Position numbers and translations under genes: made by a program. A DNA stretch of 64,000 nucleotides from Pseudomonadota bacterium (GTDB taxonomy: Bacteria; Pseudomonadota; Alphaproteobacteria; Caulobacterales; Caulobacteraceae), in NCBI GenBank assembly GCA_021808285.1, contig JAKBBV010000007.1, positions 1 to 64,000 on the forward strand, written 5' to 3'. The notes under the pieces were generated by a model. The model made no database searches. It saw only the letters and a program-made list of their open reading frames with translations, and had not been told where the DNA came from. Positions 1 through 64,000 of this stretch are shown here, in pieces; the first letter of the stretch is position 1; the number at the start of each line of letters is the position of its first letter.

Positions 1-2131
1 CGTGCGCGAGAATGGAGATCATTTCCCCCAATGCGGCGGTGCGGCCAAGACGTTCGAGATGGGCGCGGGCCTCGCGCATGGCCTCCTCTGCGCGCTCGCG
101 GTCCGTAAGATCGATCAGGAGGGTGACGAAGCCCCCGTCTGGCATCAGCGTCGAGACGCCCTCCGCAGGTATCAGTTCGCCATCTTTGCGTCTCACCCGA
201 AGACGGCGCCGATAGACCCCGCGCTCCAGAACCTCGCGACGCCCGTCGTCGATGATCGCATAGTCCTCCGGCGACAGCACCTTCTCGATGGGCAGCCCGA
301 TGAAGTCCTCGCGGTCATAGCCGAGCATGGCGCAGCCGGTGGGATTGATGTCGCGCATGGCCATGTCGCGGTGGAGAATCACGGCCACGGGAGCGTATTC
401 GAACAGGCTATTGTAGCGGCCCTCGCTCTCCCGGCGAGCGGCCTCGGCCCGCTCGCGCTCGGTGACATCGACGAGGATCGACACATAGTCGCCGCTGGGC
501 AGCAGCGTCGAAACCACCTCGGCGGAGACGAAACCACCGTCGAAACGGCGCAGTCGCCAGGTGCTGTGGAAGGTGCCGTGAGCCTCGATCTCATCGGCCG
601 CCTTGTCCACGAGGGCCTGGGTGTCGGGCTCCAGAATGGCGTCCGTCCTCAGGCCAACGAAGGTCTCGCGCGTGGCGCCCAGCATCGTGCAGGCGGCGGG
701 GTTGATGTCGAGATAAACGCCCTCCGGCGAGAGGACGATGATGCCGGCGGGCGCGTGCTGGAACAGGGACCGGAACTGCGCCTCGCTGGCGGCCAGGGCC
801 GCCTCCGCCTTGGCGACTTCACTGACGTCGCGCACCACGGAGAGGCGGTTGCCGTCCGGCAGGAGGCTGACCGAGAACTCGGCGGGGAAGGTCGTGCCGT
901 CCTTGCGGCGGAACGTCCAGCGACGGGGGGCGGTATAGGTCCCTGTGGCCGCGAAGGTCGCGCGCGTCTGCGGCAGCAAATCCAGTTCCTCCGGGCCCAG
1001 GATGAGAGCGGCGGACTGTCCGATCAGCTCCTCGCGGCTGTAACCCAGCATGCGGCAAAAGGCGGGGTTAACCTCGATATAGGTTCCTTCGGTATCGCCG
1101 ATCACCAGACCCCCGGAGGCGTGCTCGAAGACGGTCTCGTAACGATCCTCGATATGGCTGAGCGCAGCCTCGGCCTTCGCCACCTCGCTGAGGTCGCGCA
1201 CAATGGCCAGGCGTGTCTTGTCGGGAAGCACGGAGACGGACAGATCTGCAGGAAAGGTCGAGCCGTCCTTGCGGCGGAACATGAACCGGCGCAGCGTTCC
1301 GACCCTCTGGCCGCGCTGGAGGTCTTCCCGCCCCTGCAGGAAGATCGCCCGGCTCGTCTCGGCGACGAGGTCGTCCGCCCGCAGACCGATCAGCTCTTCC
1401 GCCGGGCGGCCGAGCATGCGGCAGAGGGCCGGGCTGGCGTCGAGAAGGTATCCGTTCGGGTCAGCAAAGGCGATGCCGCTCGCGGCATGGTCGAAGAGAA
1501 GGCGGTAGCGGGCCTCGCTGGACTCCCGCTCCGTCTGAGCCTCGGCCAAACGACGGCGGTCCTCTCTGAGCGTGACGGCAAAGGCGACCTCCTCCGCCAG
1601 ACGGCTGAAGATCGCCATCTCGTCGGGCCCGAAAGCGTCAGGAATATCGGCATAGACGCTGAGGAGGCCGCGCGGCTCCCCCGCGAGGAGGAACGGGACC
1701 GAGATCGTCGAGCGCAGCCCAAATTGCGCCGCCTTGTCGCGCCAGGGTGCGAACCGATCGTCGATCCGGCTGTCTCGCATCAGGGTGGGGCGTCCGCTCC
1801 GAATCGCCTGCCCCCCGGGGCCGCCGCCCAAGGGCGCGGCCGCATCCCTGGAAAGCACAAGACCGTCATAATATCCGCAGGCTGGACCTGCGCTGGCCAC
1901 AGGCCGCAGAAGGCCATCCTCGTCCATGAGCAGGATGCCCGCCGCGGCAAAATGATCGCGGGCGACGATCGCCTTGCAGACGGGAAGATAGACCTCCTCG
2001 GGGTCCGCCGTGTGGATGAGGGCAGACGCGGCCGCAGCATAGGCTTCAAGGGCCCAGTTGTGACGCTGCAGCTCCGGGATCGCGGCAGGTCCGGAGTCAG
2101 GCGCAGACTTGAGCTCCAGAGACTGGGTCAA
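1..2131 (-). CDS. GAF and multi-PAS sensor histidine kinase (C-terminus cut by window edge)
   Basis: This is a reading frame on the minus strand that runs off the left edge, with about 710 codons visible. The proposed start is a TTG at 2131, preceded by GGGGG about eight bases upstream; an in-frame stop lies just before it. Residues about 40-190 look like a GAF domain. Four successive PAS/PAC units follow (about 205-695); their PAC halves share the pattern RRKDG-(S/T)-TFPA, and each is followed by a short linker of the type LSEVAKAEAAL. The last visible residues (LGEMISILAH) match the start of a HisKA dimerisation helix, and the final His is probably the phospho-acceptor. No signal peptide or membrane segment is seen, so a cytoplasmic sensor kinase is inferred. 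The catalytic ATPase domain and any receiver lie outside the window. The ligand is unknown. Confidence 0.85.
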   Translation of the reverse strand, partial: MTQSLELKSAPDSGPAAIPELQRHNWALEAYAAAASALIHTADPEEVYLPVCKAIVARDHFAAAGILLMDEDGLLRPVASAGPACGYYDGLVLSRDAAAPLGGGPGGQAIRSGRPTLMRDSRIDDRFAPWRDKAAQFGLRSTISVPFLLAGEPRGLLSVYADIPDAFGPDEMAIFSRLAEEVAFAVTLREDRRRLAEAQTERESSEARYRLLFDHAASGIAFADPNGYLLDASPALCRMLGRPAEELIGLRADDLVAETSRAIFLQGREDLQRGQRVGTLRRFMFRRKDGSTFPADLSVSVLPDKTRLAIVRDLSEVAKAEAALSHIEDRYETVFEHASGGLVIGDTEGTYIEVNPAFCRMLGYSREELIGQSAALILGPEELDLLPQTRATFAATGTYTAPRRWTFRRKDGTTFPAEFSVSLLPDGNRLSVVRDVSEVAKAEAALAASEAQFRSLFQHAPAGIIVLSPEGVYLDINPAACTMLGATRETFVGLRTDAILEPDTQALVDKAADEIEAHGTFHSTWRLRRFDGGFVSAEVVSTLLPSGDYVSILVDVTERERAEAARRESEGRYNSLFEYAPVAVILHRDMAMRDINPTGCAMLGYDREDFIGLPIEKVLSPEDYAIIDDGRREVLERGVYRRRLRVRRKDGELIPAEGVSTLMPDGGFVTLLIDLTDRERAEEAMREARAHLERLGRTAALGEMISILAH

Positions 2132-2303
2132 CCATTTGCCCCCTATGGAAGCTCAGCATGCGCCGGTTGCCGCCGAGGATCAATCTTAACAGGGCCGCCG
2201 AAGCCGCCAGTCCCGAGCCAAGGGTCATGACCTCCGCGCGGCCCCACGAGGCTGGAGCCGAGGCCAGCACCGAGCCTTCGGACTGGCGGCCCGCCGCCTG
2301 GGG

Positions 2304-2792
2304 TCAGGCCAGTTCCAGCCGCATGGCGAAGTTATGAATGGCGACGCCCCGGGTCTCGAAGTCGCGGCGACGCTCGAGCGTGAAGCCGTGTCGGGCGAAA
2401 AGGCCCTTCGCCAGCTCGCTTGCCTCTACGTGAATCCGGGAAACACCCCTTGCCCGCGCCGCGACGATCAGAGCCTTCAACACGGCGCCGGCCGCGCCCG
2501 TACCGGCGGCGTGCGGGGCGGCATAGAGATGGTCGATATGGCCGTCCGGCTCCAGATTCCCGTAGGCGAGGGGGGCGTCGTCTGGGTCGACGGCGATCAA
2601 CAGCAGGCGCCCTCCCGCCGCCAGCCCGGCTATACGTTCTTCTGAAGGCGGGGCGGGGCTCCACGCCTCGACCTGGGCATGGCTATAGCGGCGCGGCCCC
2701 AGCATGCGCACGGAAGCGTGAAACAGCGCCGCCAGCGCTGGGACGTCGTCGGGCCGGAACAGGCGGATACGACAGGGAGGTGAAACACACAT
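2304..2792 (-). CDS. GNAT family N-acetyltransferase
   Basis: This is a 162-residue protein with the layout of a single GNAT domain. It has an N-terminal RLFRPDDVPALAALFH segment, a central strand followed by HIDHLYAAPHAAGTGAAG (the acetyl-CoA pyrophosphate-binding loop in a loose form of the R/Q-x-x-G-x-G/A signature), and a C-terminal FARHGFTLERRRDFETRG strand typical of the fold. It most resembles the small YafP-like branch with the HASVRMLGPRRYS region. The substrate cannot be told from sequence. It lies between the sensor kinase promoter region and tRNA-Asn, on its own on the minus strand. Confidence 0.85.
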   Translation of the reverse strand: MCVSPPCRIRLFRPDDVPALAALFHASVRMLGPRRYSHAQVEAWSPAPPSEERIAGLAAGGRLLLIAVDPDDAPLAYGNLEPDGHIDHLYAAPHAAGTGAAGAVLKALIVAARARGVSRIHVEASELAKGLFARHGFTLERRRDFETRGVAIHNFAMRLELA

Positions 2793-2837
2793 CCGGCGCC
2801 TCTCCGGTCAGAAGACGGGGGGCGGACACACATCCGG

Positions 2838-2913
2838 TGGCTCCCCGGGCAGGACTCGAACCTGCGACCCGGCGGTTAACAGCCGCCTGCTCTACCAACT
2901 GAGCTACCGAGGA
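2838..2913 (-). tRNA. tRNA-Asn (anticodon GTT)
   Basis: Reading the minus strand, a complete cloverleaf starts at 2913 with acceptor strand TCCTCGG, then a D arm (GCTCAGTTGGTAGAGC), an anticodon loop CTGTTAACC giving anticodon GTT, a T arm with GGTTCGAGTCC, and the closing acceptor strand CCGGGGA with discriminator G. CCA is encoded at 2840-2838. Length is 73 nt plus CCA. Confidence 0.97.
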
Positions 2914-3087
2914 TCGGGCGATCACCGAAGGCGCGCCTCTTACGCGCAAACGGGCTGCGTTCGCAAGCCGGGCGAGCCTTGTTCGCGTGATGTCCGCACA
3001 CTGTCACGCAAATCGTGTTGAGAGGGGCTTGCCACAGCGCCGGTCCGCAGGCCATCGCCGTGGCGGGCAAACCCATGGGAGCGAGCG

Positions 3088-4212
3088 ATGATAGCGCGTC
3101 GGGCGGCGGAGTTATGTTCTGCGATGGCGATCGCGATGGCGGCGGCCGGGGGAGCCCTCGCGGTTCCCAAGGCGGTCTCGTCTCGGCGCGCCGCCCCGGC
3201 GCGGCTGGAGGGGGTGCCGCGCTATGCCCACATTTTCGTCATTCTGGCCGAAAACAAGAGCTATGACGAGATTATCGGCGGGGCGAACGCCCCCAATTTT
3301 TCCCGCCTCGCCAAGGCCTATGGCGACGCCACGCGCTTCTATGGAGAAGTGCATCCAAGTGAGGCCAACTACGTGGCCCTCCTGGGCGGGGACACCTTCG
3401 GCATCCACGACGACGACCCCTGGTTCTGCAAGACGGGCGCAACCGATCCGGCCTGCCTCAACGCCTCGCGCGAACATCCCTATCCAGATCACACGGTGCA
3501 TTCACCAGGGCTGAGCGATCAGCTCAACGCCGCTCACCTGACCTGGAAAGGCTATTACGAGGACCTGCCGGCGCCGGGGTCTTTGGCCTACATCGCATCG
3601 GACCCCGCGATCAGCGACGGCACCCGCTTCACCGCGCTCTACGCCGCCAAGCATTCGGGTTTCACCAATTTCGCCTCGGTGCAAGGCGATCCGAACCGGG
3701 CCCGGAGGCTCGTGGGCTTCGATGCCTTTGAGGCCGACCTGAAGGCCGGTCGACTGCCCAATTTCGCCCTGATCGTGCCCAACCAGTGCAATGAGATGCA
3801 CGGCCTGGTCGGCGCCCGCGTTCCGGCCGACTGCGAGGGCCATAACACCGCCGGCCTGATCCGTCGCGGCGACGCCGAGATCGGCAAGCTGGTGGCCGAG
3901 ATCCAGGCCACGCCGATGTGGCGCTCAAGGCAGAACGTCGCCATCGTCCTGACCTTCGATGAGGGCCTGCCGGGTGAGCGGACGGGCTGCTGCGGCGTCA
4001 CGCCGGATCAACCCTCGAACTATGGCGGCGGACACATCCCCACGGTCGTCATCACCAACCACGGCCCCCATGGCCTCGCCGACGCCACGCCCTACAACCA
4101 CTATTCGCTGCTGCGCACGATCGAGGACGCGTTCGGCATCTCCGAACATCTCGGACACGCGGCGCAAACTGACAAGGGCGTGGTCCCCATGACGGCCCTA
4201 TTCGGAGGTTAG
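3088..4212 (+). CDS. Secreted phosphoesterase (acid phosphatase / phospholipase C superfamily)
   Basis: This 374-residue protein has an N-terminal signal peptide (about residues 1-29, a hydrophobic alanine-rich stretch ending ALAVPKA). The mature part carries the hallmarks of the PF04185 phosphoesterase family: FVILAENKSYDEIIG near residue 55, a metal/nucleophile-type segment HPSEANYVALLGG, a late NVAIVLTFDEGLPG segment, and HIPTVVITNHGPHGL followed by NHYSLLRTIEDAFGI near the C-terminus. Members hydrolyse phosphomonoesters or phospholipids outside the cytoplasm. The start follows GGGAGCGAGC. The gene stands alone between tRNA-Asn and a minus-strand gene. Whether it is a phosphatase or a phospholipase is not decided by the sequence. 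Confidence 0.85.
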   Translation: MIARRAAELCSAMAIAMAAAGGALAVPKAVSSRRAAPARLEGVPRYAHIFVILAENKSYDEIIGGANAPNFSRLAKAYGDATRFYGEVHPSEANYVALLGGDTFGIHDDDPWFCKTGATDPACLNASREHPYPDHTVHSPGLSDQLNAAHLTWKGYYEDLPAPGSLAYIASDPAISDGTRFTALYAAKHSGFTNFASVQGDPNRARRLVGFDAFEADLKAGRLPNFALIVPNQCNEMHGLVGARVPADCEGHNTAGLIRRGDAEIGKLVAEIQATPMWRSRQNVAIVLTFDEGLPGERTGCCGVTPDQPSNYGGGHIPTVVITNHGPHGLADATPYNHYSLLRTIEDAFGISEHLGHAAQTDKGVVPMTALFGG

Positions 4213-4242
4213 ACCCGTTCCCGTAAGGACGGATGCGGCGGC

Positions 4243-4926
4243 TCACGCCGGCGCGAGGAGCGGTGCGCAGACGTGGTCGATGAACGGGATCTGCGAGAGC
4301 GGGACGGGCTTCGATGCGATGTGCAGCTTGCGCGCGAGCTCTTCAATCGTCGGCCGGTTGAACGCGTAGAAGCCGTTATAGCGCCGCAACCTCTGCAGAG
4401 CGCGCGCGAGCAGCATGAGGTCGCGGTCGTCCAGATGGCGGACCTGGTCGAGGCCGGCCAGATTGTCCCAGTCGTCGAGTTCGCGCTGTCTCTGGTCGTC
4501 GAGAAAGCCGATCAGGAGATAGATGTGGGAATAGGCTTGCCGCGCGCTCAGGGGCATGTGGGTGAAGACCGGATTGGCCCGGGCCTGCGACCAGGCGGCA
4601 TCCTGATAGGAGGGCAGGAACGGGCCCTGCGGCGGGGCGGCGAGTTTCAGTGGACGGCCTCGGCGCCAGCTCTCTTCAAAGCGGGTGAGTTCATCCAGAC
4701 GGGCGGAAGCGCAGGCGCTCTCGGCCGAGCGCAGCTCCATGTCGCGCACGTCCTGGGCCAGCTCCTGCGACAGGCTGGCGCGGGTCTCGGCCACCTCATG
4801 GCGCCAATGGAAGCCCTCGAGGAGTTGCTCGCCGGCGAGGGCGATGAAGATGCCGACAACGATGACGCTGATCTCGGAGAGGAACTCGATCAGGTTCCGG
4901 ACGGGCTTCGGCTTGTGAATGTGCAT
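4243..4926 (-). CDS. Conserved hypothetical single-pass membrane protein
   Basis: This is a protein of 227 residues with one clear hydrophobic segment at about residues 13-34 (ISVIVVGIFIALAGEQLLEG), followed by a mostly helical, charged soluble part. It belongs to a loosely defined group of alphaproteobacterial proteins that begin with a short N-tail, a LIEFLSEISVIVVGIFIALAGE helix and a HWR motif. The function is unknown. The frame stays open upstream, but those codons are the translated tRNA-Cys gene, so the ATG at 4926 was chosen. It lies 40 nt downstream of tRNA-Cys on the same strand. Confidence 0.75.
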   Translation of the reverse strand: MHIHKPKPVRNLIEFLSEISVIVVGIFIALAGEQLLEGFHWRHEVAETRASLSQELAQDVRDMELRSAESACASARLDELTRFEESWRRGRPLKLAAPPQGPFLPSYQDAAWSQARANPVFTHMPLSARQAYSHIYLLIGFLDDQRQRELDDWDNLAGLDQVRHLDDRDLMLLARALQRLRRYNGFYAFNRPTIEELARKLHIASKPVPLSQIPFIDHVCAPLLAPA

Positions 4927-4966
4927 GAGGCCCCCCAGGCCGGACTGAGCCTGGCCTTGCCGCCGC

Positions 4967-5040
4967 TGGAGGCCTGGGCCGGAATCGAACCGGCGTACAC
5001 GGATTTGCAGTCCGCTGCGTAACCACTCCGCCACCAGGCC
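4967..5040 (-). tRNA. tRNA-Cys (anticodon GCA)
   Basis: On the minus strand from 5040: acceptor GGCCTGG, a D arm, anticodon stem-loop GGACTGCAAATCC with anticodon GCA, T arm with GGTTCGATTCC, closing acceptor strand CCAGGCC, discriminator T and an encoded CCA at 4969-4967. Length is 71 nt plus CCA, the usual size for bacterial tRNA-Cys. Confidence 0.97.
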
Positions 5041-5221
5041 GTGCGGGGAGGGCGCTGGCTATCAGATGCCGCGGGGCGGGGCAATCATGGCGTCGGCGAG
5101 GTCCGCGACGACCGACGCAACCCAGGCCCCGCATTGCGTCCACCGCCCGCACGCGCCTATAGGCGGGGCGCGGCGGCGCACCGCCGTCTCATTTCATGCC
5201 CAACGCCTCAGGAACCGCGCC

Positions 5222-5794
5222 ATGAGCGTCGACGTCTCCCTCGCCCGTGAGCACATGGTGGACAGCCAGATCCGCCCTTCCGATGTCACCGACCTCGCGC
5301 TCATCGACGCCCTGCGCAAGGCGCCGCGTGAGAGCCTCGTTCCCGCTTCCCGGGCCGACCTCGCCTATGCCGACGCCGAACTGGAATACGCCCCGGGGCT
5401 CTACCTCATGCGTCCGCGCGATGCGGCCAAGCTGCTGCAGGCCCTTCGTCCTCGGCCCGGCGAGACCGCCCTGGCGATCGCCGCGCCCTTCGCCGCCCTG
5501 GTGCTGGAGACGATGGGGCTTTCAGTGACCCGCAGTGAGGCCGGCGCGGCGGTAAAGTCCCGCAGGGGCGGGTACGACCTGATCGTCAGCGAAGGCGCCG
5601 TGAACGAGATTCCGGATGCCTGGCTCAAGGCTCTGGCGCCGGGCGGGCGCCTGGGGGTTGTGGTGCGTCAGGGACCGATGGGGCGCGCCATGCTGGCGAC
5701 TCGCGCCGAAACCGGGATCGGCATGCGGCCTATTTTCGATTCCGCTCCTCCGCTTCTGCCTGGTTTTGCGCCAAAAACCGCCTTCGTCTTCTAG
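5222..5794 (+). CDS. Protein-L-isoaspartate O-methyltransferase-like protein, degenerate
   Basis: This 190-residue protein begins like the Pcm-related proteins of alphaproteobacteria (REHMVDSQIRPSDVTD, then APRESLVP). It is short, and the glycine-rich SAM-binding motif I expected after the LQALRPRPGE segment reads ETALAIAAPFAALVLETMG, with no G-x-G-x-G. The post-motif YDLIVSEGAVNEIP and the LKALAPGGRLGVVV strand are kept. It may therefore not bind SAM. ATG 5222 fits the family N-terminus better than the upstream starts in the same frame. The stop TAG at 5792-5794 overlaps the first bases of the palindromic repeat. In Caulobacter-type genomes this gene sits upstream of an outer-membrane tolC-like gene and then popZ; here popZ follows directly. 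Confidence 0.75.
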   Translation: MSVDVSLAREHMVDSQIRPSDVTDLALIDALRKAPRESLVPASRADLAYADAELEYAPGLYLMRPRDAAKLLQALRPRPGETALAIAAPFAALVLETMGLSVTRSEAGAAVKSRRGGYDLIVSEGAVNEIPDAWLKALAPGGRLGVVVRQGPMGRAMLATRAETGIGMRPIFDSAPPLLPGFAPKTAFVF

Positions 5795-5908
5795 CGCGCC
5801 GTCCGACCAGATGGAAACTGTCTGGGCGGTCAGACGGCGCGTAAACGATTGAATCTAGAGCGAATGGCGATGTCCGTAGCGATTCCCTCAGCTCGAAATT
5901 CGCTCTAG
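5791..5908. repeat. 118-bp palindromic dispersed repeat, copy A
   Basis: This block is nearly identical (about five differences in 118 bases) to 45111-45228. It starts and ends with CTAG. It contains two inverted repeats. The first arm is 5796-5808 (GCGCCGTCCGACC) with 5828-5840 (GGTCAGACGGCGC), each side having one bulged base. The second is a perfect 11-bp arm, 5855-5865 (CTAGAGCGAAT) with 5898-5908. CTAGAGCG-like motifs recur at the module ends. No coding potential is evident. It looks like a REP/MITE-type element, and in this copy it begins exactly at the stop codon of the upstream gene. Confidence 0.85.
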
Positions 5909-6149
5909 CGCGTCAGCCCAAGCCTCTCGGTCCTGTCTGCGCCGCCCAGGGCGCGCCCTGTTCGGGCTCCGGTCTCAAGGTTTTGGCGCTCTTTGCGACA
6001 GCTCTGGCGCCCGTTTGGTGGATGAAATGGGGCGGGCCGTGGATAAGCGCGGTCTGGGCGATTGACGTCGTCGCTCCGCGCCGTCACTGGAAGCGGTCCG
6101 GCGTGCGGCCGGACGTCATTGACTTCAAATACAGGACGGGGCCTCCGCC
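5909..6149. other. Intergenic region upstream of popZ
   Basis: Together with the repeat copy this makes a gene-free stretch of 355 bases. I see no open frame with coding character, no RNA gene and no remnant of a tolC-like gene. It must contain the popZ promoter, but no clear sigma-70 pair or CtrA/GcrA-type site could be assigned. The start codon of popZ is preceded only by a weak GGGG at about 12 bases. Confidence 0.5.
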
Positions 6150-6872
6150 ATGCCCAATGAGACTTCCGCCGAGCCCTCACTTGACGAAATCCTGGCCTCG
6201 ATCCGCCGGATCATCGCGCAGGACGGCCCGGAGATCGCGGACTCATCCCTCTCCGCCGCAGCCCCCTGGACCCCGGCGGCGCCCGCCTACCGGGCAGACG
6301 CGGAGGACGACGTCCTGGTGCTCACTCGCGTGGCCCCGCCGCCAGCCGCGCCCGCTCCCCTCACTCCCCTGCCCCCCCTCACTCCCCTGACCCCACTCAC
6401 TCCCCTGACCATTGTCGACGAGCCCAGCTTCGCCACGGTTCCGGCGACCACCCTCCCGACAGCCCTGAGCGCCGACGTCGAGTCGGAGCCGCCGCCGAGC
6501 CTCTCCACCCATTTTTCCGTTGAGGATCGGGGCTTGGGATTCGGTGTTGCGACGATGGATCCCCCCGCGCTGACGACCCCGGATTCGGCGTCCGATGCGG
6601 CCCCGTCTGAGGAGACGGACCCGGCGGAGGTCCAGGCGGCCGCTGCCCTCGATCGACTGGATGAGGCGCTGCGCGAGTCGCCTCCGGCGCCGGGGCCGTC
6701 CCCTGCCGCGTCCATCGCCATGCCGCCGCCGGGACGCACGCTGGAAGACGTGATTCGCGAGCTCATGCAGCCCCTGATCCGGGAATGGATCGACGCCAAC
6801 CTGCCGTCGCTGGTGGAGGCGAAGGTGGACGCCGAGATCGCCCGCATCATCGCTCTGCGCAAGGTACGCTAG
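6150..6872 (+). CDS. popZ: Polar organizing protein PopZ
   Basis: This 240-residue protein has the three-part PopZ layout. A short conserved N-terminal helix (SLDEILASIRRIIAQD, residues about 10-25) binds client proteins. A long, acidic, proline-rich disordered linker follows, which here includes a repeated PLTPL tract around residues 68-87. The conserved C-terminal oligomerisation helices begin GRTLEDVIRELMQPLIREWI and end near residue 236. PopZ forms a polymeric microdomain at the cell pole that anchors the chromosome origin through ParB and recruits cell-cycle kinases and adaptors. The gene is followed by valS, as in Caulobacter relatives. Confidence 0.93.
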   Translation: MPNETSAEPSLDEILASIRRIIAQDGPEIADSSLSAAAPWTPAAPAYRADAEDDVLVLTRVAPPPAAPAPLTPLPPLTPLTPLTPLTIVDEPSFATVPATTLPTALSADVESEPPPSLSTHFSVEDRGLGFGVATMDPPALTTPDSASDAAPSEETDPAEVQAAAALDRLDEALRESPPAPGPSPAASIAMPPPGRTLEDVIRELMQPLIREWIDANLPSLVEAKVDAEIARIIALRKVR

Positions 6873-7042
6873 GGGCGCCCCGCAAGACCTCCCCGCCAGA
6901 CGGTCGTCCCTGTCCGGCCAAACGGGCGGGTCGCCCCCTTCCGACGCCCCCCATTTTCTCGCGACACTTGCGCGTGGCGAGCCTTTGGCCGTTATGGCCG
7001 CTCGCATCCCTCGGCTTTCGCCCCTTCGTTTGAAGACCCCCC

Positions 7043-9699
<2,657 letters not shown>

Positions 9700-9703
<4 letters not shown>

Positions 9704-10065
9704 TCGGGATGGGCGATCCAGGCCTTGGCCGCGTCCAGCTCGTCGAGCGCGAAGACCTTGATCTTGGCCGGGCTGAAAGGCGTGAACAGGGCCGCCATGG
9801 TGCGCATCCCGGCATGGTCGGTGACCAAGGCCATATGGCTGACGTCCCACCAGTGGCGAAATCCGAAGGTCTGGTCGTCCCACATGGCTTCGACGGAATA
9901 GTCAGCGAGCCCGTTCCTGACGACGGCCAGAACCTTGATCGGGCCGTTGCGCATCATCGCTTCGGCCTTGGGAATGAGACGATCGCGGTAATCGGCGTGC
10001 GTCACCTTGCCCTCGGCGAGGACGCCCAGAACGTCCGGCGGCAGTCCCTCGATGAAGCTGTACAT
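9700..10065 (-). CDS. SpoIIAA-like (STAS/SEC14 type) small protein
   Basis: This 121-residue protein matches the SpoIIAA-like family (PF11964). It starts with [23 protein letters not shown], has a central strand [10 protein letters not shown] and ends with [16 protein letters not shown]. Family members adopt a STAS/CRAL-TRIO-like fold and may bind small hydrophobic ligands or act as regulatory partners; none is well defined in alphaproteobacteria. It converges with valS, overlapping it by 4 nt, and is divergent from the acyl-CoA synthetase. Confidence 0.82.
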
Positions 10066-10220
10066 GCAAGCCTCCTGCGTGAACTCCGTGCCTTTTGCGC
10101 GGTGTTGGCGCCTGATGCGTTGAGCCGGCTCAATCGGGCGGAGTCCGGTTTACAGCCCCCCGCTCGCCATGTTTGTTCCCGGCCGGGGGAAACTAGCCCC
10201 ATACAAGGAAACGCCGACTC

Positions 10221-11975
10221 ATGACCGACGCCGCCGCCAAACCCTGGCCCGCCATGTCCATCGCCCAGGCCCATGCTCTGCTGACCCAGCCTGGCTCGCC
10301 GTTCGAGATGGAGACCCTGACGATTCGCGGCGTTCAAACCCGGGTTTGGAAGAACGCCCCGCCCACCCTGCGCGCCGTGGTCGAAATCGGCCGAGGGCAG
10401 GGAGACAAGATATTCCTTGTCCACGAAGACGAGCGGGTGAGCTTCGAGGCTTTCCACCGCGCCGTGGCCAAGCTGGCGCGGCGCCTCGCCGCTGAGGGCG
10501 TGGTCAAGGGCGACCGCGTCGCGATCATCATGCGCAACGTGCCGGAGTGGCCGGTGGCCTTCTATGCGGCGGCGTCTCTTGGGGCCATCGTCACCCCGCT
10601 CAACGCCTGGTGGACAGGCGCGGAGCTACAGTACGGGCTGAGCGACTCCGGCTCGAAGATCGCGATTGTGGACGGCGAACGCTACGATCGCATCGCAGAG
10701 CTCGTCCCGGACTGTCCGGCTCTGGAGACGGTGTTCGTCACCCGCGCTCCGAACCTCGCCTATTCGGAGCGCCTGCGGCCCCTTGAGGACGTGTTGGGGA
10801 CGCCGGAGACCTGGTCGGACCTTGAGGACTTGCCGATTCCCGATGTGGACCTCGGTCCCGAGGACGACGCCACGATCTTTTACACCTCCGGCACCACGGG
10901 AAATCCCAAAGGGGCTCTGGGCACCCAGCGGAATATCAACTCCAACATCATGGCGGCGGGCTGCGCCGGCGCCCGGGTCTTCCTGCGTCGAGGGGAGGCG
11001 CCGCCGGCCCCCGATCCAGACGCGCCGCAGCGGTCCATTCTGCTCTCGGTGCCGTTTTTTCACGCCACGGGCTGTTTCGCGATCCTCAACCCGACGCTCT
11101 TCAGCGGCGGCAAAATCGTGATGATGCGGCGATGGGACCCGGTGCGCGCGTTCGAATTGATCGAACGGGAAAAGATCACCGCCGCCGGCGGTGTCCCGAC
11201 GATCGCCTGGCAGCTGATCGAGCACCCGCTGCGCAAGAACTATGACCTCTCGTCTCTGGAGAGCGTCTCCTATGGCGGCGCGCCCTCGGCGCCGGAGTTG
11301 GTGCGCCTGATCCGCGAGACCTTCCCCAAGAGCGCGCCTGGCAACGGCTGGGGGATGACCGAGACCTCCGCCACGGCCACCACTCATTCGGCCGAGGACT
11401 ATGAGCATCGGCCGGATTCCTGCGGACCGGCCGTCCCGGTCACCGACCTGAAGATCATGAACCTCGAAGGCGCCCAGGAGTTGCCGATCGGGCAGGTAGG
11501 CGAGTTGTGGTGCAAGGGACCGCAGGTGGTGAAGGGCTATTGGCATAAGCCCGAGGCGACGGCGGCCACTTTCGTCGACGGCTGGGTCAAGACCGGCGAT
11601 CTCGCACGTCTCGATGACGAAGGATTCTGCTTCATCATCGACCGGGCCAAGGACATGCTGATCCGGGGCGGCGAGAACATCTACTGCATCGAGGTGGAGA
11701 ACGTCCTTTACGACCACCCCGCGGTGATGGACGCAGCCCTGGTGGGTATCCCGCACAAGACGCTGGGCGAGGAGCCGGGCGCAGTGGTCACGCTGAAGCC
11801 GGGCGCCCATGCCACCGAGCAGGAGCTGCGCGAGTTCGTGGGTCAGCGCCTGGCGGCCTTCAAGGTGCCGGTGCGGATCATTTTCTGGCCGGAGACGCTG
11901 CCGCGCAACGCCAACGGCAAAATCATCAAGAGCGACTTGCGCAAGCTGTTCACCGACGCTCCGGCCGCCGCATGA
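10221..11975 (+). CDS. Acyl-CoA synthetase (AMP-dependent, class I adenylate-forming)
   Basis: This 584-residue enzyme has all core ANL motifs. The P-loop-like YTSGTTGNPKGA is near residue 220, the GWGMTETSA motif near 378, KTGDLARLDDEGF near 455 with the hinge DRAKDMLIRGGENIY, and the C-terminal catalytic lysine region NANGKIIKSDLRK near 570. It would activate a fatty or aryl carboxylic acid to the acyl-adenylate and then the CoA thioester. Chain preference cannot be read from sequence. The gene begins just after a short gap from the divergent STAS-like gene and is followed after 22 nt by the RNA methyltransferase gene. Confidence 0.9.
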   Translation: MTDAAAKPWPAMSIAQAHALLTQPGSPFEMETLTIRGVQTRVWKNAPPTLRAVVEIGRGQGDKIFLVHEDERVSFEAFHRAVAKLARRLAAEGVVKGDRVAIIMRNVPEWPVAFYAAASLGAIVTPLNAWWTGAELQYGLSDSGSKIAIVDGERYDRIAELVPDCPALETVFVTRAPNLAYSERLRPLEDVLGTPETWSDLEDLPIPDVDLGPEDDATIFYTSGTTGNPKGALGTQRNINSNIMAAGCAGARVFLRRGEAPPAPDPDAPQRSILLSVPFFHATGCFAILNPTLFSGGKIVMMRRWDPVRAFELIEREKITAAGGVPTIAWQLIEHPLRKNYDLSSLESVSYGGAPSAPELVRLIRETFPKSAPGNGWGMTETSATATTHSAEDYEHRPDSCGPAVPVTDLKIMNLEGAQELPIGQVGELWCKGPQVVKGYWHKPEATAATFVDGWVKTGDLARLDDEGFCFIIDRAKDMLIRGGENIYCIEVENVLYDHPAVMDAALVGIPHKTLGEEPGAVVTLKPGAHATEQELREFVGQRLAAFKVPVRIIFWPETLPRNANGKIIKSDLRKLFTDAPAAA

Positions 11976-11997
11976 GGCAAAAGGCCAGCCTTCACAT

Positions 11998-13296
11998 ATG
12001 AGCCGGAGGCGCTCGTCGGCGCGGGGTCCAATGGGCGGGGGCGGGCCTGCGTCCGAAGCTGTGTCGCGCGAGGTCCTGATCCGCGAGGTCGGGGCCCAAG
12101 GCGACGGGGTGGACGCCAGCGGGCTGTTTGTCTCTCTGACCCTGCCGGGCGAGCGCGTGAGGGCTCGCTGCGTCGAGGGCCGCGGAGATCTCGAGGAGGT
12201 GCTGGAGGCCAGCCCCGAGCGAGTGCCCGCGCCGTGTCCGCACTACGGGGTCTGCGGCGGTTGCGCCCTGCAGCACTGGGCGGAAGCGCCCTACCGCCTT
12301 TGGAAGGTGGAGAGGGTGCGTCAGACTCTGGCCCGGGCAAGGCTGGAGGCTCCGATTGAGTTGGCTTTCGCGGCGCAGCCCGGAAGCCGCCGGCGCCTGG
12401 CTTTGCATGCGCGGCGACGGGGGAGGGAGGTCGCGCTCGGTTTCAAGGCTCGCAGAGCCTGGACGGTGACGCCGATCTCCGCCTGCCTCGTCGCTGAGCC
12501 GGCTCTGGTTGCGGCATTGCCCGCCCTCAGCGCCCTCGCGGCGCCGTTTCTCGTCAGCCCGAAATCCGCTCCGACGCTGCACCTGACCCTGACCGAGACC
12601 GGGATCGACTGCGACGTCACCGGCGTTGAACGACCAGGGCCGACAGCCGATGCGCGTTCGCAGATCGCTGAAATCGCCGCCAGGGCCGACCTGGCGCGGG
12701 TCAGTCTCGCCGGCGAGATTCTCTATCAGGCGCGGCCGGCGGTGGTCCGGTTTGGCGCCGCGAGGGTCGAGATGCCTCCCGGGGCGTTTCTCCAGGCGAC
12801 GGCGGGGGCGGAGGCGGCGATGGTGCGGCTCGCCTGCGACTGGTCGCGCGGCGCAGATCGTGTCGCTGATCTCTATTGCGGGTTGGGCGCGTTTTCCTTT
12901 GGCCTCGCCGCCGAAGCGTCGGTGCTGGCGGCGGAGGTTTCGTCCGCGGCAGTGGCGGCCCTGGCCCGGGCGCAGGGCTCAAGCGCGGGTCTGAAACCGA
13001 TCTCCGCCCAGGCGCGCGACCTGGACCGGCGTCCGATCCTGGCCGAGGAATTGAAGGGGTTCGACGCGGTGGTGTTCGATCCGCCAAGGGCGGGGGCAGC
13101 CGCCCAGTCGGCTCAGCTGGCCAAAAGCCATGCTGCGCGCCTCATCGCCGTCTCCTGCAATCCCGCGACCTTCGCCCGCGACGCCCGGACCCTCGTCGAG
13201 GGCGGCTATCGGCTGGAACGCGTGGCGGTGGTGGACCAGTTCCTGTGGTCGCCCCATATTGAGCTCATGGCCCTCTTCGAACGTCCCTTTAGATGA
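11998..13296 (+). CDS. 23S rRNA / tRNA uracil-5 methyltransferase (RlmD/TrmA family)
   Basis: This 432-residue SAM-dependent RNA m5U methyltransferase opens with a TRAM-like RNA-binding segment (LIREVGAQGDGVD, residues about 20-75). A cysteine cluster CPHYGVCGGCALQHW matches the iron-sulfur ligands of RumA-type enzymes. The SAM motif is VADLYCGLGAFSFGLA, the catalytic loop has DPPRAG, and the nucleophilic Cys lies in SCNPATFARDARTL near residue 385. The frame stays open upstream over the end of the acyl-CoA synthetase gene, but the ATG at 11998 gives the family N-terminus. Its stop overlaps the start of the next gene (ATGA). Confidence 0.9.
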   Translation: MSRRRSSARGPMGGGGPASEAVSREVLIREVGAQGDGVDASGLFVSLTLPGERVRARCVEGRGDLEEVLEASPERVPAPCPHYGVCGGCALQHWAEAPYRLWKVERVRQTLARARLEAPIELAFAAQPGSRRRLALHARRRGREVALGFKARRAWTVTPISACLVAEPALVAALPALSALAAPFLVSPKSAPTLHLTLTETGIDCDVTGVERPGPTADARSQIAEIAARADLARVSLAGEILYQARPAVVRFGAARVEMPPGAFLQATAGAEAAMVRLACDWSRGADRVADLYCGLGAFSFGLAAEASVLAAEVSSAAVAALARAQGSSAGLKPISAQARDLDRRPILAEELKGFDAVVFDPPRAGAAAQSAQLAKSHAARLIAVSCNPATFARDARTLVEGGYRLERVAVVDQFLWSPHIELMALFERPFR

Positions 13297-14378
13297 GCTT
13301 CGCCCACAGAGAGGACCCGCCCCCGCGCGACGGCCAGCCCGGGGCGTTCAGGGCCGAAGGCGCCTGGCAGTCTCTGAAAGGTGTGGCTCGGGCGGGGTGG
13401 TGGGCGGCGACAGGCTATGCGGTGCGCCGGATCACCCGCGCCGGCGAGGCCCCGCCGGAGACATTCGCACCCACTGCGCCGCCCCCGCCGCCCGGACTCC
13501 TGCGCCAGCTCTGGCGTGAGGCTTTCATCAAGGATGGAAGGGATGTGGCTGCAGGCGTCTATCCGCCCATGGCGGATCGCGCTTTCGTGGCTGACTCGGG
13601 CGTTCGCGGCGCCGCCGATCTTCTGCGCGACGCTCGTCAGGTGGAGGCGCGACGCCGACGTCGCGGCGGAGTCGAGGCGCGCGACCAGGCGGCCCATCCC
13701 GCCGCGTATCCCACCTATTACCGCCAGAATTTTCATTACCAGTCGGGCGGGTGGTTCACCTCAGATAGCGCCCGACGCTACGAAGCGCAGGTCGAGGCCC
13801 TGTTCGCGGGCGCCGCGGGGCCTATGCGTCGTCGCGCCCTGTCACTGCTGGCCAAGGCCTGGGCGCATGAGGACCATCGCGATCGCGCCGTGCTGGATCT
13901 GGCCTGCGGATCGGGCGCCTTTCTGGAGAACCTGGCCCTCGCCTTTCCACGGGCGCGCCTTACCGGGATCGACCTTTCCGAGGCCTACCTCGCCGAGGCC
14001 AGTCGCCGATCCACGCGCGCACGCCTGATCTGTGCCTTGGCCGAGCGATTGCCCTTGTCGACGGCAAGCCTGGACGCGGTGAGCTGCATCTACCTGTTTC
14101 ATGAGGTTCCGCCTCGGGTGCGGCCCAGGATCGCCGCCGAGATCGCCCGGATCCTCAAGCCCGGCGGGCTCCTTGCCTTCGCCGATTCCCTCCAGCCCGG
14201 AGATGAGCCCGGTCTTCTACGCAGCCTTGAGGCCTTTCCCGCCTATTTCCACGAACCCTTCTATCGCTCCTATGGCGAAACCGACCTCAAGTCCCTGTTC
14301 GCGGAAGCCGGTCTCAGTCTCGAGGCGTCAGATCGCGCTTTCCTCACCAAGGCCCTGCTGTTCCGAAAAGCGGGGTGA
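13293..14378 (+). CDS. Class I SAM-dependent methyltransferase
   Basis: This is a 361-residue protein. The first 190 residues are an unusual, Arg/Pro-rich extension with conserved AYPTYYRQNFHYQSGGW. The C-terminal half is a standard class I methyltransferase: motif I VLDLACGSGAFLENLA, acidic post-motif LTGIDLSEAYLAEA, DAVSCIYLFHEVP, and the late motif ILKPGGLLAFADSL. It starts inside the stop of the m5U methyltransferase gene (4-nt overlap), so the two are probably co-translated. The substrate is unknown; small molecules or quinone/lipid intermediates are all possible. Confidence 0.85.
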   Translation: MSFAHREDPPPRDGQPGAFRAEGAWQSLKGVARAGWWAATGYAVRRITRAGEAPPETFAPTAPPPPPGLLRQLWREAFIKDGRDVAAGVYPPMADRAFVADSGVRGAADLLRDARQVEARRRRRGGVEARDQAAHPAAYPTYYRQNFHYQSGGWFTSDSARRYEAQVEALFAGAAGPMRRRALSLLAKAWAHEDHRDRAVLDLACGSGAFLENLALAFPRARLTGIDLSEAYLAEASRRSTRARLICALAERLPLSTASLDAVSCIYLFHEVPPRVRPRIAAEIARILKPGGLLAFADSLQPGDEPGLLRSLEAFPAYFHEPFYRSYGETDLKSLFAEAGLSLEASDRAFLTKALLFRKAG

Positions 14379-14422
14379 GGGGCGGGACGGCGGCGTCGCT
14401 CCTCAACGGCTTGATCGAAGCG

Positions 14423-15511
14423 TCAACCGAAAAGGTCACCCTGGCGCGAAAGCGCGTGGGGGCGAAATTGGGAAAGATCGAGGGGCGGGCGCGCGGCGTC
14501 GAGGCCGGTTCTGCCGCGGGCGAGAGCGAACCGTTGGGCGAGCAGGTCCGCCAGCGGTCCCTGGCCGTGCATGCGGTGACCAAACCGCGGGTCTTTCAGA
14601 CGGCCGCCATGGATCTGGCGCATCAGGGATAGGGCCCGGGCAGCCCGGTCTGGACGTTCCGACCGCAGCCATTCGACGAACAAGGGCTCGACCTCTCGCG
14701 GCAGACGCAAGGTGATATAGCCCGCGCCGACCGCCCCGGCCTTGGCGGCGCGCTCGAGCACGGCCTCCATCTCGAAGTCGTTGAGGCCGGGGATAACCGG
14801 GGCGAACATGACCATCACCGGAATGCCGGCTTCGGATAGCCGACGGATGGCCAGGAGGCGTCGCTCCGGCGTCGCGGCGCGGGGCTCCATGTCGCGCGCC
14901 AAAGTCCGGTCAAGGGTGGTCACCGAGATCGCCACACGCACCAGGCGGGCTTCGGCCAAGGGTCGCAGAATATCGAGATCGCGCAGGATCAGGGCGCTCT
15001 TGGTGATGATGGAAAACGGATGCCGGAACGCCCACAGGATCTCAATGACGGACCGGGTGACGCGAAGACGTCGCTCGACCGGCTGATAGGGATCGGTATT
15101 GCCGCCCACATGGATGACCTTGGGCCGGTAACGGGGGTGCGACAGCTCCTCCGCCAGCCTCGCCCCGGCCTCCCGCTTGAAGAAAAGGCGGCTCTCGAAA
15201 TCAAGCCCGGGCGAGAGCCCCATATAGGCGTGGGCCGGACGGGCGTAGCAATAGATGCAGCCATGTTCGCAGCCGCGATAGGGATTGATCGACTGATCGA
15301 AGGCGATGTCAGGGCTGTCATTGCGGCTGATCACGGTGCGGGCATGATCCGCCGAGACCGTGGTTCGCAGAGGCGGCGGCGCCTCGCCTTCGAGCCATCC
15401 GTCGTCGAACGCCTCGCGCTGATAGGATTCGAACCGTCCGCTAAGGTTGCTGATCGCGCCCCGTCCACGCGCTGTCAGCTTGAGGAACGGGTCTGGGGCC
15501 GCTTCCGACAT
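14423..15511 (-). CDS. PA0069-family radical SAM protein
   Basis: This 362-residue protein has the radical SAM cysteine motif CEHGCIYCYARP near residue 83 and the preceding NPYRGC. The core continues through HVGGNTDPYQPVE and ITKSALILRD, as in the spore-photoproduct-lyase-like group annotated PA0069. The cysteines bind a 4Fe-4S cluster that cleaves SAM to a 5'-deoxyadenosyl radical. The target is not established for this family. It is convergent with the methyltransferase gene and lies 52 nt downstream of the UDG-like gene on the same strand; the two may be co-transcribed, which would fit a DNA-repair role, but that is inference. Confidence 0.88.
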   Translation of the reverse strand: MSEAAPDPFLKLTARGRGAISNLSGRFESYQREAFDDGWLEGEAPPPLRTTVSADHARTVISRNDSPDIAFDQSINPYRGCEHGCIYCYARPAHAYMGLSPGLDFESRLFFKREAGARLAEELSHPRYRPKVIHVGGNTDPYQPVERRLRVTRSVIEILWAFRHPFSIITKSALILRDLDILRPLAEARLVRVAISVTTLDRTLARDMEPRAATPERRLLAIRRLSEAGIPVMVMFAPVIPGLNDFEMEAVLERAAKAGAVGAGYITLRLPREVEPLFVEWLRSERPDRAARALSLMRQIHGGRLKDPRFGHRMHGQGPLADLLAQRFALARGRTGLDAARPPLDLSQFRPHALSRQGDLFG

Positions 15512-15563
15512 CGGCGCAGCCTAGCCCCTGAGCCTCCGAGGAACAAGAACAAAACAGGAACAT

Positions 15564-16430
15564 TCAGGCGGGCTCGCGCTCGGGTCGGTCGAGACGCTCC
15601 GCCAAAACGAGGACATCGCTCCAGGCCTGTCTCTTCGCCGCCGGCTGGCGCAACAGGAAGGCGGGATGGAGTGTGGCCAGCGCCGGGATCTCCAGGGATT
15701 GGTCAGCGGAGCGCCAGGGGAACCAGCGCCCTCGAAGGGAGAGAATGCCCTCCGTCTTGCCAAGCATGAATTTGGCCGAGGCTCCGCCCACCAGCAACAA
15801 CAGTCGTGGGCGGACCAGCTCGACGGCGCGCTCGACGAACGGGGCGCAGACGGCCTGTTCCTCTGCCGTGGGAGTGCGGTTGCCAGGCGGACGCCAAAAG
15901 ACGGTGTTGGTGATAAACACGCGGTCGACGAGACCGGCGGCGTTCAACATCCGGTCAAGAAGCTGGCCGGCGCGGCCGACAAAGGGAAGGCCCTGAGCAT
16001 CTTCCTCGGCCCCTGGGCCCTCTCCGACGATCATGACCGGCGCCTGGGGGTCGCCGCGGCTGAAAACCGCCTGTTTCGCGCTGGTTTTCAAAGGGCAGCC
16101 GTCGAAGGAGGCGATAGCGCTGGCCAGCTCCTGCAGATTGTCGGCCGCGCGCGCCGCCTCCTGGGCCCGGACCTGGGACTGGCGCCAGCCCTCGCCAGGC
16201 GCTGACGCGGCATCAACGGCTCGCAACTTGTGTCCCGCCGCCGTCATGCTCGCGGCGCCAGGGCGCGTCTCGCGTCTCGCGGCGAGCGACGACGCGGTCG
16301 CCGGAGCCCCCAAACTCTCCCGGCGGTTCACCGGCGTGTCGCCCACGACGGCGTCCACACCGGCATCCGACCAGAAGGCGAGCAGGCTCTCGATTTCAGG
16401 CGCAAGGTTTGGGGCCGGTTGGGCTGTCAC
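15564..16430 (-). CDS. Uracil-DNA glycosylase family 4-like protein, variant iron-sulfur ligands
   Basis: This 288-residue protein has a variable N-terminal 100 residues followed by a family 4 UDG domain. Motif 1 is GEGPGAEEDAQGLPFVGRAG, the middle motif is WRPPGNRTPTAEE, and motif 3 is ATLHPAFLLRQP. Canonical family 4 enzymes hold a 4Fe-4S cluster with four cysteines. Here only two of the four positions are Cys (in DGCPLK and in AVCAPFV); the first Cys of the CxxC and the Cys before RPPGNR (Trp here) are absent. A role in removing uracil or other deaminated bases from DNA is likely by family, but cluster content is uncertain. It lies upstream of the radical SAM gene. Confidence 0.85.
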   Translation of the reverse strand: MTAQPAPNLAPEIESLLAFWSDAGVDAVVGDTPVNRRESLGAPATASSLAARRETRPGAASMTAAGHKLRAVDAASAPGEGWRQSQVRAQEAARAADNLQELASAIASFDGCPLKTSAKQAVFSRGDPQAPVMIVGEGPGAEEDAQGLPFVGRAGQLLDRMLNAAGLVDRVFITNTVFWRPPGNRTPTAEEQAVCAPFVERAVELVRPRLLLLVGGASAKFMLGKTEGILSLRGRWFPWRSADQSLEIPALATLHPAFLLRQPAAKRQAWSDVLVLAERLDRPEREPA

Positions 16431-16586
16431 CCATCGACCCTACACCCTGGCGGCGGGCGACGGGAGGGTCAGTCGCGAGAGGCCGACTGAGGCGTCATGA
16501 GGGATTTGCGGCACGCCGGCTCTTGACCTTGGGGGCCATAGGCCTGGATTAGGCGGCATCAGAGCGACGCAAAGAGGGGCGAACCC

Positions 16587-18260
16587 GTGAGCGAGGTCGA
16601 AGGCCGCGAGGCCATGGAATACGATGTGGTCATTGTCGGGGCAGGACCGGCGGGCCTGTCGGCGGCGATCCGTCTCAAACAACTGGCCGGGGCGGCGGGC
16701 CAGGAGGTCACGGTGGCGGTGCTCGAGAAGGGATCGGAGGTGGGGGCCCACATCCTTTCCGGCGCGGTCATCGACCCTCGGGCTCTGGGCGAGCTCATCC
16801 CTGACTGGCAGGCAAAAGGCGCTCCGCTGGAGACTCCGGTGGCTCGCGACGTCTTCCTCGCTCTCACCCAAACCGCCGCCTTCAGCATCCCGATGTGGCC
16901 GATGCCGAAGATGATGCACAACCATGGCAATTATATCGCCTCGCTGGGCAATCTGTGTCGCTGGCTGGCGGCGGAGGCCGAGGCCCTGGGTGTTGAGATC
17001 TATCCGGGGATGGCCGCGTCAGAGGTCGTCTATGGCGAGGATGGCGGCGTCGCTGGCGTGGTGGCGGGCGTTTTCGGCATCGGCAAGGATGGTGAGCCGA
17101 CGGCGGACTACCAACCCGGCCTGGAGCTGCGCGGCAAGTACGTGCTCATCGCCGAGGGCGTGCGCGGCTCACTCTCGAAGGAGCTGATCGCCCGTTTCGC
17201 GCTCGACAAGGATCGTGAGCCTCAGAAGTACGGCATCGGAATCAAGGAGCTTTGGCAGGTTCCGGACGAGGTGTTCCAGCCAGGACTGGTCCAGCACACC
17301 GTGGGTTGGCCCCTGAGTTCCGATACTGGAGGTGGGACCTTCATGTATCACTTTGGCGACCACTATGTGGCGCTCGGTCTGGTCATCCACCTGAACTACA
17401 GGAACCCCTGGATTTCGCCGTTCGACGAGTTCCAGCGCGCCAAGCATCACCCCGCGATCGCCAAATACCTCAAAGGCGCCAAACGCATCGCCTATGGCGC
17501 GCGGGCGATCAGCGAGGGGGGCTTTCAGTCCGTGCCGACCCTGACCTTCCCGGGCGGCGCCCTGATCGGCTGCGCAGCGGGCTTCGTGAACGTGCCGCGC
17601 ATCAAGGGCAGCCACAACGCCATGAAGACGGGCATGATGGCGGCTGAGGCGGCCTTCGAAGCCCTGACGGCGGGCCGTTCCGGCGACAGGCTTGGCGCCT
17701 ATGAGGCGGCGTATGAGGCCTCTTGGGTCCGTGATGAACTGCACAAGGTTCGAAACGCCAAGCCGCTATGGTCGCGGTTCGGAACCTGGCTCGGCAGCGC
17801 GTTGATCATGTTGGACCTCAATCTTACCACGAGATTCAGGGGCTTTTCGCTGTTCGGCACTCTGGGACACAAGAAGACGGATGCGGCGAGCACGGGACTG
17901 GCCTCGGATTTCGCAAAGATCGAATATCCCAAACCGGACGGAGTCTTGAGTTTCGACAAGCTCTCCAGCGTCTATCTTTCGGCGACTAATCACGAGGAAA
18001 ATCAGCCGGCTCACCTGAGGCTGAAGGACCCTTCGATCCCCATAGCCGTCAACCTGCCCAAATACGGCGAACCCGCGCGACTCTATTGCCCGGCCGGCGT
18101 CTATGAGGTGCTCTACGATGAGCAAGGCGCCCATCCGCGTTTCCAGATCAATGCGCAGAACTGCGTCCACTGCAAAACCTGCGACATCAAGGATCCGTCC
18201 CAGAACATCACCTGGACGACGCCTGAAGGCGGGGGAGGGCCGAACTATCCCAATATGTAA
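16587..18260 (+). CDS. Electron transfer flavoprotein-ubiquinone oxidoreductase
   Basis: This 557-residue ETF-QO passes electrons from reduced ETF (from fatty-acid and amino-acid oxidation) to ubiquinone at the inner membrane. The FAD-binding motif VIVGAGPAGLSAAIRL is near the N-terminus. The quinone/membrane-contact region contains GWPLSSDTGGG. The C-terminal 4Fe-4S module includes CPAGVYEV and NCVHCKTCDIKDPSQNI, and the protein ends with the conserved GGGGPNYPNM. The length is typical. The GTG start at 16587 is preceded by GAGGGG. It fits functionally with the acyl-CoA synthetase nearby. Confidence 0.95.
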   Translation: MSEVEGREAMEYDVVIVGAGPAGLSAAIRLKQLAGAAGQEVTVAVLEKGSEVGAHILSGAVIDPRALGELIPDWQAKGAPLETPVARDVFLALTQTAAFSIPMWPMPKMMHNHGNYIASLGNLCRWLAAEAEALGVEIYPGMAASEVVYGEDGGVAGVVAGVFGIGKDGEPTADYQPGLELRGKYVLIAEGVRGSLSKELIARFALDKDREPQKYGIGIKELWQVPDEVFQPGLVQHTVGWPLSSDTGGGTFMYHFGDHYVALGLVIHLNYRNPWISPFDEFQRAKHHPAIAKYLKGAKRIAYGARAISEGGFQSVPTLTFPGGALIGCAAGFVNVPRIKGSHNAMKTGMMAAEAAFEALTAGRSGDRLGAYEAAYEASWVRDELHKVRNAKPLWSRFGTWLGSALIMLDLNLTTRFRGFSLFGTLGHKKTDAASTGLASDFAKIEYPKPDGVLSFDKLSSVYLSATNHEENQPAHLRLKDPSIPIAVNLPKYGEPARLYCPAGVYEVLYDEQGAHPRFQINAQNCVHCKTCDIKDPSQNITWTTPEGGGGPNYPNM

Positions 18261-18324
18261 GGCCCGGAGCGCGTTCGCGGGCGTCCTTGCGCCGGCCGCA
18301 TTCGCGCGACATGGTCACGCCCGC

Positions 18325-20091
18325 ATGCGCCTCCGTCACGTTCTCTTCGCCCTTCCTTCGCTTATCGCGGCGACGGTTCTTGCCGATTGCGCGTCGACGC
18401 CCCCGCGCGCCGACGTCGCCGACCGGACTCACGGTGAGGCGATGTCAGTGACCGCTCCCCCTCCTGGGGAGGCGTCGTCATTTGGATACTTCCTGGCCGG
18501 GCAGGCGGCGGAAAGCTATGGCCAGACCGGATTCGCCGCAGACCTCTATGCTCATGCCGCGGCGCTCGGCCCGCAAGGCTCGAGATTCTATCTGAACGGC
18601 CAGGCCTTCATCGCCGCCGTTCTGGCGGGAGACATGTCGCGCGCCGCCGCCCTCGCGCCCGAGGGTCCCGATGCGGATCCCGATCTCGTCAAGCTCGGGG
18701 CCCTGGTGCACGGTGTGGAGGACCTCGCCACAGGTCGGGGTCAGAACGCGCGAGCCGCCCTGACGGCATCCGAGGGCGGTGCCGCGACCCGGACGGCAGC
18801 CGCCCTGCTGCTGCCATTCGCTGCGGCCGAGGCGAGGGATACGGAGGCGTCGGTGGCGCAGCCCGTGATCCCGGGCGCTCCGGTGGCGCAATTCTACGCT
18901 CGCCTCGATCAAGGTCTCCTGTTCGAACACGCCCGCCGATATGAGGAAGCGGAGACGGCCTACCGGGACCTGGTGGTCAAGGGCGATCCCGAGGGCCTGG
19001 CCAGCCTCGCCCTGGGTGCGATGCTGGAGCGGCGTGGACGTGGGGCCGATGCGGTCGCGGTCTATGTGGCGGCCCTGAGACGTCTTCCGGGCGACCAGGA
19101 GCTTCTCTCGGCCTGGCGCCGGGCCTCGGCCCATCAGGCCGCGCCGCCTCAACCGAGCCTGCGTCAATCGGCCGCCCTGGCCCTGATCGCCCCGGCTGCG
19201 GTCATGATCAGCCAGAAAAGCGACGATGTGGCCATGGCCTATCTTCGCCTCGCTCTCTGGCTCGATCCTGCACAGGATGAAGCCTGGATCCTCGTGGGCG
19301 ATGTGCTGGCGGCTGAGGGCGATACCACCTCCGCGCGAGCCGCCTATGCCCGGCTCTCGCCCGGGTCGCCGCACTATGTCGAAGGTGAGCTCAAGCTCGC
19401 CTGGAGTTTCCAGGAGAGCGGGGACGACTCCCAGGCCTTGGCTGTGACCGAGGCGCTGGCGGCCGCACACCCCAAGGACCACGATATCCTGGTCAGCCTG
19501 GCGGACATGCTCCGCTCCAGTGGTCGCTACGCGGACTCGGCGAAGATCCTCGACGGGTTGATCGCGGGCGATGAGGGCCGCCCGGACTGGAGGCTCCTCT
19601 ATATGCGGGCGGTGGACTCTGAAGAGAGTGGAGACTGGGCGTCGGCCGAGAGCGATCTGACGCGCGCGCTGGGCCTGCATCCCGATGAACCTGAGTTGCT
19701 GAATTTTCTGGGATATTCCTGGATCGATCGGGGTGAAAAGCTCCCTCAGGCCTTGGCCATGGTCAAAAAGGCCGTGTCGCTGGACCCCCACTCCGGGGCG
19801 ATGATCGACTCCCTGGGCTGGGGCTATTACCGTTTGGGCGACTATGCCAAGGCGGTGGAGAAGCTGGAGCAGGCGATCCTGTTGGAGCCCGGCGACCCGG
19901 ACGTAAATGATCATCTGGGAGATGCCTATTGGCGCGTCGGCCGGAAGCTGGAGGCGCAGTTCCAGTGGCGGCGGGTCCTGACCCTCGACCCCTCGGCGAA
20001 ACTCAGGACCGCGGTGGAGACCAAGCTGAAGGCGGGCCTCACCGACCCTGGGCCGGATCTCGTCGCCGAGCAGCAGGCTCACGGACTCTGA
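18325..20091 (+). CDS. Tetratricopeptide repeat protein, probably exported
   Basis: This 588-residue protein begins with an N-terminal signal-like segment (MRLRHVLFALPSLIAATVLA followed by DCAST). The Cys could be a lipobox, but Asp at the -1 position is unusual, so lipidation is uncertain. The rest is TPR array; clear units include DLTRALGLHPDEPELLNFLG, the SLGWGYYRLGDYAKAVEKLE repeat and the ILLEPGDPDVNDHLGDAYWR repeat near the C-terminus. The gene lies between ETF-QO and ispE, an arrangement I recognise from Caulobacterales, and the gap to ispE is only 10 nt. It probably serves as a periplasmic or membrane-bound scaffold; the partners are unknown. Confidence 0.85.
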   Translation: MRLRHVLFALPSLIAATVLADCASTPPRADVADRTHGEAMSVTAPPPGEASSFGYFLAGQAAESYGQTGFAADLYAHAAALGPQGSRFYLNGQAFIAAVLAGDMSRAAALAPEGPDADPDLVKLGALVHGVEDLATGRGQNARAALTASEGGAATRTAAALLLPFAAAEARDTEASVAQPVIPGAPVAQFYARLDQGLLFEHARRYEEAETAYRDLVVKGDPEGLASLALGAMLERRGRGADAVAVYVAALRRLPGDQELLSAWRRASAHQAAPPQPSLRQSAALALIAPAAVMISQKSDDVAMAYLRLALWLDPAQDEAWILVGDVLAAEGDTTSARAAYARLSPGSPHYVEGELKLAWSFQESGDDSQALAVTEALAAAHPKDHDILVSLADMLRSSGRYADSAKILDGLIAGDEGRPDWRLLYMRAVDSEESGDWASAESDLTRALGLHPDEPELLNFLGYSWIDRGEKLPQALAMVKKAVSLDPHSGAMIDSLGWGYYRLGDYAKAVEKLEQAILLEPGDPDVNDHLGDAYWRVGRKLEAQFQWRRVLTLDPSAKLRTAVETKLKAGLTDPGPDLVAEQQAHGL

Positions 20092-20101
20092 GCTCCCGCC
20101 G

Positions 20102-20971
20102 ATGCCGACCATTCTGGCCCCCGCCAAGGTGAACCTGTTTCTGCACGTCGGTCCGCCGGCGCCTGATGGCTTCCATCCGGTCTGCAGCCTCATGGCCTTC
20201 GCCGATATCGGCGATCAGGTCCGGCTTGAGCCTGGAGCCTTCGGCTTCCGCCTCGCAGGAGAGTTCGGTGTGGGGCTGGAGGGTGAAGCGGACAACCTCG
20301 TGACCCGGGCCCGGGCGGCATTGGCGGCGCAGGTTGGTGGGGAAGATGAGTTCGGCCTCGTACTCGATAAGCGTCTGCCGATCGCGGCCGGGCTGGGGGG
20401 AGGGTCAAGCGACGCCGCCGCCGCCCTGCGGTTGATGCGGGACCATCTCGGTCTCGGGCTGAGCGACGACGACCTGCGGGGCCTGGCGAGCGCGTTGGGG
20501 TCCGACACCCCAGCCTGTATCGATCCTCGGCCCTGGATCGCCGAGGGACGGGGCGAGCGCCTCCGCCCGCCGCCGCGCTTTCCCGCCCTGCCGGTGGTGC
20601 TCGTCAATCCCCGCGTTGCTTCACCCACGGGGCCCGTTTACCGGGCCTACGACGCCGCGGTCTCCCCGAAGGGCGCGGATGCGCCGCACTGGCCCAAGGC
20701 TTTTCCGACTGTGGCGGCCATAGCCGACGCGCTCGCCGCGTGCCGCAATGACCTCGAGGCCCCCGCCATGAGGCTCAACCCGGCGATCGCAACGGCCCGC
20801 GACGCCCTGGCCGAGGCGCCAGAGACGCTCCTGGCGCGCATGTCGGGCTCCGGCGCCACCTGTTTCGCCCTTTGCGCGGAGCCCGCCGCCGCCGTCGATC
20901 TGGCCGCACGGATCACCCAGGAACATCCAGGCTGGTGGGTGAAGTCAGGGACCCTCGGTGGGTCGAGGTGA
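20102..20971 (+). CDS. ispE: 4-diphosphocytidyl-2-C-methyl-D-erythritol kinase
   Basis: This 289-residue GHMP kinase of the MEP isoprenoid pathway phosphorylates the 2-hydroxyl of CDP-methylerythritol. It starts with the family signature ILAPAKVNLFLHVG. The ATP-binding GHMP motif is PIAAGLGGGSSDAAAAL near residue 95. Motif 3 is seen as LLARMSGSGATCFALC near the C-terminus. The length is normal. It sits 10 nt after the TPR gene and is likely in the same transcript. Confidence 0.95.
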   Translation: MPTILAPAKVNLFLHVGPPAPDGFHPVCSLMAFADIGDQVRLEPGAFGFRLAGEFGVGLEGEADNLVTRARAALAAQVGGEDEFGLVLDKRLPIAAGLGGGSSDAAAALRLMRDHLGLGLSDDDLRGLASALGSDTPACIDPRPWIAEGRGERLRPPPRFPALPVVLVNPRVASPTGPVYRAYDAAVSPKGADAPHWPKAFPTVAAIADALAACRNDLEAPAMRLNPAIATARDALAEAPETLLARMSGSGATCFALCAEPAAAVDLAARITQEHPGWWVKSGTLGGSR

Positions 20972-21216
20972 TGCGGCGAGGCAGGCTTGACCGTCGGAAC
21001 CGAAGACCACCCTCGCACGTATTGAATATGAACCCGCCGCAGCGAGTTTCGCTGCAATCCGCCCACCGCTGAGGCGCGCGCCTCGATTTCGGAGCCTCCG
21101 CCAGGATGCCGATTGACGTGCGCGCTCTGCCTCTGCATGAACGGCTAGCCCGGCGCCAGACCGGGACGCGTCATCCCTTGAAATCTCCCGCCCCCTTTTC
21201 GAGACGGAGTCCTGCT

Positions 21217-21810
21217 TTGTTTTCACGTCGCCCTTTGACGCTCACCCTCTCGGCGCTCGCGCTCTGCTTTCCCGCCGCCGCCCTGGCCCAGGCCACGGAC
21301 CCAGCGCCCGCCGCCGCAACGCCCGCCGCCGCGCCCCCGGCTGCGGCCCTGGCGGCTTCACCAAACCTGGCGCCGGCCGGCGACATCGTCGCCACGCTGA
21401 AGGCCAATCCGCACTTTTCCATCCTGGTGAAGGCCCTCGCAGCGGCCAATCTCGATGGCGTGCTGGCCTCGACTCCGGATCTGACCCTGTTCGCGCCTAC
21501 GGATGAGGCCTTTCAGGCGCTTCCGGCCGGCGAACTCGATGCCCTGATGAAGGTCGACAATGCGCCGATCCTGCAGAAGCTCCTGGTCTATCACCTGATC
21601 CATCTCGACCTGGACTCAAGCAAGATCAAGGGCGCGAAGGGCCCGGTCACCACGGTGGAGGGCCAACCCGTGCAGGTGGACGGCAGCGGTCCCGTGGCGA
21701 CCATTAACGACGCCCATGTCATCCAGTTCGATGTCAAGGCGAGCAATGGCTACATCCATGTCATCGACAAGGTGCTCGTCCCTTCAGATGTGACCCTTCC
21801 CACATCTTGA
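21217..21810 (+). CDS. Secreted fasciclin-domain protein
   Basis: The mature protein carries one fasciclin (FAS1) domain. It shows both FAS1 boxes: LTLFAPTDEAFQALP, and near the end NGYIHVIDKVLVPSDV, with the YH pair in LLVYHLIH. An alanine/proline-rich linker precedes the domain. A signal peptide LTLTLSALALCFPAAALA is seen. I favour the TTG at 21217, because GGAG stands seven bases upstream and this places the signal peptide at the N-terminus (197 residues). An ATG at 21106 in the same frame would add 37 Arg-rich residues ahead of it. FAS1 proteins usually mediate adhesion or matrix contacts. It is a single gene ahead of glyQ. Confidence 0.85.
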   Translation: MFSRRPLTLTLSALALCFPAAALAQATDPAPAAATPAAAPPAAALAASPNLAPAGDIVATLKANPHFSILVKALAAANLDGVLASTPDLTLFAPTDEAFQALPAGELDALMKVDNAPILQKLLVYHLIHLDLDSSKIKGAKGPVTTVEGQPVQVDGSGPVATINDAHVIQFDVKASNGYIHVIDKVLVPSDVTLPTS

Positions 21811-21924
21811 CCTTTGCCCCCACCCTGAGCGGCTATTCCTCAGGCGCTCCGGGCAGGCGTGAGCTTGCCCGGAAGCCCGCCCTCGCCTAACGGCAGGTCC
21901 TCAGCGATCCGCCAGAAGCCAGAT

Positions 21925-22854
21925 ATGTCCGACCGCCGTCCTCTTTCGTTTCAGGAGCTGATCCTGGAGCTGCACGCCTATTGGGGCGCACGGGGCTGCG
22001 TGATCCTGCAGCCCTACGACGTGGAGGTTGGGGCCGGCACCCTTCATCCGGCGACCGTGCTGCGCGCGCTAGGTCCCGCGCCCTGGCGTGCGGCCTATGT
22101 GCAGCCGTCGCGCCGCCCGTCGGACGGCCGCTTTGGCGACAATCCCAATCGGCTCCGATCATTCCACCAGTATCAGGTCATTCTCAAGCCCAACCCGCCG
22201 GACATGCAGGAGCTGTATCTGGGCTCCCTTGAGGCGGTGGGCATCGACCCCAGACGGCACGATATCCGCTTTGTCGAGGACGACTGGGAAAACCCTACCG
22301 TAGGCGCCTGGGGACTGGGCTGGGAAGTCTGGTGCGACGGTATGGAGATCAGCCAGTACACCTATTTCCAGCAGGTCGGCGGCCTGGACGTGAGCCCTGT
22401 CTCAGGAGAGCTCACCTACGGTCTTGAGCGCCTCGCTCTCTATGTTCAGGGCGCGGATCGGGTTTACGACCTGGCCTTCAACGATCCGCAGAGCCCCGAT
22501 TTCAGGACATACGGAGAGGTCTTTCTCGAGTCGGAACGGGAGTTCTCGGCGTTCGAACTGGAGTTCGCCGACGTGGCGGCGCTCAAGCGCCATTTCGAGG
22601 ACATGGAGCGAGAAGTCCCGCGGCTGCTGGCCGCGCGCGGGCGACAAGGCCAGCCTCTTGTCCTGCCGGCCTATGATCATGTGCTCAAGGCCTCGCACCT
22701 GTTCAATCTGATGGACGCGCGGGGAGCCATCGCGGTGGCCGAAAGGCAGAGCTATATCGGCCGCATTCGCGACCTCTGTCGGGGCTGCGCTGAGGCCTGG
22801 GTTGAACTGCAGACCACCGCGTCGACATCCGGGCAGGGGGGCGGGCCGAGCTGA
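21925..22854 (+). CDS. glyQ: Glycyl-tRNA synthetase alpha subunit
   Basis: This 309-residue catalytic subunit of the heterotetrameric bacterial GlyRS shows the conserved N-terminus [18 protein letters not shown], the [16 protein letters not shown] segment, and class II core motifs such as [19 protein letters not shown] and [22 protein letters not shown] 21925 was chosen over upstream in-frame starts, which would add residues not seen in the family. The stop overlaps the glyS start (TGATG), giving equal production of both subunits. Confidence 0.96.
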
Positions 22855-24875
22855 TGGCCGAGTATCTGCTCGAGATTCTTTCTGAGGAAATTCCGGCCCG
22901 AATGCAGGCGGGAGCGGCGCGCGACCTGGAGCGCCTCGCGCGGGAGGCCCTGACCGCGGCGGGTTTCTCAGAGGCCCCCGTTCGCGCCTACGCCGGGTCG
23001 CGCCGCCTGACGCTCGTCATCGACAGCCTGCCGGCCGCTCAAGCCGATCTGGTTGAAGCGAAAAGAGGCCCAAGGCTCGGCGCTCCGCCGGCGGCTCTAG
23101 AGGGGTTCCTGCGCTCTACGGGGGTGACGCGCGACCAGCTCGAAGAGATCGACGGGGTCTATTTCGCCCGGCTCGTGCGCAGGGGCCGTCCGACTGCGGT
23201 CATCATGGCCGAGATGGCGGCCGCGCTGATCGCGCGCTTCCCCTGGCCCAAATCCATGGTCTCTGGGAGCGGGCGAACGCGATGGGTCAGGCCAATTCGC
23301 GGCCTGTTGAGCGTGTTCGATGGCGAGGTGGCTCCGTTCAGCATTGATGGGCAGGCCGCAGGCCGTCACAGCCAGGGTCACCGGGTGATGGGGAATACGG
23401 GTCCCTTCGCGGTGGCGGATTTTGAGAGTTACCGCGCCGAACTGGAGCGGCGCTTCGTCTTGCTTGAAGCGGACACCCGCAAAGCGCGCATCCTGGAGGG
23501 CGCCAGAGCCCTCGCTGCGGGCGCCGGTCTGGAACTGGTCGAGGATCCGGGCCTCCTGGAAGAGACGGCCGGGATGGTGGAATGGCCAGTCCCTGTGATG
23601 GGCGATTTCGATCCGGCCTATCTCGAGCTGCCGGCCGAGGTGATTCGCACCACCATGCGGGTGAATCAACGCTATTTCGCACTGCGGAAGCTCGGCGAGG
23701 GGACGCTCGCTCCCCACTTCATCGCGGTCGTCAATATCATTTCGCCCGATGGACCCGGCCTGATTACGGCCGGTAATGCGCGAGTGCTGGAGGCGCGCTT
23801 GTCGGACGCCCGATTCTTCTGGGATGAGGATCGGAAGGTGAAGCTGGAGGTGCGGCGGGACAGACTGTCGGGGGTCACCTTCCACGCCAAGCTGGGCACG
23901 ATGCTGGATCGCGCCGAGCGCCTGGAAACGGCATCCCGGCGGCTGGCCGCCTATACGGGAGCGGATCCGGATCTCGCCGCCCTGGCCGGACGACTGGCCA
24001 AGGCGGACCTCGCCAGCGGCATGGTGGGAGAGTTTCCAGACCTGCAAGGCATCATGGGCGGCTATTACGCCCTCAATGAAGGCCTGGCGAAGGAAGTCTC
24101 CGAGGCCATCGCCCAGCAATATCGACCCCAGGGCCCCTCCGATGCCGCGCCCAGCGACCCGGTCGCCATGGCCGTCGCTCTGGCGGACAAGCTTGATGTC
24201 CTGACCGGGTTCTTCCGCATCGGCGAGGTCCCCACGGGCTCGCGCGATCCCTTCGCTCTGCGCCGGGCCGCGCTGGGCGTCATCCGCATCGCACTTGAGA
24301 ACGATCTGCGCCTGCCTTTGGGCGACATTCTCGGCGAGATGAACGGCGGGGAGCCGCCAGCGGGCCTGATCGACTTCTTCCGTGACCGCTTGAAGGTGGC
24401 GCTGCGCGAGCAGGGCGCCAAACCGGACCAGATCGAGGCGGTATTCGCCATCGATGATGACGACATGGCCCGTTTGACCTTGCGGTTGCGCGCCCTTGAG
24501 GGCTTCCTGGCCTCCGAGAACGGCGCGAATCTCGTGGCGGGATACCGGCGCGCGGCGAACATCCTGGCTGCGGAAGCGCGCAAGGGGCCGCTTCCTGAGG
24601 GCGCGCCTAAGCGGGCGATGACGCCGATCGAGGAGCGAGACCTTCACGACGCCGTGGCCATCTGCGCTCCAAAGCTCGCCAGCGCCCTGGCCGGAGAGGA
24701 TTTCGCCGAAGCCCTGCGGGACCTCGCCGAGCTGCGCGCGCCAGTGGACGCCTTTTTCGACAAAGTTCTGGTCAATGCCGAGGAGGCGGACGTTCGGGCC
24801 GATCGCTTGAGGCTCCTTCAGGCGATAACCGCGCTGATGCGTCAGGCCGCAGACTTTGGCGCGCTGGCCGGATGA
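22854..24875 (+). CDS. glyS: Glycyl-tRNA synthetase beta subunit
   Basis: This 673-residue beta subunit binds tRNA-Gly and is required with GlyQ for aminoacylation. It starts with AEYLLEILSEEIPARMQ, contains the conserved RWVRPIRGLLSVFDGE and AEVIRTTMRVNQRYFAL segments, and a C-terminal DALR-type region AVDAFFDKVLVNAEE. The length is normal. The start ATG overlaps the glyQ stop by one base. Confidence 0.96.
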   Translation: MAEYLLEILSEEIPARMQAGAARDLERLAREALTAAGFSEAPVRAYAGSRRLTLVIDSLPAAQADLVEAKRGPRLGAPPAALEGFLRSTGVTRDQLEEIDGVYFARLVRRGRPTAVIMAEMAAALIARFPWPKSMVSGSGRTRWVRPIRGLLSVFDGEVAPFSIDGQAAGRHSQGHRVMGNTGPFAVADFESYRAELERRFVLLEADTRKARILEGARALAAGAGLELVEDPGLLEETAGMVEWPVPVMGDFDPAYLELPAEVIRTTMRVNQRYFALRKLGEGTLAPHFIAVVNIISPDGPGLITAGNARVLEARLSDARFFWDEDRKVKLEVRRDRLSGVTFHAKLGTMLDRAERLETASRRLAAYTGADPDLAALAGRLAKADLASGMVGEFPDLQGIMGGYYALNEGLAKEVSEAIAQQYRPQGPSDAAPSDPVAMAVALADKLDVLTGFFRIGEVPTGSRDPFALRRAALGVIRIALENDLRLPLGDILGEMNGGEPPAGLIDFFRDRLKVALREQGAKPDQIEAVFAIDDDDMARLTLRLRALEGFLASENGANLVAGYRRAANILAAEARKGPLPEGAPKRAMTPIEERDLHDAVAICAPKLASALAGEDFAEALRDLAELRAPVDAFFDKVLVNAEEADVRADRLRLLQAITALMRQAADFGALAG

Positions 24876-25029
24876 GCCAGACGACCGATGGAGCGCGCGA
24901 CGGCCAGGGCTCATGCCGACGTATCGGTCTTGCCTCCGGCGGCTTTTCGTCGCGATAAGTTGACCGGAACGGTTGAATGTGGACGCCGCTTGCGCCGTCC
25001 CTCGCCGCCTGATGGAGACCCATGACCTC

Positions 25030-27738
25030 ATGACGCGCGCCGGATCTGAGAGCCTGACTCGCCCCCGTTGGGTCTATGCCTTCGGCGGCGGGACCGCGGA
25101 CGGGGACGCCTCACAGCGCGACCTGCTGGGCGGCAAGGGGGCCAATCTGGCGGAGATGTCGCGTCTTGGCCTGCCCGTGCCCCCAGGGTTCACGATCACC
25201 ACGGAGGCCTGCAATCACTATTATGCCCAGGCGCGGTCCTATCCCGCCGACCTGGCGGGTCAGGTGGCCGAGGCGCTGCGGACGGTGGAGGCGCAGGTCG
25301 GCAAGGGCTTCGGCGATCCGGTAAATCCGCTTCTGGTTTCGGTGCGATCCGGCGCCCGGGCCTCTATGCCCGGCATGATGGATACGGTCCTCAACCTGGG
25401 TCTGAACGACGCGACGGTGGAAGGCCTGGCCGCGCTCGCGGGCGACCGCCGATTCGCCTTCGACAGCTATCGGCGCTTCATCCAGATGTACGCCAATGTC
25501 GTCCTCGGCCTCGACCACCATTTGTTCGAGGAGATCCTTGACGACGCCAAAGATCGACTAGGGGCCACGGTGGATACCGACCTGGGGGCTGACGACTGGC
25601 GCAGCGTCGTGGCCGCCTACAAGGCGGCGGTTGAGGCCGAGACCGGAAGGCCTTTTCCACAGGATCCGCAGGAGCAGCTCTGGGGCGCGGTGGGAGCGGT
25701 CTTCTCCAGCTGGATGAACGAGCGGGCCTGCTTCTATCGCCGAATGCACGACATTCCCGAGGCCTGGGGCACCGCCGTGAATGTCCAGTCCATGGTATTT
25801 GGCAACATGGGGGACACCAGCGCCACCGGCGTGGCCTTCACCCGGGATCCTTCGACCGGCGAGCGCCGCCTCTATGGCGAATTCCTGATCAACGCCCAGG
25901 GCGAAGACGTCGTGGCCGGCATCCGCACCCCCCAGGCCCTGACCCGCGCCTCCCGCGAAGCCATGGGCGAGCTCGAGCCGTCCATGGAGGAGGCGATGCC
26001 CGAGGCGTTCGCCCAGTTCCAGGATCTCGTCGCCCGGCTTGAGCGGCACTATCGGGATATGCAGGACATCGAGTTCACCATCGAACGGGGCCGGCTGTTC
26101 CTGCTTCAGACGCGCGCCGGCAAACGTGCGGTTCGCGCGGCGCTCCGCATCGCCGTGGAGATGGCCGATGAGGGCCTGATCACCCGCCAGGAGGCGCTGC
26201 TGCGCATCGATCCGGCTGCGCTCGATCAGCTCTTACACCCCACGATCGACCCCACGGCGGTGCGCGATGTCGTCGCCGTCGGACTTCCCGCCTCGCCTGG
26301 CGCAGCGTCGGGGCGGATCGTGTTCACCGCCGAGGCGGCGGAGCGTGAGGCGGCCGCGGGGCCCGTGATCCTGGTGCGGGAGGAGACCAGTCCGGAGGAT
26401 ATCAAAGGCATGGACGCAGCGGCGGGGATCATCACCGCCCGCGGGGGAATGACCAGCCATGCCGCCGTGGTCGCCCGGGGTATGGGGCGTCCGTGCGTCT
26501 CTGGCGTCGGCGAGATCCTCATCGATCCGCGAGCCGGGGAGATGAAGGCCCGCGGACGGGTGTTCAAGGCCGGGGAAGTGGTCACCATCGACGGCTCGAA
26601 AGGGGAGATCCTGGCCGGGGCCGCGCCCATGGTTCAACCCGAACTCTCCGGTGATTTCTCCCGCCTGATGGGCTGGGCCGACGAAGCGCGGCGGCTGAAG
26701 GTGCGCGCCAATGCCGAGACGCCCGCCGACGCCCGCGCGGCGCGGCAGTTCGGCGCTGAGGGCATCGGCCTGGCTCGGACCGAGCATATGTTCTTCGACG
26801 AGGCGCGACTGGCGGCCATGCGCGAGATGATCCTGGCCGACGACGAGGCCGGGCGCCGCGCGGCGCTGGCCAAGATCCTGCCGATGCAGCGGGGTGATTT
26901 CATCGACATCCTGCGGATCATGGCGCCCTATCCCGTGACTTTCCGCCTGCTCGACCCGCCGTTGCACGAGTTTTTGCCTCATACCGCGGAGGAGGTGGCG
27001 GCGGTGGCCGAGGCGACGGGACTCGACCCCGCCAAGCTGCTGCTGCGCGCCTCTGATCTGCGCGAGACCAATCCGATGCTCGGCCATCGTGGTTGTCGAC
27101 TCGGCGTCTCCTATCCCGAGATCTACGAGATGCAGGTCAGGGCAATCATTGAGGCGGCCATCGAAGTGGCCAGAACGTCAGAGGCGCCGCCCTCGCCGGA
27201 AATCATGCACCCCTTGGTGGCCAAGGGCGAAGAGATGAACTTCCTGCGCGCCCTGACCGACCGGGTGGCGCAACAGGTGATGGAGGAATCGGGTGTCCGG
27301 GTGCCCTATAGCGTCGGGTGCATGATCGAGCTGCCGCGCGCCGCACTATGCGCCGGCGACCTGGCCCGCGGCGCCGAATTCTTTTCCTTCGGCACCAATG
27401 ATCTGACCCAGACCACGCTGGGGATCAGCCGAGACGACAGCGGCCGGTTCCTGGGCGCCTATCTCGACCGTCTCATATTCGAGAAGGATCCCTTTGTGAG
27501 CATCGATATCGACGGGGTGGGGGCCTTGATTCGCATAGGCGCCGAGGGCGCGCGAAAGGCCCGTCCAGAGGCCAAATTCGGTATCTGCGGCGAACACGGC
27601 GGCGATCCAGCCTCGATCCGCTTTTGCGAGAGCGTTGGCCTCGACTATGTGAGTTGCTCTCCCTTCCGCGTGCCCGTGGCCCGGCTGGCGGCGGCCCAGG
27701 CGGCGCTTTCGACCTCCGCCGGGTCGCAGACCGCCTAG
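25030..27738 (+). CDS. ppdK: Pyruvate, phosphate dikinase
   Basis: This is an enzyme of about 902 residues that interconverts pyruvate, ATP and phosphate with phosphoenolpyruvate, AMP and pyrophosphate. The N-terminal ATP-grasp part contains LLGGKGANLAEMSRLGLPVP and SVRSGARASMPGMMDTVLNL. The central phosphohistidine domain carries the catalytic His in ARGGMTSHAAVVARGMG, with the regulatory Thr two residues before it. The C-terminal PEP/pyruvate barrel has the FFSFGTNDLTQ motif and the catalytic Cys in KFGICGEHGGDP. Starts at 25012 and 24973 are also possible; 25030 has GGAG about 11 bases upstream and matches the family N-terminus. No PPDK regulatory protein gene is nearby. Confidence 0.95.
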   Translation: MTRAGSESLTRPRWVYAFGGGTADGDASQRDLLGGKGANLAEMSRLGLPVPPGFTITTEACNHYYAQARSYPADLAGQVAEALRTVEAQVGKGFGDPVNPLLVSVRSGARASMPGMMDTVLNLGLNDATVEGLAALAGDRRFAFDSYRRFIQMYANVVLGLDHHLFEEILDDAKDRLGATVDTDLGADDWRSVVAAYKAAVEAETGRPFPQDPQEQLWGAVGAVFSSWMNERACFYRRMHDIPEAWGTAVNVQSMVFGNMGDTSATGVAFTRDPSTGERRLYGEFLINAQGEDVVAGIRTPQALTRASREAMGELEPSMEEAMPEAFAQFQDLVARLERHYRDMQDIEFTIERGRLFLLQTRAGKRAVRAALRIAVEMADEGLITRQEALLRIDPAALDQLLHPTIDPTAVRDVVAVGLPASPGAASGRIVFTAEAAEREAAAGPVILVREETSPEDIKGMDAAAGIITARGGMTSHAAVVARGMGRPCVSGVGEILIDPRAGEMKARGRVFKAGEVVTIDGSKGEILAGAAPMVQPELSGDFSRLMGWADEARRLKVRANAETPADARAARQFGAEGIGLARTEHMFFDEARLAAMREMILADDEAGRRAALAKILPMQRGDFIDILRIMAPYPVTFRLLDPPLHEFLPHTAEEVAAVAEATGLDPAKLLLRASDLRETNPMLGHRGCRLGVSYPEIYEMQVRAIIEAAIEVARTSEAPPSPEIMHPLVAKGEEMNFLRALTDRVAQQVMEESGVRVPYSVGCMIELPRAALCAGDLARGAEFFSFGTNDLTQTTLGISRDDSGRFLGAYLDRLIFEKDPFVSIDIDGVGALIRIGAEGARKARPEAKFGICGEHGGDPASIRFCESVGLDYVSCSPFRVPVARLAAAQAALSTSAGSQTA

Positions 27739-27758
27739 CTGTCGCAGAGGAGGAGAGC

Positions 27759-27908
27759 TTGACGGACCGACCCTGGTTCAAGCGCAAGACCTATGGCTGG
27801 GGCTGGACTCCGGTCTCCTGGCAGGGCTGGCTGGTGACTTTGGGCCTGGTCGTGGTCATCACGGTCATTGTCCGCCTTGGGGCGTTTATCCTCGTGCATG
27901 GCCGCTGA
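27759..27908 (+). CDS. Small single-pass membrane protein (49 aa)
   Basis: This is a 49-residue open frame starting at TTG 27759 directly behind a strong GAGGAGGAG ribosome site. The protein begins TDRPWFKRKTYGWGWTPVSW and then has one hydrophobic helix (WLVTLGLVVVITVIVRLGAFIL). Similar short proteins with a WFK-x-K-x-YGWGW-x-P signature occur widely in proteobacteria; no function is known. It lies 20 nt after ppdK and 10 nt before the DUF4337 gene, so it may be part of the same transcript. Confidence 0.7.
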   Translation: MTDRPWFKRKTYGWGWTPVSWQGWLVTLGLVVVITVIVRLGAFILVHGR

Positions 27909-27918
27909 GGCTCGACCG

Positions 27919-28485
27919 ATGGGGGACTCGCCGTTCGAGGAACTGGAGGCGCGCGAACAGGCGGAACGGGCGGAGGAGGCGCGCAAGGACGCCTTCAATA
28001 GCCGCGTCACACTGACCATCGCCGTGCTCGCGGTTTTGGCCGCGATCGGGGCCTCGCTCGAGACCACTGAGGGCGACAAGACCATCGTCGCGAAGAACGA
28101 CGCCGTGCTGGAGCAGAATCAGGCCTCTGACCAATGGGCTGAGTATGAGGCCAAGAGTCTGAAGAAGAACCTCTATGGCATCGCCGCCGCCCAGGGCGGA
28201 CCGAAGGCTGCCGATTATGCGCGCAAGGCGGCGAAGAACGGCGCTGACGAGGCCGAGGTGGCGCGGATGGCGAAGCGGTTCGAGGCGGGCCGCGCGGCCT
28301 ACACCGAGAAGGCGGAGCTGCACGAGCGCCGCCATGACCGCCTGACCCTGGCCTCGACCCTTCTGCACACCGCCATCGCCATCGCCACCTTGGCCATCCT
28401 CTTGCGCCGTCCCTGGCCGTGGTATGTCGCCATCGCCCTGACCGCTGGCGGACTTCTTCTCACCGGTTGGGCCTACTGGGGATAG
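27919..28485 (+). CDS. DUF4337 membrane protein
   Basis: This 188-residue protein has the DUF4337 layout. An N-terminal charged helix (FEELEAREQAERAEEARKD) is followed by a first membrane segment (LTIAVLAVLAAIGASL). A central soluble helical region contains QASDQWAEYEAKSLK, and two C-terminal membrane segments follow (LHTAIAIATLAILL and YVAIALTAGGLLLTGWAYWG). The function is unknown. ATG 27919 has GAGG eight bases upstream; ATG 27898, overlapping the end of the small membrane protein gene, is the alternative. Confidence 0.82.
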   Translation: MGDSPFEELEAREQAERAEEARKDAFNSRVTLTIAVLAVLAAIGASLETTEGDKTIVAKNDAVLEQNQASDQWAEYEAKSLKKNLYGIAAAQGGPKAADYARKAAKNGADEAEVARMAKRFEAGRAAYTEKAELHERRHDRLTLASTLLHTAIAIATLAILLRRPWPWYVAIALTAGGLLLTGWAYWG

Positions 28486-28512
28486 GGCAAAGCGCTCGCG
28501 GCGTAAGCGAGA

Positions 28513-29076
28513 CTATAAAGGAAGCTCCTCACTCCTCGCCCAGGCGGCGCCCATCAGGCGATTGCTCGGCAGGGTCTTGTCCGCCACCTTGCGGGCGCTC
28601 TCTACCCCGGCCACAGGCAGGCCTGAAGGCTCCAGCAGGCCGATCTGAACCAGAACCGAGGCCTGATCCCAGTAGATGTGTTCGTGCGCCACCTTGCCGT
28701 CGACGAATTTGACGATGGCGACCAGGGCGACTTCCACTGGGCGGCCGGTCGGAGCCACGCCAGGCAGCATCCAGTCGATCTCGGCGGTGTGGGTGAAGCT
28801 GAACAGCATCTCATCGACGATTTGGTCAGCGCCCACGGTGCGGCTCAGCGGAGTGAGGGTCGTATCGGGCGGATTGGCGCCGATGAAATGGTATTTGTAG
28901 AAACGCTTGAGCGCGTCATACCCAACGCCACCGGTCAGAGTGGGAACGTGGTTCACATAGGGCGCATCGACCATGGTGGCCATGGTGGCGTCGACATCCC
29001 TCGTCTCGAACTCATAGCGGGTGTGCGCCTCCCAAACAGCCAAGAGTTCCTCGCCGGTCTTTTGCGCTCCGCTCAT
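28513..29076 (-). CDS. Nuclear transport factor 2 (SnoaL)-like protein
   Basis: This is a 187-residue protein with an NTF2-like cone fold signature: an N-terminal helix (ELLAVWEAHTRYEFETRDVDATM) followed by PYVNHVPTLTGGVGYDALKRFY, and strands ending KFVDGKVAHEHIYWDQASVL. Members include polyketide cyclases, isomerases and many small-molecule-binding proteins, so the reaction is not known. The His residues in NHVP and HEHIYWD could line the pocket. It is convergent with the DUF4337 gene and divergent from the exported methyltransferase-like gene. Confidence 0.8.
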   Translation of the reverse strand: MSGAQKTGEELLAVWEAHTRYEFETRDVDATMATMVDAPYVNHVPTLTGGVGYDALKRFYKYHFIGANPPDTTLTPLSRTVGADQIVDEMLFSFTHTAEIDWMLPGVAPTGRPVEVALVAIVKFVDGKVAHEHIYWDQASVLVQIGLLEPSGLPVAGVESARKVADKTLPSNRLMGAAWARSEELPL

Positions 29077-29142
29077 CGCCCTGACTCCTGGTCCGAATGG
29101 GTATAGGCTCTAGCTTACAAAACGGGCCCTTGGGAGACGTCC

Positions 29143-29910
29143 ATGAAGAGCAGGTTCCTTGTCGGCGGCCTCGCCGCCCTCATTTTCAGCGCCGCCGCCG
29201 CCCCAGCGGGGGCGACCCCCGCGGCCATCTCCGCCGCGATCGCCGATCAGAGCCGACCGGACGCCGACCGCGCGCTGGACGCTGAACGCAAACCCGCGGA
29301 GCTTCTCAGCTTTGTCCGCCTCAAGCCCGGCGAGACCATCGTCGATGTGGTTCCCGGCGCCTATTGGGACCGCCTGTTCTCGGATGTGGTCGGGCCCCAC
29401 GGACGGGTGATCGCCTTCTATCCGACCCAGATGGCCAAGTTCACCAAGAACGGACTGCCAGTCACCGGCTCCCACCCCTTTGCCGACCATCCCAATGTCG
29501 AGGCCGTCACCGCCTCGATCGACGCCTTCACGACGCCACATCCGGCGGACGTTGTGTGGATTCGTGAGAACTATCACGACCTCTATGACAAGTTCATGGG
29601 GCCGGCCGATGTGCCCGGATTCAACAGGGCCGTGTTCAAGGCGCTGCGACCGGGTGGCTACTTCGTCGTTCTCGATCACGTTGCGGCGGCGGGCTCGGGC
29701 ATATCGGCGACCGATACGCTGCACCGGATCGATCCGGTGCGGGTCAAGCGCGACATGGCCGCCGCCGGATTCAAGTTCATCGCCGCGGGCGACATGCTCA
29801 AGAACGCGGCCGACGACCACACGCTCAAGGTGTTCGACAAGACCATCCGCGGTCACACGGACCAGTTCGTCTTCCTGTTCCAGAAGCCTTATCCCATGCC
29901 GCTGGACTAG
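29143..29910 (+). CDS. Predicted methyltransferase with signal peptide
   Basis: This 255-residue protein starts with a signal peptide (MKSRFLVGGLAALIFSAAAA, cleavage near AGA) and continues with a class I methyltransferase-like fold of the COG4798 type. The motif I position reads GETIVDVVPGAYWDRLFSDV, with P-G-A-Y-W in place of the usual glycine loop. RPGGYFVVLDHVAA and the C-terminal FVFLFQKP strand are kept. An exported methyltransferase is odd, since SAM is cytoplasmic, so it may not be a SAM enzyme. Its stop TAG (29908-29910) lies in the CTAG target of an IS element inserted directly after the coding sequence. Confidence 0.8.
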   Translation: MKSRFLVGGLAALIFSAAAAPAGATPAAISAAIADQSRPDADRALDAERKPAELLSFVRLKPGETIVDVVPGAYWDRLFSDVVGPHGRVIAFYPTQMAKFTKNGLPVTGSHPFADHPNVEAVTASIDAFTTPHPADVVWIRENYHDLYDKFMGPADVPGFNRAVFKALRPGGYFVVLDHVAAAGSGISATDTLHRIDPVRVKRDMAAAGFKFIAAGDMLKNAADDHTLKVFDKTIRGHTDQFVFLFQKPYPMPLD

Positions 29911-29979
29911 GTCACGAACTCATAAACGGGATTCTCGATTTGGCCGAACGGTGATTCAAGGCTTTCAGGAGGAGCCGAG

Positions 29980-30785
29980 ATGCAGCCGCGCCGTTACGAA
30001 CTGTCGGACTTTGAGTGGTCGATTATCGAGCCGCTGTTGCCGAACAAGCCCAGGGGCGTCCCGCGGGCGGATGACCGCAAGGTTCTGAACGGCATCTACT
30101 GGCGTCTGCGGACGGGCTCGCCCTGGGCGGACATTCCAGAGCGCTATGGGCCGGCGACGACCTGCTACAATCGCTTCGTCCGGTGGCGGGCCATTGGCGT
30201 GTGGGACCGGATATTCGATGCGGTGTCTGCGGCTTACGAGGGCGACCTGCAAATGATCGACTCCTCGTCGATCCGGGTTCACCAGCACGGAGCCAACGCA
30301 AAAAAGGGGGTCTCGACCCAGGCGCGGCGACCGCCGCTGGGGACCACGCTGAAGCCCGATGCATGGGGCGCTCGCGGGGCGGGCTGACGACCAAGATCCA
30401 CGCTTTGGTGGACGCCAACGGCCTGCCCATTCTCCTTAAGCTGACCGAGGGCCAGGCCCATGACGGTCGCAGTGCAAAGGACATGCTCAAAGACCTCGGC
30501 CCCGGAAATATCCTCTTGGCCGATCGCGCCTACGACAGCGACGAGTTGCGCCAGTCCCTCGCCAGCCAAGGCGCCTGGGGCAACATCCGGCCGATGCCCA
30601 ACCGCGTGAACGTCCCGGCGTTCAGCCCCTTCCTCTACCGCTACCGCAACCTCGTCGAACGGTTCTTCAGCAAACTCAAACACTTCCGAGCCGTAGCCAC
30701 TCGCTTCGAAAAACACGCAGCCAACTACCTCGCCCTCGTCAAACTCGCCGCCTCACGAATCTGGATGCGGTTTATGAGTCGGTGA
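29980..30785 (+). CDS. IS5-family transposase, made by -1 frameshift (orfA + orfB)
   Basis: orfA runs 29980-30387 (MQPRRYELSDFEWSIIEPLL, the DUF4096-type N-terminal domain). The catalytic DDE half lies in the -1 frame, ending at 30785 (LLADRAYDSDEL, then RYRNLVERFFSKLKHFR containing the catalytic Glu). Shifting at the A AAA AAG site (30300-30306) joins them into a protein of 268 residues with the first Asp in QMIDSSSIRVHQHG. Without shifting, orfA ends after 135 residues. Both halves look undamaged, so the enzyme is probably functional. Confidence 0.88.
30300..30306 (+). other. Programmed -1 frameshift site in element 1
   Basis: In the orfA frame the sequence reads gcA AAA AAG, the canonical bacterial slippery heptamer A AAA AAG, followed by GGGG. 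A -1 slip here enters the orfB frame, which contains the catalytic residues. Confidence 0.8.
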
Positions 30786-30890
30786 CCTAGGTCGCGCCGC
30801 TTCGTCCGACGGAGCCGCGCCCTGACTCGCGTTTAGAGCCCGAGGGCATGGATCGGCGGCGGGGCCGGTCCCTCCGAGGGTTGGGTCGCG

Positions 30891-32063
30891 ATGTCGACGT
30901 CCCGTGCTGTCCGGTTGGCCCTGTCTCTGATTCTGGGGGCTGCGGGGTTGACCGGTTGCGGTGGGGGCGGTGGCTCCACGCCGTCCACGGTCGGAGGCGG
31001 AGGGTCTGGAGGCCGCTCGACAGGTGGAGGTTCGGGGGCGGGCAAGGCCGCGATCATCGGCCTGGTGACCATGGGCGAGGCCTCCGAAGATCCCTCCCAT
31101 CCGCCCGCCAATAGCTTCGCCGAAATCAACACCCATCCGGGCGTCTATAAGGGCGCGGTCATCGACCTCTACTGGTCGCAGCTGGAGCCCGAGCAGGGCG
31201 TATTTGATGACACGGCCTTGCAGGAGGCCCTGGCCTCCATCGCCGCCTACAACGCCAAATATCCAACGACGCCAGTGGAGGCCAAGTTGCGAATCTACGC
31301 CGGAGCCGGCACGCCGGCCTGGGTGATCTCCGCCACCGGCGCGGTGACTCTCACCGACACAACCAAGGCGGGTCAGGTCATCACCTTCACCACGGGTGAG
31401 TTCTGGACCACGGCCTATCAGGGCTTTTGGCGTGGCCTCCAGGCTCATCTCGCCAGCGAGTACGATGCGTCGCCCCAGATTGCCGAGGTGGCGATCAGTT
31501 CGTGCTCCAGCACCACGGGCGAGCCGTTCATAACGCCGCATACGGCCGCGGATATCCTAACTCTGCATCAGGCGGGCTATACCGACGCCCTGGAGGAGGC
31601 CTGTCTGTCGGCCGCGCCCCAGGATTATGCGGTCTGGAGCCGCACGCCGCTCGACTTCACCTTCAACCCCCTGATTCTCACCGACAGCGGCGCGGCGGTC
31701 CTGGACACGACGTTCCCTGTGACCCTGATGCAGAGCTTCCGCGCCAGCCTCGGAGCGCGGGGCGTGGTCGCCAATCACGGCCTCGACAGCCCGATCGGGC
31801 CCGAACAAGAGCCGATCTATGCGGAGTTCACGGCCCTCTATCAGCAGGCTCAGGGCCATACGCCGCCGGCTCCCGCTCCCCTGGAGTTCCAGACCGCCGG
31901 CCCCACCGTGGACTGGCCCACGGTCTTCGCTCTGGGTCTGACCTACCACCCGACCGAATTCGAAATCTGGGACACCACAGCAGCGGGCGGACTGGCGCCC
32001 CTGAGCCTCGCTCAGCTTCAACAGTTCGCGGCCCAGATCGCCGCAGCAAATCCCAATTCGTGA
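30891..32063 (+). CDS. Lipoprotein, glycoside-hydrolase-like TIM-barrel protein
   Basis: This 390-residue protein has a lipoprotein signal peptide: hydrophobic LALSLILGAAG, then the lipobox LTGC near residue 23, followed by a long Gly/Ser spacer. The mature part contains YKGAVIDLYWSQLEPEQGVFD, typical of barrels of the GH42/GH5-like clan where W-x-x-L/I-E-P marks an early strand. Later come EVAISSCSSTTGEPFI and a C-terminal YHPTEFEIWDTTAAGG that could carry the second acid. No exact family was recognised. It lies just downstream of IS element 1 and converges with the NrtR-like gene (2-nt gap). Confidence 0.7.
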   Translation: MSTSRAVRLALSLILGAAGLTGCGGGGGSTPSTVGGGGSGGRSTGGGSGAGKAAIIGLVTMGEASEDPSHPPANSFAEINTHPGVYKGAVIDLYWSQLEPEQGVFDDTALQEALASIAAYNAKYPTTPVEAKLRIYAGAGTPAWVISATGAVTLTDTTKAGQVITFTTGEFWTTAYQGFWRGLQAHLASEYDASPQIAEVAISSCSSTTGEPFITPHTAADILTLHQAGYTDALEEACLSAAPQDYAVWSRTPLDFTFNPLILTDSGAAVLDTTFPVTLMQSFRASLGARGVVANHGLDSPIGPEQEPIYAEFTALYQQAQGHTPPAPAPLEFQTAGPTVDWPTVFALGLTYHPTEFEIWDTTAAGGLAPLSLAQLQQFAAQIAAANPNS

Positions 32064-32065
32064 GT

Positions 32066-33046
32066 CTAATCCCGAAGACGCGGCAAGGAGAGGCCGAGGC
32101 TTGGCCTTGCCGCCGCCGCGTGACGCCGAAAGCGGAACAGCTCTGCGGGCCGACCCGGCGCCGAGGGGGCGGTGCGACCGATGCCCTCAACCAGCCCGGT
32201 GCGCTCGACGGCGCGACGAAAGTTCTGCTTATGCAGCGCGATGCCCGAGACCGCCTCCATCGCCCTTTGCAAGGCCGACAGGGTGAAGGTCTCGTCGAGA
32301 AGCTCGAAGATGATCGGGCGGTATCGGAGTTTGCCCCGAAGACGACCGAGCGCCGTGGCGAGAATGCGACGGTGATCGGACACCATCGGCTCGCCGAAGG
32401 CTGGCTCACGCAGAGTCGCCTCGACCGGCGCGGCCCCCGCCGCCCGGGCTCGGTCGCGGGCGGCTTCAGGCGCAAGGCCGGCTTCGTAGAGGAGTTCGAA
32501 GCGCTCCAGCACCCGTTCCTCGTTCCAGAGAGCGCCGTCCAGGGCGAAGAGCGCCCGGGCGCGAGCGCCGCGACCGCGGGAGCGGCCGGCCCAGGCTTCC
32601 AGGGCCGGAGCGAGAACTGTGTCGATTACCCCCGGACGCCCGGCGCGCCAGTCCTCCCAGGGAAAGAAACGGCCAAAATCCGACCAGACCACATCGCGTT
32701 CTTGCGCCGCCTCCGCCGCCGGCGCCAAGCCAAGATAGCCAACAGAAATCACCCGGGCCGCGCCGCCTCCGAGGTCCGCCAAGGGCGCGTCCCGCCCCTT
32801 GTCGCCAAAGGTATAGAGCTGCTCCACATAGCCGAGCTGGAAGCGGGTCTGGCGGGCGACGAATTCGCGAAGCGCCAATTCGAAGGTGCGGTGGCCTTCC
32901 GGATCGAAGGGACCGAAGGGTAGCCCCTCGAGCGCGACTGGCGCCCCGGAGCTGGCCCGAGGACGCACCGTCAGGACACGCGCCTCGCCTTCGCGCAGGG
33001 CGAACACCACGGCCGACAAGCCGATCATGATGGCGGGCGAGGTCAT
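32066..33046 (-). CDS. NrtR-like NAD metabolism regulator (degenerate Nudix plus winged helix)
   Basis: This is a 326-residue protein of the COG4111 type. The N-terminal Nudix-like domain shows GPFDPEGHRTFELALREFV and GYVEQLYTFGDKGR, but the catalytic Nudix box (G-x5-E-x7-REUxEE) is not intact, as is usual for regulators that sense ADP-ribose rather than cleave it. The C-terminal third (LRYRPIIFELLDETFTLSAL followed by KQNFRRAVERTGLVEG) is the winged-helix DNA-binding domain of NrtR-like proteins. It is followed downstream by no NAD gene, but upstream on the same strand lie an HD hydrolase and chorismate mutase. I infer a repressor role in NAD synthesis or salvage. Confidence 0.8.
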   Translation of the reverse strand: MTSPAIMIGLSAVVFALREGEARVLTVRPRASSGAPVALEGLPFGPFDPEGHRTFELALREFVARQTRFQLGYVEQLYTFGDKGRDAPLADLGGGAARVISVGYLGLAPAAEAAQERDVVWSDFGRFFPWEDWRAGRPGVIDTVLAPALEAWAGRSRGRGARARALFALDGALWNEERVLERFELLYEAGLAPEAARDRARAAGAAPVEATLREPAFGEPMVSDHRRILATALGRLRGKLRYRPIIFELLDETFTLSALQRAMEAVSGIALHKQNFRRAVERTGLVEGIGRTAPSAPGRPAELFRFRRHAAAARPSLGLSLPRLRD

Positions 33047-33091
33047 GGCCGGGTTTCGATGATCCCCTAGGGCGTGCCGAAAGCGGACACC

Positions 33092-33757
33092 CTACTCGGT
33101 GTCGAAGGCGGCGGCGACCGGTGCAAATCCCGAGGCTTCGATCAACACCTTGAATCGCTCAAGATAACGGCCTTTGGCCTGATCCGGGCGCAACGGTTCG
33201 AGCGTCAGGTGGAAGCCTTCAGGCGGCCCTCCGAACAGGCTGCGCGCCTCGTCGGGCGAGAACCCGGCAAGTTGGGTGGCCTCGAAGTAGGCGCAGCTGC
33301 GGTCGGCGGCCTTGATCAGCGTCTTGATTTCCGCCGGGATCACGGCCGGCAGCCCGAAGCGGATGTGGATCGCGTGGGTCAGGCGGTCCTCGAAATCCTG
33401 GTAGTTGAGGCCGAGCGCCGCCTTGAACGGCGAGATCATATCGCCGATCACATATTCGGCCGCATCGTGAAGGAGGGCGGCGAGTCGCCAGCGAGCGGCG
33501 ATGCCGGGCGTGGCGTGGACCAACAACTCTTCCACAATCAGCGAGTGCTGGGCCACAGACACGGCTTCCTCGCCGGTTGTCTGGCCGTTCCATCGGGCCA
33601 CCCGGGACAGACCGTGGGCGATATCTTCGATCTCGATGTCGACAGGCGAGGGATCGATCAGGTCGAGGCGTCGGCCAGAGAGCATTCTCTGCCAGGCGCG
33701 CGGCGCCGGTCGGGCCCGCGAGGCGCTACGGCGGGGCGGAGGGGAGGCGCGAGCCAA
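33092..33757 (-). CDS. HD-domain phosphohydrolase (YfbR-like)
   Basis: This is a 221-residue HD-family protein. The metal-binding His/Asp residues are seen as SVAQHSLIVEELLV, AALLHDAAEYVIGDM and the late KAADRSCAYFEA. The alphaproteobacterial group starts with RAWQRMLSGRRLDLIDPSP as here. Relatives such as YfbR are 5'-deoxynucleotidases, which would act in nucleotide turnover. The start used is a TTG at 33757, 14 nt after the chorismate mutase stop; the family N-terminus begins near residue 20. It probably shares a transcript with the NrtR-like gene. Confidence 0.82.
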   Translation of the reverse strand: MARASPPPRRSASRARPAPRAWQRMLSGRRLDLIDPSPVDIEIEDIAHGLSRVARWNGQTTGEEAVSVAQHSLIVEELLVHATPGIAARWRLAALLHDAAEYVIGDMISPFKAALGLNYQDFEDRLTHAIHIRFGLPAVIPAEIKTLIKAADRSCAYFEATQLAGFSPDEARSLFGGPPEGFHLTLEPLRPDQAKGRYLERFKVLIEASGFAPVAAAFDTE

Positions 33758-33771
33758 AGTGCGGGCCGTCT

Positions 33772-34077
33772 TCAGGCCTGCCCGGCGCGGATGATCTCGT
33801 GATGGCGGATCACCTCGGTGACCAGGAAGTTGAGGAACTTCTCGGCGAATTCCGGATCGAGATCGGCGCTGACCGCGAGACCCCGGAGCCGGGCGATCTG
33901 CTGCGCCTCGCGCGCGGGGTCGGCTGGCGGAAGATTGAGCCTCGCCTTCAGCTCTCCGACCTTACGCGTACATTTGAACCGCTCGGCGAGAAGGTGCAGC
34001 AGCGCCGAGTCGATATTGTCGATCGACCGGCGCATTTCGGCGAGTTCGGGCGGCGGCGTGGCGGAAGCGGCTGTCAT
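33772..34077 (-). CDS. Chorismate mutase (AroQ type)
   Basis: This 101-residue all-helical chorismate mutase converts chorismate to prephenate for Phe/Tyr synthesis. Conserved features of the AroQ fold are visible: MRRSIDNIDSALLHLLAERF in helix 1, then the Arg/Lys pair in TRKVGELKA, and the helix 2-3 segment PAREAQQIARLRGLA. It is a stand-alone domain, not fused to prephenate dehydratase or DAHP synthase. It is the first gene of a minus-strand group with the HD hydrolase and the NrtR-like regulator. Confidence 0.9.
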   Translation of the reverse strand: MTAASATPPPELAEMRRSIDNIDSALLHLLAERFKCTRKVGELKARLNLPPADPAREAQQIARLRGLAVSADLDPEFAEKFLNFLVTEVIRHHEIIRAGQA

Positions 34078-34138
34078 CCCGCCACCTCGCCCCAGAGCGT
34101 CAGCCCGGTCAAGTTCAGACGCGCGGGACCTTCCCGGC

Positions 34139-34642
34139 TCAAACGCCTTGGCGCCGGTGGACTGCGGTCATCACCGCCAAGGGGATCCCGAACAGGCTGA
34201 CACGCACAACCACCATGAGGCTCTCGGGCGCCAGCAGAGTCATGCGTCCGTCGAAACGCGCCTTCAGAGGCCTGGGGCAGCCGCGAAGCGCGGCGTGGAA
34301 GTGATAGTGGAAATCCTCACCGATGCGATGGACGGTCAGGCCGCCGCCGGAATGGTCGTCATAGAACATATAGCCGCTGGCCTCGCCCTCGGTGACCAGC
34401 CATTTCATGATCTCGATATCGCCGTTGTCGAAGACGAAGGTGTGGACCACCTGGACGGCGCCGTAGCCGGTTTCAACGGTTCCCGTCGTGCTCACCGTGA
34501 ACCTGCGGAGAAGACGGCCGAACACGGAACGGACAACGCCCGAACCGCCGCACCGCCCGAGGAAGAACCTCTCCGGTCGGCAGGTCATGTCATTCAGACG
34601 TCTGACATCCAAATTCATGTCGAGGGCCTTGGGCGCATACAT
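34139..34642 (-). CDS. DUF3833-like protein
   Basis: This 167-residue protein has the strand pattern of the lipocalin-like DUF3833 family. It shows PERFFLGRCGGSGVVRSVFG near the N-terminus, then a RRFTVSTTG strand, VVHTFVFDNGDIEIMKW, YHFHAALRGC and SLMVVVRVSLFGIPL. The usual N-terminal lipoprotein signal of the family is missing. No reaction is known for the family. ATG 34642 was chosen; a TTG nine bases upstream is in the same frame, and ATG 34618 is another option. Confidence 0.65.
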   Translation of the reverse strand: MYAPKALDMNLDVRRLNDMTCRPERFFLGRCGGSGVVRSVFGRLLRRFTVSTTGTVETGYGAVQVVHTFVFDNGDIEIMKWLVTEGEASGYMFYDDHSGGGLTVHRIGEDFHYHFHAALRGCPRPLKARFDGRMTLLAPESLMVVVRVSLFGIPLAVMTAVHRRQGV

Positions 34643-34735
34643 CCGCCACAACGCGCGAATGAGTTAGCATAGGGCTAATGGAAAACGATGTAAGCGCGCC
34701 GATTGTCGCGGCGCCGGAGACCCGAGGAGGAGCCT

Positions 34736-35227
34736 ATGCTGACGGGTGATTTGACTGATCTTGGGGCGCGGGTCGGCGAGGCGCTCAGGCGGCGCGGCGA
34801 GACCGTGGCGGTGGCCGAATCTTCCTCCGGCGGGCTGATCAGCGCGGCGCTCCTGGCGGCGCCGGGCGCCAGCGCCTATTTCCTGGGCGGCGCCGTGATC
34901 TATACGGGCAAGGCTCGGATGAGCCTGATGGGGCTGCCGCGCGAGGCGGTGGCGGGGATGCGCTCGGCCAGCGAGCCCTATGCCCTTCTGCTGGCCCGCA
35001 CAGTGCGTGAAAACCTGGGCGCTTCCTGGGGTCTGTCGGAGACCGGCGCGGCGGGCCCGACAGGCAATCCCTACGGAGACGCGGCCGGTCATAGCTGTCT
35101 GGCCATATCCGGCGTTCAGGACGCGAGCCTCACCCTGGAAACCGGCGGCTCCGATCGCCTGGCCAATATGGAGGCTTTCGCTGCGGCCTCTCTGCGCCTT
35201 CTTCTGGCCGCTCTGGAGGCGGAGTGA
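34736..35227 (+). CDS. CinA C-terminal domain protein (nicotinamide-nucleotide amidohydrolase type)
   Basis: This 163-residue protein is a stand-alone CinA C-terminal (PncC-like) domain. Signature segments are VAVAESSSGGLISAALLAAPG, YFLGGAVIYTGKARMSLMG and GLSETGAAGPTGNPYGD. PncC deamidates NMN to nicotinic acid mononucleotide in NAD recycling, which fits the NrtR-like regulator about 1.7 kb away, although that link is inference. ATG 34736 is preceded by a strong GAGGAGGA site. The esterase gene follows after 23 nt. Confidence 0.88.
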   Translation: MLTGDLTDLGARVGEALRRRGETVAVAESSSGGLISAALLAAPGASAYFLGGAVIYTGKARMSLMGLPREAVAGMRSASEPYALLLARTVRENLGASWGLSETGAAGPTGNPYGDAAGHSCLAISGVQDASLTLETGGSDRLANMEAFAAASLRLLLAALEAE

Positions 35228-35250
35228 GGCGGGATCGAGGAGGCGGCGAA

Positions 35251-36201
35251 ATGAGCACGGACGCCACTGCGGGCCGGATCACGCGCGGCGCGGGTCGGCG
35301 CCCGCGAGCCCTTCGACCCGCGACCTGGCCCGGGGCGGGCTGCTGGGACATGACCCGGAGCGACGGCCGCGCCTATCGCATCTTCATCCAGGAGCCCGAA
35401 GGTCCGCCGCCCGCCGCCGGCTATCCGGTGTTGTTTCTCACGGACGGGAATTGGCTGTTTCCTCTTGTCGCTCCGATGCTGCCCATGCGCACACAGATGC
35501 GCGAGCTGAGGCCCGCCTTGCTCGTCGCGATTGGCTACGCCACTGATGATGCGTCCGCGCCGGGCCGACTGCGCGCTTTCGATCTCACCCCACCGACGCC
35601 AAACGATTACGCCGCGGCGCCTGGCGCAGTGGGACCCTACGGAGGGGCCGACGCACTTCTTGATTTCATCCTGGGCAAGGTGCTCGATCGTCTCGCGCGG
35701 CGCTTTCCCGTGGATCGCGGCGATCTCAGTCTGATGGGCGATTCGCTGGGAGGCCTGCACGTTCTGCACGCCCTGTTCACCCGGCCGGAGAGGTTTCGAA
35801 GTTTCGTCGCCGCCAGTCCCTCGATCTGGTGGAACGACCGGGCCGTCCTGGCGGGGGAGGCGGCGTTCACGGCGCGCGCACGGGCAGGGGAAGTGTCGCC
35901 GCGCGTCCTGGTGACCGTGGGGGGCCTGGAGCAGTCGCTCAATCCGCCGCCGCAGATGCCGGGGTTGTCGGCGGTCAAGGCGGCGGCGCTGATCCGGGAG
36001 GCGCGTATGGTGGACAATGCGCGGGAACTGGGGGAGCGTCTCATGGCCCTGTCCGAGGAGACGCGGGTGGAGGCTAGATTTGTCGCGTTTCCTGACGAGA
36101 CCCATCAGAGCGTGATCCCCGCTAACCTCAGCCGGGGAGTCACCTTCGCCCTAAGTCCCAGCACAGAGCCGACGATGCGCCCGGGCATTGATCCGGCGTG
36201 A
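35251..36201 (+). CDS. Alpha/beta hydrolase, esterase D / siderophore-esterase-like
   Basis: This is a 316-residue protein of the putative esterase family (PF00756). A typical strand GYPVLFLTDGNWLF is followed by the nucleophile elbow LMGDSLGGLHVLHALF (Ser in GDSLGG), then FVAASPSIWWND, a motif shared with IroE/BesA and Fes-like enzymes. A C-terminal His in FPDETHQSVIP completes the triad. No signal peptide is seen. Substrates in this group include siderophore trilactones and S-formylglutathione. ATG 35251 follows GAGGAGG. It is likely co-transcribed with the CinA-domain gene. Confidence 0.85.
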   Translation: MSTDATAGRITRGAGRRPRALRPATWPGAGCWDMTRSDGRAYRIFIQEPEGPPPAAGYPVLFLTDGNWLFPLVAPMLPMRTQMRELRPALLVAIGYATDDASAPGRLRAFDLTPPTPNDYAAAPGAVGPYGGADALLDFILGKVLDRLARRFPVDRGDLSLMGDSLGGLHVLHALFTRPERFRSFVAASPSIWWNDRAVLAGEAAFTARARAGEVSPRVLVTVGGLEQSLNPPPQMPGLSAVKAAALIREARMVDNARELGERLMALSEETRVEARFVAFPDETHQSVIPANLSRGVTFALSPSTEPTMRPGIDPA

Positions 36202-36285
36202 GAAAGCCCCTATCGCCTGACGCCGCCTCCCGTCCTAACCTCCCGATGAAGCGGCCCTAGCCTGCGCCATCCATTAGGGTTTCGA

Positions 36286-36732
36286 TTGCCCGTATCCCTT
36301 CTCAGTTCCGAGCGATTCCGGACCTTTCTGCGCTATGTCGCGACCGGGGGGACATCGGCAGTGGTCGATCTGTCGATCTTCACCGGTGAGATCGCCCTGC
36401 ACCTGCCGATCCGCGTCGCCGCGAGTTTGAGCTTCTGCGTGGCTGCGGCGGTCAATTATCTGCTGACCTCGACCTTTGTGTTCCGCACCACCCGCACTCT
36501 GCGCGGCTTTGGCCTCTTCTTCGTCGTGGCCCTCTTGGGCATGAGCATCAATGTCGGTGTGACGGTGTTCGGCGCGCCCTTCATCCCCCTGGGTCCGGTG
36601 CTGTCGCCGGTCCTGGCCAAGGTGGGCGGGATCGGCGTCGCCTTTCTGTTCAACTTCTGGCTGAACAGCGTGTTCGTGTTCGCCAGCCAGGGCCAGCGTC
36701 TTACCGGAGCGGCGCCGCGCGAGGGGCGCTGA
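36286..36732 (+). CDS. GtrA family membrane protein
   Basis: This 148-residue protein has four predicted membrane helices, as in GtrA/DPMS flippase-like proteins. The family N-terminal signature is FLRYVATGGTSAVVDLSIF. The loop with NYLLTSTFVFRT and the final FLFNFWLNSVFVF helix are also typical. GtrA proteins are thought to help move lipid-linked sugars across the inner membrane. The start used is TTG 36286. No glycosyltransferase partner is present in the window. Confidence 0.85.
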   Translation: MPVSLLSSERFRTFLRYVATGGTSAVVDLSIFTGEIALHLPIRVAASLSFCVAAAVNYLLTSTFVFRTTRTLRGFGLFFVVALLGMSINVGVTVFGAPFIPLGPVLSPVLAKVGGIGVAFLFNFWLNSVFVFASQGQRLTGAAPREGR

Positions 36733-36747
36733 GAACGTTCTGCGGCC

Positions 36748-37218
36748 TCAGTAAGGACCCCAGCCGTAGTAGGGGAAGCGGCCCACATCGACCGATATCC
36801 GAGCGGCCATGTTGTCTTTGAGCGGCACACAGACCGTGCCCCCTGCCTCGCGATATCCAGCGGAGCCGACACCCGCGAACACCTCGCCATGGGGGCTCAT
36901 ATCGAGCTTTCCGGTCTTGGGGTCGACGCCGCCGCCGCAAGGACCCATCGGCATGGGCATATAGCCGGAATCGTCATAGCGCCGCGCCGCCATGGCGATG
37001 GGGCCGGCAGGCTGATCAGGCGGAGCGCCACCGAACGTGTCGTTGCGGGCTGTGGCGACCGGGCCGCCCGACGGAGCTGCGGTAGGGTCTGTCTGGGCCG
37101 TCGCCGGAGCACTGAGGGCAAGGAGCGCAAGCACGCCAAATGCCGTCGCCAGGGCGCCTATGGCCGCGATGGGAACGGCGCCTCGTGAGGCGGCGGATGA
37201 AAGCGACGACTTCGCCAT
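36748..37218 (-). CDS. Secreted hypothetical protein
   Basis: This 156-residue protein has an N-terminal signal peptide (VPIAAIGALATAFGVLALLA, cleaved near ATAQ). The mature part has a GGVDPKTGKLDMSPHGEVFAG segment, two Cys residues that could form a disulfide, and a C-terminus rich in Gly and Tyr (FPYYGWGPY). No family was recognised. ATG 37218 is preceded by GAGGAG; the frame stays open upstream but without signal-like sequence. It lies between GtrA (convergent) and putA (divergent). Confidence 0.7.
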   Translation of the reverse strand: MAKSSLSSAASRGAVPIAAIGALATAFGVLALLALSAPATAQTDPTAAPSGGPVATARNDTFGGAPPDQPAGPIAMAARRYDDSGYMPMPMGPCGGGVDPKTGKLDMSPHGEVFAGVGSAGYREAGGTVCVPLKDNMAARISVDVGRFPYYGWGPY

Positions 37219-37332
37219 GCGAAGGCTCCTCGACCTGACAGGCGATGATATAGGAGCCTGCATCCGTGGCCAAACCTGGGCCGCCGCCCAATTCGTCGCC
37301 ATTTCAAGTCCCGAGCGGAGCCTCTGTTTCCT

Positions 37333-40300
37333 GTGCCTTCCCCATCTCGTCCTGTCCTGTCTCTTCATGCCGCGCGCGCGGCCATCCCGGCGCTCTACCG
37401 GCGCCACGAGCACGCCGCCCTGGAGCCCCTGGCGCAGACGGCGCGGCTGAGCCCTGCCGAGCGCGCTCGGGTTCTCACCCGGGCTCGGAGTCTGCTGGAG
37501 CGGCTGCGCGCGCCCGGCAAGGCGGGATGGATCGACTCCTTCCTGAGCCAATACAGTCTCTCCAGCGAGGAGGGGGCGGCGCTCCTGGGCCTTGCGGAGG
37601 CCTATCTGCGGGTGCCTGACGCGGCCACGGCCGACGCCCTGATCCGCGACAAGCTGGGCCGCGGCGACTGGCGTTCAGGTCTCGGCGACGCCGACAATGT
37701 GGTCGTCAAGAGCGCCACCCTGGGCCTGCTCATCGCCCAGTCCCTGTCCCAGGCTCCGTCGGGCACGCTCAAGGGGCTGGTGGCGCGCATGGGCGAGCCG
37801 GCGATCCGGGTCGCTGTCGGCGCCGCCATGCAGCGCATGGGCGAGGCTTTTGTGCTTGGCCGCGATATTGCCGAAGCGCTCAAGCGCGCGGACCGGGGCG
37901 CCAACCGCGCCTTCCGCTACTCTTTCGATATGCTGGGCGAGGGCGCGCGCACCGCCGCCGACGCTGAGGCCTATCAGGGGGCCTATCTGGCGGCCGTCAA
38001 GGCCCTCGGTCGGTCCGCTTCGAGCGATGACATTTTCGGCCGAGACAGCGTGTCGGTGAAGCTGTCGGCTCTGCATCCGCGCTACGAGCCCTTCCATGCC
38101 GACCGGGCGGTCAAGGAGCTCTCAGGCCGGCTTATCGAACTGGCGCGGCTGGCCAAGGATCTGGGCGTGGGGCTGACCGTGGACGCCGAGGAGAGCGAGC
38201 GACTCGAGATGTCGCTATCGATCCTGGAGAATGCGGCGCGCGATACGTCGCTCAGGGGGTGGGATGGGCTGGGTATGGCCGTCCAGGCCTATCAGCGGCG
38301 AGCGCCCGCAGTGATCGATTGGGCGGGAGCTCTGGCCCGGGAAACCGCCCGACGTCTGATGGTGCGCCTGGTCAAAGGCGCCTACTGGGACAGCGAGATC
38401 AAGCGCGCCCAGGAGCGAGGCCTGGACGACTATCCTGTTTTCACCCGCAAGACCGGCACCGATGTCAGCTATCTGGCCTGCGCCCGGGCCATGCTGGCGG
38501 ATGAGGCTCTCTATCCCGCCTTCGCGACGCACAACGCCCTGACCGTCGCCACGGTGCTGGAATGGGCCGGGAACCGGTCTGACTTCGAGTTCCAGCGGCT
38601 GCACGGCATGGGTGAGGGGCTCTATGAGGGGCTGATGAGCGAGCGCGCTCTCGCCGTGCGCGTCTATGCCCCGGTGGGCGGATATCGGGACCTCCTGGCC
38701 TATCTGGTGCGTCGCCTGCTTGAGAACGGGGCCAATACCAGCTTCGTGCATCAGATCGCCGACCGGGATGTCAGCGCGGAGGTCCTGCTGGCTGACCCGG
38801 TGGAGCGGGCCCTGGCGGCGGGACTGACGCCGCACCCCGCCATTCCCTCACCGCTTGAGCTCTATGGCCCCTCACGCCGAAATTCCGCAGGCCTCGATCT
38901 TTCGGAGTCTACCGTGACGGCGCCGCTGCTGCGGGACATGGCCGACGCCCTGACCGAACCGGCGCGGGCCGGGCCGATCATCGGCGGACGGGAGGGCTCC
39001 GAAGGCGGTCACGCTGTCGCCAACCCCGCCGGCGGCGCATCGCCCGGTCAGGTCGCGCACGCGACTCGAACCGATCTCGACCAGGCCCTGGAGCTTGGCC
39101 AAGAGGCCCAGCCCGTCTGGAATGCCCGCGGCGCCTTGGAGCGTGCGGAAATTCTCGACCGTCTGGCGGAACTTCTTGAGCGCGACCGGGCGACGCTCAT
39201 GGCCCTGCTGACGGCAGAGGCAGGCAAAACGGTGGGCGATGCCCTCAGCGAGGTGCGGGAGGCGGTGGACTTCTGTCGCTACTACGCGTGCCAGGCGCGT
39301 CAGTTCGCAGAGCCCCAGACCCTTTCAGGCCCCACGGGCGAACTGAACCAGTTGGCGCTGGCCGGTCGCGGCGTGTTCGTCTGCATCAGTCCGTGGAATT
39401 TTCCCCTGGCCATTTTCCTTGGCCAGGTCGCCGCCGCTCTCGTCATGGGCAATGCCGTGATCGCCAAGCCGGCGCCGCAGACGCCCCTGGTCGCCGCCGC
39501 CGCCGTGCGTCTCGCCCATCAAGCCGGTGTCCCTGGGGACGTTCTGCACCTTCTGCCGGGCGACGCGACGCTGGGCGCGGCGCTGGTGGCCGATAGCCGC
39601 GTGGCTGGCGTCGCCTTCACCGGCTCCACGGCTGCGGCGAAGCGGATCGCCCGAAGCCTGGTGGAGGATGAGTCGCGTCCGATCGTCCCACTGATCGCGG
39701 AGACCGGAGGCATCAACGCGATGCTGGTGGATTCCACCGCACTGCCGGAACAGGTGGTGGCGGATGTCGTCGTCTCCGCCTTCGGGTCTGCGGGGCAGCG
39801 CTGCTCAGCCCTGCGCCTCCTGTGCCTCCACGAGGATATCGCCCCGCGCGTGATCGAAATGCTGAAGGGCGCCATGGCCGAGCTGGTGGTTGGCGACCCC
39901 GCCCGCACGGAGACCGACGTCGGACCCGTGATCGACGCCGAGGCCCGCGCCCGGATCGAGGCCCATCTGGCCCGTTGGCGCGACCGCGTCCTCTATGCCT
40001 GCGACGCCCCCGTGGAGGGGACCTTCGTCGCCCCAACCCTCGTCCGGGTCAATGCCGTGGAGGATGTGGATCGGGAGGTGTTTGGCCCGGTGCTACACGT
40101 GGCGACCTTCCCGTCGGAGGGGCTGGAGGCGACCCTGCAACGGGTGATGAAGACCGGGTACGGGCTTACCCTGGGGGTACACTCGCGCATCGCGGCCGTG
40201 GCCCAGGCGGTTCGCGCCCAGGCCAAGGTCGGCAACCTCTATGTCAATCGCACCATGATCGGCGCTGTGGTCGGGGTGCAGCCCTTCGGAGGGGAGGGCC

Positions 40301-40425
40301 TCTCCGGCACCGGTCCCAAGGCCGGCGGGCCGCACTATCTGCCCCGCTTCGCCGTGGAGAGAACCTTCACTTGGGACACCACCTCGGCCGGGGGCAACGC
40401 CAGCCTGCTGGGCATGGAGGATTGA
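37333..40425 (+). CDS. putA: Bifunctional proline dehydrogenase / glutamate-semialdehyde dehydrogenase PutA
   Basis: This is a protein of 1030 residues that oxidises proline to glutamate in two steps, with channelled intermediate. The N-terminal helical domain is followed by the FAD-dependent ProDH barrel (KLSALHPRYEP, MVRLVKGAYWDSEIKRAQ and ATHNALTVATVLEWA). The NAD-dependent P5C dehydrogenase half has SPWNFPLAIFLGQVAAALV, the catalytic Glu region in IAETGGINAML and the nucleophilic Cys in SAGQRCSALRLL. The N-terminal ribbon-helix-helix DNA-binding domain of the long trifunctional PutA is absent, so it cannot autoregulate that way. The start used is GTG 37333. Confidence 0.96.
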   Translation: MPSPSRPVLSLHAARAAIPALYRRHEHAALEPLAQTARLSPAERARVLTRARSLLERLRAPGKAGWIDSFLSQYSLSSEEGAALLGLAEAYLRVPDAATADALIRDKLGRGDWRSGLGDADNVVVKSATLGLLIAQSLSQAPSGTLKGLVARMGEPAIRVAVGAAMQRMGEAFVLGRDIAEALKRADRGANRAFRYSFDMLGEGARTAADAEAYQGAYLAAVKALGRSASSDDIFGRDSVSVKLSALHPRYEPFHADRAVKELSGRLIELARLAKDLGVGLTVDAEESERLEMSLSILENAARDTSLRGWDGLGMAVQAYQRRAPAVIDWAGALARETARRLMVRLVKGAYWDSEIKRAQERGLDDYPVFTRKTGTDVSYLACARAMLADEALYPAFATHNALTVATVLEWAGNRSDFEFQRLHGMGEGLYEGLMSERALAVRVYAPVGGYRDLLAYLVRRLLENGANTSFVHQIADRDVSAEVLLADPVERALAAGLTPHPAIPSPLELYGPSRRNSAGLDLSESTVTAPLLRDMADALTEPARAGPIIGGREGSEGGHAVANPAGGASPGQVAHATRTDLDQALELGQEAQPVWNARGALERAEILDRLAELLERDRATLMALLTAEAGKTVGDALSEVREAVDFCRYYACQARQFAEPQTLSGPTGELNQLALAGRGVFVCISPWNFPLAIFLGQVAAALVMGNAVIAKPAPQTPLVAAAAVRLAHQAGVPGDVLHLLPGDATLGAALVADSRVAGVAFTGSTAAAKRIARSLVEDESRPIVPLIAETGGINAMLVDSTALPEQVVADVVVSAFGSAGQRCSALRLLCLHEDIAPRVIEMLKGAMAELVVGDPARTETDVGPVIDAEARARIEAHLARWRDRVLYACDAPVEGTFVAPTLVRVNAVEDVDREVFGPVLHVATFPSEGLEATLQRVMKTGYGLTLGVHSRIAAVAQAVRAQAKVGNLYVNRTMIGAVVGVQPFGGEGLSGTGPKAGGPHYLPRFAVERTFTWDTTSAGGNASLLGMED

Positions 40426-40440
40426 GAGGCGCTTTGTCAG

Positions 40441-40515
40441 CCCCCAGCACTCTGGCCCCCAGCACTCTGGCCCCCAGCACTCAGGCCCCCAGCACTCAGG
40501 CCCCCAGCATTCAGG
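40441..40515. repeat. Perfect-register 15-bp tandem repeat, five copies
   Basis: Five consecutive 15-base units of the type CCCCCAGCACTCTGG fill exactly 75 bases between putA and the epimerase gene. Units 1-2 read TCTGG at the end, units 3-4 read TCAGG, and unit 5 has one further change. The stop codon of the minus-strand epimerase gene (TGA, 40513-40511) lies inside the last unit. Because the unit length is a multiple of three, copy number changes would leave a frame intact, but no real gene reads through it. Confidence 0.95.
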
Positions 40516-41464
40516 CCGCTGCCGCCAGTAAGGGGCGGGCGAAGGACCGGGCGGCGAGGGGGATCCCGATCTCGAACGGCGTGGGATCGTCCCAGAAGGC
40601 CTTCGCCCACTTGCTCCAGTCCACCCGATAGGGCCGGTCGAAGGTGAAGGCCATGTCGGCCACCTCGGCCAAAGAGGGCACAGCCAGGCCCAGGGCCGGA
40701 AGGGTCCAGATCGGAAGCGATTGCAGGCGCGCCGGGCGACCCAGGGCGGCGGCGGCCAGGGCCACCAGTTCGCGCGGAGTGCGGGTCGGGGCGCACGGCG
40801 CGTTCCAGACCTGATTGAAGGCGCTGTCCTCGGCGTCCAGCAAGGTCACCGCGGCGCGCCCGATGTCGGGCACAAAGGCGAAGTCGTGCGGGAGGTCGGC
40901 CCTGGGAACCATCAGGGCCGGCTTGCCCTGGGCCAGGGCTCCCAGCGCCGTGTCTCCCAGGTGGGAGTTACCGACGCCAGGGCCGTAGAAATCAGGCGGA
41001 CGGATCGCGGCCACACGCACGCGGCCCGCCTCGGCGGCGGCGCGCCACAGGCGGGTGACCTCGGCCCGGATGGCCGGTTTTGCGCCTCGGTCGGTGAGCG
41101 GCATGTCCTCGGTCAGAGGCGCGGTCTGGGGCCCCAGCATGTAGAGATTGTCGATGAAGACCAGGCGCGCGCCATGAGCTTCGCAGGCCGAAAGGACATG
41201 ACTCATCAGGGGCGGCCAGACGCGCCGCCAGACCTTGGCGTCGTAGGCGAGGCCGATGGCCATCACAACCTGACGGGCGCCGCGGATCGCGGCGTCGAGG
41301 GAAGCGGAGTCGAGGCCGTCGCAGGCGATGAACTGTGCGCCAGGAGGCAGGTCTGCGGGACGCGACCTCTGGGCCACACGAACGGCGTCGCCGCGGGCGA
41401 GCAGCCGCTCCACCACGTTCCGGCCCGTGGCGCCGTAGCCGAGAATAACTGTGAGATTGTCCAT
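40511..41464 (-). CDS. NAD-dependent epimerase/dehydratase family protein
   Basis: This is a 317-residue extended short-chain dehydrogenase-like protein. The N-terminal nucleotide-binding motif is ILGYGATGRNVVERLL. The Tyr/Lys catalytic pair is not clean: FIDNLYMLGP supplies a Tyr, but the following Y-x3-K is not obvious, so it may be an atypical or NmrA-like member. The substrate-domain segment AAIRPPDFYGPGVGNS is typical of epimerases. It is divergent from a LysR gene with a shared 75-bp promoter region holding a palindrome, so it is probably the target of that regulator. Confidence 0.82.
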   Translation of the reverse strand: MDNLTVILGYGATGRNVVERLLARGDAVRVAQRSRPADLPPGAQFIACDGLDSASLDAAIRGARQVVMAIGLAYDAKVWRRVWPPLMSHVLSACEAHGARLVFIDNLYMLGPQTAPLTEDMPLTDRGAKPAIRAEVTRLWRAAAEAGRVRVAAIRPPDFYGPGVGNSHLGDTALGALAQGKPALMVPRADLPHDFAFVPDIGRAAVTLLDAEDSAFNQVWNAPCAPTRTPRELVALAAAALGRPARLQSLPIWTLPALGLAVPSLAEVADMAFTFDRPYRVDWSKWAKAFWDDPTPFEIGIPLAARSFARPLLAAAA

Positions 41465-41506
41465 GACGGGGCTCCTTTCGGGGCCGCCAGACTGGCGCGG
41501 ACCCTA

Positions 41507-41521
41507 TCATTCGTAAAATGA
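41507..41521. promoter_or_regulatory. Candidate LysR-type operator (T-N11-A palindrome)
   Basis: In the 75-bp space between the epimerase gene and the lysR gene stands TCATTCGTAAAATGA, a perfect 5-bp inverted repeat with a 5-base spacer that meets the T-N11-A rule for LysR-type binding sites. An imperfect AT-rich extension continues toward the lysR start. Function is inferred. Confidence 0.55.
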
Positions 41522-41539
41522 ATATGAGATATCAAAAGC

Positions 41540-42466
41540 ATGCAGAAACCGCATATAAGTGGCTTGGACCTGAAGCTCCTTCCTGCCCTGGAGGCCCTGC
41601 TGCGGCTGCGCAGCGTCAGCCGGGCGGGGGCGGAGTTGGGCTTGAGCCAGCCGGCCATGAGCCGGGCCCTGGCGCGCTTGCGCGACCTGCAGGGCGACCC
41701 CCTGATGGTGCGGGTCAAGGACGGCTATGCCCTCACCGCCCGGGCCCGCGCGCTTCAGCCTCGTCTGGACGAGGCCTTGGCGGCGCTGGACGAAGTGTTC
41801 CGTCCCGACCGGCGCGACCTGGCCCAGGAGAGGCGCACGGTGCGGCTGGCGGCGGCAGACGTGCAGAGCGTGCTCCTGGCGCCGGCCGTGATCGCACGCC
41901 TGGCGCGCGAGGCGCCGGGGGTGGAACTGCGCGTGGAGGCCTATTCCGCCGCAACGATCGAGCGCACCTTGTCCGGTCGCGTCGACCTCGCCTTCGCCCA
42001 GACCGGAACGCCCTTGCCGCCGGGCGCGGCCAGCGAGACCATTGCGCGCGATCGCTTGGCCCTGGTCATGCGACGCGACCACCCGACGGCGGGCAAGGTA
42101 TGGACTCTGGCTGATTACGGCCTCTGGCCGCAGGCGGCGGTGAGCCTGCTGGGCGATGGTCTGTCCGAGATCGATGCTCGACTGGCCGCCCACGGGGTGA
42201 GCCGGCGGCTGGCGCTCGTCACGCCCTATTTCTCAGCGGCCCTGGCGGCGACGGCGCGGAGCGATTGCGTGACCACGATCTCGGCGGCTTTCGCCCGGCG
42301 CTTCGCCGAACCCATGGGACTCATCCTGCGCGATCCGCCCTTCGCCGATATCACCTTCGGCGTGACCCTGGTCTGCGCCGAGCGCCTTTCGGCCGATCCC
42401 CTGGTCGGGTGGATCAAGCGTCTGTTCCGCCAGGCGGCGGCGGAGGCGGGGTTCGAGGCGGCCTGA
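41540..42466 (+). CDS. LysR family transcriptional regulator
   Basis: This 308-residue regulator has an N-terminal winged helix-turn-helix (LLRLRSVSRAGAELGLSQPAMSRALARLRDLQGDPL, read in two parts: residues about 20-42 and 43-60). The C-terminal effector domain contains RVDLAFAQTGTPLPPG and LALVMRRDHP. The ligand is unknown. The gene is transcribed away from the epimerase gene; LysR proteins commonly control themselves and the divergent gene through the shared promoter. Confidence 0.9.
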   Translation: MQKPHISGLDLKLLPALEALLRLRSVSRAGAELGLSQPAMSRALARLRDLQGDPLMVRVKDGYALTARARALQPRLDEALAALDEVFRPDRRDLAQERRTVRLAAADVQSVLLAPAVIARLAREAPGVELRVEAYSAATIERTLSGRVDLAFAQTGTPLPPGAASETIARDRLALVMRRDHPTAGKVWTLADYGLWPQAAVSLLGDGLSEIDARLAAHGVSRRLALVTPYFSAALAATARSDCVTTISAAFARRFAEPMGLILRDPPFADITFGVTLVCAERLSADPLVGWIKRLFRQAAAEAGFEAA

Positions 42467-42485
42467 GGCGCTGGGCGGCGCGCGT

Positions 42486-42992
42486 TCAGGACCCGTAGAA
42501 GGCCGGCGCATAGATGGTTTCGCCGCGTGGGGCTGGGCCGGTGAAGACGAGGCGCTGAAACGGTCCTGGCGCCATGTCGGCGAAGGTCAGGGCCGGATCG
42601 CTCTCGAAGCCGAAGCGGCCATAATAGGCCGGGTCGCCCAGGACGACGCAACCCGATGCGCCGGTCCCGCGCAGTCGCGTCAGGCCGGTCTCAACCAGTC
42701 GCGCCCCGATGCCCCGCCGGCGCCATGGCTCAAGGACCGCGACGGGGCCGAGGCCGAACCAGTCGCGCGCGCCATCGGACAGGGTGACAGGGGAGAAGGC
42801 GGCACAACCGACCCGGCGTGTCCCGACCTGGGCGACCAGGCAGAGGGAGAGATGGCCGCTCTCGTGCAGGGCCGCGACAATCGCGCCTTCCGTCCCGTCA
42901 CGGTGGTCCGCGGTGAGGAAGGCCTTGTCCACGAGGTGGGTGAGGAGGCGTCCCTCGCCTGGATCTTCGTCTCGGATCGTGATGACGGTCAT
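42486..42992 (-). CDS. GNAT family N-acetyltransferase (YhbS-like)
   Basis: This 168-residue protein shows the acetyl-CoA binding motif GLGPVAVLEPWRRRGIGARL near residue 80, with the R-R-G-I-G-A loop. The following CVVLGDPAYYGRFGFES is characteristic of the YhbS/COG3153 branch, as is the C-terminal AYAPAF-like end (TIYAPAFYGS). The substrate is not known. It converges with the lysR gene and is divergent from the Gre-like gene. Confidence 0.88.
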   Translation of the reverse strand: MTVITIRDEDPGEGRLLTHLVDKAFLTADHRDGTEGAIVAALHESGHLSLCLVAQVGTRRVGCAAFSPVTLSDGARDWFGLGPVAVLEPWRRRGIGARLVETGLTRLRGTGASGCVVLGDPAYYGRFGFESDPALTFADMAPGPFQRLVFTGPAPRGETIYAPAFYGS

Positions 42993-43096
42993 GGGCGTCC
43001 GGGCCTGGATCAGACAGTCTTGGGCTGTCTCAGTGGCCCTGTCATGCTCCTATATGGAGCCTCGCAGGAAGCCCGCGCGCGTCGAGGAGTTAAGTC

Positions 43097-43576
43097 ATGT
43101 CCGTCGCCTTCACCCGGGAAGAGGATCTCGAGGCCCGCGCCGCGGACCTGCCCGACCGCCCCATCTCGGCCCACCCCAACTTGGTTACGGCAGAGGGCCT
43201 CGCCGCACTGGATGTGGCGCTCGCCGAGGCTCAACGCGCCTATGTCGCCGCCAAAGCGGCGGGGGATGTGAGCGTCGATCGCACCGCGCTCGCCCGCGCC
43301 ACGCGCGAGTTGAGATACTGGTCCGCGCGCCGGGGAAGCGCCCAACTGACCCAGCCGGCGCTGCAGCCCGACTTCGTCCAGTTCGGCGCCGTGGTGCGGA
43401 TCGCCCGTGAGGATGGGCGCGTGCAGACCTTCCGCATCGTCGGCGAGGACGAGGCCGACCCCGCCGCCGGACTCATTTCCTACGTTTCACCCCTGGCCCA
43501 GGCGCTGCTCGGTAAAGCCATCGGCGAGACGGTTACAGTCGCCGGCAGCGAAGCTGAGGTGCTGGACGTGGCCTAG
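43097..43576 (+). CDS. GreA/GreB-family RNA polymerase-binding protein, variant tip
   Basis: This 159-residue protein has the two-domain Gre layout. An N-terminal coiled coil (residues about 30-75, LAEAQRAYVAAKAAGDVSVD) is followed by the FKBP-like C-terminal domain (VQFGAVVRIAREDGRVQTF, YVSPLAQALLGKAIGETV). Gre factors enter the RNA polymerase secondary channel and stimulate cleavage of backtracked RNA using two acidic residues at the coiled-coil tip (GD-x-SEN). Here the tip reads GDVSVD, so the second acid appears lost and cleavage activity is doubtful. Its stop TAG (43574-43576) lies in the CTAG target of IS element 2. Confidence 0.82.
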   Translation: MSVAFTREEDLEARAADLPDRPISAHPNLVTAEGLAALDVALAEAQRAYVAAKAAGDVSVDRTALARATRELRYWSARRGSAQLTQPALQPDFVQFGAVVRIAREDGRVQTFRIVGEDEADPAAGLISYVSPLAQALLGKAIGETVTVAGSEAEVLDVA

Positions 43577-43592
43577 CAGGCTGTTGAAATTG

Positions 43593-43937
43593 TCATTCGT
43601 GGAGGGCGACGAAGCCTGAATCGTCGCTGTTGTGAATGAAGATGTGCCCAACGAGGCGGCCGGCGGTTCCGATGAAGGCCCATCCGCGGCCGCAGGCCTG
43701 GTCGGTGTCATTGTGGCCCTCCCAGGAGAACTCTGCACACGCCGCGCCGTCGCGCGCGCCGTATCTGACATCGAGCCATGCCTTGACCGCGCCGAAGGCG
43801 AAGCTGCCGTCGTGGTCGCCTTCGAAGATGATGTGCGCCGGTTCGATCAGGTCGATGTAGTCATTGTCCCACTGATCCATCTCCTCGATCCGCCAGCGGC
43901 CCCTGAACGCCCTGGCCAGGGCCGAAGCGCGTCTCAC
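43593..43937 (-). CDS. IS-borne passenger protein (114 aa)
   Basis: This is a 114-residue protein starting at a GTG (43937) that overlaps the transposase stop as GTGA, so translation is probably coupled. It shows RGRWRIEEMDQWDNDYIDLI, then HIIFEGDHDGSFAFGAVKAW, CAEFSWEGHNDTDQACGRGW and the ending GHIFIHNSDDSGFVAL. I recognise this as a small protein type (RGRWRI-x-EM-x-x-WD-x-D-x-IDL) found scattered in bacterial genomes, often near mobile elements. It looks like a compact beta-sheet protein of unknown function. It has no DNA-binding motif that I can see. Confidence 0.78.
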   Translation of the reverse strand: MRRASALARAFRGRWRIEEMDQWDNDYIDLIEPAHIIFEGDHDGSFAFGAVKAWLDVRYGARDGAACAEFSWEGHNDTDQACGRGWAFIGTAGRLVGHIFIHNSDDSGFVALHE

Positions 43938-45034
43938 GCCGTTGCTCCGGCGAGGAGCTTGGGCAGGCGGACGAGGTTGTAGGCCGCCGCGGCGAAGGTG
44001 AAGGCCCATCCCACCCGGTCGCGACCTCGCAAGCGGGTCTTGCGCATGCCGGCCACGCTCTTGATCCATCCGAAACCCTCCTCGATGCGCTTGCGGAGGA
44101 TCTGGCTGGCGGCGTAGCCGGCGTGGCGCGTGGTTCGCCCGTCGATGGCCGAGCGCCGGCCATTGGTGTTCTGGGCGACGTGCGGACGCACGTTCATCGA
44201 GCGCAGTTCATTGACGAAGTCCTCGGCGTCATAGGCCTTGTCGGCCCCCAGCGAGATCGCCCGCGGCCGATCGGCCCAGGCCTCGATCATCGACAGGGCC
44301 GCGTTCCGCTCGCCATGGCCGTCGGCCAAGGTCAGGCGGGCGTCGACGATCAGGCAGGACCGGTTCTCCATCAGGGTGTGACCCATGAAGCAGAGCTTGG
44401 CCTCCATGCCGGAGCCCTTCCGGTAGAGCCTGGCCTCGGGATCGGTGGTGCTCTGGTGCGTCTCGTTGGACCGCTTCTGGCCCTTGAAGTCGACCTCGGC
44501 GTTGCGCCCGCCGCCGCCTGGCGGCGGTTCATTCCCATCGCCCGGCGCCTTGGGCTTGAAGCTCTTCATCGACGCCCAGGCCTCGATCAGCGTGCCATCG
44601 ACACTGAAGTGGTCGGTCGACAACAACCGCTTCACCTTCGGCTGGGCCAGCACCGCCGAGAGGAACCGCGCGGCGATCTCACCCTCCAGCAGCCGGTCGC
44701 GGTTCTTCGAGAACGTCGAGTGGTCCCAGGTCGCATCGTCCACGCCCAGGCCCACGAACCAGCGGAACAACAGATCGAACTCCAGACGCTCCATCAACTG
44801 CCGCTCCGAGCGGATCGAATAGAACGCCTGCAGCAGCATCGCCCGCAACAGCATCTCCGGCGCGATCGAGGGCCGGCCCATCCCCGAGTAGAGACCCGCA
44901 AAGTCCTCGCTCAGCGACGCCAGCGCCGCGTCCACCAGGCGCCGGATGGCCCTCAGCGGATGGTTCGGCCGAACCCGCGCCTCGATGTCCACATACGAAA
45001 ACAACGACCCCGAACGCTGATCCGAACCCCGCAT
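43934..45034 (-). CDS. IS5-family transposase (element 2)
   Basis: This is a single-frame transposase of 366 residues. The N-terminal domain starts LFSYVDIEARVRPNHPLRAI with SIRSERQLMERLEFDLLFRW. The catalytic residues fit the DDE pattern: Asp in FSVDGTLIEAW, Asp in LGADKAYDAEDFV, Glu in RKRIEEGFGWIKSVAGMRK. A Pro/Gly-rich insertion lies between the first and second Asp. No frameshift or stop is seen, so it is probably active. Confidence 0.92.
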   Translation of the reverse strand: MRGSDQRSGSLFSYVDIEARVRPNHPLRAIRRLVDAALASLSEDFAGLYSGMGRPSIAPEMLLRAMLLQAFYSIRSERQLMERLEFDLLFRWFVGLGVDDATWDHSTFSKNRDRLLEGEIAARFLSAVLAQPKVKRLLSTDHFSVDGTLIEAWASMKSFKPKAPGDGNEPPPGGGGRNAEVDFKGQKRSNETHQSTTDPEARLYRKGSGMEAKLCFMGHTLMENRSCLIVDARLTLADGHGERNAALSMIEAWADRPRAISLGADKAYDAEDFVNELRSMNVRPHVAQNTNGRRSAIDGRTTRHAGYAASQILRKRIEEGFGWIKSVAGMRKTRLRGRDRVGWAFTFAAAAYNLVRLPKLLAGATA

Positions 45035-45110
45035 CCGCCTCTCCCAACCACCTCAGGCAGGAGTGAATCATGCCGAATCCGGCCGCGCCACCGACTTCTT
45101 CAACAGCCTG

Positions 45111-45228
45111 CTAGAGCGCCGTCCGACCAGATGGAAACTGTCTGGGCGGTCAGACGGCGCGTAAACGACTGAATCTAGAGCGAATGGCGATGTCCTCAGG
45201 GATTCCCTCAGCTCGAAATTCGCTCTAG
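45111..45228. repeat. 118-bp palindromic dispersed repeat, copy B, flanked by IS elements
   Basis: This is the second copy of the repeat at 5791-5908. Differences are confined to one base near the left end, one in the spacer and about three in the loop of the second hairpin. The two inverted repeats are kept. Its left CTAG is the target duplication of IS element 2 and its right CTAG (45225-45228) is the insertion site of IS element 3, so it is hemmed in on both sides by mobile elements. Confidence 0.85.
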
Positions 45229-45237
45229 GCTCCAGAC

Positions 45238-45992
45238 TCATAACCACCAAATGACCATGGCGGCGATGAGGACGGCGGCGTCGTAAGCGACGGCGAGTTT
45301 GTCGTATCGTGTGGCGACGCGCCTGAAGTCTTTGAGACGGCTGAACATTCGCTCGATGAGGTTTCGGCGACGATAGAGCTGACGATCGAACGGGTAGGGG
45401 TTTTTGCGCGTGCGATTGTTGGGAACGATGGCGAGGGTTCCGCGGTTGGCGAGAAAGGCTCGGAAGCCGTGGCTGTCGTAGGCGCAGTCGGCGAGGCACA
45501 GCTTGGCGGGCGGCAGTGGGCCGATGAGTTCGGTGGCGGCGCGCAGGTCGCCGAGCTGGCCGGGCGTGATCACGAAGGCGATTGGGCGGCCCTGACCGTC
45601 AACCACGGCATGGACCTTGGTCGTCCGCCCGCCGCGGGAGCGGCCTATGGCTTGGGCAAGAGCCCCCCTTTTCCGCCGGCGGCGCAGCGGTGGGCCTTGG
45701 CATGGGTCGAGTCGAGCATGATCTCGGCCGGCGGGCCGCCAGAGGCCGCCAGCGTCTCGAAGGCCTCGCGCCAGACGCCCTTCTTCGCCCAGCGAACGAA
45801 CCGGTTGTAGAGCGTCTTGCGCGGGCCATAGACCGCCGGCGCATCCACCCAGCGCGATCCGCTCATAAGCACATGCACAATGCCGCTGATCACCCGCCGG
45901 TCGTCCACCCGGGCCACCCCCCGCGTATCCTTCGGCAGCAAAGGCGCCAGCCGCTCGAACTGAGCCTCGCTCAGCCAGAAAACATCAGCCAT
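45238..45992 (-). CDS. IS5-family transposase, two frames (element 3)
   Basis: orfA starts at 45992 (MADVFWLSEAQFERLAPLLP) and ends at 45645 after 115 residues. orfB in the -1 frame ends at 45238 and holds the rest of the DDE domain (LCLADCAYDSHGFRAFL, then RRRNLIERMFSRLKDFR with the catalytic Glu). A -1 shift at the A4G6 run joins them into 251 residues. The first Asp is in EIMLDSTHAKAHR at the end of orfA. Both halves look intact. Confidence 0.86.
45663..45672 (-). other. Putative -1 frameshift run in element 3
   Basis: On the minus strand the orfA frame reads GGA AAA GGG GGG CTC, an A4G6 homopolymer run directly before orfA ends. A -1 slip here gives the orfB frame with the catalytic residues. 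It differs from the A AAA AAG site of element 1. Confidence 0.65.
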
Positions 45993-46107
45993 CCAAACCC
46001 TCCCATCTGGAGAGCTTGAATCACTGTTCGGGCCAAACAGGAATCCCGTTTATGGGTCCTGAGCCTAGGACGCCCGCGCGAGGTCAACCTAAGCACATAT
46101 GCGGGGT

Positions 46108-48441
46108 TCAGTCCGCCAGCGCCGGCTCCGGCGGAGCAGGGGACTCGGACGGATCTCCAGCTTTCCCGCGTGGGGAAGGTGGGCTTGCGGGATCGAACTC
46201 GAAATCCAGCTTGCCGTCTTTCAGCACCACCTTGACGTGGCCGCCCTTGGCGAGGCGGCCGAACAGAATGTCATCGGCCAGAGGTCGCTTTATCTGTTCT
46301 TGAATGACACGACCCAAGGGGCGGGCGCCGTAAAGCTCGTCAAATCCGTTTTTGGCCAGCCAGTCGATGGCCTCTTCAGAGGTCTCGATGGTGATATGAC
46401 GATCAGCGAGCTGGGCCTCAAGCTGGAGAACAAACTTCTCAACGACCTTGCGAATAACCTCCTGGTTGAGAGGTTTGAAGGCGACGACGGCGTCAAGGCG
46501 GTTGCGGAACTCCGGGGTGAACAGTCGCTTGATCGCTTCCTCGTCCTGACCCTCAACCTTGCCGCGGCCGAACCCGATGGAGTTGCGCTGGGCGTCCGAG
46601 GCGCCGGCGTTGGTGGTCATGATCAGGACCACGTTGCGGAAGTCGACCTTCTTGCCGTTGGCGTCGGTGAGCGTCCCATGATCCATGACCTGAAGCAGGA
46701 TATTGTAGACGTCCTGGTGGGCCTTTTCGATTTCATCGAGGAGAACCACGGCGTGCGGATGCTGGTCGACCGCGTCGGTAAGGAGGCCTCCCTGGTCAAA
46801 CCCGACATAGCCGGGCGGGGCGCCGATCAAGCGGCTGACCGTGTGGCGCTCCATATATTCGCTCATGTCAAAACGTAGGAGCTCGATTCCGAGTGTCGCG
46901 GCGAGCTGCCGCACAGTCTCAGTCTTGCCAGTCCCGGTGGGGCCAGAAAACAAATAGCTGCCTATGGGCTTGTTCGGTTCGCGAAGCCCCGCGCGCGCCA
47001 TCTTCATGGCTGAGGCGAGTTGATGCAACGCCTCGTCCTGACCGAAGACCGCGGACTTGAGATCGGTCTCAAGGAGCCTCAGGGCCTCAGTGTCGGATTT
47101 GGAGACCGACTTCGGCGGGATGCGCGCGATCTTTGCGACCACAGACTCGATCTCCCGAAGTCCGATGACCTTTTTGCGCCGACCTTCAGGCAACAGCATC
47201 TGCGATGCCCCAGCCTCATCGATGACGTCGATGGCCTTATCAGGAAGTTTGCGGTCAGTGATGTATTTGTCCGCAAGCTCCACCGACGCCCGCAAGGCTT
47301 CAGCTGTGTACTTCAGCTTGTGGAAGTCCTCGTAATAGGTCTTGAGGCCGCGGAGAATGCGGATGGTGTCCTCGACCGATGGCTCGTTCACATCGATCTT
47401 TTGAAAGCGCCGGACCAAAGCCCGGTCTTTCTCGAAATGCTGGCGGAACTCCTTATAGGTGGTCGAGCCCATGCACTTGAGCGTTCCCGACGCCAGGGCG
47501 GGTTTGAGCAGATTCGAGGCGTCCATAGCCCCACCGCTGGTGGCGCCGGCGCCAATCACCGTATGAATCTCGTCGATGAATAGGATCGCATTGGCGTGGT
47601 TCTCAAGCTCCTTGACCACCTGCTTGACCCGCTCCTCGAAGTCGCCGCGATAGCGGGTGCCCGCCAGAAGCGCCCCCATGTCGAGGCTGTAGATCGTCGC
47701 CTCCGAGAGCACGTCCGGCACCTCGCGCCCTACGATCTTGCGCGCCAGCCCTTCGGCGATCGCGGTCTTGCCCACGCCTGGGTCACCTACCAGAAGCGGA
47801 TTGTTCTTCGTCCGCCGGCACAGGATCTGGATACACCGCTCCACCTCTGAAGCGCGGCCGATCAGCGGGTCGACCTTCCCCTGTTTCGCCTTCTCATTGA
47901 GGTTGATGCAGTAGGCTTCGAGCGCCTCGCCTCCGGTCTTGGCGGCGGGCTTTTCTTCCTCTTCGGTCGCACCCTTGGCCGGTCGCGTCTCGGAGAGCCC
48001 GGCTTTCTTGGCGATGCCGTGAGCGATGAAGTTCACCGCGTCGTAGCGGGTCATATCCTGTTGCTGGAGAAAATAGGCCGCGTGGCTCTCACGCTCAGAG
48101 AACACGGCCACCAGCACATTGGCCCCGGTGACATCCTCCCGCCCCGAGGACTGCACATGGATAACCGCGCGCTGCAGGACGCGCTGAAAACCGGCGGTCG
48201 GCTTGGCGTCCTCTCCATCCTCGACGACCAGGGATTTGAGGTCAGTCTCCACGTAGTCGCTGATCGTCTTGCGAAGTGCGGCAAGGTCCACATCGCAGGC
48301 TTTCATCACAGCCGCCGCATCGGCGTCGTCCAGAAGCGACAAAAGGAGGTGCTCCAGAGTCGCATATTCATGTTTGCGCTGGTTCGCATAGGCGACAGCG
48401 CGGTGCAGGGACTCTTCGAGATTGCGCGAGAAGGATGGCAA
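46108..48441 (-). CDS. clpA: ATP-dependent Clp protease ATP-binding subunit ClpA
   Basis: This 777-residue AAA+ unfoldase feeds substrates into ClpP. The N-domain begins PSFSRNLEESLHRAVAYANQ. AAA1 has Walker A GDPGVGKTAIAEGLA and Walker B LFIDEIH. AAA2 has Walker A SGPTGTGKTETV, Walker B VVLLDEIEKAH, and a ClpP-docking tripeptide IGF in NSIGFGRG. A TTG start at 48441 is chosen because GAGAGG stands six bases upstream and the resulting N-terminus matches the family; the frame is open further but is not family-like. It lies 10 nt after clpS. The clpA stop is 42 bases from IS element 3. Confidence 0.95.
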   Translation of the reverse strand: MPSFSRNLEESLHRAVAYANQRKHEYATLEHLLLSLLDDADAAAVMKACDVDLAALRKTISDYVETDLKSLVVEDGEDAKPTAGFQRVLQRAVIHVQSSGREDVTGANVLVAVFSERESHAAYFLQQQDMTRYDAVNFIAHGIAKKAGLSETRPAKGATEEEEKPAAKTGGEALEAYCINLNEKAKQGKVDPLIGRASEVERCIQILCRRTKNNPLLVGDPGVGKTAIAEGLARKIVGREVPDVLSEATIYSLDMGALLAGTRYRGDFEERVKQVVKELENHANAILFIDEIHTVIGAGATSGGAMDASNLLKPALASGTLKCMGSTTYKEFRQHFEKDRALVRRFQKIDVNEPSVEDTIRILRGLKTYYEDFHKLKYTAEALRASVELADKYITDRKLPDKAIDVIDEAGASQMLLPEGRRKKVIGLREIESVVAKIARIPPKSVSKSDTEALRLLETDLKSAVFGQDEALHQLASAMKMARAGLREPNKPIGSYLFSGPTGTGKTETVRQLAATLGIELLRFDMSEYMERHTVSRLIGAPPGYVGFDQGGLLTDAVDQHPHAVVLLDEIEKAHQDVYNILLQVMDHGTLTDANGKKVDFRNVVLIMTTNAGASDAQRNSIGFGRGKVEGQDEEAIKRLFTPEFRNRLDAVVAFKPLNQEVIRKVVEKFVLQLEAQLADRHITIETSEEAIDWLAKNGFDELYGARPLGRVIQEQIKRPLADDILFGRLAKGGHVKVVLKDGKLDFEFDPASPPSPRGKAGDPSESPAPPEPALAD

Positions 48442-48451
48442 GACGGACCTC

Positions 48452-48781
48452 TCAATCCTTTTCCATAGTGCATTGAAGGGGGTGTTGGTGGCGTCGAGCG
48501 GTCTCAATGACCTGGGCCACCTTGGTCTCAGCCACCTCGTAGGTGAAGACGCCACAGACGCCGACGCCATTCTGGTGAACATGCAGCATGATGCGAAGCG
48601 CCGTCTCGCGCGATTTATTGAAAAACCGCTCGAGGACGTAAGTCACGAACTCCATTGGGGTATAGTCATCATTGAGTATCAGAACGCGATACATTGATGG
48701 TTTCTGGGTCCTGGTCTTCGTCTGCGTGACGATTGCCGTTCCCGTCCCGATGGTGGATTGGTCCTGCTCCTTGTCCGACAC
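48452..48781 (-). CDS. clpS: ClpS adaptor for ClpAP
   Basis: This 109-residue adaptor delivers N-end-rule substrates to ClpA. The core signature is [20 protein letters not shown] followed by [20 protein letters not shown], with the hydrophobic pocket residues and the NDD that binds the substrate N-terminal amine. The unstructured N-tail is Thr/Gln-rich. It is in an operon with clpA, which is the usual order. Confidence 0.95.
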
Positions 48782-48942
48782 GAGGCTTCTCCAACGCGAG
48801 ACGCCCGCGGCGCCTCAGAGGATTAGATATTCAAAGTGGCGCCGTTTGGAAGCCCCTTTGGCGCATACGACCGTGGACGAATTTCAGGCGCCTCGGTCCT
48901 GGGCGCCGGGGCATTCCAAGTCAATCAGGGCGGATTTGTGGA

Positions 48943-49845
48943 TCAGGCGGTCGGCCATAGCCGGGCGGCGCCTCGAACGCCCGATGAATCGCCGTGTAGC
49001 GCTGGGACCAGACGGGTGGTCAGGCTATCGGAAAATATCCAGCGTTTGAGCGCCTGGCGCGCGGAATCGTAGATTTCTGGGACGTTGGACATCCCTCCGC
49101 CGCAAACGATGACATCCGGGTCAAGGATGTCGCAGACCACCGCGAAGGCTCGGCCCAGGCGATCCGTATAGCGCTCAAGCGCCATCATGGCCGCCGGCTC
49201 CCCGCGCCGAGCGTGTTCGATGATGGTCTCGCCTTTGAGCCTGAGCCCCGTGGCGCGGGTGTAATCGGCCTCGAAACCGGAGCCGGAGATCCAGGTTTCC
49301 AGGCAGTTCGTTCGCCCGCACCAGCAGGTTAGTCCATGCGCCTCATGGGGAGTCGGCCAGGGCAGGGGGGTATGTCCCCATTCGCCGCCAATCCTATTCA
49401 CTCCCTCCACCAGCCCACCGCGGACGACCACGCCCCCACCGCAGCCGGTTCCCAGAATGGCGCCGAAGACGACCTCAGCTCCGGCGGCGGCGCCGTCAAG
49501 GGCTTCGGAGAGTGCGAAACAGTTGGCGTCATTGTGCAGGCGCACCGGCCGCCCCAGGCTCTCGGCGAGGTCACGGTCGAAGGCGCGGTCGTTGAGCCAG
49601 ACGCTGTTGGCGTTCCGCACCAGGCCGGTCTTGGCCGAAAGGGACCCTGGCATACCGACGCCTACCGGGGCCTCGGCCGCTCCGGATTGCCGTTCCACCT
49701 CCCTGACGAGCTGCGTCACAGTCTTGAGAGCGGCGTCATAGCGCCCTGGGTTCGGCAGACGCTCGCGAGCCAGGAACCGCCCAGTTTCATCGAGCGCCGC
49801 CGCCTCAATCTTGGTGCCGCCGAAGTCGACGCCGATACGGACCAT
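48943..49845 (-). CDS. ROK family sugar kinase (fructokinase-like)
   Basis: This 300-residue ROK kinase has the phosphate motif IGVDFGGTKIEAAAL at the N-terminus, the substrate segment NDANCFALSEAL and AILGTGCGGGVVV. The zinc-binding motif CWCGRTNCLETW follows the catalytic His region GGEWGHTPLPW. The group includes fructokinase, NagK and Mak; fructose or N-acetylglucosamine are likely substrates, but specificity cannot be told. It follows the HAD gene by 26 nt, likely in one transcript. Confidence 0.88.
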   Translation of the reverse strand: MVRIGVDFGGTKIEAAALDETGRFLARERLPNPGRYDAALKTVTQLVREVERQSGAAEAPVGVGMPGSLSAKTGLVRNANSVWLNDRAFDRDLAESLGRPVRLHNDANCFALSEALDGAAAGAEVVFGAILGTGCGGGVVVRGGLVEGVNRIGGEWGHTPLPWPTPHEAHGLTCWCGRTNCLETWISGSGFEADYTRATGLRLKGETIIEHARRGEPAAMMALERYTDRLGRAFAVVCDILDPDVIVCGGGMSNVPEIYDSARQALKRWIFSDSLTTRLVPALHGDSSGVRGAARLWPTA

Positions 49846-49871
49846 GGGATCTCCTGGCCTATAAGGCCGCC

Positions 49872-50549
49872 TTATCGGCCTATAGAGGCGGTGATCGCCG
49901 GGGCCAGCTTCGCCCAGTCGTCGATGCGAGTGTGACGTTCGGGCGCGGTGGGGGCCATGGCGCGGAGGCGGACGTCAGCGACCATCTGGAAGCGGCGCAC
50001 GCTTGGTGCGGCCTCGGCCACGGAGTCGAGGTTAACCAGGAGGTCGTCAACAAACGCCACGCCTGCGCGGGACCGTTCAGCCATAGCCGCCACGGGCGCA
50101 CCCTTAGGACCTGCGCCGATCACGAGGTCATAGGCGAGACCGTGGTCATCCAGCCACCGCTCACGCGCATCACGGCTTGCGGCTGGCGCGTTGGTGAGAA
50201 TGACGATCCTGGCGACCCGGGCGATTTCAGACAGGGCCGCCGCGGCCCCAGGTGTCGCGTCCAAATCATGCCGATCGAGCGCGAAGTAGGCGTCGAAGAG
50301 CGCCCGTCCCTCCTCCAGAGTGATGGGGGCGGACTCACCCGGCCTGTAGAGGTTCTGGAATAGGGCGAATCGCTGGAGGCGCATTTCCAGGCCGTGGCTG
50401 GCGACGAACCGGCCAAAGCCTTCGACAAATAGGGCGAGAACCTCATCGACATCGACGACGACCAGGGGGATGTCGTGACGGAGGTCTAGGCGCTCGATCT
50501 GATCGGTGATCTCCGGCGCCAGAGTTTGAAGAGCGCTCCGATCAGCCAA
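49872..50549 (-). CDS. HAD-like hydrolase
   Basis: This 225-residue protein has the HAD nucleophile motif as VVVDVDEVLALF (D-x-D), the motif II Thr in IVILTNAP and motif IV VAFVDDLLVN. The usual lysine motif is in the region VIGAGPKGAPVAAM. A long cap segment lies between motifs I and II. It is probably a phosphatase of small metabolites. Adjacent to the ROK kinase, it might act on a sugar phosphate, which is inference. Confidence 0.78.
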   Translation of the reverse strand: MADRSALQTLAPEITDQIERLDLRHDIPLVVVDVDEVLALFVEGFGRFVASHGLEMRLQRFALFQNLYRPGESAPITLEEGRALFDAYFALDRHDLDATPGAAAALSEIARVARIVILTNAPAASRDARERWLDDHGLAYDLVIGAGPKGAPVAAMAERSRAGVAFVDDLLVNLDSVAEAAPSVRRFQMVADVRLRAMAPTAPERHTRIDDWAKLAPAITASIGR

Positions 50550-50654
50550 GGCCCCCTCCGAGTGTGGCTAAACTCCGACTTAAGAATCTTGCGGTGTCTA
50601 GTCACTTCCAGACTTACGGCGACGGTGCTGGAGCCGTGCAAGACGAGACCCTAA

Positions 50655-51047
50655 ATGCCCAAGACTGTGCTCATCGTCGAGGACAATGAGCTGAATCAGA
50701 CACTCTTCGTGGATATTCTCGAGTCGCGTGGATATCTTACCTTGAGAACGCCCGACGGCGTAACGGGGTTCGAGATCGCCCGTGCGCGCCAACCCGATCT
50801 TATCGTCATGGATATTCAGTTGCCGGCGATTTCCGGGCTGGAGATCACCCGATGGATCAAATCGGACCCTTTGGTCGCACACATACCCGTACTCGCGGTG
50901 ACCGCCTTCGCCATGCGCGGAGACGAAGCCCGTATCCGCGAGGCGGGATGCGAGGCCTACCTGCCAAAGCCGGTGTCTCTGGCCGCTTTCCTGGAGGAGG
51001 TGGAAAGTCTCCTGGCGCGATCGCCGTCGCGCGCCGGGCCTACTTGA
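50655..51047 (+). CDS. divK: Single-domain response regulator DivK
   Basis: This 130-residue receiver domain has no output domain. The phosphoacceptor is Asp53 (LIVMDIQLP), with the acidic pair E9-D10, the Thr/Ser switch in [21 protein letters not shown] and Lys in YLPKPVS. It matches DivK closely ([10 protein letters not shown] start, AFAM[15 protein letters not shown]), the regulator that controls the DivJ/PleC/DivL-CtrA pathway of asymmetric division. An imperfect TAA-N7-TTAA-like element lies at 50569-50583. In Caulobacter divK is followed by pleD; here it instead converges with rpmG, overlapping by 8 nt. Confidence 0.9.
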
Positions 51048-51207
51048 TTTTGGCTTCCACGAATTCGACGTGCTTGCGCGCCACGGGATCGTATTTCGTG
51101 ACCTTCATTTTCTCGGTCATGGTCCGAGCATTCTTTTTGGCGACGTAAAAATAGCCAGTATCGGCGGTTGAGTTCAGCCGAATCTTGATGGAGGCGGGTT
51201 TGGCCAT
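51040..51207 (-). CDS. rpmG: 50S ribosomal protein L33
   Basis: This 55-residue ribosomal protein starts at ATG 51207 ([20 protein letters not shown], followed by [14 protein letters not shown]) and ends EFVEAKIK. The sequence is a standard L33 without the zinc-binding cysteines (C- form). Its stop overlaps the end of divK by 8 nt on the opposite strand. Confidence 0.96.
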
Positions 51208-51311
51208 GGCGGGTTCCGATCAGTGAGCCGGCCCCAGGACCGGGAAATCAAGGCGCGCGAAAATAGGCAAGGCGGCCCAACTGTCAATCTTCGCGTGGCC
51301 ACAGACGCGGA

Positions 51312-52031
51312 TTACAGGGCCACAAGTCGCTGGCGACCGCGTTGAAAGCTGAGGCTTGGCGCAGGACGGCTCGGATCGCGCAGCCTTGAGGGGATCTCGT
51401 TGAGGACGAAACGCGTCACGCTGGGAAGATCGAGGGTGAGCGCCTCCTCAAGGGTAGGCCAGGCGATCTCGTCCAGTTCGCCACAATCGGGCTGGCGTTC
51501 GAGGCTTATCAGGTTATCGGCCATGGCCATGAAGAAACGGGCGTCGAATCGCTTGGGAGACGAGGGTGGAGTGATCGCCCGCGCGATGAATTCGAGCGGC
51601 GCCAGGTCCGGGAGCACGCCTTGAGCCACGAAATCCTTCCAGGGGCCGGTGACACGAGGCGGCGCAACGGTAAGATGTCGGGCCAGCAGGAGCCCCGTCT
51701 CCTCGAAAGTTTCACGTATCGCCGCCATCGCCAGAGCCCGGGCCCTGGCGGCAGGGGCCGTCTTCTGAAGACGCAGGGCTGTGTCTGGCGCAAGCTCGCG
51801 GGCGGCAGGGGCCAGATAATCGGCCGGATCGATTCGCCCCCCAGGGAAGACCCATTTGCCTGGCATGAAATCGTGTCCGCTGTTGCGCCGACCCATGAGG
51901 ACGCGATGAGTTCCCGGGGTCGCGTTCCGTAAGAGAATTAACGTTGCGGCGTGGCGCGGCCGGACAGGACGAACGCCAGGACGTGGCTCAGGCGGGCGAG
52001 GCCCCAAGTCGTCAAATGCAGTGGCGCTCAT
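51312..52031 (-). CDS. Nudix hydrolase
   Basis: This is a 239-residue protein with an N-terminal HAATLILLRNATPG strand, then GKWVFPGGRIDPADY and the Nudix helix AIRETFEETGLLLA, which gives R-E-x2-E-E-x-G. The insertion between GG and the helix is long. Related proteins act as CoA or NUDT19-like pyrophosphatases; the substrate is uncertain. It lies upstream of rpmG on the same strand. Confidence 0.85.
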   Translation of the reverse strand: MSATAFDDLGPRPPEPRPGVRPVRPRHAATLILLRNATPGTHRVLMGRRNSGHDFMPGKWVFPGGRIDPADYLAPAARELAPDTALRLQKTAPAARARALAMAAIRETFEETGLLLARHLTVAPPRVTGPWKDFVAQGVLPDLAPLEFIARAITPPSSPKRFDARFFMAMADNLISLERQPDCGELDEIAWPTLEEALTLDLPSVTRFVLNEIPSRLRDPSRPAPSLSFQRGRQRLVAL

Positions 52032-52110
52032 GCCATGACCTTATGGGCTGGTCGCCCTAGGATCAAACCCGGGGATTCGTTCGCCGTATCGGGGGGCGGC
52101 CTTATCGGCC

Positions 52111-53457
52111 TTGACCTCTGTCATTGACTCCGCCTCGCGTTGGCCTCAAACGCCCAACGGTTATGCGACGCATTCGCAAAAGGCCGCTGCCCAGCGGCAT
52201 GCTGATCGGAACTCTGGTTTGCTTTCTCGGTCCCTCGCCTTGCCCCCCGCTCTGGTTCGGTTCCTGACGGTCCTGGGGCCCGGGCTGGTCGTCATGCTCG
52301 CCGATACCGACGTGGGCAGCGTGATAACCGCCGGGCAGAGCGGCGTCCAATGGGGCTATAGCCTCATTCTACTGCAGCTTGTTCTCATTCCCATCCTGTT
52401 CATGGTGCAGGAATTGACCGTGCGCCTGGGCGTGTTCACCGGACGTGGCCATGGCGAACTCATCCGTGACGAATTCGGTCCTGTCTGGGCCTGGGTCTCT
52501 GTCGCAGGTCTTGGAGTCGCCACGCTGGGCGCACTTCTGACTGAGCTTTCGGGCGTCGCCGGGGTTGGCGAGCTCTATGGCGTGCCGCGAAGCCTGAGCC
52601 TTGCAGTGGCGGGGCTGGGCCTCGTCGCTATCACCATGACCGGTTCATACCGCCGCGTGGAACGCGCGGCCATCCTTGTGGGTCTGTTTGAATTCGCCTT
52701 CTTCGCCGTGGCCTGGGCAGCCCATCCCAATGGCGCGGAGATGGCGCGGCAGGCAGTCCGGATTCCGTTTCTGGACAGGGGGTATCTCTACCTGGTGGCG
52801 GCCAATATCGGCGCGGTCATCATGCCCTGGATGATTTTCTACCAGCAGTCCGCCATCGCAGACAAACGCCTGAAAGCGGAACACTTCGCCGCGGCGAGGC
52901 TCGATACGGCCCTGGGCGCTGTCGTGACCCAGCTTGTCATGGCGGCCGTACTGGTCGCTGCGGCCGCGACCTTGAAGGGGGCATCGACGCACCTCGATAC
53001 AGTGGGCCAGTTGAGCGCGGCCCTGACGCCCCTTCTGGGCGCTTCCTTTGGACGGTTGGTGTTTGGTCTGGGCATATTGGGGGCGGGTCTGGTGGCGGCG
53101 ATCGTCTCCTCCCTTGCCCTGGCCTGGGGCCTTGGGGAGGTCACCGGCTTCAAGCATTCCCTGGAGCATCCGCCGACCGAGGCCCGTTGGTTCTATGGCG
53201 TCTATGCCGCCTGTGTCCTGGGCGGGGCTGTGCTGGTCGCCGTAGTCCCAGATCTCGTCGCGTTAAATATCGGCGTTCAGGTGATGAACGCCCTGTTGCT
53301 TCCAGTTGTTCTCGGGTTCCTGATCGCTTTGGCCCGACGGAGTCTGCCGGACGACGTGCGCCTCAAAGGCCCCTATTTCGTCGTCGTCGTGCTTGTCTCG
53401 TCGCTCACCTGCGCCCTGGGTGTTTTGGGCGGACTTGCGGGCCTTGGGCTGACCTGA
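52111..53457 (+). CDS. NRAMP-family divalent metal transporter, divergent metal-site motif
   Basis: This is a 448-residue protein with 10-11 hydrophobic segments in the NRAMP arrangement. The TM1 motif reads GPGLVVMLADTDVGSVITAG, where canonical Mn/Fe transporters have DPGN. In TM6 the segment is NIGAVIMPWMIFYQQSAIAD rather than A-x-x-MPHN. Conserved family features remain, such as QELTVRLGVFTGRGHGELI. It may move a different ion from MntH or belong to a branch with altered selectivity. The start used is TTG 52111; no good Shine-Dalgarno was found, so the start is uncertain. It converges with rnr, 6 nt apart. Confidence 0.85.
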   Translation: MTSVIDSASRWPQTPNGYATHSQKAAAQRHADRNSGLLSRSLALPPALVRFLTVLGPGLVVMLADTDVGSVITAGQSGVQWGYSLILLQLVLIPILFMVQELTVRLGVFTGRGHGELIRDEFGPVWAWVSVAGLGVATLGALLTELSGVAGVGELYGVPRSLSLAVAGLGLVAITMTGSYRRVERAAILVGLFEFAFFAVAWAAHPNGAEMARQAVRIPFLDRGYLYLVAANIGAVIMPWMIFYQQSAIADKRLKAEHFAAARLDTALGAVVTQLVMAAVLVAAAATLKGASTHLDTVGQLSAALTPLLGASFGRLVFGLGILGAGLVAAIVSSLALAWGLGEVTGFKHSLEHPPTEARWFYGVYAACVLGGAVLVAVVPDLVALNIGVQVMNALLLPVVLGFLIALARRSLPDDVRLKGPYFVVVVLVSSLTCALGVLGGLAGLGLT

Positions 53458-53463
53458 ATCCGC

Positions 53464-55563
53464 CTAGCCGAATCGGGATCTTGGACCGCGCCCTTTTCGC
53501 ATCGGTCCCGGCCGTCGTCTGACGGCTTGACGCCCTCGCGGACGGGAGCCTTCCGCCGCGGGTTCTGGGTCGCTCAACATGCGCAGGAGCAGCCCTCCCG
53601 TCACCGGCGTGGCTTCGGCCAATTCCACCTCCACCCGTCGGCCTAGTCGCCAGAGGACACCCGTGTCTGCATCCACCAAGGCGTGTGCGGTTTCATCGTG
53701 GTGGAGGTAACCGCCGCCCAACCGCGACACGGGAACCAGGCCGTCCGCGCCGGTCTCGTCAAGGCGCACGAAGAGGCCAAATCGGGTTACGCCCGTGATC
53801 CGCCCCTCAAACCGCGCTCCGATCCGATCGGCGAGATAGCCGGCGATATATCGGTCTGTCGCGTCGCGCTCGGCCGCCATGGCGCGTCTCTCGGTGGATG
53901 TGATGTGCCGAGCGATGTCCGCGAGGCCGCGCCGTTCCGCGTCGGTCTGGCCATCCTCGCCCAGGCCGAGACTGCCGATCAGGGCGCGATGGACGGTGAG
54001 GTCGGCATAGCGCCGAATCGGAGAGGTGAAGTGGGTGTAACGGGTCAGGTTGAGCCCGAAGTGGCCGAGGTTGTCGGTCGCATAGATCGCCTGAGACTGG
54101 GTTCTCAGGACGACTTCATTGACGATCTCGCTGTGCGGGCCGTCCCGGGTCTCCTCCAGCAGGCGATTGAAGCGGCGCGTTCGCGGCGGCTCGCCCTTGG
54201 TCCAGGGCAGGGCGAGACTTTCGAGAAAGTCCGCTAGCGCATCGAGTTTGTCAGCCGATGGGGCGTCGTGCACCCGGAATATAAGGTTGGCGCGCTTCTG
54301 CTCCAGAGTCTCCGCCGCGCAGACGTTCGCCTGAATCATCATTTCTTCGATCAGTCGGTGAGCCTCCAGCGTGGTCCGGTGCGAGATCGAGGTGACCCGC
54401 CCCTGGGCATCCAGCATGATCCGGCGCTCCGCGGAGGTGATCTCCAAAGGCGAGCGGCGCTCGCGCGCCGATCTCAGAGCCTGATAGCTCCGCCAAAGGG
54501 GTGAGAGTACGGTTTCCATCAACGGCGCTGTCTCAGCGTCGGGCGTCCCCTCGAAGGCAGCCTGGGCCTGCTCGTAGGTCAGGGAGGCGGCGGAGCGCAT
54601 GAGGCCGCGAACAAACCCATGGCTGATCTTTTCTCCGGCGGCATCAAACACCATGCGCACCGCCAGACAGGCGCGGGTCTCGCCGGGCATGAGCGAACAA
54701 AGATCGGCAGAGAGAGCTTCAGGAAGCATGGGCTCAACGCGATCGGGAAAATACACGCTGTTGCCCTTGGCCCGGGCCGTGGCGTCCAGCGCCGATCCCG
54801 GGGTGACGAAATGGGCTACATCGGCGATGGCGACCCAGATAATCCATCCGCCTGGGTTTCTGATATCGGAGTCCGCTTCGGCGAAGACGGCGTCGTCATG
54901 ATCCCGCGCGTCCGAGGGGTCGATGGTCACAAGCGGCAGGTTCCGCAGGTCCTGGCGACCTTTGAGGGTGGCCGGCTTTGCTGTCGAGGCCTCCGCCAGC
55001 GCCTCTGCAGGAAAGCCGAGGGGCAGGCCGTGCAGATGACAGGCAAGCAGAGACGCCGCCCGGGGATCGTCCTCGCGTCCGAGTCGTTCGAGCACTCTGG
55101 CGAGCTTTGCACCCTGACGGAACTCGCCGCTCACGAGTTGCACCAAGACGAGTTCGCCGTCCTCGACTCCGTCGGCGTCGCCAGCCGAGAGTCGCAGATG
55201 CTCACGCGAGCGGCGATCCACCGGTTCGATCTGCGGCGCCCCCCGGATCCTGCGAACCACGCCCAGGACACGGTGGGCGCTCTGCCCCAGGGGCTTGATG
55301 AGCCGAGCGATCGGGCGCTCCAGGTCCGGACCGGTTTCGAAGCGCACCAGCAGACGATCTCCAGGCCCAGGCGCCGGTCCAGCGACCGAGCCCGGAGCGA
55401 GACGATAGACTGGAGCCGACGTCTCCGCCCGGGTTGGCCGAACCAAAAGCTCGCCATCGGCGTCGCGTCCCGTCACTTCCACCACGGCGACAGAAGAAAT
55501 GTCTCCCTCGCGGGGTTTGCGACGAGGCGCTGGCCTGCCCCGGCCGTGGGGCGATCGCCTCAC
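53464..55563 (-). CDS. rnr: Ribonuclease R (lacking the N-terminal helix-turn-helix)
   Basis: This is a 699-residue processive 3'-to-5' exoribonuclease. The RNB catalytic domain contains DPSDARDHDDAVFAE with the metal-binding aspartates, then DRVEPMLPEALSADLCSL. The conserved YTHFTSPIRRYADLTVHRAL is followed by the C-terminal S1 domain (GARFEGRITGVTRFGLFVRL) and a basic tail. Most RNase R proteins have an extra N-terminal helix-turn-helix of about 80-100 residues; here the GTG start overlaps the topA stop (GTGA) and that domain is absent. It is likely translationally coupled to topA. Confidence 0.93.
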   Translation of the reverse strand: MRRSPHGRGRPAPRRKPREGDISSVAVVEVTGRDADGELLVRPTRAETSAPVYRLAPGSVAGPAPGPGDRLLVRFETGPDLERPIARLIKPLGQSAHRVLGVVRRIRGAPQIEPVDRRSREHLRLSAGDADGVEDGELVLVQLVSGEFRQGAKLARVLERLGREDDPRAASLLACHLHGLPLGFPAEALAEASTAKPATLKGRQDLRNLPLVTIDPSDARDHDDAVFAEADSDIRNPGGWIIWVAIADVAHFVTPGSALDATARAKGNSVYFPDRVEPMLPEALSADLCSLMPGETRACLAVRMVFDAAGEKISHGFVRGLMRSAASLTYEQAQAAFEGTPDAETAPLMETVLSPLWRSYQALRSARERRSPLEITSAERRIMLDAQGRVTSISHRTTLEAHRLIEEMMIQANVCAAETLEQKRANLIFRVHDAPSADKLDALADFLESLALPWTKGEPPRTRRFNRLLEETRDGPHSEIVNEVVLRTQSQAIYATDNLGHFGLNLTRYTHFTSPIRRYADLTVHRALIGSLGLGEDGQTDAERRGLADIARHITSTERRAMAAERDATDRYIAGYLADRIGARFEGRITGVTRFGLFVRLDETGADGLVPVSRLGGGYLHHDETAHALVDADTGVLWRLGRRVEVELAEATPVTGGLLLRMLSDPEPAAEGSRPRGRQAVRRRPGPMRKGRGPRSRFG

Positions 55564-58175
55564 CGCGACTTAGCCTTCGCGGACGGCTTCCGACTTTTGG
55601 ACTTGGCGGCGGTCTTGGGGCGGGCCTTGGAGGCGGTTGCCGACGTCCGGCCCTTACTCGTCCGCCCCTTAGTCGCGCTGCCCTTGGCTTCCCGCGCATC
55701 CAGCAACACGAGCGCTTCCTGAAGGGAAAGAGAACCCGGATCTGCGCCGCGCGGAAGATTGGCGTTGGTGGTTTCGTGTTTCACATAGGGACCGTAGCGG
55801 CCCGACATCACCCGCACCGGCTTGCCCGATCTGGGGTGCTCGCCGAGCTCCTTCAAAGCCTGGGCCGTTGCTCCGCCTCGGCCGCGTCCGCCTGACTGCT
55901 TTTCCGCAAGAACAGCGACTGCGCGGTTGAGGCCTAGATCGAAAACCTCTTCGGTATTGGCGAGATTGGCGTAGATCCGGCCGTGTTGAACATAAGGGCC
56001 GTAGCGGCCGATTCCGGCTTTGATGATGACGCCATCCTCAGGATGCGGTCCAACCTCCCGCGGCAAGCTGAGGAGGCGAAGCGCCTTTTCCAGATCGACG
56101 CTTGCGGAGGGCCAGTCCTTGGGCAGGCTTGCCCGGATGGCGGGTTCGCCCTGAGCCTCGACATAGGGACCGAACCGACCGCCCTTGAGCCACACCACTC
56201 GGCCTGTAGATGGGTCGACACCCAGTTCACGATCCAGAGGCGGAGCCACGGAGTCTTCCGCTGCGCCGCTGGCGAGGGGCCGGGTGAAGCGACACTCCGG
56301 ATAGTTGGAGCAGCCGAGAAAGGCGCCGAAGCGGCTGAGTTTGAGCGAGAGCCGCCCCACGCCGCAGGTGGGGCACAGACGCGGGTCTGATCCGTCGCCC
56401 TTGTCGGGGAAGATGTGGGGTCCCAGGGCCACGTTAAGGGCTTCCAGGACCTGTCCGGTTCGCAAACTGCTGATCTCGCCGATCGCCGAATGAAAGTCGG
56501 CCCAGAACTCGCGAAGCAGTCGTTTCCAGTTCAGTTCGCCGGCCGAGACGAGATCGAGCTTCTGTTCCAGGTCGGCCGTGAAGTCATAACCCACATAGCG
56601 GCCGAAGAACTGTTCGAGGAAGGCCGTCAGGAGCCGCCCGGAATCTTCGGGGACGAACCGGCCCTTGTCCATGCGGACATAGCTGCGGTCGCGCAGGACC
56701 GAGAGGATCGAGGCGTAGGTGGAGGGCCGGCCGATCCCGAGCTCCTCCATCTTCTTGACCAGACTGGCTTCTGTGTAGCGCGCCGGTGGTTCGGTCTCAT
56801 GCCGGTCGGCCCGGACATCATGGACGCGGGCTGCGGCGCCCTCCTGTACCTGGGGCAAACGCCCGTCTTCGTCCTCGGCGGTATCTGCGTCGTCCCGACC
56901 TTCCTCATAGACCGCCAGATAGCCGGGAAAGAGCACCACCTGGCCGCTCGCGCGCAGTCCGGTCTGGCCATCATCCGTGACCAGGTCGATGGTCGTGCGC
57001 TCGACGCGCGCCGCCTCCATCTGTGAGGCGATCATGCGCTTCCAGATCAGCTCGTAGAGGCGGCCAAGGTCGGGGTCGAGGCGGAGTCGACCGGGATTGC
57101 GAGCCAGGCTGGTCGGCCGGATAGCTTCGTGCGCCTCCTGCGCATTCTTGGCCTTGGTCTTGTAAAGGCGCGGCTGCTCTGGGACAAAATCGACGCCATG
57201 CAGGCTGGCGATGACCTTGCGCGCCTCGTCGATGGCCTCCGGCGCCGACTGAACGCCATCAGTGCGCATATAGGTGATCAGACCCACGGTTTCGCCGTCC
57301 ACCTCCACGCCTTCGTAGAGCTTCTGCGCGGCTTGCATCGTGCGTTGGGCGGAAAAGCCGAGTTTGCGCGCTGCCTCCTGCTGCAGGGTCGAGGTCGTGA
57401 AAGGTGGTGGGGGGGAGCGGCGCCCGGGCTTTTTCTCCACCGAGCGGATAGAGAACTCGCCCGTGGCCACTGCGTGACGGGCGGTCTCAGCCGCAGCGGC
57501 GTCAGCTATATCCAAGCGCCCCACGCGTTTGCCCCGATGGGTTACGAGCCGAGCCACGAAGGGATCGCCACCGGCGGAGACATCGGCCTCGACCGACCAG
57601 TATTCCCGCGAGCGGAAAGCCTCGATCTCCAGCTCACGCTCAACCACTAGACGCAGCGCCACTGACTGGACCCGTCCAGCCGATCGGGCGCCCGGAAGTT
57701 TTCGCCAGAGCACCGGCGAGAGTGTGAAGCCGACCAGATAGTCGAGGGCGCGACGGGCAAGGTAGGCGTCGACCAGTTCCATATCGATCTGACGCGGCCG
57801 GCCCATAGCCTCGGTGATCGCGCTCCGCGTGATCGCGTTGAAGACCACACGTTCGACGGCCACCGATTTGAGCGCCTTGCGCCGGGAGAGGTCCTCGAGG
57901 ACGTGCCAGCTGATCGCCTCACCCTCCCGGTCCGGGTCGGTGGCGAGGACCAGTTTGTCGGCCCCTCTCAGGGCCTGGGCTATGTCAGAAAGTCGCTTGG
58001 CGGACTTCGGATCAACCTCCCAGCTCATCGCGAAATCTTCGTCGGGACGCACCGAGCCGTCCTTTGGCGGCAGATCTCGGACATGGCCGAAAGAGGCCAG
58101 GACTTGATAGTCTGAACCGAGATAGCGGTTGATGGTGCGGGCCTTGGCCGGGCTTTCGACGACGACGACCTTCAT
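55560..58175 (-). CDS. topA: DNA topoisomerase I
   Basis: This is an 871-residue type IA topoisomerase that relaxes negative supercoils. The Toprim domain shows KVVVVESPAKARTINRYLG and VLATDPDREGEAISWH. The active-site Tyr is in LITYMRTDGVQ near residue 305. A zinc-ribbon CPTCGVGRL...CSNYPEC follows, then C-terminal repeats of the RYGPYV type (GRYGPYVQHG, SGRYGPYVKHE) and a Lys/Ser-rich tail. It is upstream of rnr, with a 4-nt overlap, and downstream of dprA. Confidence 0.96.
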   Translation of the reverse strand: MKVVVVESPAKARTINRYLGSDYQVLASFGHVRDLPPKDGSVRPDEDFAMSWEVDPKSAKRLSDIAQALRGADKLVLATDPDREGEAISWHVLEDLSRRKALKSVAVERVVFNAITRSAITEAMGRPRQIDMELVDAYLARRALDYLVGFTLSPVLWRKLPGARSAGRVQSVALRLVVERELEIEAFRSREYWSVEADVSAGGDPFVARLVTHRGKRVGRLDIADAAAAETARHAVATGEFSIRSVEKKPGRRSPPPPFTTSTLQQEAARKLGFSAQRTMQAAQKLYEGVEVDGETVGLITYMRTDGVQSAPEAIDEARKVIASLHGVDFVPEQPRLYKTKAKNAQEAHEAIRPTSLARNPGRLRLDPDLGRLYELIWKRMIASQMEAARVERTTIDLVTDDGQTGLRASGQVVLFPGYLAVYEEGRDDADTAEDEDGRLPQVQEGAAARVHDVRADRHETEPPARYTEASLVKKMEELGIGRPSTYASILSVLRDRSYVRMDKGRFVPEDSGRLLTAFLEQFFGRYVGYDFTADLEQKLDLVSAGELNWKRLLREFWADFHSAIGEISSLRTGQVLEALNVALGPHIFPDKGDGSDPRLCPTCGVGRLSLKLSRFGAFLGCSNYPECRFTRPLASGAAEDSVAPPLDRELGVDPSTGRVVWLKGGRFGPYVEAQGEPAIRASLPKDWPSASVDLEKALRLLSLPREVGPHPEDGVIIKAGIGRYGPYVQHGRIYANLANTEEVFDLGLNRAVAVLAEKQSGGRGRGGATAQALKELGEHPRSGKPVRVMSGRYGPYVKHETTNANLPRGADPGSLSLQEALVLLDAREAKGSATKGRTSKGRTSATASKARPKTAAKSKSRKPSAKAKSR

Positions 58176-58338
58176 GCCTTCCTTCCGGGCCTGGCTTCGC
58201 CGCTGATGACTGCGCCCCTCAGCGCGCCAAGGCGGACGGAGAGAGTCAAGCGGGCAGGGTGCGGCAAGTGGGCGTGGACGCTTCCCGTGTCAACGTTTCG
58301 AGACGCTTGACGAGGCAGATTCGAAGGCGCGCGGGGGG

Positions 58339-59493
58339 TCAGGGACGCACCGCCATGCCGCCTGGCCGAAGATCGGCGCGTCCGGCGAGATGGAGCTCGC
58401 TCAGGGCCGCCATGACCTCCGGAAGCGCCGCGCCCGTGGCGCGGACCAGATGGTCGAACGGAGTCGGAGCGGGTGAAAGCAGAGATTCGACCCGGTCTAT
58501 CAGGGTGGCGTCAGAGGTGTCGTTGAGGGCTTCGACAACGGTCCTCCGGCGAGTCTCGGAAGTCCGCGGAGATGGAGATATCGCGCGGGGGGATTGGGCC
58601 AGATCTGACTGTGGGTTGAATGCCAGCCGTGGCAAGGTTTCAAGAACCGCGAGCACGTCGGCCGCGGTCTCCACCAGCGTGGCCCCCTGCCGGATCAGTT
58701 CATTGACCCCTCGCGCCCTGGGGTCCGAGGGATGCCCTGGTGCAGCGAAGACCTCTCGTCCCAAATCGCCAGCCAACCGGGCCGTGATCAGCGAGCCCGA
58801 GCGCAACTCGGCCTCGACGACGAGGACGCCACGGGACAAGCCGGCGATGATCCGATTGCGACGCGGAAAGTCGCGCGCCCGGGCTTCATAACCAAGCGGG
58901 CGTTCCGACAAGAGGCAGCCCGCGGCTGCAAGGGTATCATAAAGTCGTGCGTTCTGGGGCGGATAGACACTGTCGACGCCGCCGGCGAGAACCGCGACGC
59001 TCCCCGTGGCTATGCTTCCCTCATGAGCGGCGGAATCGACCCCGCGCGCCATGCCCGAGACGACCGTCCACCCGGCTTGGCCAAGTGTGGCGGCAAGCTC
59101 GCGCGCCAGGGCAAGGCCGGCGCCCGAGGCTTCGCGGGATCCGACGATAGCCAGGCAGGGGCCTTTAAGGAGTTCGGGATCGCCGAGGGCCCATAGCGCT
59201 GGGGGCGGGGGTTCGTTGGCCGCGAGCAGGGCCGGGAATCCAGCCTCGCAACTGAGTATCAACTGGGCGCCCAGGTCTGCTCCGGCGGCGAGTTCTTTTT
59301 CGACGTCAACTGCCGATGGAATGGCCAACGGGGCTGAGCGACCGTTCTCACGAACCAGACCAGGAAGGGCGTCCAGCGCCGCCTCGGCGCCGCCAAACCT
59401 ATTGATGAGGCTCATGAACGCCGCCGCACCGACTCCCTCGGTGCGCGCGAGGCGCAGCCAGGCCACCCGCTCCGCTGGGGAAAGCGCCGTCAT
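58339..59493 (-). CDS. dprA: DNA processing protein DprA
   Basis: This 384-residue protein loads RecA on incoming single-stranded DNA during natural transformation. The Rossmann-like core has AIVGSREASGAGLALARELA, VVSGMARGVDSAAHEGSIAT and FPRRNRIIAGLSRGVLVVEA. An N-terminal SAM-like region (ARTEGVGAAAFMSLINRFGG) and a C-terminal winged-helix (DML1-like) domain flank it. The start overlaps the plsY stop by 4 nt. Confidence 0.94.
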   Translation of the reverse strand: MTALSPAERVAWLRLARTEGVGAAAFMSLINRFGGAEAALDALPGLVRENGRSAPLAIPSAVDVEKELAAGADLGAQLILSCEAGFPALLAANEPPPPALWALGDPELLKGPCLAIVGSREASGAGLALARELAATLGQAGWTVVSGMARGVDSAAHEGSIATGSVAVLAGGVDSVYPPQNARLYDTLAAAGCLLSERPLGYEARARDFPRRNRIIAGLSRGVLVVEAELRSGSLITARLAGDLGREVFAAPGHPSDPRARGVNELIRQGATLVETAADVLAVLETLPRLAFNPQSDLAQSPRAISPSPRTSETRRRTVVEALNDTSDATLIDRVESLLSPAPTPFDHLVRATGAALPEVMAALSELHLAGRADLRPGGMAVRP

Positions 59494-60134
59494 GTCGCCG
59501 ACTTGCCGCGCCCTGCGCCGATTTTCGGCTCCTCGCCTTTGAGAAGCCGCGAGATATTTCCACGATGCCTCAGATAGATGAGCGCCATCATGCCGACAGT
59601 CAGACCCAATCCGCCATCCGCGCGGGCGTGAGGGTCAAGCAGAAGGAGCCAGACGGGGGCCAGGAGGGCGGCGGCCAGGGCAGCCAGTGACGAAAATCGA
59701 AAGACCATCGCCGTGGCGATCCACGTGGCGCCGGCGGCGAGTCCCACCGGCCAGTAGAGCGCGAACAGTACGCCGTAAAACGTGGCGACCCCTTTACCGC
59801 CCTTGAAACCGAGCCAAACGGGATAGAGGTGGCCGACAAACGCGGCGCCACCAGCCAGCGGCGCGAATCTGGGTCCGAAGATGGCGCCAGCCATGAGGAC
59901 GGCGGCCGCCCCTTTCCCAGCGTCGCCCAGGAGGGTGATCAGGGCGAGATCGCGCCGCCCCGTTCGCAGCACATTTGTCGCGCCGATATTGCCCGAACCA
60001 ATCTGGCGAATATCCCCCGCCCCGCCGAATTTGGCGGCGATGAGGCCAAACGGTATCGCACCCAGAAGATAGCCCCCGCACGCCGTGGTTAGCGCAGGCG
60101 CCAGAAGGGGTGACAAGGAAAGCGCCGTGAACAT
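59490..60134 (-). CDS. plsY: Glycerol-3-phosphate acyltransferase PlsY
   Basis: This 214-residue membrane enzyme uses acyl-phosphate to make lysophosphatidic acid, the first step of phospholipid synthesis. The three cytoplasmic motifs are seen as IGSGNIGATNVLRTG, the Lys/Gly motif GFKGGKGVATFYGV and the C-terminal MALIYLRHRGNISRLLKGEE. About five membrane segments are visible. It overlaps dprA by 4 nt. Confidence 0.95.
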   Translation of the reverse strand: MFTALSLSPLLAPALTTACGGYLLGAIPFGLIAAKFGGAGDIRQIGSGNIGATNVLRTGRRDLALITLLGDAGKGAAAVLMAGAIFGPRFAPLAGGAAFVGHLYPVWLGFKGGKGVATFYGVLFALYWPVGLAAGATWIATAMVFRFSSLAALAAALLAPVWLLLLDPHARADGGLGLTVGMMALIYLRHRGNISRLLKGEEPKIGAGRGKSAT

Positions 60135-60188
60135 GTCGTGAACTCTACGCCAAGCTGCGCTGCGAAAGAAGGGGGGGACTCGAAGCCC

Positions 60189-61502
60189 TCACCCTCGACA
60201 CTCAGATTCATAGATGATCTCGCCTTCGGCCAGGGTGGTTAGGACTTGGCCCTGAAGCCGCCGCCCATCAAAGGCGGAATTCTTCGATTTCGACGCGAGC
60301 GCCTGAGCATCGATGATGCGCGGCGCGTCAAGATCAACGACAATCAGGTCCGCCGGGGCGCCTCTCGCGAGCCGTCCGAACGGTTTGCCGAGCGCCCGGG
60401 CCGGAGCGAGGCTGGCGGCGCCGATTAGCCGCGTCAACGGAGCGTGCCCCTCGTGATATAGCGTCAAAAGGGCGGACAGAAGCGTCTCCAGCCCGATCGA
60501 TCCCGGGGTCGCCTCCTGAAAAGGCAGCCGCTTGTCTTCGGCCGGAGCCGGAGCGTGGGCCGATACGATGATGTCGATAAGCCCCGTCGCCAGCGCTTCG
60601 ACAAGGGCGGCGCGATCGGATTCCCCACGCAGAGGCGGGGTGAGTTTCCAGAATGTCCGATAATCGCCAATATCAAATTCGTTGAAGGTCAGATGGTTGA
60701 TCGACACCGTGGCGAGAAGCGGAAGGTTGCGGTCCTTGGCTCTGGCGAGACTGGGCAGCGATGCTTCGGCGCTGATCTGGTCGGCCAGGAGGCGTGCGCC
60801 GGAGTCTTTGACGAGGTCGAGCAAGGCGAGGTCCCGCTCTAGCATGATGGTCTCGGCTGCGGCCGGCGCACCGGCAAGACCGAGCCGCCCGGCGAACTCG
60901 CTCTCGTGCGCCGCCGCGCCATCGCTCAACCAGGGATCGGAAGGCCGGTGCGCCACCATGACGCCGAGGCCTCCCGCATAGGCCATGACCCGGCGCATGA
61001 CCCGCGAATCCACGATCGGACGGTCGGCGTCGCAGACGAAGGCGCAGCCCGCATCGTGCATCAGACCGATCTCGGCCAGAGCCTTGCCCTGCAGTCCCTT
61101 GGTGGCGGCTCCCGCCGGGATCACCCGGCCGAGACCGATATCTCTGGCGCGCCGCAGGATGAAATCGACGACGGCCGGATCGTCCACGGGCGGGTCGGTA
61201 TCCGGCATCACCACCAGTGTTGTCACGCCTCCGGCGGCGGCGGCGCGAAGGGCGGATTTGAGGGTTTCCTTGGGCTCGGCGCCCGGCTCCCCGGTCTTGA
61301 CGCGCAAATCGACCAGGCCGGGACAAACCATGTTCCCGTCGGCATCGATCGTTCGAGCTTCTGTCGGCGCGCCGGGCGCCTGGGCCTGATGAACCACATC
61401 GGCGATCTCATCGCCGACGATCAGAATGGCTCCAGGACCATCATAGCCGGATTCAGGATCAACGAGCCGGGCGTGTTCAATGACGAGGGGCGCGCGGCTC
61501 AT
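60189..61502 (-). CDS. Dihydroorotase-like protein (PyrC homologue lacking catalytic residues)
   Basis: This 437-residue amidohydrolase-fold protein has the overall layout of type I dihydroorotase (residues 50-70 [16 protein letters not shown]), but the metal-binding HxH that should follow GLVD is replaced by R-V-K. Near the end, the catalytic-Asp motif DHAP is changed to AHAP ([13 protein letters not shown]). It therefore probably lacks DHOase activity and serves as a structural partner of the aspartate carbamoyltransferase, as do the inactive PyrC' proteins of pseudomonads. It overlaps pyrB by 4 nt. A catalytic dihydroorotase is expected elsewhere in the genome. Confidence 0.88.
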
Positions 61503-62488
61503 CGGTTGTCCAACCTCGCCGCCAGCGACGCCAGGATGGCCATACGCATGGCCACCCCCATCTCGACCTGGTCCTGGATCAGGCTGACCTCCAGATCGTC
61601 GGCCACGTCGGAGTCGATCTCCACCCCCCGGTTCATTGGCCCCGGATGCATGACCCTGACGTGCGGCGCGGCGGCGGCGAGCTTTTCGCGATCGAGGCCG
61701 TAGAGGCGGAAATATTCGCGCAGAGACGGGGCCAAGGCGCCCTGCATGCGCTCGAACTGGAGGCGCAGCATCATGACAACATCGGCGCCGGCGATTCCCT
61801 CTCTCAAGTCATGGGACACTTCGACGCCCCAGCGGGCGACCTGGGCCGGCATCAAGGTCGGCGGGCCGACGACCCGTACGCGCGCACCCATCATGGTTAA
61901 AAGCGCGACATTGGATCTCGCCACACGGCTGTGCAGGATGTCGCCGCAGATCGCTACAGTCAGACCATCAAGTCGTCCAAAGGCCCGCCTCAAACTGAGC
62001 GCATCCAAAAGCGCTTGAGAGGGATGCTCGTGGGCGCCGTCTCCTGCGTTGACCACGCTGCAGCCGACTTTCTGGGACAAGAGCGACGCGGCCCCAGAAG
62101 CTGCATGCCGGATCACCAGGATATCGGGCTGCATGGCGTTCAGCGTCACTGCCGTGTCAACCAGGGTTTCTCCCTTGGTGATCGAGGAGGTGCGGGGGCT
62201 CATATTGACCACATCCGCTCCCAATCGTTTGCCCGCCAGTTCAAAGGAGCTCTGCGTCCGGGTCGACGCCTCGAAGAAAATGTTGATGAGGGTTCTGCCC
62301 TTGAGCAGGTCGACTTTCTTTTTGGCCTGCCGGTTAAGGACGACGAATCGATCGGCGAGGTCGAGCAGGGCGGCGACCTGCAGGGGATCGAGATCCAGTA
62401 CGCTGAGGAGATGGCGACGGGGAAACGGCTGCGCCAGATGGCGAAGGTCGTCGAAATCGGGCGGATCGAGCGGATTGCCAGAGGACAT
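61499..62488 (-). CDS. pyrB: Aspartate carbamoyltransferase catalytic subunit
   Basis: This 329-residue enzyme joins carbamoyl phosphate and aspartate in pyrimidine synthesis. The carbamoyl-phosphate motif is [15 protein letters not shown]; the second is [18 protein letters not shown]; further conserved segments are [16 protein letters not shown] and [13 protein letters not shown]. There is no regulatory pyrI gene. It overlaps the dihydroorotase-like gene by 4 nt, consistent with a complex of the two proteins. Confidence 0.96.
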
Positions 62489-62599
62489 TAAAGCGCCGTC
62501 ATAGGGGGCTTTGCGATTCCGTTCAAACCGCGAGGGCCTTCATAGCCAAATCTGGCCTACCGATGCCGATTACACCTCCGACCTCCGGCTGCGTGAGGC

Positions 62600-63061
62600 T
62601 CAGGAGATGCGGTCGAGGGCGCCTTGAAGGATCCAGACTGCGGCGAGGCTATCCACCTTACGGGACCGCGATGCGCGGCTCGCATCGGCCTCTTCGACAA
62701 GCATCCTCTGGACGGCGACTGTGGACAGACGCTCATCCCAAAACGCGATGGGAAGATCACGGCGGCGAAGCAGGTTCCGAGCGAAGGCGCGCGTGGACTG
62801 GCATCGCGGACCCTCCGTTCCGTCCATGTTCAGCGGCAGGCCGATCACCAGGCCGGCGGCGCCGCGGGTCTCCATCAAGGCGAACAGCTCTGTCAGGTCG
62901 CGTTCGAACTTCCGGCGCAGGATGAGTCCTAGCGCACTGGCGATGGTCAGGGTGATGTCGGAAATGGCGACGCCGATCGTTCGCTCGCCCAAGTCCAGGC
63001 CAGCCACGGTCGCGCCGCGCGGCAGGACGTCGCGAAGTTGGGGAAGATCAATGATCGGCAT
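62600..63061 (-). CDS. ruvX: Holliday junction resolvase-like RuvX/YqgF
   Basis: This 153-residue RNase H-fold protein begins with a short tail; the core starts AGLDLGERTIGVAISD with the first catalytic Asp. The second motif is VIGLPLNMDGTEGPRCQ, and the third is FWDERLSTVAVQRMLVEE, followed by DSLAAVWILQGALD. It is thought to help process pre-16S rRNA ends or resolve junctions. ATG 63061 was chosen; the frame is open farther upstream without family-like sequence. It is divergent from gatC. Confidence 0.9.
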   Translation of the reverse strand: MPIIDLPQLRDVLPRGATVAGLDLGERTIGVAISDITLTIASALGLILRRKFERDLTELFALMETRGAAGLVIGLPLNMDGTEGPRCQSTRAFARNLLRRRDLPIAFWDERLSTVAVQRMLVEEADASRASRSRKVDSLAAVWILQGALDRIS

Positions 63062-63177
63062 GACCGCCTTTTCACTCCTCTGGCCTCGCTCTCCAAGAGG
63101 TCTTGTCAAAGATCAGCGCCGCGCCTAACCGAAGCCGCCCATCACCCAGAGAGGCGCCGCTCGGGCGCTCAATGCCC

Positions 63178-63465
63178 ATGTCACTTGATCCCGAAGCGGT
63201 TCGGAAGGTCGCCAGCCTTGCCCACCTAGAGATCCCCGAGTCGCGTCTAGCCTCACTGGCTGATGAACTCAGCGGAATCCTCGCCTGGATCGAACAGCTC
63301 GACGAAGTTGATACCGATAAGGTGGAGCCGATGACTTCCGCCGTCGCCGCGTCGCTTCCGATGCGCGAAGATAGGGTTACCGACGGCGGCGATGCGGCGG
63401 CCGTTCTCGCCAATGCCCCCGCTGTCCGGGAGGGGTTCTTCGTGGTTCCCAAGGTCGTCGAATGA
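63178..63465 (+). CDS. gatC: Glutamyl/aspartyl-tRNA amidotransferase subunit C
   Basis: This 95-residue small subunit of GatCAB stabilises GatA in the transamidation of mischarged Glu-tRNA-Gln or Asp-tRNA-Asn. It shows the classic [19 protein letters not shown], then [19 protein letters not shown] and the C-terminal [16 protein letters not shown] 63178 was preferred over an ATG six bases upstream. The stop overlaps the gatA start (ATGA). Confidence 0.95.
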
Positions 63466-64000
63466 GCCGCCTGGTCGATCTTACCCTCGCCAAGGCTCTT
63501 GAGGGCCTAGGGCGGCGGGAGTTTTCCGCCGTAGAGCTGACAAAGGCCTATCTGGCTGAGATGTCGGCCGCACGCCCTCTCAACGCCTATGTGCTTGAGA
63601 CGCCCGAGCAGGCCCTGGCCATGGCGCAGCGCAGCGATGAGAAACTGGCGCGAGGCGAGGGCGGCCCTCTTGAGGGAGCCCCGCTTGGCGTCAAGGATCT
63701 GTTCTGCACGAAGGGCGTGAGAACGACGGCGGCCTCACGCATTCTCGGTGAATTCACTCCGCCCTATGAGTCAACCATCACCTCTCAGCTTTGGCGCGAT
63801 GGCGCGGTTATGCTGGGCAAACTCAACATGGACGAATTCGCAATGGGTTCGTCGAACGAGACGAGCGCCTTTGGTCCGGTGGTCAATCCTTGGCGGTCGC
63901 GCAACTCCAACCGAGCGCTCAGTCCAGGCGGATCATCCGGAGGCTCGGCTGCGGCGGTGAGCGCCCGGATCGCGCTTGGGGCGACGGCCACCGACACCGG
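63462..64000 (+). CDS. gatA: Glutamyl/aspartyl-tRNA amidotransferase subunit A (cut by window edge)
   Basis: This is the first 179 codons of the amidase subunit that releases ammonia from glutamine. The catalytic Lys region [20 protein letters not shown] is at about residues 70-89, and the amidase signature [20 protein letters not shown] with the Ser-cisSer-Lys triad serines is near residues 154-173. The sequence runs off the right edge at 64000. It overlaps gatC by 4 nt. Confidence 0.95.

Follow-up and report, generated by a model that had tools for sequence, protein, structure and literature searches.

The window analysed here, a stretch of 64,000 nucleotides from a contig of the Caulobacteraceae (JAKBBV010000007.1), contains an IS5-type element at coordinates 43577–45110. 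The element is 1,534 bp long and has two genes between its ends, both on the minus strand: a transposase gene and a small passenger gene that follows it. The features of the element are:

43573–43576, no strand: target-site duplication CTAG, right side, paired with the left CTAG in the inverted-repeat listing
43577–43588, no strand: right terminal inverted repeat, 12 bp and perfect (inverted-repeat pair I8)
43593–43937, minus strand: passenger gene, 114 codons with a GTG start, called as an ORF; its product is predicted from the model to be an eight-stranded soluble beta-barrel
43934–43937, minus strand: GTGA, in which the transposase stop overlaps the passenger start, read from the sequence; the geometry is conserved across loci
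43945–43948, minus strand: GGAG, a Shine-Dalgarno-like sequence 7 nt 5′ of the GTG and within the final transposase codons, read from the sequence
43934–45034, minus strand: IS5 family transposase, 366 aa (NF033581, PF05598/PF01609)
45099–45110, no strand: left terminal inverted repeat, 12 bp and perfect (inverted-repeat pair I8)
45111–45114, no strand: target-site duplication CTAG, left side, from the sequence and the repeat listing

The original prediction described a 114-residue ORF inside inverted repeats with a GTG start that shares bases with the transposase stop, and this is the arrangement present: the 12-bp repeats are perfect, and the last two bases of the passenger GTG open the transposase stop TGA (43936–43934) within the GTGA. 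The inverted-repeat search reports each repeat and its duplication jointly, as one 16-nt pair that is 100% complementary. Among the window proteins the transposase scores 267.9 bits against NCBIfam NF033581 (IS5 family transposase), for which the cut-off is 140, and it also matches Pfam PF05598 and PF01609. The passenger occupies the gap from the transposase stop to the right inverted repeat, which is the last quarter of the element. A 4-bp YTAR target duplication is the hallmark of one IS5 subgroup, and the window element has it in the form CTAG.

The element is inserted at the stop codon of greA (43097–43576, plus strand; NCBIfam NF004973), whose own stop TAG lies within the CTAG duplication, such that the target duplication preserves it. 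A second, smaller IS5-like element (45225–46068) directly adjoins the first; its ends are 19 nt long and 84% complementary (45225–45243 and 46050–46068), its DDE half corresponds to 45238–45606 (NF033580), and the remainder is seemingly in another frame. An imperfect 26-nt inverted repeat (73%; 45111–45136 and 45203–45228) reaches from the insertion CTAG to beside this second IS, and the pair is perhaps a small non-autonomous element.

Loci homologous to the passenger were collected from GTDB genomes, and the best 80 of 182 relatives were classified by context. IS-linked loci account for 67 of these 80, 54 having a transposase just upstream and 13 only the right inverted repeat; two further loci are in phages and 11 are actinobacterial. 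A transposase was scored as upstream where a tblastn piece ends within 400 nt of the passenger, and some of these pieces are fragments. In a wider set a transposase is upstream in 83 of 128 loci, a count in which loci fetched twice from one genome are entered separately. Among 75 distinct loci with a transposase upstream, the start and stop codons overlap by 1 or 4 nt in 63, as the 1-nt TGATG in 41 and the 4-nt NTGA in 22, and this supports the conserved passenger, placed for co-translation with the transposase, that had been proposed from the window alone. The overlap is kept in 58 of the 64 distinct loci in which the passenger is intact. The pattern that had been named as arguing against this proposal, homologues that are mostly free-standing and an overlap that is not conserved, is thus not the one found. 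Twelve of the 75 loci have no true overlap: a single base separates the two genes in two of them (L040, L041), the barrel is intact but the junction lacks an in-frame start in four (L056, L077, L084, L089), and the passenger is damaged in six (L019, L022, L036, L039, L091, L119). We considered L119 as a 64th overlap and rejected it, as the start concerned is an accidental one inside the damaged passenger.

The distal end of the passenger is also largely fixed in position: where a right repeat is recognised, the stop mostly lies 4 nt ahead of it. In a second type (e.g. L013–L015 and L029–L032) the passenger frame crosses the right repeat and stops inside the target duplication (offset −16), because YTAR supplies a TAA or TAG in that frame. 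Identical 4-nt flanks are present at 35 of the 48 loci with both ends, a count that is not deduplicated, and all of them are CTAG, CTAA or TTAG. GGAG precedes the passenger start in 11 of the 12 relatives inspected of the window passenger type (type A, below). In a Methylorubrum plasmid (L026, 2825–2998) a 174-bp stretch at the transposase 3′ end is labelled by PLSDB as the resistance gene rmtH; the label may be an annotation artefact or reflect a shared IS fragment.

A search that started from the transposase returned 22 places, of which 12 have a passenger (nine intact; damaged in L136, L142 and L146), seven lack one (L129, L130, L134, L139, L140, L143 and L144, the right repeat being unrecognised in the last two), and three could not be sorted (L137, L145, L147). 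The seven matches without a passenger indicate that the element can live without it. In four of these seven the transposase still ends in ATGA, which makes the overlap motif in part a feature of how the transposase gene terminates, and as a TGA preceded by A, G or T always yields NTGA, the overlap alone is weak evidence; some of it may have this origin and not be the product of selection for coupling. What goes beyond chance is the presence of the family N-terminus at the same 1- or 4-nt overlap, the position of the stop near the right repeat, and purifying selection on the frame. Judged by these regularities, the passenger is a real part of the IS5 element.

Selection was estimated from 30 hand-picked loci, reduced to 24 type-A elements with both genes intact, and those pairs were used in which dS is 0.1–1.2 in both genes (174 of 276). 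Over these pairs, which are not independent of one another, the median dN/dS is 0.10 for the passenger and 0.12 for the transposase. The passenger value is below 0.5 in all 174 and exceeds that of the transposase in 69. By these estimates the passenger is under purifying selection, much like the transposase. Not every copy is complete: of the 158 loci with a profile match, 41 lack an intact passenger, in some cases solely because the contig runs out.

A tree of 95 distinct passenger sequences (109 columns, with many forks open) places the IS5-borne passengers at several positions, so that they are polyphyletic; we refer to these as types A, B and C. The window passenger is of type A, and type C includes that of a second element in the same genome. 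When the type labels are set by hand on a transposase tree (46 distinct of 61 full-length transposases; short search, SH-aLRT only), the passenger types are mixed over the tree, and type A nonetheless clusters, with six changes compared to a shuffled mean of 14.5, which suggests that exchange is occasional.

The exchange is clearest in a pair of elements, L029 (type B) and L050 (type A), in which the transposases are identical at 344 of 362 residues (95%) and the passengers at only 45 of 97 (46%). In 60-nt blocks their DNA is mostly 92–97% identical within the transposase gene, with a few blocks at 73–78%, and drops to 50–60% from the stop onward. L126 has the same drop in identity at the transposase stop. 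Between L029 and L030, both of type B, DNA identity is high throughout both genes. The window element and its own genome's second copy share 83% of transposase residues and 40% of passenger residues, and at the DNA level they go from mostly 72–88% in the transposase gene to 45–60% in the passenger; the L029 passenger is 38% identical to that of the window. As read from these alignments, closely related transposases carry different passengers, and the breakpoint falls at the transposase stop.

Passenger copies are also found among phage genes, in IMG/VR contigs and in two GTDB MAGs; the INPHARED phage collection contains no match. Two types of phage locus are represented. At the tail locus the passenger is antisense between two genes whose products match Tail_P2_I (by a scan of L127) and phrog_17470 (by a scan of L122), with both flanks seen in L122, L123, L125 and L127, and one or a partial flank in L083 and L128; in L120 there is a Baseplate_J gene on the open side of the passenger. 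At the portal locus it lies between the terminase large subunit and portal genes (L124) or before the portal gene (L074). The tail junction is visible in 38 of 40 contigs that share this tail gene, and in 32 of them the two tail genes abut or are no more than 23 nt apart. Four of the 38 have the passenger at the junction (with a gap of 522–531 nt, and once 1,607 nt), and two have a different ORF, which is an Endonuclease_7 by Pfam in L204 and appears similar by eye in L192. Four of the junction loci, L172, L185, L186 and L193, share contigs with L127, L122, L123 and L125, respectively. The junction, with either the passenger or another ORF in it, has the form of a cargo slot between tail genes, and in L172 an extra ORF resembling an SDR oxidoreductase is located beside the passenger in the same slot.

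On the passenger tree the phage copies form two clades (six and two sequences; support 100/95 and 100/97) nested within the IS5 type-A clade. The DNA immediately 5′ of them resembles a decayed IS5 transposase 3′ end, with GGAG retained in all eight and TGATG in seven, and in 30-nt blocks the transposase-like stretch extends over 90 nt upstream of the passenger at tail loci and over 60 nt at portal loci. The match of the upstream 90 nt to the transposase 3′ end gives z = 7.0 to 14.0 against shuffles in all eight phage copies, compared to z = −1.1 to 2.1 in the free-standing copies (11 actinobacterial, with L110 absent, and two cyanobacterial), in a test in which four of eight non-type-A IS5 positive controls (L002, L009, L029, L030) scored as background, we think because their N-termini are of another length and the anchor is off. 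The passenger frame is open in all eight phage copies, each of 342 nt, and dN/dS is 0.09–0.28 (15 tail-locus pairs and one portal-locus pair). With the phage clades nested, a decayed transposase relic upstream, and the frame open and constrained, it appears that the passenger moved out of the IS on two or more occasions and was retained in phages without the transposase. A sigma-70 and terminator scan found no sigma-70-like promoter near one phage copy or in the window element, and other promoter types escape such a scan.

It had been asked whether the family always sits beside IS5 transposases, and this it does not. The actinobacterial homologues are free-standing, and in eight of 12 of these copies the next gene, which overlaps the homologue by 4 nt and is broken in some, encodes a conserved protein of ~386 aa with the motif YQYYEF. 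This protein has no Pfam match in L109 or L028; the two-gene unit is present at L109 4342–5502 and L028 3833–5005, and in L103, L110 and L113. In the actinobacterial L107 the homologue instead overlaps a DUF6880 gene (3868–5205), the product of which has a partial match to PDC-S62, a candidate-defence model in PADLOC (E 5.6e-7, residues 138–283); the other partner proteins that were scanned gave nothing or weak matches. Two copies on cyanobacterial plasmids have no adjoining transposase, and 21 nt beyond the Anabaena plasmid homologue (L034, 3337–3735) there is a gene annotated as a site-specific integrase.

A further context is found in one genome, G584, where three copies (L150, L162, L167) lie 44 nt behind an unrelated transposase gene of the rve type (rve_3 by Pfam in L150). 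In two of the three the transposase gene is interrupted by an apparent group II intron with a reverse transcriptase. DNA shared among the copies stops just past the passenger stop, apart from one further shared block of 200 nt, and inspection by eye revealed no inverted repeats that would bound a transposon unit. Any passenger match is present in two of 48 genomes of the order to which G584 belongs. That a second type of element carries the passenger through an independent capture is only suggested, by this single genome.

Searches with the passenger against Pfam, NCBIfam, PHROGs and PADLOC yielded no convincing family match. One family member matches the BREX protein PglX in PADLOC (E 0.017), and we rejected this identity, as it involves one of ten members and a 32-residue stretch scoring 13.1 bits where the cut-off is 400. 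Sequence searches of the PDB gave no significant match, the best E values being 0.27 and 0.019, the second of which does not come from any one passing stretch. A description of the family was not found in the openly accessible papers searched.

The structure predicted from 33 sequences (pLDDT 92.6, pTM 0.85, compared to 85.9 and 0.78 for an earlier model from eight sequences) consists of an N-terminal helix and eight strands, with all 114 residues within the barrel except for the helix at 2–11 and a short helix at 25–28. In VIA-align comparisons it matches a designed barrel at Z 12.0 and the Cap15 cyclic-dinucleotide receptor 7n34 at Z 11.9 (rmsd 2.3, 97 residues aligned), Cap15 being the top natural structure, with a lead of 1.6 Z over the best natural chain from any other protein; avidins, considered together with calycins as eight-stranded barrels of possible shared descent, score Z 10.0 and below. 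Foldseek returned no match at E ≤ 0.001 in the PDB or in viral models. As the designed barrel scores as well as Cap15, the similarity may reflect only a shared compact barrel, and the matches to CRABP, NanoLuc, avidin and designed barrels are mainly a sign that the fold is a common one. Residues G13, W15, I17, F48, F70, G74, G83 and G85 are invariant in alignment A4, and those that are nearly so include D79 and H102. The predicted barrel fits a small ligand-binding type.

We consider it probable, from the distribution and divergence of the genes, that the passenger is exchangeable cargo of an IS5 subgroup and has a function independent of the transposase. A gene that is swapped between elements and has apparently been taken up twice by phages is probably useful beyond helping the element to jump. 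This bears on the roles first proposed, among which regulation of transposition is now disfavoured as the main one by the exchange and by retention in phages, and the gene may benefit the element, a phage carrier or the host. A regulator produced in constant proportion to the transposase (an inhibitor, an activator or a cis-preference factor) would account for the conserved overlap, for a gene that sits inside the element right up to the inverted repeat, and for selection that is alike on the two genes. However, a protein needing to fit its own transposase is not expected to be swapped in such a way that 46%-identical passengers ride with 95%-identical transposases, nor does a regulator sit well with constraint in phages that have only a transposase relic, with the free-standing homologues of Actinobacteria and Cyanobacteria, or with the absence of the passenger in 7 of 22 transposase-driven matches. 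Exchange would be compatible with all types acting on the same conserved feature of the transposase; overall, we regard a regulator as unlikely. The same absences, together with the 41 of 158 profile-match loci where the passenger is not intact (some only through contig ends), could be taken to suggest a neutral hitchhiker, a chromosomal gene trapped once between transposase and inverted repeat, yet dN/dS well below 1 in every usable pair disfavours this, and the constrained copies in phages, the exchange between elements and the polyphyly of the IS5 passengers leave it highly improbable.

The remaining readings differ in what the cargo does. The carriers, IS elements and two kinds of phage locus, are those for which a defence or superinfection-exclusion gene would be selectable, the barrel sensing or binding a phage-derived or host signal, and the L107 homologue overlaps a DUF6880 gene with the partial PDC-S62 match. 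Against this, PADLOC has no convincing match for the passenger family (the one PglX hit, at E 0.017, aside), the other partner proteins scanned gave weak matches or none, and the 114 residues revealed no effector or toxin domain. A defence function is a minority possibility. A soluble barrel might alternatively act as a sponge that sequesters the nucleotide signals of CBASS-like systems: the Cap15 receptor barrel 7n34 is the best natural solved structure by VIA-align, and Cap15-type effectors, as described in PMC12657218, are a barrel plus two transmembrane passes, of which the passenger would be approximately the barrel alone. A de novo designed barrel matches equally well, though (Z 12.0), Foldseek has no match at E ≤ 0.001, and the free-standing actinobacterial homologues seem a poor fit, and we find counter-defence of this kind quite unlikely. 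The boldest version, a portable counter-defence (or defence) gene on a 1.5-kb IS that has as its sole cargo a soluble, Cap15-like ligand-binding barrel intercepting a nucleotide-type immune signal, its versions swapped as host systems change and twice captured by temperate phages, is a long shot.

Returning to exchangeable cargo as the preferred reading, the passenger would be translated from the transposase mRNA, either by termination–reinitiation or by way of the GGAG in the last transposase codons. The product, predicted to be a soluble eight-stranded beta-barrel of a shape frequent among small-ligand binders, would presumably act on the host cell or on other elements and not on the cognate transposase, such that any carrier could gain from it. 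Most likely the protein would bind a small molecule and thereby help the element or lysogen that carries it, and the effect could be defence, counter-defence or something else.

Insertion sequences are usually viewed as a transposase and its ends, and the IS5 subgroup here has in addition a cargo slot with an exchangeable and constrained gene. Whether minimal IS elements earn their keep by bringing a useful gene can thereby be put to the test, and a small, well-predicted protein common to IS5 elements, phages and free-standing loci is on offer for study.

Several known systems resemble parts of this arrangement. The Cap15 and OptE S-2TM-beta effectors, in which a barrel is fused to two transmembrane passes (PMC12657218), have a similar compact eight-stranded barrel by structure comparison of the predicted model (Z 11.9), but the 114-residue passenger has no room for transmembrane helices, and no sequence similarity between the two was found in the libraries searched. 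The transposition modules of Tn3 elements are described, in PMC7157771, as carrying embedded toxin–antitoxin pairs from several independent acquisitions, and are alike in having accessory genes within the transposition module. The IS5 passenger, in contrast, stands alone within the IS: one gene lies between the transposase stop and the inverted repeat, which is not a toxin–antitoxin module, and no similarity of the passenger to toxins or antitoxins was found. Phage morons are independent cargo genes between phage structural genes, and the antisense passenger between two tail genes, which are ≤23 nt apart in 32 of 38 related contigs, is comparable, although it appears to be derived from an IS and still has a relic of the transposase 3′ end.

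Most insertion sequences encode a transposase only. The window element shares with the YTAR subgroup of the IS5 family its transposase family, terminal inverted repeats, and CTAG, CTAA or TTAG duplications, and differs in having a second conserved gene in a fixed slot. Transporter ISs are IS copies with passenger genes unrelated to transposition (PMC3129680), and have in common with the element here IS ends, a transposase, and an apparently unrelated passenger between the ends; that the passenger has no part in transposition is favoured by the phage copies without a transposase and by the cassette exchange. Relative to that description, what sets the present case apart is that the cargo is one small family, which overlaps the transposase stop, is exchanged between elements, and is also phage-borne or free-standing. 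The element probably belongs with the transporter ISs, as a minimal version of them in which the cargo overlaps the transposase gene, is swapped, and has apparently been donated to phages.
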